IMG/VR virus record: IMGVR_UViG_3300032326_001041
Coordinates: 1-31,733 of that record
Reading direction: 5' to 3' (one strand)
DNA: 31,733 nt
Source of the DNA: a virus
Shown piece after piece: positions 1 through 31,733 of the stretch. Position 1 is the first letter of the stretch, and each line of letters opens with the position of its first letter. The position numbers were made by a program, and so were the translations under genes. The notes beneath the pieces are model-generated. The model did no database searches. It saw only the letters and a list, made by a program, of their open reading frames with translations, and was not told the origin of the DNA.

Positions 1-610
1 CAATGATTAGGGTATTTTCATATTTAGAGTCCGCTTTACGTGAACCTGAAATACGTTGGTTAATACCCATACCAATCTTGTCGGCTAAAACACTTGCGTT
101 GTGTTGTTTACCTCCTTTACCTTCATAAGTCATTTTACAAGGAACAGAACCAACTGAGTCCCACATAATACACAATGAATAATCTAAATCACCCTTTTCT
201 TGAGCGTCTAATAAATCATTAATGTAATCTGTAATTTGTTCAATATAATCAAAGTTATTATTGAATATATAAAACCCGTCCCACTCTAATTCTCCTGTTT
301 CTGTGTCAACAACTTCTTCACATTCAAACCCCATTAACTTAGCGTGGTCAAAAGACCATTTTTGTTCCGTGATGATGAATACAGGTAAAATACCTTTCTT
401 TTGAGCATCAACCGCAGTTTTAACTAACGCAGTAGTCTTACCCGTATCTGAATGTCCTAAGAACATATTGATGTGTCCCATAGCGGGACCAGGTAAACCA
501 ACCGCATCCAAAAACGGAGAGCCAAGGTCAAAGAATCTTTGTGGTTTATACTTTGCCGAAGTAGAAAACTTTTTTTTCAAAGACCCAAAGTCGTTCTTCT
601 TAATAGCCAT
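1..610 (-). CDS. uvsX: UvsX-like RecA-family recombinase (N-terminal part, cut by window edge)
   Basis: RecA-family strand-exchange ATPase that would load on gp32-coated single-stranded DNA in phage recombination-dependent replication. Reading in from ATG at 610 gives 203 residues with no stop before the left edge, so the C-terminal part is missing. Visible motifs are a Walker A (GHSDTGKTT, residues 52-60), a likely catalytic Glu in ITEQ (82) and a Walker B (LCIMWDS, 146-152), followed by a Gly/Lys-rich L1-type loop (EGKGGKQ, 163-169) and an NQR segment. The start codon shares one base with the stop of the preceding 73-aa gene (TAATG), which suggests translational coupling. The GHxDTGKTT form and the very short N-terminus before the ATPase core fit phage UvsX better than bacterial RecA. 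Confident in family; full length cannot be judged. Confidence 0.93.
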   Translation of the reverse strand, partial: MAIKKNDFGSLKKKFSTSAKYKPQRFFDLGSPFLDAVGLPGPAMGHINMFLGHSDTGKTTALVKTAVDAQKKGILPVFIITEQKWSFDHAKLMGFECEEVVDTETGELEWDGFYIFNNNFDYIEQITDYINDLLDAQEKGDLDYSLCIMWDSVGSVPCKMTYEGKGGKQHNASVLADKIGMGINQRISGSRKADSKYENTLII

Positions 611-831
611 TACAGTTCGTAAATTTTAAAGTTTTTAATAGTTTCTAACTTGTCGTTTGCATTAGTTAGTTGTTCAACTAAATTATCCATTTCTTCGGTG
701 TGTTGTGGGTGCTCACCAATTCCTACAGGGTTTGTAAAATATACATATAATCTTGCCTCAGCATCTGCAATTTCAGACTCATATTTTTTTACAAGAGCAT
801 CTTTCAATTTTTCTGCTAAAAATGTGTTCAT
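610..831 (-). CDS. Conserved small phage protein, 73 aa, helical, upstream of uvsX
   Basis: Function unknown. The protein is mostly helical and charged: an N-terminal amphipathic helix (FLAEKLKDALVKKYESEIAD), a short central turn with NPVGIGEHPQH, then a second heptad-like helix (MDNLVEQLTNANDKLETI). That shape suggests a small coiled-coil hairpin that binds a partner. From memory, similar short proteins with a GIGEHPQH-like turn occur in other T4-like marine phages, but I cannot run the search. It lies between a terminator hairpin and uvsX and its stop overlaps the uvsX start by one base, so it is probably co-translated with the recombinase. The start is the only ATG before the helix. No signal peptide or membrane segment. 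Confidence 0.8.
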   Translation of the reverse strand: MNTFLAEKLKDALVKKYESEIADAEARLYVYFTNPVGIGEHPQHTEEMDNLVEQLTNANDKLETIKNFKIYEL

Positions 832-859
832 TTTTTTAATTTTTTTAAAGTTAATAAAA

Positions 860-883
860 ATCGGGCTTTGACCTAAGCCCGAT
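860..883. terminator. Bidirectional intrinsic terminator after gp32
   Basis: Perfect 9-bp stem ATCGGGCTT / AAGCCCGAT with a 6-base loop. On the minus strand it follows the gp32 stop and runs directly into a T-rich tract (positions 859-855). On the plus strand it is followed by a run of T at 888-894. It separates gp32 from the downstream 73-aa gene and uvsX, so those two need read-through or their own promoter. Confidence 0.8.
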
Positions 884-897
884 TATGTTTTTTTGAT

Positions 898-1752
898 TTA
901 GAATGGTAAATCTTCTGATGGTTCTTCGTTTGCTTGTGGGTCAACAACAGGAGCGGGTTGTTGTTTTGTACCTCCAAGTGAAATTTCTGCCTCTTCACCG
1001 TAAACATATTTTTTAAGTTCAGATGACCACATTGGTGTTTCTCCAACTGCAACTGCCTCTAAATATTCTACAGGTTTTTTAGAATATACATCATTCCATG
1101 TTAATTCATCTTGAATCCATCCTTCCATGATTGATTTATCCTCATGTAGTGGTTGTGGGTCATCATACATAATAGTTTGAATTACTGTGTACTCTTTTCC
1201 TTGTGGTGTTTTTGCCTTTGTAAGTTCGATGATTAAATCACGACCTTTTTCAGCATCAGTTACATCACCTTTGGCTTTCCAAATTGGGAGAATTTTATCT
1301 AAAACACCTTCTTGTTTGTAGTTGTGTTTGAATCTCCAAAACTTAACTCCATCTTGTTCATTATCTCGGTCGATAACTTTTACAATGTAAAATAAACGTG
1401 AACGGTATTGTGATGCCAATTCTTTATCTTCTTTTTTACCTGTTGAAATTAATTCGTTATAAACTTCAGTTAATGGTGAACGGTCGTTGTCGTTTTTGTC
1501 TGGGTCATACAACTTAACCCATTGCCCGTTTACTTGGATTTCATGATACCAAACTTCAACAAATGGTGATGAACCATCTTTTGTAGGTAAGATACGGATT
1601 CTTCGTGATGCGGATTTTTCATTCTTTTGGAGAATTGCTGAAAAATACTTTTTCAATCTGTCTTCTTGAGAAATGTTTGTTTTTTGTGAACTCGATGATG
1701 TTGAGTTCTTTTCGTACTGTGCAAGTACTGAATCTAATACTGAATTTGCCAT
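898..1752 (-). CDS. 32: gp32-like single-stranded DNA binding protein
   Basis: Single-strand DNA binding protein, 284 aa, expected to coat ssDNA at the replication fork and work with UvsX and the polymerase. The OB-fold start is recognisable as RIRILPTKDGSSPFVEVWYH (residues 51-70) followed by VNGQWVK, which parallels IRFLPS...APF...NGKWY in T4 gp32. An Arg/Tyr-rich segment (SQYRSRLFYIVKVIDR) and a WRFKHNY segment match the DNA-binding groove region. The N-terminus is Ser-rich and the C-terminus is an acidic Pro-rich tail ending SEDLPF. Unlike T4 gp32 the protein has no cysteine at all, so the zinc ribbon is absent. It is flanked by terminator hairpins on both sides, so it is probably a single transcription unit, fitting its need for high expression. 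Confidence 0.88.
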   Translation of the reverse strand: MANSVLDSVLAQYEKNSTSSSSQKTNISQEDRLKKYFSAILQKNEKSASRRIRILPTKDGSSPFVEVWYHEIQVNGQWVKLYDPDKNDNDRSPLTEVYNELISTGKKEDKELASQYRSRLFYIVKVIDRDNEQDGVKFWRFKHNYKQEGVLDKILPIWKAKGDVTDAEKGRDLIIELTKAKTPQGKEYTVIQTIMYDDPQPLHEDKSIMEGWIQDELTWNDVYSKKPVEYLEAVAVGETPMWSSELKKYVYGEEAEISLGGTKQQPAPVVDPQANEEPSEDLPF

Positions 1753-1824
1753 AAATAAATTTTTAATTATTACTCTTTTATCTATGAAAAATATAAGTGA
1801 AAATTAAAGTTTGTCAAATAAAAA

Positions 1825-1844
1825 AGGGAAGATAATTCTTCCCT
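1825..1844 (-). terminator. Intrinsic terminator after the Ala/Pro-repeat protein gene
   Basis: Perfect 8-bp stem AGGGAAGA / TCTTCCCT around a 4-base loop, followed on the minus strand by a T tract (1824-1820). It lies 25 bases past the stop at 1870 and about 70 bases before the gp32 start, in a 117-base gap with no other gene. Confidence 0.8.
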
Positions 1845-1869
1845 CAATTTTGTCGTAAAAGTTTGATTT

Positions 1870-2565
1870 TTATTCAGAATCTTCTTCAGTATCGTATAGG
1901 TTAAAAGTTTTTTTGACTTCATTTGGTGAATAGTTTTCAACTTCATCAGAAGTTAAAATATATTCGTTCTTTCCACTTTTTTCCATTTCATCTTTTTTGT
2001 CATCAAAAAAGTCTGTAAGTTTTTGATTGTATGGGTAAGAATCTAATGAACGTAATTCTAATTTTTCTTCAGGACTTTTTTGTCTATACTTTTCTAACTT
2101 AGTTTCAAGACTATTAATTTTATTCATTATTTCGTCCATATTAGATAGTTTTGACTCTAAGTCATCTAATTTTGTAAAAATTCCATCCATAAACTCATCT
2201 TGTTTTGCTTGAATTTCTTGTTGGGTAGTTACTAAATCTGTGATATCGATTTCTTCAGTTTCTTCTTCACCTTCATCTTCAGGGGTCACTTCTTCAACAT
2301 CAGGGTCATTTTCAATATCTACAGGTTCAGGAACTTCGGTTGCTCCTGCCACTGCGGGGTCTGCAGCGCCTGCTGCTGCGGGGTCTGCTGCTGCGGGGTC
2401 CGGTGCACCTGCAGCTGCTGGGTCGACAGCTGTAGGGTCAGCCGCCGCTGGGTCGGCTGCCGGGTCTGCCGGTGGTGGTGGAGGAACATCTTGCTCTCTA
2501 AGAATATAAGAATTAATTTGATTGAATCTTTTTAATTCTTCTAAGATTTTTCTATCTAAACTCAT
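1870..2565 (-). CDS. Unknown protein with Asp-Pro-Ala repeats, acidic linker and coiled coil
   Basis: Function not recognised; 231 aa. The N-terminal helix (residues 1-25, ILEELKRFNQINSYILREQ) is followed by PPPPP and about 50 residues of near-repetitive DPAAA / AAGA units, then a very acidic Glu-rich stretch, then a heptad-patterned coiled coil (roughly 110-165, MDGIFTKLDDLESKLSNMDE and beyond), and a charged C-terminus. The layout suggests a flexible tether joining a short binding helix to an oligomerising coiled coil, possibly a virion or scaffold component. The Ala-rich segment is coded by GC-rich DNA that stands out from the AT-rich neighbourhood. It lies 10 bases after the 74-aa gene and ends at a terminator, so it is the last gene of the baseplate-side unit. 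Confidence 0.75.
   Translation of the reverse strand: MSLDRKILEELKRFNQINSYILREQDVPPPPPADPAADPAAADPTAVDPAAAGAPDPAAADPAAAGAADPAVAGATEVPEPVDIENDPDVEEVTPEDEGEEETEEIDITDLVTTQQEIQAKQDEFMDGIFTKLDDLESKLSNMDEIMNKINSLETKLEKYRQKSPEEKLELRSLDSYPYNQKLTDFFDDKKDEMEKSGKNEYILTSDEVENYSPNEVKKTFNLYDTEEDSE
2341..2490 (-). repeat. GC-rich degenerate repeat coding Asp-Pro-Ala units
   Basis: On the plus strand the short unit GCTGCNGGGTC recurs with variation across this stretch, coding DPAAA, DPAAAGA and similar peptides on the minus strand. It is a local GC island in AT-rich phage DNA and likely to vary in copy number. Confidence 0.7.
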
Positions 2566-2575
2566 TTTTAAAAAT

Positions 2576-2800
2576 TTATCCGTTTAATAATGTTTTGACT
2601 CCTGTTGGTGTTTCAACTTTTAAAGTTTTATTTGTTTTCATAGTATTGTCAACTCTTTCAATTAAACCGTCTTTCATTCTAATTGTATAACAATCACCAG
2701 TGTCCAAGTCACAAACTTGTTGGTACCCATTACCATCTTCTTTTGTGGTAATTCTAGTATTTTTTTTCAAGTAGTTGTCTAATAATAATTTGATGTCCAT
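2576..2800 (-). CDS. Unknown small protein, 74 aa
   Basis: Function not recognised. The protein begins with a helical segment (MDIKLLLDNYLKK) and continues as a probable small beta domain with VCDLDTGDCYTIRMKDGLIERVD; the two cysteines (VCDLDTGDC) could pair or simply be buried. It lies 39 bases downstream of the 2422-aa baseplate gene and 10 bases upstream of the Ala/Pro-repeat gene, so the three are probably on one transcript. A TATTTATA octamer lies 12 bases before the ATG. Confidence 0.65.
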   Translation of the reverse strand: MDIKLLLDNYLKKNTRITTKEDGNGYQQVCDLDTGDCYTIRMKDGLIERVDNTMKTNKTLKVETPTGVKTLLNG

Positions 2801-2812
2801 GTCTTTTTTTTA

Positions 2813-2820
2813 TATAAATA
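2813..2820 (-). promoter_or_regulatory. TATTTATA octamer upstream of the 74-aa gene
   Basis: Exact TATTTATA on the sense (minus) strand ending 12 bases before the ATG. One of six exact copies seen in gene leaders of this window; it may be a late-promoter -10 element, but the AT-rich background makes chance copies common. Confidence 0.3.
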
Positions 2821-2839
2821 TATGTTTATTACGTATTTG

Positions 2840-5800
2840 TTAAAATATCTCGTAAAAATCAGTATATCTATTGATGGCTAGTTCATAAAGATTTGTTTTA
2901 TTTTTAAATTCGTTATCAACAAAATCAATTATTTGTTGAGCGGTCAAAGGCGGTGGTCCATATGCTGCCGGAGTTATCCAAGTGGTAAAAGCAAATTGAA
3001 ATGCGGCTTTTCCATGTTTTTTGTTTATATTTGTTTCAGTACTTTTATTTACTAGTTCATTTAACATAGGTAAAAGTGGATTCAATATTTTACTAATAAA
3101 TGTTGTTGATTCAACAAATGTATTGAATTTTGCAATTGGAACTGGTTCACCTCCCAACTCAACACATGATTGAGATGTAATTAGTGAATTTAAAGCTCCA
3201 AAATTATTTGCTGTGGATATTTCATAAGGATTATAGTTCACGTTATCCCAAACACCAACACCAGCACTTTTGGATATATATGTTGTTGAGGCAATACCCA
3301 TCAATACTGTTCTCATCGTTTTATCTGTAACGACTTGTTTAATTACTTCTGATAATTCTTGTACGGTAAATGGTGTTTCTACAATATCAACAAATGGAAT
3401 CGATGCAAAAACATTATCTCGTTTTGTAGTACATTGGTCTTGTGGTGCGGCATAGAAATTCAACTTTGGATTTTCTTTTAAAGCTGTTTCTGAGGCGATT
3501 CTTTCTTTTGTTTTTGGATTTTTGTCTGCGGCTTGTTTTTTGTATGTCTCTAATATTTTTTTATTAACGTTTGTCAATAAATTATTAACTTGCGGTAAAG
3601 AGTATTTTGGTATTCTTGAACCTTTGAAGCTAGTATTAAATCCTCTAGTTGATATGTCGTGACTAACCTCAAAAATCCAATATGGTCCATAAAACATCGG
3701 TACGTGTCTTAGTATAAAATACATTGTTGGTTGTATCATAACATTACCCATAGACTCCACAGTACAAGAATATGAACGACTTTTATATAAACTATACAAA
3801 GAAACTGACTGTTGGGCAACTTGGTCTCCCGCCACTGAACTTCCTAAATCAGCATTAATTTTAAAAGTTTCAGAAGTATTTTTCATTTCTGACATATCTA
3901 AATCTAACCCTTTAAAAACACTTTGATTTTGGATTCCAAAATCAACACTAAACCCAACTACTCTATTGGTTTGAGAATAATTCCTATTTGGGTCTGAAAC
4001 TTGTAGGCAGTTTCCAGGTGTTCCTAAGTCAAAACTATCGTCACCAAATCTTATAAAAGAATTTTCTTTAGGTTTTGGATACTCAGAAGGATTTCCCATA
4101 TAAATACACAAAAATTTTGGGCTAGATTTTGTATAGTCTACTTCTAAATATGTTCCAAAAAGTGAATTACCAATTTCATTGTCTTCTAATGGAACACCAT
4201 TTTTCAAGGCCTCTTGTAACCCATAAAAATTAATATAAGCGGGCATGGCCATAAACATAAATTTATTTTCATCTAATATTTGACTTATAATGGACATTAA
4301 ACTACTAGAAGGATTAGTTTTTGGGTTTAAAATTCTTTTTACCATTTTTAAATCTAATGTAAAATCATTACCTAAATCACTATTAGACCTGTCCATAAAT
4401 AAAAAATCTTCAAATAGTGTTGTGTTTTTTAAATCAGAACCCGCAATCCATTTATCGTTGAAACCTTTTAATGTGTTATAAGTACTAAGTTTGTTAACAT
4501 CTCCATTTACCGCAGTGTTGGTGGTTTGTTCTTCAACTTGTATATCTTTTAGTATTCTGTTAAGATTAGAAAAAGTTTCATTAACAACTTTATCTAAAAA
4601 GGATTGCCTATCTTGTAGATATGAATTAATGAAAGACGTAAACTTTGTTTTATTATATGATGGGTCATCAATTTTTTGAGTCACGTATAACTTTATTAAA
4701 GGTGATAGTAAAGTAACATTTTGAGCAGTAAATTCAATGTCATTATCAATAAAAAATTCACTTACAAATGATTTTTGTGTTCCTGGTAATGGTTGGGTAT
4801 TGTTTTGTGGATTGTTTGTTTGTTGTGGTGAAGTGTTACTTCCACCAGGTAATGTTGTGATAGTGGTTGTTAATTTTGTGGTACTACCGTTTGGTGTTAA
4901 ATAATCAATAACCATTATATAATTTCCAGCAATGTTATTATTGACTTGTATTAAATTTGAAAAGTTTGTGTTCGCCCCTAGTGTTCCTGAGCTTGGTAAA
5001 GGGAAATTGTTAGGGTCATTAATATTTGAATTAATATTATAAAAACGTTTACTACCAACATTAGTTATATTGAAATTAGGGTCCCCTTCTATTTTATAGA
5101 CTGAATACCCCCCATTTGGTTTTTCTAAATTAAAATACCTATTACTTTCAACCCCTAAATTTGAAGTGGGTAATATGGTTGATGAATGTCCAATAAACAC
5201 AATACTAACATTTGGATTATTTGATTGTGTACAATTTATTAGTGAATTGAAAAAAGAAAGACAGTAACTTTCAGGCGTTACTCCAACAGCATCAGTTTGT
5301 GGTGCATTGTCATCCACTAATAAATTATATGTTGTTGTTTGTGCACTGTTAGGGACTTTTCTGGCGCAAAAGTTTTTAGGTTGTGATGAGTTATCAATTG
5401 TTTCTAAATAAATTATATGACCATCAGTATAGTTTAAAGACGATTCTGAGTAATTATTTGGGTCGGTAATATTGAAGTACTGACCGGTACATAAATCTTG
5501 AAAAGTTCTAAAAGTTGATGTGTTTGATGGTTGAACATATTGTGTTGGTGTATTTTGATTTGTAATAGGTACTGAAGGAAATTGTGGTTGTACTTGATTT
5601 GGGTAATCAACTGATGGTATTTCACTAAATCCAACATAGTTTCTAACTGCCGCCCATGCCGTAGGGTTTTGAGCAAGACTTAGTAATAATGAAATGTTAG
5701 TTCCGTCTCCAGGTAATTTACCTTTAAGATATGAACCAAATCTATATTTATCTTCAGGTACAAACTCATTAAGATTAGAAAAAGAGTTAAATAGTTTTCT

Positions 5801-8800
5801 TTCAAAATCATACGGGTTACTCAATTTAATAACACAATCAAAGTTCAAAAAGTTTTTTATTGATTCTGTTAAATTAGAAATTTGTAATTCTGCCAATTTT
5901 TTTCCGTCTACGTCTTCATTTGTTTTTACAAAACCAGCATTTGAAAAAACAAACAAATTACTAATTTGATTTTTTAGAAGTTTTTGTTCAACATTCGGAA
6001 CACCATTACTATTTGTATATGTTGCCGTAGTAACTTCATCGTTAAGTTGTAAATCTTTAATTTCAAAATTGTATTTACAAAAACCTAAAAACTTTTCTTC
6101 AAATTTATCTAATAATTCTTTTGGGAAAACACTGAATATTTCGTCTATAGAGCTATACTTCAATTCGTTTGAAACTAAATCAAAATCATTTTGTCTGTTA
6201 GTGTTTGTTTTTATAACTTTTAAATATTCCGTAGGTTTTGGTTTTGTTAGTAAACTATTATCAAAATATCCAAAGTTAGATGCTCCCCAAACTGACCTTA
6301 CAGAACCATTATACAAAGCTTTGTTAAAAAATGGTTCAATTGTTTTTTGATTGTTTGAGTTTATACACTCATATATTGATTGGTCAATTGGTATACCCCC
6401 CATCGATGGGTATAATACAATTCTATTACCCGCACTAGGACTATTTGACGTTCCGGCAAAAGTTCTATATTGGTAGTAGTTTCTTTTAGTTAGGGTTCTG
6501 TTAGGTGACGACGTATCAAACCCTACATTCAATATTGTTGATGATGTGTTATTTTTTCCAATATTAAAATTATCAACAGTTACCGCATTTTGAAATGCAT
6601 CACTTGTATAACCTGTAAATAAATCTTTACCGAATAAATAATAATTCACATCATCGATTAATTTTGGATAAAACCCAACGTTTTGGGTATCATATGTATT
6701 CGCAACTATTAAATTTGAACCTTGTAAACTAATTGTCTGTGTTGTTGTTCCTGTATAGTCAAATATTTGATATTGTTTTGTGATATCTGATGTTGTAGGG
6801 TCATAACTGTTTACATAGTCAAAGTCTTTCCAAACATCGTCAAGTATGTCAACGTTAGAGTTAACAAACGTTTTATATCTATGCCATATAGAACCATATT
6901 TTAATACCCAAGCATAAGGAACTTGATGTACGGCCGAGTATTTTTTAAATGTTGCCGCTAAATATTCTAAGTCAGTAATTGTATTATTATCAACATTTAT
7001 AAGTTTTTCTTTTGTTGTGATTAAAGGTAACGAATTTAAAAATAAATAACCTAGTTGAACATAAGATTGTGTATTTCCTGATTTTTGTTTTTTTACGCCT
7101 TCGACAATTGAGTTTATAAAATATGGTGTATTCAATAAAGAAGTTGTTTGAATTGATGTTCCCACATTACCACTATATGAGTTTCCATAGTTTATAAATG
7201 ACTCAGTAAAAAATGTCTTTTCATTTTTTCTATTAATATAAAAATTTTTAAGGGTGTCTCTTGTTGATATTTGAACATTATTTGATTGGTCTGTTAAATA
7301 TGTTTGATTACCGTTATTAAAACCATAAGGTGTGGTAAAAAGTTTAATATTAGAATACTTGTCGGTTTGATTTATTCTTGCGATTGTTTTTTTATCATCG
7401 AGATATAAAAAAGTTTTTGTCGTATCGTTATAATCTTTGAAGTCTTGAATTGAATCTCCGTTTGATAAATTTTTCTTTAACCAATCTAAATTAGTAAACG
7501 GATACGTATCTAAAGTATTTTTTTTAGATGAGTCACTACTTGTCAGGTAGTCTGTAAGATTTTTTGCTAAATCTATTTTACTTGAAACCTCAACGGTTCT
7601 ATTAGATAAAGTATCTATTCCGTATATTTCGTTTGGATTTTTAGTAAGTGTTTCAATATACGGAGTTACATAATTATTTTTTAAATAAAAGTTCCATAAT
7701 TCTCCTTGCCCATTATTAGACACCTTTTTCATGTAGTCCAATAATTTTTGTAAGTTAAATTTAAAATTTTTTAAATCTTGATTTATGGCTATATCTTGAG
7801 GGGCAACCAAACTTAAATTTTTACTTTCAATATCACCATAAAATTTATCAACTTGTTTTTGTGATGCTAAATCCGATAATAAGTTTCCATAGTAGGTTGA
7901 AACATATGCTCTTTCAAAGATTTCGTAATATAATTTTTTTGCATCTAAATTTTGATAAGGGGTAGTTTTAAATGGAAATTCTATTGCATTTGACGATATG
8001 TATTCTGAAACATCTTTAATATTATTATATGTAAAGTTTTCTGTAGGTGCTGCTGTTTGTGTTTGTGCCTTTAAAAAAGTTTCTGTAAATCCAATTTCAG
8101 GCCATATATTGTAATTAAACGCCTTTGTTTGTTTTATGATTTTAGGGTCACCAGGATATTGAATTACATATAACTCACTTTGGTTACTTTGTTTTTCTTT
8201 TGTAAAATACAACGGCCACGGATAAACCACATTATCATTATTCAAACTACCGCTAGATGTCTGTATTGATTTGAACGCATCAGGTGAAATACTCTCAGGA
8301 GGAATTACAGCCATAAGCCTATCTTTGTCCGCTCTTACTTCCCACGCCTTTTCATGAACATCTTCCATAAGTCGGTAAAAAGTGTCCGCACCTGCTAACA
8401 ACACGGCAAATATGTTTCTAATAGTTGGTTTAAATCCTAATCCTCCTTCTGGTGATATAACTGTTTGTGCGTAAAATTCAGTTAATTCATCCTCTATTTG
8501 TTTTTGAAACGCTTCAAGAGTTTTTGTCATTTTATCTAACTTATCCAAGTAAGAGTTGGGTATATAAGAACCATCCGCGACAACTTTGTTACCAAAAAAA
8601 TAATAATCGGGTTGTACGTCGATTATGTTATTATTTGCATCTAAAACTTTTTGAGTTGTACTAAGACTTGCGTTTATATCTAATACAAATTTTTCAAACT
8701 CCGCGTTTGTGTTTGGGTCACCAATATTTACTTGTTTACCTGTTCTAAAGAAAAAAGTTTCTTGTAATGCTTGATTGTTTTTTTTGAAACTTTCTACATC

Positions 8801-10108
8801 AACTTTTTTTATAATATCATTTACATCTTTGATTGTAATAGGGATTTCAAATTTTTCGTCTTTTTTTTCTCTTTTTTTCGGTGGGTTTGTTCCAAAAGTT
8901 TGATTAATGGATAGAAAATTAACATATCCTTTAATTCTTTCATCTATTTTTGTTTTTACTTTTACTTCTTCGCCAATACCCAACTCTTTTTTGTAAGGAT
9001 AATATATATTATTGTCTATAACAATAAAATTACTATCATCAAGAGCGGTACTAAGTGCGTATTCAAAAACATCTTTATTTAAATTTATTAAGTTTGTAGA
9101 GTAATCTTGAATGTCATTAAGTTTTGTAAAATCTCCCTTTTTTTCTAATTCGGCCTGTGAGTTAGCATCAAAGTTGTCTATTCTATTAATTAACTCCGTT
9201 AATGATAAAACAGGAAAATTATCAGGAATTAATCCTTTCCTTTTATATGTGTTGTAAACTTCTTCAAGTTTTTGTCTTCCTTTATATGTGTTAAGAGTTT
9301 TTTTGGTGTTCGTAACCGGGTCAGTAATAGTAATAACACTATTATACATATACGGTGAAGTTGAGCAATAAGATAGTGGTGTATCAAATAGTAGTGCCGT
9401 AAATTTACCAATTAATTTTAAATCAATCTCATAGTTTCCATTTTCAGCATTAAACTTAGCATTAAAAGATGTGAGTGATAGTCTATATCTTATGGCCTTC
9501 CCATAGTAACCTTTTAAAGTCAAATAGAACAGAGGATATGGAAAATTAAAAAAAGCCGAATATAACGAATTTTCACCCTGCTCAAATAAAGACCTTCCTT
9601 GTATGTCTGTCATCGATATTGAAACTTCAGGGACGCCTGTTCCTTTTACTGTGACACTAATTCTATTTATTCCTAATAGTTGCGTATCTTCATAACCACC
9701 AACAGACTTTTCAAATCTTTGCACCCCTTCTGTTTCAACAACTCTTTGAATATTTCGATTTACCCCTTCAAAGTTTCTTGAATCTTTACCCGTTATTTGG
9801 TCCGTCCAACTTGAATCAAATGCGGTTTTACCTTTTGGTTTTAAAAAGTTAATTTTCAAATCGTCTTCTCCTTGAAATAAAGTCGCAATAGCGGTACTTT
9901 GTACATCAAAAGACTCTCCAACCGCCAACTTCGTTCTTGGAATTATGAATGTTTCCAAATTAGCGTAATAAACCAAATCTTCTTGGTCTACAAATCTTGG
10001 TTCTCTTTTACCTACACTATCATATACTTCATTAGGATTAACAACAACGATGTTGTCATACTCAGTTTCTATGAATATTTTTTTATTTTGTTTTAATCTA
10101 GCGGCCAT
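2840..10108 (-). CDS. Giant baseplate structural protein, hub-like, 2422 aa
   Basis: Probable baseplate component. Near the N-terminus (about residues 155-250) is a beta-rich block with VSISMTDIQGRSLFEQ, FPYPLFYLTLKGYYGKAIRY and GNYEIDLKLIGKF, a pattern I associate with baseplate proteins of contractile phages. Near residues 2050-2170 is a block resembling a gp27 / late-control-D hub: CTVESMGNVMIQPTMYFILR, then FYGPYWIFEVSHDIST and GFNTSFKGSRIP. Between them lie long stretches I cannot assign and a Pro/Gln/Asn linker near 1780. The last ~200 residues hold a block loosely like glucosaminidase/lysozyme folds (NYNPYEISTANNFG, PIAKFNTF). Far longer than any T4 baseplate protein. The start overlaps the end of the gp53-like gene by 11 bases, so the two are co-translated. 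Family assignment is by motif pattern only. Confidence 0.7.
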   Translation of the reverse strand: MAARLKQNKKIFIETEYDNIVVVNPNEVYDSVGKREPRFVDQEDLVYYANLETFIIPRTKLAVGESFDVQSTAIATLFQGEDDLKINFLKPKGKTAFDSSWTDQITGKDSRNFEGVNRNIQRVVETEGVQRFEKSVGGYEDTQLLGINRISVTVKGTGVPEVSISMTDIQGRSLFEQGENSLYSAFFNFPYPLFYLTLKGYYGKAIRYRLSLTSFNAKFNAENGNYEIDLKLIGKFTALLFDTPLSYCSTSPYMYNSVITITDPVTNTKKTLNTYKGRQKLEEVYNTYKRKGLIPDNFPVLSLTELINRIDNFDANSQAELEKKGDFTKLNDIQDYSTNLINLNKDVFEYALSTALDDSNFIVIDNNIYYPYKKELGIGEEVKVKTKIDERIKGYVNFLSINQTFGTNPPKKREKKDEKFEIPITIKDVNDIIKKVDVESFKKNNQALQETFFFRTGKQVNIGDPNTNAEFEKFVLDINASLSTTQKVLDANNNIIDVQPDYYFFGNKVVADGSYIPNSYLDKLDKMTKTLEAFQKQIEDELTEFYAQTVISPEGGLGFKPTIRNIFAVLLAGADTFYRLMEDVHEKAWEVRADKDRLMAVIPPESISPDAFKSIQTSSGSLNNDNVVYPWPLYFTKEKQSNQSELYVIQYPGDPKIIKQTKAFNYNIWPEIGFTETFLKAQTQTAAPTENFTYNNIKDVSEYISSNAIEFPFKTTPYQNLDAKKLYYEIFERAYVSTYYGNLLSDLASQKQVDKFYGDIESKNLSLVAPQDIAINQDLKNFKFNLQKLLDYMKKVSNNGQGELWNFYLKNNYVTPYIETLTKNPNEIYGIDTLSNRTVEVSSKIDLAKNLTDYLTSSDSSKKNTLDTYPFTNLDWLKKNLSNGDSIQDFKDYNDTTKTFLYLDDKKTIARINQTDKYSNIKLFTTPYGFNNGNQTYLTDQSNNVQISTRDTLKNFYINRKNEKTFFTESFINYGNSYSGNVGTSIQTTSLLNTPYFINSIVEGVKKQKSGNTQSYVQLGYLFLNSLPLITTKEKLINVDNNTITDLEYLAATFKKYSAVHQVPYAWVLKYGSIWHRYKTFVNSNVDILDDVWKDFDYVNSYDPTTSDITKQYQIFDYTGTTTQTISLQGSNLIVANTYDTQNVGFYPKLIDDVNYYLFGKDLFTGYTSDAFQNAVTVDNFNIGKNNTSSTILNVGFDTSSPNRTLTKRNYYQYRTFAGTSNSPSAGNRIVLYPSMGGIPIDQSIYECINSNNQKTIEPFFNKALYNGSVRSVWGASNFGYFDNSLLTKPKPTEYLKVIKTNTNRQNDFDLVSNELKYSSIDEIFSVFPKELLDKFEEKFLGFCKYNFEIKDLQLNDEVTTATYTNSNGVPNVEQKLLKNQISNLFVFSNAGFVKTNEDVDGKKLAELQISNLTESIKNFLNFDCVIKLSNPYDFERKLFNSFSNLNEFVPEDKYRFGSYLKGKLPGDGTNISLLLSLAQNPTAWAAVRNYVGFSEIPSVDYPNQVQPQFPSVPITNQNTPTQYVQPSNTSTFRTFQDLCTGQYFNITDPNNYSESSLNYTDGHIIYLETIDNSSQPKNFCARKVPNSAQTTTYNLLVDDNAPQTDAVGVTPESYCLSFFNSLINCTQSNNPNVSIVFIGHSSTILPTSNLGVESNRYFNLEKPNGGYSVYKIEGDPNFNITNVGSKRFYNINSNINDPNNFPLPSSGTLGANTNFSNLIQVNNNIAGNYIMVIDYLTPNGSTTKLTTTITTLPGGSNTSPQQTNNPQNNTQPLPGTQKSFVSEFFIDNDIEFTAQNVTLLSPLIKLYVTQKIDDPSYNKTKFTSFINSYLQDRQSFLDKVVNETFSNLNRILKDIQVEEQTTNTAVNGDVNKLSTYNTLKGFNDKWIAGSDLKNTTLFEDFLFMDRSNSDLGNDFTLDLKMVKRILNPKTNPSSSLMSIISQILDENKFMFMAMPAYINFYGLQEALKNGVPLEDNEIGNSLFGTYLEVDYTKSSPKFLCIYMGNPSEYPKPKENSFIRFGDDSFDLGTPGNCLQVSDPNRNYSQTNRVVGFSVDFGIQNQSVFKGLDLDMSEMKNTSETFKINADLGSSVAGDQVAQQSVSLYSLYKSRSYSCTVESMGNVMIQPTMYFILRHVPMFYGPYWIFEVSHDISTRGFNTSFKGSRIPKYSLPQVNNLLTNVNKKILETYKKQAADKNPKTKERIASETALKENPKLNFYAAPQDQCTTKRDNVFASIPFVDIVETPFTVQELSEVIKQVVTDKTMRTVLMGIASTTYISKSAGVGVWDNVNYNPYEISTANNFGALNSLITSQSCVELGGEPVPIAKFNTFVESTTFISKILNPLLPMLNELVNKSTETNINKKHGKAAFQFAFTTWITPAAYGPPPLTAQQIIDFVDNEFKNKTNLYELAINRYTDFYEIF

Positions 10109-10415
10109 AATAAAATATATGTGTATCTACTGCGGATTTGTAGTCTTGTAATGCACTAACTAACGGAAATGGTATTCGTAAAATAGCACCATCAGGAATA
10201 TTTGATTCTAAACCACTGTATTGAGGGTTAGCCGTTAAAATTAACCAACCAAAATATGGAGTACTGTATTTTTCAAAACTAATTTTATCAAGACGGGATT
10301 TACCAACTAAATAAAGGTATTGTTGGTCAGTAGGTCTAATTGGTAAATTTACATAAGGAACTACCGTTTGTTGCCCGTTGATTAAAAAGTCTTTATATCT
10401 ATTGTAGTAATCCAT
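10098..10415 (-). CDS. 53: gp53-like baseplate wedge protein (LysM-like fold)
   Basis: Small baseplate protein of 105 aa. It has the pattern typical of gp53/LysM-like wedge proteins: DQQYLYLVGKSRLDKISFEK, then YFGWLILTANPQYSG, and PDGAILRIPFPL. In such proteins the segment recalls a LysM module (a time-to-bind, small-domain, IPxG-type sequence) that may contact peptidoglycan or pack in the baseplate wedge. The start shares one base with the stop of the 2212-aa gene (TAATG) and the end overlaps the start of the 2422-aa gene by 11 bases, so three baseplate genes are tightly coupled. T4 gp53 is about 196 aa, so this is a short version. Gene symbol by analogy with T4. Confidence 0.78.
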   Translation of the reverse strand: MDYYNRYKDFLINGQQTVVPYVNLPIRPTDQQYLYLVGKSRLDKISFEKYSTPYFGWLILTANPQYSGLESNIPDGAILRIPFPLVSALQDYKSAVDTHIFYYGR

Positions 10416-13400
10416 TATGGGAAAGATTTTTTCAAATTAAATTTATTACCCCCAGAGTTAACTTGTGAATATAGGTCTTTCATATTAGAATCTGAAGGTG
10501 CTAATGGTGGTAATTTAGTTACTAACACACAAAGTCTTTCTTTAGAAACATCATAAGGTCTATAGTTTGTATATTTGTTCGAATAATAATCATCTCTAAA
10601 TTTTTTCAAATTTGCGTCTTGAGTATTTTTGGAGGTCAAATAATCCGCACCTAAACCTGTTTGTGGTGTTGTAATTATATTTGTAAAATAAGTGTCCCAT
10701 GCATCTTTATCAGCCTGACTTGCGTTTGGTATTGCCGAATTTATAATACTATTTATAAAATCTTGAGGTTTTTTCAAAATGTCAGTACCAAAAAGTATGA
10801 AGAATCTATTTTTAGCCGGAGTGTAATTTGGAATATAAGTATCAAAAGAAAATGAATCGTTGTACTCATAACTACCAGATGGTATTACATTAAAAGTACT
10901 TAGTTGTTGTATAAAATCGTTAATGTCATTTTTAACTAAATAAGATTCTTGAGTTAATTCTTGTAAAGTATTTGTAACTCCTTGTGGATATGGTGCGGTA
11001 ATTTGAGTGGTTCCTGATATATTATAGATATAAGCATTACCTTGTTTTGTTATGTATCCATCATTACCGTTCATAATATAATTTAATTTGTCAACAATAC
11101 CTATCCATTCTAATTCTTTTGCGGTAATCGTACTATTGTTAACCTCTAATACACCTAAAATTTGACCAGCTTTAGCATCTATCAAATCTTGTATTCTTCT
11201 TTTTACTTTTCTTATTTGTATGTCACTAAAATTAGAGTTATCAACTAATGCAAGTATTGGACAATCGTTGTTATCTACATCTTCTTTTGCTTTAGTTTTT
11301 AGGTTGTTAACTCTTGTTTCAATATTTATTGATTTACCATAAATTGTACACGATTGTGGACTACCTAAAGCGTTAAAACTTCCTGAAGTATATTCTCTTT
11401 CTTTTGTTAATAATTGTAATCCACCTATAAATAATTCATCATTAACTTTGGAAAGTGTTTGTTCTACAACTTCAAAGTATTCTTTACTCTTATCAACTAA
11501 ACTTTGCATCACATTCTGATATCTGATATTTCCTGTTACAATATTTGTTTGAATATCAAGTTTTTGTTCCCCCATCGTACCAATTGGAACACCTCCGTCA
11601 TTTTGAGTACCTCTATTACTTGGGTTAGCAACAACCCCAAATCTATTTAAAGCTTCCTCTTCAATTAATTTGTCATAGGTATCAAGGGTTTCGTTTTTAG
11701 CAGTATCGTCAGCTCTATCATCGTACATTTCTGTATTGGCGTAGTAATTAAAAGATAGTGCGTTTTGTAATTTAGATACAGGTCCCGCTAAACCATGAGC
11801 ACCTATAAAGTTAAAACCTATATTTACATCAACTATCATGGGTTGTACACCTATACCTTCAGGATTTAAATCGAATTTTCCATCATCGTATTTAAAGGTA
11901 AGAGAATCAAGTGCAATTTTTGTGTGAAAAAAGTCTCCAATTCTTAAAACACAAATAGGTGGTGAACCAAATACGCTGTTTGTCACGTCATTAAAAAGTA
12001 GTTTAACTTCACCTTCTAATGATTCACTAACAGTAGGTATTGTATCACCAGGTCTCATACATTGTTGTAAGAATGTTAATCTAGAATTTAAACCTTCAGG
12101 TGTGATTGAGTGAAATGCAGGATTAAAAAATTTGAATTTTTGTTTTATTCCGTTATAAATCATTTCATCAGAATCTTTAATCATATCAAAGTAATTACAC
12201 TCAGTTAATAATTTTCTACCTAATTTTTTTGTTAGTTCTTTTTTTCTTTGTGATGTTAATTGTGTTGTTCTTTCAGTTCTTGTTCTTGTTACTGTTTCGG
12301 GTGTTTGATTTTGTGACCCTCCGCTTGGTGTCTGACTAACAAAAGTATTATTAGATTCTACTGGTTGTGGATTAGTCTGATTATTAGATTCCAATTCAAC
12401 ATCATCGTTTACTTCAGATGTTAAATAACTTGTATTAGTATTATTAGTTTCTTGCGATGCATTAAAATCCCCTTCAACAGAAGTACTTCCATCTCCATTT
12501 GCTCCGCTATTTTCTACGTTATTTACATTAGAGTTGTCATTACCCGTATTGTTTAATGTGTTATCAACAGGGTCAAGTATTTCAACATCAACAATTCTAA
12601 CTCTTCTACACGCCATTGCGTTTACTGAGGATACACCTTCATTACTATTATTTTTAAATGATTTAGAACAATCAATATATTTGTATGGGTCTTGGTCTAA
12701 CTTACCTCCCTCACCTTGATAAGTTTGAACTTTCACTACAATACTTCCGTCTTCAGCATAATCCCCGATTTTTTTAGAACCAGCTGGTTGAGCATATAAC
12801 CACTGTCTAACACTATCCCCTCTTCTTGTTGATAGTTTTATATTGTAGTCAGGATTATGTACCGATGATGCGGTACCCGACAAACTAAATTTGACTTTTT
12901 TTCCTTGTGATAAAGCATCTCCAATTACAACAGCCAATTTTTTTGCGTCATTAAATTCACTTTCAATATAATCAAAAAACTTACTAACACTATCTTTTCT
13001 TGCGTCTATGAATGAAGATAGATATTGAGTTTGCGCTGCGGGACTTAAATTCTGAATTTGTGCTTGTGTAAATTGAGTATAGGTTGCGTCGTTATATTTA
13101 AAAATAAAATTTCTAGCCTTTCCAAAAGTTTTACCAAATAAGTCTGTTCCTCCTGTTTCTAAATAACCTTGTTTAAGAGCTAAATAATCCTGATAAACTT
13201 CATCAAAAGGTTTTTGTGCTTGTAATGGGTCAAATACACCGTTTACAGTTTTTTGCCCAGGATAATCATTATGGAAATAAAATCCAATATCTTGTAAATT
13301 AGGTTGTACAATTGTCGGAGTAAATGTGGGTGCTGGAGTTGCGGTAGGTGTTGGTGATGGTGTAGGTACAGGTGTTGTAGTAGGTGTTGGTGATGGTGTT

Positions 13401-16400
13401 GGCGTTGGTGATGGTGTTGTAGTGGGTGTTGGTGAAGGAGTCGGTGTTGGTGATGGTTGATTACACGGTTTTCCAGTTGGTGTAATTGTTCCGTCACTTG
13501 CGTTTGTAAAATAAGGTACGGTATTTTTTTCAACGCAAACAGTACCAGTCGCACCACTTGATAATGGTATTGAAGTCAGTGTTGTTTGCCCGCAACCTGT
13601 ATAATTTATAGTTGTGGCACTATTTCCTACAGCATAATCGTATTGTAAACAAGGGTCAGGTGGTTGTTGAGGGGGTGGTGGTGGAATTTTTGTAATAAAT
13701 TCAGTTTCTGTTATTTCTCTAACTAAAACTTGAGTTTCAAAAATTTCTTGAGGTGTGAATGTTACCCATTTTTTAATTAAGTCATATATATCATACTTTG
13801 TACATCCCGCAATAAATGAATCTATAACTTGAGTGATTGAACCTTCACCTTCTCTTTCTAATTCTCTATCAACCAAAACATTCATTACTGATGGGTGGTC
13901 AACTAAAATTTTAAAACTAATGTTTCCCTTTCTTGAAGTATTTGTGTAAGTATATATTGGCTCAGGTCTTCCTAAAAATGTATTGTCTTGCCACCCTGTT
14001 TGTATATTTTCATCGAATGATAAATCATAAGGAGGGAACCACATAATTCTACCCCCATTCGGTCCTTTTTCACAAGTTGGTAAATCTTCGTAAGTAAACC
14101 CAGGTGTGTTTGATGTTCTCCAAGCCAAATTTTCTAACGAAAACATATATTTTTTTACCTTGTCTTTTCCAAAGTCTAAACTGCTCGAACTTGGGTCGCT
14201 ATAAGGTACAATATTTAAGTTATATGTATTTGTTAATACCGAGTCAGGATATTTTCTAATGTTACCATCTGTTTTTTGTAATTCTCTATATGTGTAATAG
14301 GGTCTATCCTTTGTAAAGACTCTACAATATTCATATCCAACTGGATTTTCTGTTTGTTCGCCAACTGATGTTTTTGTTGAATATCTTACAACTCTTGAAC
14401 CTTTAGTTAATTCTTGATAACCATCATTAAAAATTTTGGAAACTTGATTGATTGCGTTTCCTACGTGTTCAGTTTTGTACTGAGATTTGTTACCCGCATC
14501 AACTAATTTTTGAGTCGTATCTAATAATGAACCAGGTGTAAAATCGTATGAACTAGAGTCGTCTTCTCTATAACTTGGTGGTGTTCCCCATTGTGTTAAA
14601 TCAGCGCCCCCTCTTTGTGGTAGTTTTCCAGGTTTGGTGTAGTTATCACTACTTGTCCATGTAAATCCTCCAAAAACTGTAGAATTTACTAATGTAGTTC
14701 CATCTGCGGCCGCACCTGCACTATAGTAGTTTCGACTATTGATTCCAAATTTGGTTTCATCTAATTGATTTGTTTCATAAGCTTTTCCTAAGTTTGAGTA
14801 GGATAAAACAGGACCATAAGAAGATGCATTATCATTGTACTTTGAAAGTGGTAACTCTGAAACGTCAGGTGTTACTAATTTTGTAATAGAGCTTTTATTA
14901 TCTCCTATGTAAAATTTTGGTTGTGGTGCAAGTAAACTAAGCCCCTTTTGGTAGTCAGGTCTAAAATAGTTATATGAAAATTGTTGAAATATTAAATTTC
15001 TTGTTGGAATTGATGTATAAGTCATCAATAGTTCTGATGCGTTGTTATTTGCAGGTTCCTTGTAGTTAAAAATAGGACCACCTTGGCCTCCTAACGCAGA
15101 AAGTGTATTTTGTAAAAACGTGTTTTGATTATTAATTCTTGTTGGGTAATCAAATAACTCACCAATAATATATGAATATGGACTATATAAACCAGCCAAT
15201 CTACCTGCAAAATCTACAACATCTAATGGCGTTGGTACCCCCGCAACATCAGGTGGTGATGTAATCTTATAGTTCATAGCGATTACCGGGATATTTCCTG
15301 TCGCCATACCCAAAACATCAAATGGGTCAGTATTTGGTTTTGCAGAAATTCCACCTGTTTGTGGGTCGATTGATGAACTAACAGCATTTACTCTACCAAT
15401 TGTTTGTTGTAACAACTCTAACGCAATTCTAGATTTAAACTCCTTTTGTAAATTTGTTGCACTTATTTTAGCTAAGTTTGAATCTTGTGATAACGGTCCA
15501 TCAGACCCTGTTGGATTATTCTGTAACAAAATACTATATGGAGTATATGTTGAAGGTAGAAAAATAAACGTATTATCTGAATTGGCGTAAGGTAGTTGTA
15601 ATACTTGAATGACTTCATTGTCAAAATCAATATCAGAATATGAACCAGTTCCTGTTGAATATGTATTTGATAGATATGCTTGTGTTTCACTTTGACCGGC
15701 TTGTATTTCTAAAGTACTACCAATAGTGTCATCGATACCATACGGACCAACATTATCTGCCGGTAATAAATCATCATTTATAACAACAGAATCACCATAT
15801 GATGTGGTACTACCTAAAGCCGGTCTTGGCCCATATTTGTTATTTATATAAGTTCTATTTTCAACAGACTGTCCTATATTTTCTAATTCGCTATTTACGG
15901 TATCAGGAAAACCATATTCACCTTCATTTGATTTTGTTTGAAAGTTTAAATTTATATCAGATTGTCCTCTTTCGGTTTCAGAACCGTATTGATTTATTGT
16001 AAATAAGATTGGTCTTTGTTCTTTAGAAATTGTTTCTAACTTATTAGAAACTGTGTCTTCGATTGTATAATTTCCTTGTGATAAAAATAATATTCTTAAA
16101 GTTCTATACATTTCGACCTCAAACTCACTTTGTCCATTTTCAGGTCTATATAAATTTAATTTAAATAATTGTGGTCTCTCATCTACACCTTCTAATTCTA
16201 ATCCACTTTGAATAGTATCCGTAAAGTCGTATTCGCCAGTTCCAATACTAGAACTTATTCTATATTGTTGTAGGTCATTATTTATTGACCACAAAGTTGT
16301 TCCATAAATTTCATCACCTTGCGATGTAGGAAAATATTGATTGGTTGCATATAATAATCCTTCTTGAGTATTACCAACAAACTCTAATTCATTTCCAATT

Positions 16401-17053
16401 GTATATGAAATAGAATATGGTGATTGTGTTCTGAATGATGAAAGTGTTAATACATCATTAATATTATAAACAGTTTGTCCAAAATCTTCACTCGCAAAAA
16501 CACCCCATTTATTTAATATTTTTAAATCTATTTCTTTTTGGTTTCCTATTCTTTCCAAATAGTTGTTAAATGTATCAACAATTGTATATTCTCCTTCACC
16601 AATTGTTAAAATATTTTTGTCGTCATTAATAAAATAAACCGAACTTCCAAACCCTGCAATATTATTTTGAGGTTTGTAAACATTTTTTACTATGTGATAT
16701 AATTCTGAATTATCACCAATCGTTTCTAAATCACTTAATATGGTATCTGTTAAATCATATTGACCTTCGTTTGATTTGTAGTTCAGATTTTTATTAATTT
16801 GAACCATGTCTCCGTATTCTTCACTATCTTCGGGACCATACTGATTTATTGGAAATAATATTCTTTCTTGTCTGTCTCCAATTATTTCGATTGGTGTTGA
16901 ATCAACGGGAGTTAGGTCTGTGTAAGTAAATTCACCTTGAGCAGGTTTATCATCTGTTCCAAAAAAATTGACAACACGATATGCTGGCAGATTTCTTGCC
17001 AACAATTTTTTTCTAAAGTTTTCTGTAGAATTGAATGAAAGTGGACTTTCCAT
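10415..17053 (-). CDS. Giant baseplate protein with N-terminal repeats, Pro-Thr linker and OmpA-like domain, 2212 aa
   Basis: Probable baseplate/wedge protein. In order: eight degenerate ~57-residue repeats (residues ~40-480) with a GEYxxxDT...LExIG...NxY core; a block with TYTNTSRKGNISFKILVDHP (near 1030) seen in my memory of other Bacteroidetes-phage baseplate proteins; a Pro run; a four-cysteine domain (C1135, C1154, C1173, C1197); a Pro-Thr-Ser linker (~1199-1250); an OmpA-like domain (~1255-1495, with NIKLSTRRGDSVRQWL and CRRVRIVDVEI); an Asn/Thr-rich linker; and a C-terminal structural block with FFNPAFHSITPEGLNSRL and CVLRIGDFFHTKIALDSLTF. The OmpA-like part suggests contact with peptidoglycan during infection. 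It starts 39 bases after the tape measure gene and its stop overlaps the gp53-like start (TAATG). The start is the first ATG after a TATTTATC leader. Baseplate role is inferred from position and motifs. Confidence 0.72.
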   Translation of the reverse strand: MESPLSFNSTENFRKKLLARNLPAYRVVNFFGTDDKPAQGEFTYTDLTPVDSTPIEIIGDRQERILFPINQYGPEDSEEYGDMVQINKNLNYKSNEGQYDLTDTILSDLETIGDNSELYHIVKNVYKPQNNIAGFGSSVYFINDDKNILTIGEGEYTIVDTFNNYLERIGNQKEIDLKILNKWGVFASEDFGQTVYNINDVLTLSSFRTQSPYSISYTIGNELEFVGNTQEGLLYATNQYFPTSQGDEIYGTTLWSINNDLQQYRISSSIGTGEYDFTDTIQSGLELEGVDERPQLFKLNLYRPENGQSEFEVEMYRTLRILFLSQGNYTIEDTVSNKLETISKEQRPILFTINQYGSETERGQSDINLNFQTKSNEGEYGFPDTVNSELENIGQSVENRTYINNKYGPRPALGSTTSYGDSVVINDDLLPADNVGPYGIDDTIGSTLEIQAGQSETQAYLSNTYSTGTGSYSDIDFDNEVIQVLQLPYANSDNTFIFLPSTYTPYSILLQNNPTGSDGPLSQDSNLAKISATNLQKEFKSRIALELLQQTIGRVNAVSSSIDPQTGGISAKPNTDPFDVLGMATGNIPVIAMNYKITSPPDVAGVPTPLDVVDFAGRLAGLYSPYSYIIGELFDYPTRINNQNTFLQNTLSALGGQGGPIFNYKEPANNNASELLMTYTSIPTRNLIFQQFSYNYFRPDYQKGLSLLAPQPKFYIGDNKSSITKLVTPDVSELPLSKYNDNASSYGPVLSYSNLGKAYETNQLDETKFGINSRNYYSAGAAADGTTLVNSTVFGGFTWTSSDNYTKPGKLPQRGGADLTQWGTPPSYREDDSSSYDFTPGSLLDTTQKLVDAGNKSQYKTEHVGNAINQVSKIFNDGYQELTKGSRVVRYSTKTSVGEQTENPVGYEYCRVFTKDRPYYTYRELQKTDGNIRKYPDSVLTNTYNLNIVPYSDPSSSSLDFGKDKVKKYMFSLENLAWRTSNTPGFTYEDLPTCEKGPNGGRIMWFPPYDLSFDENIQTGWQDNTFLGRPEPIYTYTNTSRKGNISFKILVDHPSVMNVLVDRELEREGEGSITQVIDSFIAGCTKYDIYDLIKKWVTFTPQEIFETQVLVREITETEFITKIPPPPPQQPPDPCLQYDYAVGNSATTINYTGCGQTTLTSIPLSSGATGTVCVEKNTVPYFTNASDGTITPTGKPCNQPSPTPTPSPTPTTTPSPTPTPSPTPTTTPVPTPSPTPTATPAPTFTPTIVQPNLQDIGFYFHNDYPGQKTVNGVFDPLQAQKPFDEVYQDYLALKQGYLETGGTDLFGKTFGKARNFIFKYNDATYTQFTQAQIQNLSPAAQTQYLSSFIDARKDSVSKFFDYIESEFNDAKKLAVVIGDALSQGKKVKFSLSGTASSVHNPDYNIKLSTRRGDSVRQWLYAQPAGSKKIGDYAEDGSIVVKVQTYQGEGGKLDQDPYKYIDCSKSFKNNSNEGVSSVNAMACRRVRIVDVEILDPVDNTLNNTGNDNSNVNNVENSGANGDGSTSVEGDFNASQETNNTNTSYLTSEVNDDVELESNNQTNPQPVESNNTFVSQTPSGGSQNQTPETVTRTRTERTTQLTSQRKKELTKKLGRKLLTECNYFDMIKDSDEMIYNGIKQKFKFFNPAFHSITPEGLNSRLTFLQQCMRPGDTIPTVSESLEGEVKLLFNDVTNSVFGSPPICVLRIGDFFHTKIALDSLTFKYDDGKFDLNPEGIGVQPMIVDVNIGFNFIGAHGLAGPVSKLQNALSFNYYANTEMYDDRADDTAKNETLDTYDKLIEEEALNRFGVVANPSNRGTQNDGGVPIGTMGEQKLDIQTNIVTGNIRYQNVMQSLVDKSKEYFEVVEQTLSKVNDELFIGGLQLLTKEREYTSGSFNALGSPQSCTIYGKSINIETRVNNLKTKAKEDVDNNDCPILALVDNSNFSDIQIRKVKRRIQDLIDAKAGQILGVLEVNNSTITAKELEWIGIVDKLNYIMNGNDGYITKQGNAYIYNISGTTQITAPYPQGVTNTLQELTQESYLVKNDINDFIQQLSTFNVIPSGSYEYNDSFSFDTYIPNYTPAKNRFFILFGTDILKKPQDFINSIINSAIPNASQADKDAWDTYFTNIITTPQTGLGADYLTSKNTQDANLKKFRDDYYSNKYTNYRPYDVSKERLCVLVTKLPPLAPSDSNMKDLYSQVNSGGNKFNLKKSFP
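12570..13290 (-). other. OmpA-like domain inside the 2212-aa baseplate protein
   Basis: Residues about 1255-1495. An FYFHNDYPG entry segment is followed by a helical stretch, then KVKFSLSGTASS, then N-x-x-LS-x-RR-x-x-SV-x-x-WL and finally CRRVRIVDVEI. The NxxLSxxRAxxV...L and RRVxI pattern is the core of OmpA-family peptidoglycan-binding domains; here the canonical second Ala is Gly (RRGDSV). Recognition is by eye. Confidence 0.6.
13310..13462 (-). repeat. Pro-Thr-Ser linker repeat
   Basis: On the plus strand GGTGTTGGTGATGGTGTT-type units repeat, coding PSPTPTPSPTPTTTP-type peptide. It is a proline-rich flexible spacer between the four-cysteine domain and the OmpA-like domain. Confidence 0.8.
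13463..13651 (-). other. Four-cysteine domain, copy A (in 2212-aa baseplate protein)
   Basis: Cysteines at residues 1135, 1154, 1173 and 1197, spacing 19/19/24, with INYTGCG and GTVCVEK around the middle two. Matches a domain in the neck-region protein at 25324-25509, spacing 18/19/24. Confidence 0.75.
15600..16937 (-). repeat. Eight degenerate ~57-residue protein repeats
   Basis: Units start near residues 40, 97, 154, 211, 273, 327, 378 and 437 of the 2212-aa protein. Each begins with G-x-Y/F-x-x-x-D-T or a near form (GQYDLTDTI, GEYTIVDTF, GEYDFTDTI, GNYTIEDTV, GEYGFPDTV, GPYGIDDTI), followed by L-E-x-I-G, and then an N-x-Y-P/G element. Diverged at DNA level, so an old duplication series. 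Confidence 0.78.
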
Positions 17054-17065
17054 TAAACTTTATTT

Positions 17066-17073
17066 GATAAATA
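17066..17073 (-). promoter_or_regulatory. TATTTATC, one-mismatch copy of the leader octamer
   Basis: Lies 12 bases before the ATG of the 2212-aa gene, on its sense strand. One base differs from TATTTATA. Confidence 0.2.
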
Positions 17074-17092
17074 GATTATAGTTCAATTTTTT

Positions 17093-19009
17093 CTAAAGAA
17101 CACCCTGTTGTTTTTGATAATCTTTCATTTTGTATAGGACCATATCCATCAATTGTTTTTGAAATTGTGGGCTTGAAAATATTTTACTTATGTCTGCATT
17201 TTTATCACCATCAACTCTTCCTCCAACATTTATATCTATTTTTAAATTTCCATCAATATTTTGTGAAGTCGCACCTTTACTCTTCGCGGACATTAAATCT
17301 TGTATTGTAGATACTTTGTTAAAGGCATCTGATAAATTTGTTCCCATAGCAACTTCATCTCCTACAATACCTTGATAAATTTTTCCTTCTGATAAAACTT
17401 TGGGTCTTCCTCCTTCCGGAATAAATAAATCTTCTGTACCTACATCTTTTAAATCATCCCCAAAAATATTACCCATTGCTTCCACCCCTTTTTGGACCTT
17501 TCCTATTAGTGCGTTTTGTTTATCTTTACTCTCTGGGTCTCCATATCCTGTTTGGTTGGTAAATTCCTCCGTAGCTTTCTTTTGAATGTTTGTTATTACA
17601 CCAGATGCACCTTTACCAATTTCAGCCCCTACGGCTTCACCCATGTCTTTAACTGCCGCATTATATGTAGCTTGATTATCAGCCATAGATTTCAAAATTT
17701 CTTCTCTTTTTTTCGCATCACTACCAGTCAATGAATATAACACAGCGTTTCTTATCATCTCCACATCTTTTGCGTTTTTTTCAGTCGTGGTTAGTTGTTT
17801 AATTGCGATTTGTTTTTCATCTAATGCGGCATTTTTTTGATATTCTTTTAAAGCCTCAGCAGCCTGACCTGATTTAATTGATGCTTCTGTTACTGAACCA
17901 TAACCAGGTATATCTATGGTTACCTCACCACCTTTACCAACTTGTGCCAAACCTGATAATAATTCCTTATTATCATCTGAAAGGCCATCCATATTAAATT
18001 TATCTTTTATATAATCTAACTTTGCAGCTTCTCTTCCTGTTTTAACTAAATCTTCAAACTTAACCCCCGTAATTGAAGCCTGCTCTCTTAATCTGTATAA
18101 GTCTTGTGTAGACGCTTTAAACTCACCGGTTTCCGAATTAAATTGGAAGGCAGCCTGTGTTGATTTTACCAATTCTTTTTGTAATCCTTCCATGTCGTTT
18201 TGAGCCATATACATCAACTGAAACGGGTCTGCTAGTTTACCAACTGCACCACCAAGCATTTGAAATCTGGCTGCGGCGTTAATAGCACCTTCAGGGTCAA
18301 GTACCGTTTCTTGTAATGTTCCAACTATACCTCCAAAAGTTGTTTTTAACATTTGGGCTTGTTTTGTCATTCGTTCTAAACTTTTCACACCATCTTTAAA
18401 ACCAAATCCACCAACTTTGTCTATATTTGCAGACATTTCTTTTACAAATTTTGAAGCATCAAGACCAACTCTTCTTGCTACTACCGCCATTTCATGTATT
18501 TTATCTGTTGCCTCTTCTTGTGTACCACCAAAAGAAGTAACTTTTTCTACCATTGAAGCGATTTCTTTGTTTGTAAGCCCTGTAGTTTTTGATAATGCAA
18601 CCATATTTTCCATCGCAGTTTGAGATGGAAATACTACTCTACCCATAGCATCGGCCAATCCTTCAGTAACTTCTGTTACGTCCTTAAACGAACCTCCAAA
18701 ATCTTGTATTCCTTTAGCTGCGCCTAAAAGTCTTTCTTGAAACTGACCTATAGTGTCATTTACTCTTTCGGCTGGGTCATTGCTTCTTTGCATCAAATTG
18801 AAAACTCCACCCATAGAACGTAAAAGTCCTACAGATGAATTTTCCATCGATGTTAGTTTCTCTGTAAGTTTTTCAAATACATTATCATCACCTTTGAAAG
18901 TTAAATAGGTATCTTTAACGGCTGTGTTTATATTATTTAGTAGACTAATAAAACCTTCTCCTTGATTTAAGGCGTCTGAAGCATCGACTTTTTTTTCATC
19001 ACTGAACAT
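17093..19009 (-). CDS. Tail tape measure protein, 638 aa
   Basis: Tape measure protein: an extended, largely helical protein that sets tail length and is carried inside the tube. The sequence is mostly alpha-helical with heptad-like stretches and many Gly/Ala/Lys/Glu residues. It has the typical tape-measure segment TTGLTNKEIASMVEKVTSFG followed by QEEATDKIHEMAVVARRVGL (about residues 140-180) and a Gly/Ala-rich middle (GGIVGTLQET, AARFQMLGGAVGKLADP). The C-terminus has a short beta-like part (LKIDINVGGRVDGD) and a helix. At 638 aa it is close to the T4 gp29 length, so by the usual rule tail length would be near that of T4. Position directly downstream of the gp26-like gene and upstream of the baseplate genes fits this role. 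Confidence 0.85.
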   Translation of the reverse strand: MFSDEKKVDASDALNQGEGFISLLNNINTAVKDTYLTFKGDDNVFEKLTEKLTSMENSSVGLLRSMGGVFNLMQRSNDPAERVNDTIGQFQERLLGAAKGIQDFGGSFKDVTEVTEGLADAMGRVVFPSQTAMENMVALSKTTGLTNKEIASMVEKVTSFGGTQEEATDKIHEMAVVARRVGLDASKFVKEMSANIDKVGGFGFKDGVKSLERMTKQAQMLKTTFGGIVGTLQETVLDPEGAINAAARFQMLGGAVGKLADPFQLMYMAQNDMEGLQKELVKSTQAAFQFNSETGEFKASTQDLYRLREQASITGVKFEDLVKTGREAAKLDYIKDKFNMDGLSDDNKELLSGLAQVGKGGEVTIDIPGYGSVTEASIKSGQAAEALKEYQKNAALDEKQIAIKQLTTTEKNAKDVEMIRNAVLYSLTGSDAKKREEILKSMADNQATYNAAVKDMGEAVGAEIGKGASGVITNIQKKATEEFTNQTGYGDPESKDKQNALIGKVQKGVEAMGNIFGDDLKDVGTEDLFIPEGGRPKVLSEGKIYQGIVGDEVAMGTNLSDAFNKVSTIQDLMSAKSKGATSQNIDGNLKIDINVGGRVDGDKNADISKIFSSPQFQKQLMDMVLYKMKDYQKQQGVL

Positions 19010-19036
19010 TTTTTTTTATTTAATAAATATTTAGTT

Positions 19037-19255
19037 TTATGTTTTATACTCACTAATTAATTTGTCTATAAAAAATCTTCTTTCAAAAATTGGCATATTA
19101 ACGCAGTCGTTGTAAGAAAAATTTCCGTATTTTACCAAATAATAAATTTCTTCTAATTGGTTTTTTTTATAGTGAGAAGAAAGGACGAAAAAACTCAGCC
19201 CCAAAAGATAGTTTGAAACTAACTTTTTCTCCTGAAGGGGCTGTAATTGTTCTAT
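19037..19255 (-). CDS. Out-of-frame C-terminal extension of the gp26-like gene (possible frameshift product)
   Basis: In the +1 frame relative to the gp26-like gene the reading frame is open from 19255 to a TAA at 19039-19037, that is over the last ~90 bases of that gene and ~130 bases beyond its stop. The part past the stop codes HYKKNQLEEIYYLVKYGNFS, then NMPIFERRFFIDKLISEYK, which looks like a real conserved helical domain (compare the NMPxxxRxFxIxKL pattern I recall from short T4-like baseplate-hub/chaperone proteins). There is no ATG in this frame before the NMP motif; the only alternatives are a TTG in the overlap. A ribosomal frameshift is therefore the simplest way to make it; a T6-C tract (19193-19187, GAG TTT TTT CGT) is a candidate site. 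A sequencing indel is the main alternative. Confidence 0.55.
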   Translation of the reverse strand: MEQLQPLQEKKLVSNYLLGLSFFVLSSHYKKNQLEEIYYLVKYGNFSYNDCVNMPIFERRFFIDKLISEYKT

Positions 19256-19925
19256 TTAGGTCTAATTTGGGTTCACAATCTTGTATAAATTTTTGTATTT
19301 CTTTTGAATCTTTTATTGGTAAATTATTAACAAATTTTGATATTTCTATTTTACTTGTCTCCCCATCAAGTTCTACAATATGTTTTTCTAGTTTCTTTGT
19401 AACTATCGGTGCGGTTAGATTTTTAGGGTATTGGTCTTGTAGTTTTTCTAATTCTCTTTGGTCTCCTAAATTTAATAATTTTAATTTTAGATTTTTGTTT
19501 GATATTTTTGTTGTAAAAGTATATAATCCGTTTTCGTTTGGATTATGTATCGGTTCTTCGTAAGTTAATGAATCAAAATTGTACTCGATTGTAAATTTTT
19601 GCCCATTAAATGGGTCTACAAGTTCAATATTGTATTCAGAACCAAAAGCAGAATTTCTAAGAAATATTAAAATTGCTTGTACATCTACATCCAATAACTG
19701 ATTAACGTCAAAATTTGGTTCGTAAATTTTATTTTTTAATAGATTATATATTAACCCATCTTTTATAATGTTTGGTGACATCATAATGTTTTCATCCGAT
19801 GCGGTTAAATAACCGACTTTTATACTTTCTTTTTTTGGTTTGTAAAACACACCTTTACTAGGTAGTTTTATTACATCATGCGGTAAATTAAAATCCATTT
19901 GTCCGTAAATTTGTGATTGCTCCAT
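19167..19925 (-). CDS. 26: gp26-like baseplate / tail assembly protein, 252 aa
   Basis: Relative of T4 gp26-type baseplate hub assembly proteins. The signature is at the N-terminus: IKLPSKGVFYKPKKE (residues 20-34), then VGYLTASDENIMMSPNIIKD, then LLDVDVQAILIFLRNSAFGS. Many relatives have a CxxC pair in the next segment; here it reads VDPFNGQKF, so a zinc pair is missing. The protein ends FGAEFFRPFFSL just before an out-of-frame conserved extension. The gene sits immediately upstream of the tape measure, the position where tail assembly chaperones (lambda G/GT type) are found in many phages, so a chaperone role is plausible. There is a 92-base gap to the tube gene which holds a terminator. 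Confidence 0.72.
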   Translation of the reverse strand: MEQSQIYGQMDFNLPHDVIKLPSKGVFYKPKKESIKVGYLTASDENIMMSPNIIKDGLIYNLLKNKIYEPNFDVNQLLDVDVQAILIFLRNSAFGSEYNIELVDPFNGQKFTIEYNFDSLTYEEPIHNPNENGLYTFTTKISNKNLKLKLLNLGDQRELEKLQDQYPKNLTAPIVTKKLEKHIVELDGETSKIEISKFVNNLPIKDSKEIQKFIQDCEPKLDLNRTITAPSGEKVSFKLSFGAEFFRPFFSL

Positions 19926-19972
19926 AGTTTTTTATTTTAAAAATAGTTTTACAATAATCAATGTAAATAAAA

Positions 19973-19996
19973 AATCCCACCTGAAAAGATGGGATT
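19973..19996 (-). terminator. Intrinsic terminator after the tail tube gene
   Basis: Perfect 7-bp stem AATCCCA / TGGGATT with a 10-base loop, followed on the minus strand by a T-rich tract (19972-19965). It lies 21 bases past the tube stop, so the highly expressed tube gene would be transcriptionally separated from the gp26-like gene. Confidence 0.72.
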
Positions 19997-20017
19997 GTAA
20001 TATATTTTATTTTTATT

Positions 20018-20506
20018 TTAGTATACTAAAATACATCTGTCAGGTCTTAATGTCGCTTTTACTGTGATAAGTCCATCTTCACTATAACCTAACGAGTCGA
20101 AATCAACACTTGTTAAAAATACTCCTTGTAATATCCATTTTTCAACCGCCACACCTGTTGGGTCTAACATTTCTAAATCAATATCTTTTTTGTATCCTGC
20201 AGCATAACCCATACGTCCCGTAACTGACTCAGCGTGTAAACGAACCCATTCCATTAGTGCTTGTGATGCTGATGGTCCAATAGGGTCACGGAATGTAACA
20301 TCAATCGTACCCCAAGTAAATCTACCAGCAACATATGTTGATGTGTTTAAAAATGGAATTTCCACTTCTTTGATTTCAACTTTTGGTCTTGATGTGGATT
20401 CAACATACCAAGAGTTAATCCCCAAAGAAGAAGGGAAAGTAATGATAAACCTATTTTTTCTTTTAGGTTCATACTGAAAGGGCATTTTCATTAATAAATC
20501 AGCCAT
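20018..20506 (-). CDS. 19: Tail tube protein, gp19-like
   Basis: Major tail tube subunit, 162 aa, very close in length to T4 gp19 (163 aa). It has the typical tube pattern: an N-terminal FQYEPKRKNRFIITFPS, the VESTSRPKVEIKEVEIPF strand pair, then WGTIDVTFRDPIGPSASQAL, a helix MEWVRLHAES, then YKKDIDLEMLDPTGVAVEKW and a C-terminal LITVKATLRPDRCIL. Hexameric rings of this fold stack to make the inner tube along the tape measure. A TATTTATA octamer lies 31 bases before the ATG and a terminator follows the stop, so it is probably its own strong late unit. No Shine-Dalgarno; the leader is A-rich. Confidence 0.93.
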   Translation of the reverse strand: MADLLMKMPFQYEPKRKNRFIITFPSSLGINSWYVESTSRPKVEIKEVEIPFLNTSTYVAGRFTWGTIDVTFRDPIGPSASQALMEWVRLHAESVTGRMGYAAGYKKDIDLEMLDPTGVAVEKWILQGVFLTSVDFDSLGYSEDGLITVKATLRPDRCILVY

Positions 20507-20537
20507 ATCTTTTGTTTTAAGTTTGTTTTATTTATTT

Positions 20538-20545
20538 TATAAATA
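20538..20545 (-). promoter_or_regulatory. TATTTATA octamer upstream of the tail tube gene
   Basis: Exact copy on the sense strand, ending 31 bases before the ATG. The sheath gene has the same octamer at nearly the same distance (32 bases), which supports a shared late-promoter role. The 99-base gap here holds no other recognisable element. Confidence 0.4.
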
Positions 20546-20605
20546 TCTAAAAATAATTTTTTTTATTTACTTTTTATTTTTTTTAAAATATTCTATAACT
20601 AGAAC

Positions 20606-21496
20606 CTAGTATTTAACTTTTTCTCCTCCCTTAGTTAGATATAAGTTTACTGGATTTTCTTCATATTCTTGATTTAACAATTCAGATATTTTCTCAATAT
20701 TTCTTAGGTCATCATCTGAAAACCCAATTAATGGTTCCCATATAGGATTTGCATTAACATCGTTTTTAAACATCGGTGTCCCCCTTAATTCCATATTTTT
20801 TGACAATTCTTTTGCCAAATCTCTGCAATACGAAATAAAGTTTTTAAGTGCATTAAATTTTTCTATTTCAGGGTTTGATGCACTACCTTTATTAAAGGAT
20901 ACCGGTTCAAAAACACACATGTCTAAATATTCATTTAGTTCTGATGGTGATAAAGCTTCAATTTTTGTATCGTTTGACACTTTGTTTCCTATTTTTCTGT
21001 ACTCATTTAAATTTTTCGCTAACTCTCGCGAGTTAATACCCTCTTTATTACTCATTATAAGGTTGTATGTCGCCTCTTTAAGTGTTTCAGGACTATGACC
21101 TCTTGCGGTTATGATTGCAAATATTGAACCCCCGTTAATACACTCCACAAAGTCTTTCCAAGCAGGGCCTGTTTTAGCCATCATGGAATCTAATATGAAT
21201 CTTTTATTACCCGGTTCTTTAAAATTTCTAAATGCCCCCAAAGCATACCCTATGATTTTTTTTCCTCTATAATCAAAAGGTTCAACCCCGATTTCTGACC
21301 GATACTCCGCAAAGTCTTCAGTTGACATTGGGACTTCATTTTCATCTTCATCCACAACCATAATAGATGTTGGCATAAACATGATGTTGTCGTCCCAATC
21401 AAACGCATAATATTTCAAGTCAGGTCGTCCTACCTCATCAAAACCTTCTTTTAGGAATTTTTTAATTCCCCTTTTAACCAAACCTTTTAAATTCAT
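20606..21496 (-). CDS. HAD-superfamily phosphatase-like protein, 296 aa
   Basis: Probable hydrolase of the haloacid dehalogenase superfamily; substrate unknown. After a basic N-terminal helix (LKGLVKRGIKKFLKEG) it has motif I as YYAFDWDDNIMFMPT with the nucleophile/acid pair D33 and D35, motif II as IITARGHS (T130), lysine candidates around 213-218 for motif III, and motif IV as IGFSDDDLRNIE (260-263). All expected catalytic positions are present, so it may be active as a nucleotidase, polynucleotide phosphatase or protein phosphatase. It starts one base into the stop of a 45-aa gene (TAATG) and lies between sheath and tube, an unusual place for an enzyme. It might act on a tail protein or simply be a hitch-hiker in the late unit. 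Superfamily is clear, function is not. Confidence 0.75.
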   Translation of the reverse strand: MNLKGLVKRGIKKFLKEGFDEVGRPDLKYYAFDWDDNIMFMPTSIMVVDEDENEVPMSTEDFAEYRSEIGVEPFDYRGKKIIGYALGAFRNFKEPGNKRFILDSMMAKTGPAWKDFVECINGGSIFAIITARGHSPETLKEATYNLIMSNKEGINSRELAKNLNEYRKIGNKVSNDTKIEALSPSELNEYLDMCVFEPVSFNKGSASNPEIEKFNALKNFISYCRDLAKELSKNMELRGTPMFKNDVNANPIWEPLIGFSDDDLRNIEKISELLNQEYEENPVNLYLTKGGEKVKY

Positions 21497-21633
21497 TACT
21501 TTTTAAGTATTTCTAATAGTTTTTCAAGTTGACTCTCAGTTAAAACAATATTTTGTTTTTTATTAGAAAATGTTTTTTTTCCTGTGTTTGTATAACCAAG
21601 AGATTCTTTTATTATTTTTTTTTCTATTTTCAT
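21496..21633 (-). CDS. Small 45-aa protein between sheath and HAD gene
   Basis: ATG at 21633, TAA whose last base is the A of the HAD gene's ATG, 45 residues. It is very basic at the N-terminus (MKIEKKIIKESLGYTNTGKK) and ends in an amphipathic helix NIVLTESQLEKLLEILKK. I recall the VLTESQL...L-type C-terminal motif from small proteins and protein tails in related phages, which could be a recurrent docking helix. It begins 18 bases after the sheath stop and is coupled to the HAD gene by the TAATG overlap, so it is probably translated. Function unknown. Confidence 0.6.
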   Translation of the reverse strand: MKIEKKIIKESLGYTNTGKKTFSNKKQNIVLTESQLEKLLEILKK

Positions 21634-21651
21634 TTTTTTATATTGTTATTT

Positions 21652-24600
21652 TTATAGGTCATCAAATGAAGCTCCTGCCGGTGTAATTACAAATTCGATG
21701 TCAATATATTCTAACGCTCTTGTAGGTTTTATAAATATTTTACCTGTTAAAGTGTTAGAGTCTAAGTCTTCAGGTGTGTTAGATACTTGAACTCTAAAGT
21801 CAATAAGACCACGGTCTCTTCTAATTTGGTCTAATATTGGGTTTACTGAATCCAAGAAATCTTGTCTAACTTTTGCATCGTTTTGTTCAAACAATAATCT
21901 AACCGCCACAGCCGAAATTAACTTACGTGCTTGTAATAATAGTCTTCTAACGTTAATTCTATCGAGTGCAGATTCTCTTAGTTGTAAAGTTTTATTACCC
22001 CATATTACTGTGCCAACATCATTAAAAGTTGCAATCGGGTTAATTCTTCCTTTATATAATGTATCTCTGTCATCTTGAGTAAGATTTCTTCTCGCTCTAA
22101 TTGCGTTCACCAAACCTCTTGTGTAACCGGCTGATGCAAACCATGGGAATGCAATATTATCAGTTAGTGCGAAGTTTCTAACTACCTCTGATGTTGCTGG
22201 TATGTAAAGTTGTGTGTTTGATACACTATCTAACGTTAAAATCCAAGGATAATAAGACGCCGTGTAGTTTGAATCGATTCCTGTTTGTTCCAAATTATCT
22301 ACCGCCTCTGTTGGGAATATTAATCCTTCAGAAATATCATCATAAGATGGTAAAAATAAATTAAAGTCAGGTGTTGTACAAACATAAAGTGAATCCGCTC
22401 TATCGAATTGTACCATTTCTATCGCGTCTTCAACTAAATTTGAATTGTTTACATAATCAATACCCGGTGTTGCAAATACATTTATATTAGTTCTTTCAGG
22501 GTTAGCGAATGTATCTTGACCCCATCGATATGCGTAGTAGTCTGTATTTGCCCAATTTTCTTGATTAGGTCCAGAAATAGGTTTGAATGCCCCCCAACCC
22601 GTAGCGGTTGGGTAAGTAACTGAACTTGCAGCTCCATTCATAAATCCAGTTTGACCAAGAGCAAACGTATCACCGTTTGTTCTATATTCTCTATAAATGT
22701 CCCAACCATCAAAACCACCATAAGGTAAAACTGTGAATTTTCTTGTATTTAGTTTATAGTATGTGTCGGAAACATTAGTAGGTTCTGAGTCAAATGAACC
22801 CCTACCTACGTAAAACGCACTTTCCCCTGACGTTGCGTAGGCCGATGATATGGTAACAATAGTTGCCCCACTATCTAAGTGGAAACCTTTTGTTTTATAT
22901 CCCCACTCATCGCCGGTTGTTGCAGTTGCCAAATTATTAGGAATTTGTTTTCCTTTATATTGGAAAAAATCATAATCAAAACCAACACCGTTACTGATAC
23001 CTAAGTAAGCAAAACGAGGATTCTCACCCGAAGAACGTTGTTCATTATTAAATCCACTTGTAGTACCAAATGGTGGGTCATAAATAAGTTCGTTTGGTTT
23101 ATAATATACAGTTTTGTAAGGAACAAATGGTGGTGTAGCGTTAGCATATTCTCTTGAAATATACCCTTCAAAACCACAAGGTAGTGAGTCTATTGGGGCG
23201 TCGTTGTTCATTTCTAACATAACATATTTAGACCTTACTTGATACTCACCATTAGATGTACCAATTTTTTTAGCTATAAAACTATTTTGACTAGGGTTCA
23301 TAGTACAACCACGGAAACTTTCTAAAACAACAACATTTGAGTCTGTATCGTAGAAATCACGAACTAATACGTCAAACGTTAAATTATTAAATGAGATATT
23401 TGCGATTGATAATTTTACCAAAGTGTTAGCCGCGTTACCATCAGATATTAAAACAAATCTAAATAGGTTAAATACTCTACTACCACGTAATTCAGAAACT
23501 AAATAAGGAGTTTTAGGAGTTTGGTATTGTTCCAAATAGAAAGCAATACTTTTTAAATAGTTTAAGTTAGTTGAGTCTGTAACTCCAGGTAATTCTACTA
23601 AATCACAATATAGTCCTCTAATTTTTCCTTCGTTATATCCATAATTAAGTAGTGAACTATAGGTTTCTTCAACAAAAATTGGAACATCTGTTCTACTTTT
23701 TCCAAAATTACTACCTCCAAAAACTTTTCTCAAAAAGTTTGGACTTAGACTGTTCATCGATGTTTCAAATGAAAAGTTTGTATTTTGATAAGTTGTTCCT
23801 GTAATAAGGAAAGTCGCTTTAGGGTTTTTAGTAACTCCCGAATAATTACCTGAACAAACCATTGTAACACCTGTAGTTGCTGAAACTTGAAATAAAGGTC
23901 CGTGTTGAGTAGAACTAAATGTTGAAATACCTCTCGACCTTAAAGTTGCAACAACAACTTCATCATATTCACTGTATGGTGAACCTGAATAATTTGTGGT
24001 ATAAACCGCAACTGTACCTGAGTAAACACCTGAAGCTGGAGTCGATGAAATACCTGACATTGCAACCCCAAAACCAACACCATAGTAACTGTTGTTTGGT
24101 GGATTATGGGTATAATCAAATAATGCGTAGTACCAAGGGTCGTTTGTTGTTTGTGCAGACAAAGAACTTGCAGTTGCCCCTGTTAAATTACCAACACCAA
24201 ATGTTTCTGAGTATAATGTAATTGTTCCTGTACCATTTGTACTAACACCTGTTACTGAATTGAAAGTAGAAGAACTTACGCTACCCCAAAATAGTGCGGT
24301 ATTTCCCGATAATGCTAATGAATTTGAAAATGCTTCAATTCTATTTGAAACATAAGTTTGTAAGTCTTGATTTACTGATGAAGTTCCACCATCAAATTGT
24401 GTATACGTATTGTAGAAACTACCATTTACGTTAATTGCTCCTGGTATTGCTGAAGTGAAAGTAATAGTACCACCAGTTGTTCCTGTAAATGTTATACCCA
24501 AAGGACCTGTTGTACCTGTTGCCGTCATCGTTGATGGATTAGGGTTTGCGATTGTAGTAATAGACCAAGATGGTCCCGCATCATAACCAGATAATCCAAG

Positions 24601-24885
24601 TACTCTTGTTACAAATAATTGATTTGATTGTGTTAAATATGATTTAGCGATATAACCTAATTCATATTTTGGAATTTGTGTGTTCACAAATTTTTCAGGA
24701 CTAGTACCTCCAAAATAAGTGGTAAACTCATCAAAATTTGTTATGAAAATTGGTTCAAATGCAGGACCACGAAGTGTTTCTCCCGCTAAACCTAATGTAG
24801 TAACCCCAACACTTTGAGCTACAAATGTTAAATCTCTTTCTGAAGTATAAACTCCTGGCGAAACGAATATTTTATTAGATGCCAT
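21652..24885 (-). CDS. 18: Tail sheath protein, gp18-like, enlarged (1077 aa)
   Basis: Contractile tail sheath subunit. The N-terminus is classic: IFVSPGVYTSERDLT, then TTLGLAGETLRGPAFEPIFI and FDEFTTYFGG. The C-terminal core is also classic: IAFPWFASAGYTRGL, then LTQDDRDTLYKGRINPIATF, GTVIWGNKTLQ, INVRRLLLQARKLIS, and a last domain TGKIFIKPTRALEYIDIEFV. Between about residues 115 and 380 is an added Gly/Ser/Thr-rich beta region that T4 gp18 (659 aa) lacks at this size; it probably forms a surface domain on the outside of the sheath. The gene is preceded by TATTTATA 32 bases before its ATG and by no Shine-Dalgarno. It is followed after 18 bases by a 45-aa gene. Confidence 0.94.
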   Translation of the reverse strand: MASNKIFVSPGVYTSERDLTFVAQSVGVTTLGLAGETLRGPAFEPIFITNFDEFTTYFGGTSPEKFVNTQIPKYELGYIAKSYLTQSNQLFVTRVLGLSGYDAGPSWSITTIANPNPSTMTATGTTGPLGITFTGTTGGTITFTSAIPGAINVNGSFYNTYTQFDGGTSSVNQDLQTYVSNRIEAFSNSLALSGNTALFWGSVSSSTFNSVTGVSTNGTGTITLYSETFGVGNLTGATASSLSAQTTNDPWYYALFDYTHNPPNNSYYGVGFGVAMSGISSTPASGVYSGTVAVYTTNYSGSPYSEYDEVVVATLRSRGISTFSSTQHGPLFQVSATTGVTMVCSGNYSGVTKNPKATFLITGTTYQNTNFSFETSMNSLSPNFLRKVFGGSNFGKSRTDVPIFVEETYSSLLNYGYNEGKIRGLYCDLVELPGVTDSTNLNYLKSIAFYLEQYQTPKTPYLVSELRGSRVFNLFRFVLISDGNAANTLVKLSIANISFNNLTFDVLVRDFYDTDSNVVVLESFRGCTMNPSQNSFIAKKIGTSNGEYQVRSKYVMLEMNNDAPIDSLPCGFEGYISREYANATPPFVPYKTVYYKPNELIYDPPFGTTSGFNNEQRSSGENPRFAYLGISNGVGFDYDFFQYKGKQIPNNLATATTGDEWGYKTKGFHLDSGATIVTISSAYATSGESAFYVGRGSFDSEPTNVSDTYYKLNTRKFTVLPYGGFDGWDIYREYRTNGDTFALGQTGFMNGAASSVTYPTATGWGAFKPISGPNQENWANTDYYAYRWGQDTFANPERTNINVFATPGIDYVNNSNLVEDAIEMVQFDRADSLYVCTTPDFNLFLPSYDDISEGLIFPTEAVDNLEQTGIDSNYTASYYPWILTLDSVSNTQLYIPATSEVVRNFALTDNIAFPWFASAGYTRGLVNAIRARRNLTQDDRDTLYKGRINPIATFNDVGTVIWGNKTLQLRESALDRINVRRLLLQARKLISAVAVRLLFEQNDAKVRQDFLDSVNPILDQIRRDRGLIDFRVQVSNTPEDLDSNTLTGKIFIKPTRALEYIDIEFVITPAGASFDDL

Positions 24886-24917
24886 GTTAAATGTAAAGTT
24901 TTTTCTTTTATTTTATA

Positions 24918-24925
24918 TATAAATA
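24918..24925 (-). promoter_or_regulatory. TATTTATA octamer upstream of the sheath gene
   Basis: Exact copy on the sense strand ending 32 bases before the ATG, almost the same spacing as for the tail tube gene (31). Confidence 0.4.
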
Positions 24926-25020
24926 CAATAATAAATTGTAAAAAACTTTACTACAAACCAATATTTATTTCTAAGTAAGAAAAAATTCTACCTTTTTTCT
25001 ACCTAATGAAAATTAACATA

Positions 25021-25170
25021 ATGAAAAAAATTAAAAACTTAAAAATTTCAGAGGAAACCCATCAAATCCTAAAAAAGTATTGCGAAGTGAATGGATTAAA
25101 GATGTATAAATTTTTGGAAAGTTTGATTAAAAAAAATTGTGAAAAGAAAAAAGACTTGTATGGTGAATAA
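25021..25170 (+). CDS. Small ribbon-helix-helix-like DNA-binding protein, 49 aa
   Basis: Plus-strand ORF of 49 residues within the minus-strand tail module. It reads as a minimal ribbon-helix-helix (Arc/CopG-like) fold: a strand (KIKNLKISEE), helix A (THQILKKYCEVNG) and helix B (KMYKFLESLIKKNCEKKK). Such proteins bind DNA as dimers and act as phage or plasmid repressors. An in-frame ATG at 25006 would add five residues (MKINI); I chose 25021 because the strand starts right after it. Its stop abuts the stop of the convergent gp15-like gene (25171) with no gap. A TATTTATT element lies about 50 bases upstream. It could be a local regulator of the late unit. No relative confirmed. Confidence 0.6.
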   Translation: MKKIKNLKISEETHQILKKYCEVNGLKMYKFLESLIKKNCEKKKDLYGE

Positions 25171-26406
25171 TTAAACCAAATAAGCAACTGTTTTTATTAC
25201 AGAGGTTTGCGTAATAAGTTTTTTAAAAGCATTAACAACCAAAGTATCACCATCATTTATTTGGATGACCGATAAATTATCACCGACATAGTTACCATTT
25301 ATAAAAACCGAAAACGAGTCGTTACAAACCGAACTTGTTGTTGATATGGTTACTCCCGTTGAGTTAGAAAAAGATGGTGTTGTTCCTCCTTGAACACAAT
25401 ACGTCGATGATGTTCCTGATGTGATACCTGAAATTGATATTGGAATACCATTACACCCCGTAAAGTTTAAATTGTTTGATGTATTAGATGTAAATGAAAA
25501 ATTGTAACAACTTACCAAATTTTCAACTCCCGAAACTTTTAAATCAACCGTATATCTAAAAACTTCAGACAGAGTGGTAACACCAGGTAGAAAAGTCAAA
25601 TCCAAATCAAAAAAATCGGGTCTTGGTGGTTGTTGTTGAACTCTTCTTGATTTGTTGATAGTATCCACTTCAAACATCGAAAGTTGTCTAGTAATCGCTG
25701 GTGAAACTTCAAACTCATCTTCATCAATCAACAAACCTTTCATGATAAAAGTATAACTTATGATATAGTATTTTCTTTTTCCTATGTCTTTTGCTGACTC
25801 ATCGGTAACACTTTCCATTATTAATGGAATATAATGTCCCTTTATTTGTCTATACGCCTGCTTTGATGTAAATTTTTCCATAACAATTTTATTGAACTCG
25901 TTAAGTTCTCTCATTCTGTTACAAAATATTTTCACATTATATGTAATATCGACAGGAATTGGTTGTGGTATTTTATAAACGTCAGCCCCTTTTCTTTGAC
26001 CATCCCATGTTGGAACCGAATAGTAAAAAAATTGTCTTCTGTTTGGAATATTTGCTGCTCCTCCCTGAAATGTTCCATATTTAACTTCAGGAGTTCTTAC
26101 TGTTGCAATAAATGGTAAGGATATATTTTTGTCTAAATCTTGAAAGTCCCATGTTTCAGTAAACTGAGACCAGTTTTGATTTGTAATAATTCTATCTACA
26201 ATTGGAACGACCTTTTCTTCCATTACAAGTTTTAGGTCTTCTTTTACAAAATCCAACATACCTCTATCTAAATCCGCATGTAAAACTCCTTTAGGTAAAT
26301 AAGTACCATAGTCAGTTATATCATCAAGCATTTCTTGACGCCTTTCTCGACCAACCTTTTCAGGTATTAATGGTAATGAATTTTTAACTTTTTTTGGTAA
26401 TGCCAT
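25171..26406 (-). CDS. Neck / tail-completion protein (gp15-like candidate) with C-terminal cysteine domain, 411 aa
   Basis: Probable tail terminator or sheath-stabiliser. The N-terminal ~250 residues contain LHADLDRGMLDFVKEDLKLV, then KVVPIVDRIITNQNWSQFTE and DLDKNISLPFIATVRTP, followed by PQPIPVDITYNVKIFCNRMR and a YYIISYTFIMKGLLIDEDEF segment. The pattern K-V-P-I/V...W...D...I-x-x-P-x-I-x-x-R recalls gp15-like or terminator proteins of Bacteroidetes T4-like phages. Residues ~270-411 are an add-on: a linker, a four-cysteine domain (C300, C318, C337, C361) and a short beta domain. Two bases separate it from the upstream gp14-like gene, whose last codons supply a GAGGAG that may serve as ribosome site. 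Position between neck and sheath genes supports the role; the specific T4 equivalent is uncertain. Confidence 0.6.
   Translation of the reverse strand: MALPKKVKNSLPLIPEKVGRERRQEMLDDITDYGTYLPKGVLHADLDRGMLDFVKEDLKLVMEEKVVPIVDRIITNQNWSQFTETWDFQDLDKNISLPFIATVRTPEVKYGTFQGGAANIPNRRQFFYYSVPTWDGQRKGADVYKIPQPIPVDITYNVKIFCNRMRELNEFNKIVMEKFTSKQAYRQIKGHYIPLIMESVTDESAKDIGKRKYYIISYTFIMKGLLIDEDEFEVSPAITRQLSMFEVDTINKSRRVQQQPPRPDFFDLDLTFLPGVTTLSEVFRYTVDLKVSGVENLVSCYNFSFTSNTSNNLNFTGCNGIPISISGITSGTSSTYCVQGGTTPSFSNSTGVTISTTSSVCNDSFSVFINGNYVGDNLSVIQINDGDTLVVNAFKKLITQTSVIKTVAYLV
25324..25509 (-). other. Four-cysteine domain, copy B (in gp15-like protein)
   Basis: Cysteines at residues 300, 318, 337 and 361 (spacing 18/19/24) with LNFTGCNG and STYCVQGG around the middle two. 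Aligns with copy A at 13463-13651 in a different virion gene. Confidence 0.75.
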
Positions 26407-26408
26407 TT

Positions 26409-26924
26409 TTAAACTCCTCTAAATTCGTCATCAACAACAGGTGCCGCAACAATTGACCGATAGAATGGTCTATAACCACCATATGTGTGTTTATTGTCTG
26501 ACACTACACGACCATCATCAACAACACTAAAATATCTTACTTTTGATTCCGTTTCGTAATAACCAATATAGTCCCCATAAGAAATTTCAATTTCTAAATT
26601 GTCTAATTCTTTTTGATAAACACCAATTTTTAAATTACCTGGTTCACTTTGTGTCAATTTAGAATTTCCATAATCAGTATTAGTTGGTGCCTCTATTTGT
26701 ACGTAACCTTTAAATTCAATTGGAGCCAAAAATTGTATACCGTCAGATAAAGTTTCACCATAAACATCGTCGTTATTTGTTTTCTGTTTATCTACCCTAT
26801 ATAAGACCAAAGTAAAATTCATGTCACCACCTAACCATTCTTCACCCATGGAAATATCTAAATCAAAATCTTCTTCAGAAAAAAATTTGTTTAGTCTTGT
26901 TATAGGAACTCTTGGTTGTGTCAT
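26409..26924 (-). CDS. Head-tail connector / neck protein (gp14-like candidate), 171 aa
   Basis: Probable neck or head-closure protein. The protein is beta-rich: FTLVLYRVDKQKTNNDDVYG, then FLAPIEFKGYVQIEAPT, KIGVYQKELDNLEIEISYGD, and a C-terminal VRYFSVVDDGRVVSDNKHT. The order YRVD...D-x-VYGE...P-I-x...GD-x-I-x-Y resembles neck proteins of related marine phages as I remember them. It is the first gene of the minus-strand tail module and lies two bases before the gp15-like gene. Its start is only three bases from a TATTTATA octamer, so either that octamer does not serve this gene or translation begins further in (the next Met is at residue 25). Confidence 0.5.
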   Translation of the reverse strand: MTQPRVPITRLNKFFSEEDFDLDISMGEEWLGGDMNFTLVLYRVDKQKTNNDDVYGETLSDGIQFLAPIEFKGYVQIEAPTNTDYGNSKLTQSEPGNLKIGVYQKELDNLEIEISYGDYIGYYETESKVRYFSVVDDGRVVSDNKHTYGGYRPFYRSIVAAPVVDDEFRGV

Positions 26925-26927
26925 ACT

Positions 26928-26935
26928 TATAAATA
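26928..26935. promoter_or_regulatory. TATTTATA / TATAAATA octamer in the divergent promoter gap
   Basis: Lies in the 55-base gap between the divergent gp14-like and SNF2 genes. On the minus strand it reads TATTTATA three bases before the gp14-like ATG, on the plus strand TATAAATA (the T4 late -10 sequence) 44 bases before the SNF2 ATG. Orientation cannot be decided from sequence alone. Confidence 0.3.
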
Positions 26936-26979
26936 CTTTGATTGATTTTTTCTTGAATTTTATTATATTTTAATATACT

Positions 26980-28743
26980 ATGGAAGATTTTGTGCCCAAA
27001 ACACCCGAATCAAAAGCCCTTTTAATATTAGATGATTACGAAGGGTCAAATAACTATATCCTTAATTTAAAACACAAAAAAGAGAATAGTAAGTCTTTTG
27101 TACCTACAAGACCGCAGGCGGATTATATCAATAATTATAACACAACACAACCAAAAGTTGCAAAAAAATGGGTCAAACTTGATTCATATTTTGGTAAAAA
27201 ACTGATGGAAGATAAGATGTACACCAAAGAACCTTTAGAGATTTATGTTGAAAAGTTGTTGGTTGAAAAAGATAAGGCGTATCATATTTGGGGTAAGATA
27301 TTTTCAGGAGAAACTTTACATGATTTTTGGATGCCAAAATCAGCATTATTAAAAGATAATGAAGTTAAAAACATTTCTATTGATTATAACAAATACACCC
27401 ATAGACCACCTATGGAACATCAAAAAGAAGCAATTGAAAAATTAGTAAGAAATAAAAAGTTTATTTTGGCCGATGACATGGGTCTTGGTAAAACAACATC
27501 AACTATCATTGCCGCTTTAGAAACAGGAGCTAAGAAAGTTTTGATTGTATGTCCAGCATCATTAAAAATAAATTGGCAAAGAGAGATTGCAAATTATTCA
27601 GATAGGTCTGTTTATATTGCAGAGGGTAAGAAATTTTCAGATGAACATGATTTTGTTATTGTGAACTACGACATCTTAAAAAATTTCCACGACATTAAAG
27701 AAAAGGATAAGTCAGAAATTATGAAAATTAATTTTGATTTAGTAATCATGGATGAAGCACATATGATTTCTAATCCACAAGCCCAAAGAACAAAAATTGC
27801 AAACGATATCGCAAGTAAATCAAATAGAGTGTGGTTGTTATCAGGTACACCTATGACCTCTCGACCTATGAATTATTATAATTTATTAAACCTTGTTGAT
27901 AGCCCCGTGGCAATGAATTGGATGGCGTATGCTAAAAGATATTGTAATGGATTTCAATTTAGCGTTGGAAAAAGAAAGGTGTGGAACGTTACAGGAGCAT
28001 CCAATCTTGATGAATTAAGAGAAAGAACCTCAACACATATTCTAAGAAGATTAAAAGAAGAAGTTTTAGATTTACCTGAAAAAATTATCACACCTGTTTA
28101 TTTGAGACTCAAATCAAAAGACTATGAAGAATTAATGGGTGAATATTTTGATTGGTATGACCAAAACCCTGAAGAGTCATCTTCACTTACGATTCAGTTT
28201 GGTAAACTAATGAAAGTAAGAAAAGTAATCGCACAAGAAAAAATTAATAATACGATTGAGTTAGCAGAAAACATTATAGAACAAGGTAAAAAGGTAATTA
28301 TATTTACAAACTTTACCGACACATTAAATCAAATCTATAATCACTTTGGTAAATCTGCGGTTTATTTAGATGGTAGTTGTTCTAAGTTCCACAGACAAAA
28401 CGCGGTTGATGAATTTCAAACAAACGATAAAATCAAAGTATTTGTTGGAAACTTAAAGGCTGCTGGTGTTGGTATTACTTTAACATCTGCGGAGGCTGTT
28501 ATTATGAATGATTTATCTTTTGTTCCTGCTGAACATTCACAAGCAGAAGACAGGTCACATAGAATTGGTCAAAAAAATTCAACATCAGTTTATTACCCTC
28601 TTTTTGAAAACACAATCGAAGGTGCAATTTATGATATTTTAAATAGAAAGAAAAAAATTATATCAACCGTTATGGGTGATAGTATGATGGATGATGCATC
28701 CACAATAGAAGAAATGTTAAACATGATTTCTGTCAACCGATGA
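26980..28743 (+). CDS. SNF2-family DNA helicase/translocase, 587 aa
   Basis: SF2 ATPase of the SNF2 type; in this phage it may remodel replication forks or recombination intermediates as UvsW does in T4. After a ~140-residue N-terminal region it has a Q-like segment (RPPMEHQKEAIEKL), motif I (ADDMGLGKTT, residues 164-173), motif Ia (VLIVCPASLKINWQRE), motif II (IMDEAHMI, 256-263), motif III (LLSGTPMTSRP), motif IV (KVIIFTNFTDTLNQI), motif V (GVGITLTSAEAVIM) and motif VI (QAEDRSHRIGQ). All key residues are present, so it should be active. The DDMGLGKT and SHRIGQ forms are diagnostic of SNF2 rather than of classic UvsW. First gene on the plus strand after the divergent gap; the SOD gene follows after 27 bases. 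Confidence 0.9.
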   Translation: MEDFVPKTPESKALLILDDYEGSNNYILNLKHKKENSKSFVPTRPQADYINNYNTTQPKVAKKWVKLDSYFGKKLMEDKMYTKEPLEIYVEKLLVEKDKAYHIWGKIFSGETLHDFWMPKSALLKDNEVKNISIDYNKYTHRPPMEHQKEAIEKLVRNKKFILADDMGLGKTTSTIIAALETGAKKVLIVCPASLKINWQREIANYSDRSVYIAEGKKFSDEHDFVIVNYDILKNFHDIKEKDKSEIMKINFDLVIMDEAHMISNPQAQRTKIANDIASKSNRVWLLSGTPMTSRPMNYYNLLNLVDSPVAMNWMAYAKRYCNGFQFSVGKRKVWNVTGASNLDELRERTSTHILRRLKEEVLDLPEKIITPVYLRLKSKDYEELMGEYFDWYDQNPEESSSLTIQFGKLMKVRKVIAQEKINNTIELAENIIEQGKKVIIFTNFTDTLNQIYNHFGKSAVYLDGSCSKFHRQNAVDEFQTNDKIKVFVGNLKAAGVGITLTSAEAVIMNDLSFVPAEHSQAEDRSHRIGQKNSTSVYYPLFENTIEGAIYDILNRKKKIISTVMGDSMMDDASTIEEMLNMISVNR

Positions 28744-28751
28744 TATTTATA
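28744..28751 (+). promoter_or_regulatory. TATTTATA octamer upstream of the SOD gene
   Basis: Exact copy on the sense strand, starting right after the SNF2 stop and ending 19 bases before the chosen SOD ATG. Confidence 0.35.
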
Positions 28752-28770
28752 TATCAACAAGTTGAACTTT

Positions 28771-29484
28771 ATGAAAAAATCAATATATGACATATTTTCA
28801 AGAAAAATAGATATTATAGAATCTCATCTGAAAGTAGAGTCCAGTAAAAAACAAAAAATTATTTCTGAAATAAAAAAAATTAGTGTAGATAAACTACCAT
28901 ATAGTTATGATTCATTAGGTGGGTTTATTGATGATGTCACTATGAAAACACACTACAACAAACACTACAAAGGTTATGTTGAAAAGTTGAATGTTGAGTT
29001 AGAAAAAATTAAAGGAAAAGATTTAGAACTCGAGGAAATAATTTTAAAAATTTCAAAGTTTAATACAACAGTAAAAAATAATGGTGGAGGTGCTTTCAAT
29101 CACGCACTTTTTTGGAAAATGTTATCCCCAAAAAAAACAACATTAAAAAATCCACTAAAAGGTAAAATCGAAAGTTCATTTGGTACCTTCGAAAAATTTA
29201 AAGAAAAATTCGAAGAAGAAGCAAAAACAAGATTTGGTTCGGGTTGGGTTTGGTTAATTCTAACAAAACAGAACAAATTAAAAATTGTTACAACAGCAAA
29301 TCAAGATAATCCTTTAATGAATACGGAAAAAGAAAATGGTTATCCAATTCTTGGGTTAGATTTGTGGGAACACGCATATTATCTTAAATACAAAAATAAA
29401 AGAGACGAATATATTTCTAATTTTTGGAAAGTTGTTAATTGGGATTTTTGTAATGAACTTTTCGAATCGCAAACAAAAAAGTAA
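28771..29484 (+). CDS. sodA: Iron/manganese superoxide dismutase, Mn-type
   Basis: Converts superoxide to oxygen and hydrogen peroxide, presumably protecting the host cell during infection. The chosen ATG at 28771 gives 237 aa; a TTG at 28762 would add three residues. After a ~40-residue helical extension not usual in the family, the SOD fold begins at KLPYSYDSLGGFID. Metal ligands are all there: H61 (MKTHYNKHY), H111 (AFNHALFW), D197 and H201 (GLDLWEHAYY). The second-sphere H65 and Y69 are also present. NNGGGAFNHALFWKML with Gly rather than Gln, and TTANQDNPLM with Gln178, point to Mn preference. FGSGWVWL and NFWKVVNW complete the signature. The gene lies between a helicase and a neck protein, with a TATTTATA leader. 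Base use looks like the neighbours. Confidence 0.94.
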   Translation: MKKSIYDIFSRKIDIIESHLKVESSKKQKIISEIKKISVDKLPYSYDSLGGFIDDVTMKTHYNKHYKGYVEKLNVELEKIKGKDLELEEIILKISKFNTTVKNNGGGAFNHALFWKMLSPKKTTLKNPLKGKIESSFGTFEKFKEKFEEEAKTRFGSGWVWLILTKQNKLKIVTTANQDNPLMNTEKENGYPILGLDLWEHAYYLKYKNKRDEYISNFWKVVNWDFCNELFESQTKK

Positions 29485-29504
29485 AATAATATTATTTGAA
29501 AAGA

Positions 29505-29512
29505 TATTTATA
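29505..29512 (+). promoter_or_regulatory. TATTTATA octamer upstream of the gp13-like gene
   Basis: Exact copy on the sense strand, ending 12 bases before the ATG. Just upstream (29484-29497) is the AT-only palindrome AAATAATATTATTT. Confidence 0.35.
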
Positions 29513-29524
29513 TAATAAAACATT

Positions 29525-30646
29525 ATGTCAACAACAGTAATTATTAACGAACCTGAAAGAAGTAAACTTTATAAAAGAATAAGAAATCTTTTAGGTGCTC
29601 CTTTGAGAGGTGTTGAGTTGGATGATGAAATGATGGACTCATTACTTGAACTCTCTATTGAAGACTATGAACAACACATTCAAGATTGGTTAATTGAGTC
29701 TCAGTGGACGAGTGTTTATGGATTAAATTTAGATGAACAATCTGTAACAAGAGCTCTTACTGTTCGAGATATGAAATGGGAAGACTCTTACACTTATGCA
29801 TATTCCAAAATTGTAGGTTTACAAGCAGGAGGTGATTGGGTACTTAAAAAAGATTATATTGACTTAGTACCAAACCAACAAATATATGAAATACCCGCAG
29901 GTCGTGAACTTAACGAGTTATTGTGGTTTGCAAGACCTGAATTGGATGCAGCATACTTTGACCCGTTTATGGGTGGGTTTGGAGGTTTTGGTGGTATCGG
30001 TTTAGGTGGTGGTGCTGGTTTTTCACAAATGGGAACAACAGGTAACTATTTTATTACACCCGCATTTGACATTCTTTTGAGAATGGCAGACATCCAATTA
30101 AAAAGAAGAATTATTACAGGTGATTTAACATACAGAGTTACCGCACTACCTGAAGGTAAAAAGGCGATTCACTTGATGAATGTACCTGGAGGTAAGTTTG
30201 ATTTTGGAAACATGAGAAGAAACGAATATCGAGTTTGGTATTGGTACTACGATACTTACGATAGAGAAGATTGTTTAGAGGCGAACCCTGATGTTGTTAG
30301 ACTTCCTTCAGACATACCTTTAGAAAAACTAAGATGGGACAAAATTAACGCACCCGCAAAAACTTGGGTAAGAAGATGGTTTACAGCTTATTGTAAAGAA
30401 ACTCTAGCAAGAGTAAGAGGAAAATTTAGTGGGAACTTAAAAACACCCGATTCTGAATTAACTTTAGAATATCAGTCTTTACAAACTGAAGCGAAAGACG
30501 AAAAAACAATGTTATGGGAAGAACTCAAAGCTAGGTTAGAAAGGTTAAGACCTGAAAAAATGATGGAACAAAAAGCATTACAGGCTGAAAATCTAAACAA
30601 GTTACTAAAATTCAGAGCATTTACTAGTCCGTACAATGTGATATAA
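29525..30646 (+). CDS. Virion neck protein (gp13-like candidate), 373 aa
   Basis: Probable structural protein of the head-tail joint. The N-terminal part (KLYKRIRNLLGAPLRGVELD, then MMDSLLELSIEDYEQHIQDW) matches the LR-LGxP...D-x-x-x-x-x-I-x-x-AL...F-x-x-YH pattern of gp13-type neck proteins as I know them from T4-like phages. The middle has YIDLVPNQQIYEIPAGRELN, then a Gly-rich insert (GGFGGFGGIGLGGGAGF) inside an otherwise folded region, then FITPAFDILLRMADIQLKRR, and a C-terminal helical half with KTWVRRWFTAYCKETLARVR and a long charged coiled coil. It is longer than T4 gp13 (309 aa). It is on the plus strand, apart from the other neck genes on the minus strand. Structural role fairly likely, exact equivalent uncertain. 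Confidence 0.6.
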   Translation: MSTTVIINEPERSKLYKRIRNLLGAPLRGVELDDEMMDSLLELSIEDYEQHIQDWLIESQWTSVYGLNLDEQSVTRALTVRDMKWEDSYTYAYSKIVGLQAGGDWVLKKDYIDLVPNQQIYEIPAGRELNELLWFARPELDAAYFDPFMGGFGGFGGIGLGGGAGFSQMGTTGNYFITPAFDILLRMADIQLKRRIITGDLTYRVTALPEGKKAIHLMNVPGGKFDFGNMRRNEYRVWYWYYDTYDREDCLEANPDVVRLPSDIPLEKLRWDKINAPAKTWVRRWFTAYCKETLARVRGKFSGNLKTPDSELTLEYQSLQTEAKDEKTMLWEELKARLERLRPEKMMEQKALQAENLNKLLKFRAFTSPYNVI

Positions 30647-30656
30647 TTTTTATATT

Positions 30657-30998
30657 ATGTCCATATATAAATCAATACCGACAAAGTTAATCAAACAAAC
30701 AAAACCACAAGAAATAAAAATGTTGGAGGATTATGTAATTGTAACTGAAGAAAACTACGAAACCCAAGGAGAAAAATATGTCTTAGTTAAAGAAGTCGAA
30801 TTTTGTAATTTAAAACTTAATGAAGAAAAAAATTCATATGTTGTTATTAAGTCTATGACTAATTTGAATGTTTACTCAGATTTACAAATTGACGAAGAAT
30901 TTGATGTGGTGGAAATGCAAAGAGGAGCTTGTGTAGAATTTAAAAAAATTGGTGATTATTGGTACATACTTTCCTCTGATGGATTAAAAAACTCTTAG
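30657..30998 (+). CDS. Unknown protein, 113 aa
   Basis: Function not recognised. After a basic N-terminus the protein is a probable small beta-rich domain: EDYVIVTEENYETQGEKYVL, then VEFCNLKLNEEKNSYVVIKS, then LQIDEEFDVVEMQRGACVEF and WYILSSDGLK at the end. The two cysteines (VEFC, GAC) are widely spaced. The closing FKKIGDYWYILSSDG resembles the last strands of small tail or capsid-associated beta proteins, but I would not assign a role. It begins 10 bases after the gp13-like stop, so probably same transcript, and its last four bases overlap the end of the convergent DNA polymerase gene within a hairpin. Confidence 0.7.
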   Translation: MSIYKSIPTKLIKQTKPQEIKMLEDYVIVTEENYETQGEKYVLVKEVEFCNLKLNEEKNSYVVIKSMTNLNVYSDLQIDEEFDVVEMQRGACVEFKKIGDYWYILSSDGLKNS

Positions 30999-31011
30999 TC
31001 GAAACTAAGAG
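30986..31011 (-). terminator. Intrinsic terminator of the DNA polymerase gene, overlapping both stop codons
   Basis: Perfect 8-bp stem CTCTTAGT / ACTAAGAG (30992-30999 and 31004-31011). On the minus strand the loop is TTCG, a UUCG tetraloop in RNA, and the stem is followed at once by TTTTTT (30991-30986). The stem contains the TAG of the plus-strand 113-aa gene and the TAA of the polymerase. No T run follows on the plus strand. Confidence 0.8.
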
Positions 31012-31733
31012 CCATTAAATCACCGTCTACATCAAATTCAAAATAATCATCAATATCTATTTTCTTCTGTTGAATAACAAATTCTTCCATTAACTTTTTG
31101 TTATTTTCAACCCAATCAACATCCACTAAATCAACAGTACCATCTAAATACATATAGTAAGGGTCAATACCTACGTTTTTCCAAAACGTTAATTCCATGT
31201 CAGATAAAGTTAATACTTCTTCTAACGTATCTTGGTGAGCCTCTTTCATGGGGTAACCACGTACTAATTCAGTTTGTGTTTTTGTAAATATGGGTCTATC
31301 TTTAGGGTCCTCAATTAAAATGTCTTCTCTTATTTCAGGTTTATATACAACAAGTAATGGCTCAATTCTTTTGTTAAATGCCGCCATATATCTTGCAACA
31401 TTATAATCACCAAGCAAATCAGGATTTTTTTCAATGTCCTGTTCATTAATCAAATAACAATTTAAAACAAGTTCATCTTTTTTCTTTTGAACATCGCCGT
31501 GTGATTTTTTTTCACCATTATTAACATAATAGATAGTATCACCAAGACCAGGACTTTTACCTTCTTTAATCAGAAGTTCCATATGTGCTTGTCTTGACAT
31601 CATATTACCGGCCTTTGTGGTTTTAGTGATGTGAACTTTATAATCGTCTATTGATTGTTTTACCCGAGCTTTGTTTGCAATCTTTGCCAAAGGAATTTGT
31701 CTGTTATAAAGTTTGTCTACATATTCATAGTAG
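30995..31733 (-). CDS. 43: Family B DNA polymerase, T4 gp43-like (C-terminal thumb part, cut by window edge)
   Basis: C-terminal ~245 residues of the replicative phage polymerase. The frame is open to the right edge: upstream of the TTG at 31690 it continues as YYEYVDKLYNRQIPLAKIAN, so that TTG is internal and the true start lies outside. The visible part is the thumb: AKIANKARVKQSIDDYKVHI, then TKAGNMMSRQAHMELLIKEG, GDTIYYVNNGEKKSHGDVQK, and YNVARYMAAFNKRIEPLLVV, all close in pattern to T4-like polymerases. The palm and exonuclease motifs are off the window. The end DIDDYFEFDVDGDLMALSFD is acidic and aromatic; T4 gp43 ends in a clamp-binding peptide and the DYFEF part may do that here. Convergent with the plus-strand 113-aa gene. 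Confidence 0.9.
   Translation of the reverse strand, partial: YYEYVDKLYNRQIPLAKIANKARVKQSIDDYKVHITKTTKAGNMMSRQAHMELLIKEGKSPGLGDTIYYVNNGEKKSHGDVQKKKDELVLNCYLINEQDIEKNPDLLGDYNVARYMAAFNKRIEPLLVVYKPEIREDILIEDPKDRPIFTKTQTELVRGYPMKEAHQDTLEEVLTLSDMELTFWKNVGIDPYYMYLDGTVDLVDVDWVENNKKLMEEFVIQQKKIDIDDYFEFDVDGDLMALSFD

Follow-up and report, generated by a model that had tools for sequence, protein, structure and literature searches.

Two otherwise unrelated proteins encoded in the T4-like tail region of a 31.7-kb virus record (IMG/VR record IMGVR_UViG_3300032326_001041, positions 1–31,733; this whole stretch of 31,733 nt is referred to below as the window) each carry four cysteines at nearly the same distances from one another. 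Besides sheath, tail tube and gp26-like hub proteins, the window encodes gp32-like and RecA-like proteins and, on the opposite strand, a gp13-like head–tail adaptor. As the sequence-only reading of this locus had proposed that a single movable surface domain was added to both a neck and a baseplate protein, we asked (i) whether the two segments are homologous; (ii) whether the domain is indeed optional and mobile; (iii) whether it belongs to a known family; and (iv) what it might contribute to the virion.

One domain in two unrelated virion proteins

The cysteine positions and coordinates from which this proposal started are exact (C300, C318, C337 and C361 in the neck protein; C1135, C1154, C1173 and C1197 in the 2212-residue protein; Table 1), as are the spacings of 18/19/24 and 19/19/24 residues. 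BLASTP of the two full proteins aligned a common domain of about 65 residues with 20 of 64 positions identical, 36 of 64 positive and one gap (E = 2e-8). The local BLOSUM62 score of the pair is 114, about 11 standard deviations above composition-matched shuffles in which the cysteines were held fixed (mean 35, sd 7.3, maximum 76); since none of 5000 such shuffles reached 114, the similarity extends well beyond the cysteines. Between them, residues including G, T, CV, T, P, F and T are kept in at least 90% of 41 copies.

Threonine, serine, asparagine and glycine are abundant in both segments, which could inflate their similarity. Nevertheless, given the outcome of the shuffles, it is exceedingly improbable that two low-complexity Thr/Ser/Asn-rich stretches merely happen to have similar cysteine spacing, particularly as a profile built from the two window segments recovers neck-family copies at E below 1e-6 and the same fold, with the same order of strands, is predicted by AlphaFold in both carriers. 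The alignment is thus better than chance apart from the cysteines, the predicted folds do not differ, and the proposal of one homologous domain in unrelated carriers stands.

Table 1. Coordinates in the window of the four-cysteine domain copies, their carriers and adjoining regions
Feature	Position	Strand	Basis
Four-cysteine domain, neck copy, C300 to C361	25324..25509 (profile envelope 25312–25515)	-	translation, cysteine positions, profile match, five strands in AlphaFold model
Four-cysteine domain, 2212-aa copy, C1135 to C1197	13463..13651 (profile envelope 13451–13657)	-	translation, profile match, AlphaFold pLDDT 91
Carrier 1, 411-aa gp15-like tail terminator (neck) protein	25171..26406	-	Foldseek to T4 gp15, E 8.8e-7 to 3.6e-6
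gp15-like core, residues 1–262 (limit approximate)	25621..26406	-	alignment and model
C-terminal beta domain hosting the insert, first half, residues 263–298	25513..25620	-	pLDDT ~90; flanks aligned in homologues with and without insert
C-terminal beta domain, second half, residues 363–411	25174..25320	-	model; flanks aligned in homologues with and without insert
Carrier 2, 2212-aa tail-operon protein, putative baseplate role from position	10415..17053	-	in tail gene block with gp26-like hub protein
Pro/Thr/Ser linker directly after the domain, residues ~1200–1249	13307..13456	-	sequence; alignment with relatives
OmpA/Pal-like domain of carrier 2, residues 1360–1428	12770..12976	-	Pfam OmpA E 6.5e-4, below curated cut-off; NCBIfam PA1041 and Pal models

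The carrier proteins and their insertion sites

The AlphaFold model of carrier 1 was matched by Foldseek to a chain of the T4 portal–neck–tail complex (E 8.8e-7) and to crystal structures of T4 gp15, with other tail terminators lower in the list, and its gene lies directly before that of the sheath (21652–24885, minus strand), the position of gp15. By predicted fold, at moderate model confidence, this carrier is therefore a gp15-type tail terminator, in agreement with the label it had been given. It has the same core fold as T4 gp15 (PDB 4hud, 4huh, 9mkb), but possesses an additional C-terminal beta domain, and it is within this domain, outside the gp15 core, that the four-cysteine insert is located. 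The insertion site is fixed, between N-(L/V/I) and the following (S/A/G)-(Y/F)-S-V, and neck homologues accordingly fall into those of about 350 residues without the insert and those of about 411–418 residues with it.

Carrier 2 shares a tail gene block with the gp26-like hub protein (19167–19925). Its description as a baseplate protein derives from gene position only, and we retain it as a role suggested by gene order. The protein has no PHROG match, and its OmpA-like domain is all that Pfam recognizes; among its homologues, OmpA recurred in L090 (E 6e-4), with weak matches in L170 and L091. The four-cysteine domain occupies a variable linker before this OmpA-like part. OmpA/Pal-like domains are of the peptidoglycan-binding type, and contact with peptidoglycan in a phage tail would be interesting. 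Separately, residues ~70–490 of this protein (~15570–16850, minus strand) appear, by eye and from motif positions only, to comprise seven or eight diverged repeats of 50–60 residues with the pattern N-x-Y-G/x-P ... Y-x-I-x-D-T-I ... L-E-x-I-G; self-BLASTP did not detect these repeats.

Predicted structure and cysteine pairing

When modelled alone with AlphaFold (41 sequences), the carrier 2 copy was predicted confidently as a five-stranded beta fold (mean pLDDT 91). The neck copy, modelled within the whole protein, has the same strands, the blocks of the domain having pLDDT values of 72–87 in a whole model of low confidence (pTM 0.40). In both models, the strand limits put C1 across from C2 at the open end of the first hairpin. 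Conservation of all four cysteines, as membership in a zinc domain family would require, does not extend to the third carrier family described below, every copy of which has lost C3 and C4 while keeping C1 and C2. This joint loss favours two separate disulfides over a metal site, and disulfides are most likely what the cysteines of the predicted domain form. The conservation of all four cysteines in the neck and 2212-residue families, together with synthesis of the protein in a reducing cytoplasm, would suit a four-cysteine metal (zinc) site; we nonetheless consider such a site very improbable, as it accounts neither for the joint loss nor for C1 directly facing C2, and as the cysteines are far apart in the sequence and form no CxxC knuckles. 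In the arrangement that we propose, C1 and C2 would pair across the beta-hairpin of a compact five-stranded unit and C3 and C4 in its later strands, and both pairs would form disulfides after lysis.

Further copies and a third carrier

Relatives were taken from IMG/VR using the neck protein, the 2212-residue protein and alignments of the domain, after which whole records were subjected to profile searches; carriers were found by pattern-seeded scans. Among the matches listed, at least 53 distinct copies, distributed over three protein families, were found in uncultured virus contigs. Both carriers of the original two-carrier picture are thus confirmed, but the picture was incomplete: the profile search revealed, in the records of the closest relatives and just beyond the window, the gene for a third carrier, a protein of about 900 residues with Thr-Pro linkers. 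In G001, a record whose neck protein is 100% identical to that of the window, about 10 kb separates the neck gene from the third copy, which is upstream in terms of transcription; the third copy would thus lie beyond the window end. The third-family insert replaces a loop of about 8–10 residues, and the best segment of relatives that lack the insert is 83% identical. A laminin-G-like identity of this carrier, read from motifs, is not claimed here, as Pfam and PDB profiles gave no confirmation.

A module in a Thr-Pro-linked protein of 600–702 residues is probably a distant relative of the domain as judged by profile comparison (hhalign probability 91%), although the genome-level profile E value was only 0.11, and we do not count this protein as a fourth carrier. 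In the related phages that encode them, these proteins (L171, 928–3033, minus strand; L326–L330) consist of cysteine-rich modules joined by Thr-Pro linkers.

Gain, loss and selection

In each of the three carrier families, there are relatives in which the domain is missing between intact flanks, bearing out the claim that it is an optional addition. The combinations vary from record to record: the domain is present in all three genes of G001; in the 2212-residue family and the third gene of G427, whose neck protein is a plain 350 residues; in the neck and third genes, with no copy in the 2212-residue family, of G010 and G425; and in the neck gene only of G007 and G008. Members of the 2212-residue family without the domain include L088–L095 and those of records G003, G007, G008, G010, G016 and G425. 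When a tree of 63 neck proteins was built with the insert left out, the distribution of the insert on it required at least eight gains or losses, five of which are forced by well-supported branches.

A tree of the domain copies, in contrast, sorts them by carrier gene with no more switches between genes than the minimum possible, although, with just 69 columns and some long branches, this tree provides moderate evidence of such sorting. Jumps between genes were accordingly few and old. Gain and loss within each gene are therefore frequent and transfer between genes is rare, so that the domain is movable, as had been suggested, with respect to its presence or absence within a gene, but shows little movement from one gene to another. 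The clustering of copies by carrier, rather than by genome, led us to reject recent copying between genes of one genome. Signatures of a mobile element were not seen: neither target-site duplications nor element ends were detected at the junctions of three pairs of proteins with and without the insert, one of which (L114/L033) aligned uncleanly after it.

Among insert-bearing neck proteins, mean identity is 52% for the insert, about 61% for the flanking beta domain and 74% for the gp15 core. Of the nine domain pairs, eight have dN/dS values of about 0.06–0.21; the ninth pair, nearly identical and with very few changes, has a value of about 0.4. The insert thus diverges faster than the gp15 core and is under purifying selection. 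A domain that changes faster than the core and yet stays intact is what would be expected of an exposed surface that is in use.

Searches for known relatives

By sequence, no relative of the four-cysteine domain was found in Pfam, PHROGs, NCBIfam or the PDB. The best Pfam match of eight members, to Fn3_ELFN, came from a single member and was below the cut-off (E 0.083); no Ig, FN3 or Big family was matched. No Ig fold was among the Foldseek matches in the PDB, none of which had an E value below 0.2, and the five predicted strands fall short of an Ig-type beta-sandwich, with its seven or more strands in a Greek key. No fold match in either the PDB or BFVD was below E 0.001. Among the BFVD matches (TM 0.72–0.75) is one, with 33% identity and E 0.037, to the TP901-1-type tail protein of an uncultured phage; these matches hint that the predicted fold may be more widely spread. 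There was no Pfam match to a carbohydrate-binding family (BACON, CBM), and a porphyran-binding module was reached by Foldseek only at E 0.81 and probability 0.20.

Among the cultured phages of INPHARED, neither the domain, in five different queries, nor the whole neck protein retrieved anything convincing, and the view that the domain is not a standard T4 element is upheld. The suggestion that similar domains occur in Bacteroidetes proteins fared less well. Profile searches of 395 Bacteroidota genomes gave no credible copy: the only match, in a protein judged to be unrelated, covered half of the profile at a per-genome E of 4e-4, a value that is about expected over 395 genomes, so that the match is at chance level. 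A scan of genome contigs also gave no match.

A putative surface domain of uncultured T4-like phages

We think it probable, though by no means certain, that the four-cysteine domain represents a new family of optional accessory domains displayed on the virion surface in a clade of uncultured T4-like phages; its homology, modularity and pattern of presence and absence are observed here, its fold is predicted, and surface exposure, disulfides and binding are what we infer from them. The insertion sites are loops or linkers, namely in the C-terminal beta domain of the gp15-like tail terminator, in the linker before the OmpA-like domain of the 2212-residue tail protein and in a loop of the ~900-residue protein, and because the domain sits in loops, the carriers should still fold without it. 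Repeated gain and loss would arise most simply via recombination between relatives that differ at the insertion loop. As to function, the domain may bind polymers of cell surfaces or of the environment weakly and multivalently, as has been proposed for Ig-like domains of other phages, which may aid adhesion via weak carbohydrate binding (PMC10721106); Hoc is known to bind bacterial surfaces (PMC10385173).

By this analogy, weak multivalent adhesion is the likely role, and the Thr-Pro linkers and OmpA-like domain of the carriers speak for surface attachment, whereas the low dN/dS, which gives no indication of an arms race at a receptor surface, and the failure to match any carbohydrate-binding fold significantly speak against it. 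The main rival is a stabilizing role, in which the domain would be a structural brace or spacer that strengthens the neck, baseplate and fibre-like proteins through disulfides and has no ligand. Such a brace would fit the cysteine pairs, the neck location and the precedent of phage Milano, whose particle is stabilized by disulfides across neck, collar, capsid and tail (PMC10491603), but many close relatives in each carrier family do without the domain, half of the cysteines are gone in the third carrier, and the predicted bonds lie within the domain and not between chains; we therefore regard it as unlikely. It also appears rather doubtful that the domain is a nearly neutral, self-folding insert that is tolerated by its carriers and spread by recombination and drift: while its patchy distribution, its lack of a recognizable binding site or catalytic motif and its faster evolution relative to the gp15 core could all be explained in this way, the low dN/dS in eight of nine pairs, the retention of fold and motif in 53 copies and the independent gain in three virion genes could not readily be.

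The preferred reading, an optional surface domain, places it beside the promiscuous Ig-like domains of phages, among which Fraser et al. (2006), as cited in PMC10385173 and PMC10721106, count T4 Hoc, the C-terminus of lambda gpV and the FNIII-A insertion in lambda gpJ. The likeness is one of function and not of membership: the four-cysteine domain is small, predicted to be all-beta and optional, virion proteins that are unrelated to one another (three carrier families here) have it as an addition or an insertion, and, as is thought of phage Ig-like domains, it would act at the outer surface. However, it has no sequence or significant fold match to the Ig, FN3 or Big families and has a cysteine pattern of its own, and, unlike phage Ig-like domains, it has so far been found, among the matches listed, in only three protein families of one phage group. 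Because it behaves like promiscuous Ig-like domains and yet is not Ig by sequence or predicted fold, we regard it as its own family with behaviour of a known kind.

Homologous domains have also been reported in structural proteins of different function, with ongoing shuffling in receptor-binding proteins and neck passage structures (Smug et al. 2023, PMC10684548). The four-cysteine domain shares with this mosaicism its occurrence in proteins of different function; that survey, however, used known ECOD domains, whereas ours is in no library searched here, and its changes are mostly gain and loss at fixed sites rather than shuffling between genes. Agrobacterium phage Milano (PMC10491603), which has a contractile tail, likewise has cysteine bonds in its neck and tail proteins, but there they largely link chains of core structural proteins, while those predicted here are inside an optional inserted domain.

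Promiscuous phage surface domains are few, and these results add to them a family that the libraries searched here lack; the matched virion proteins with and without insert in close relatives constitute clean natural experiments; one of them, the tail terminator, is a part of the neck not normally seen as an adhesin carrier. If the domain binds cell surfaces, it would help to explain how these phages find their hosts. More tentatively, and as a possibility that we would not favour at present, unrecognized disulfide-stapled modules may serve a large group of uncultured T4-like phages as interchangeable surface attachments, placed in loops of core virion proteins and joined by Thr-Pro linkers in fibre-like proteins, with each phage carrying its own on/off combination as recombining alleles, so that neck, baseplate and fibres together would display an adhesion code. 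The probable distant relative in the 600–702-residue proteins would fit such a code.

Other features of the window

The sheath protein is unusually large (1077 residues), and Pfam sheath domains cover only its residues 863–1068, the long N-terminal part being without a match; IMG/VR contains many sheath homologues of similar length. A 296-residue protein encoded between sheath and tube (20606–21496, minus strand) has no Pfam match at E 0.01, and its N-terminal start, YYAFDWDDNIMFMPT, resembles the DxD motif of HAD phosphatases. A gene for an Fe/Mn superoxide dismutase (28762–29484, plus strand; Pfam Sod_Fe_C E 4.8e-41, Sod_Fe_N E 2.2e-21) adjoins the helicase gene. Bacteroidota account for most of the closest bacterial homologues found for this enzyme (up to about 52% identity), which may point to the phylum of the host.
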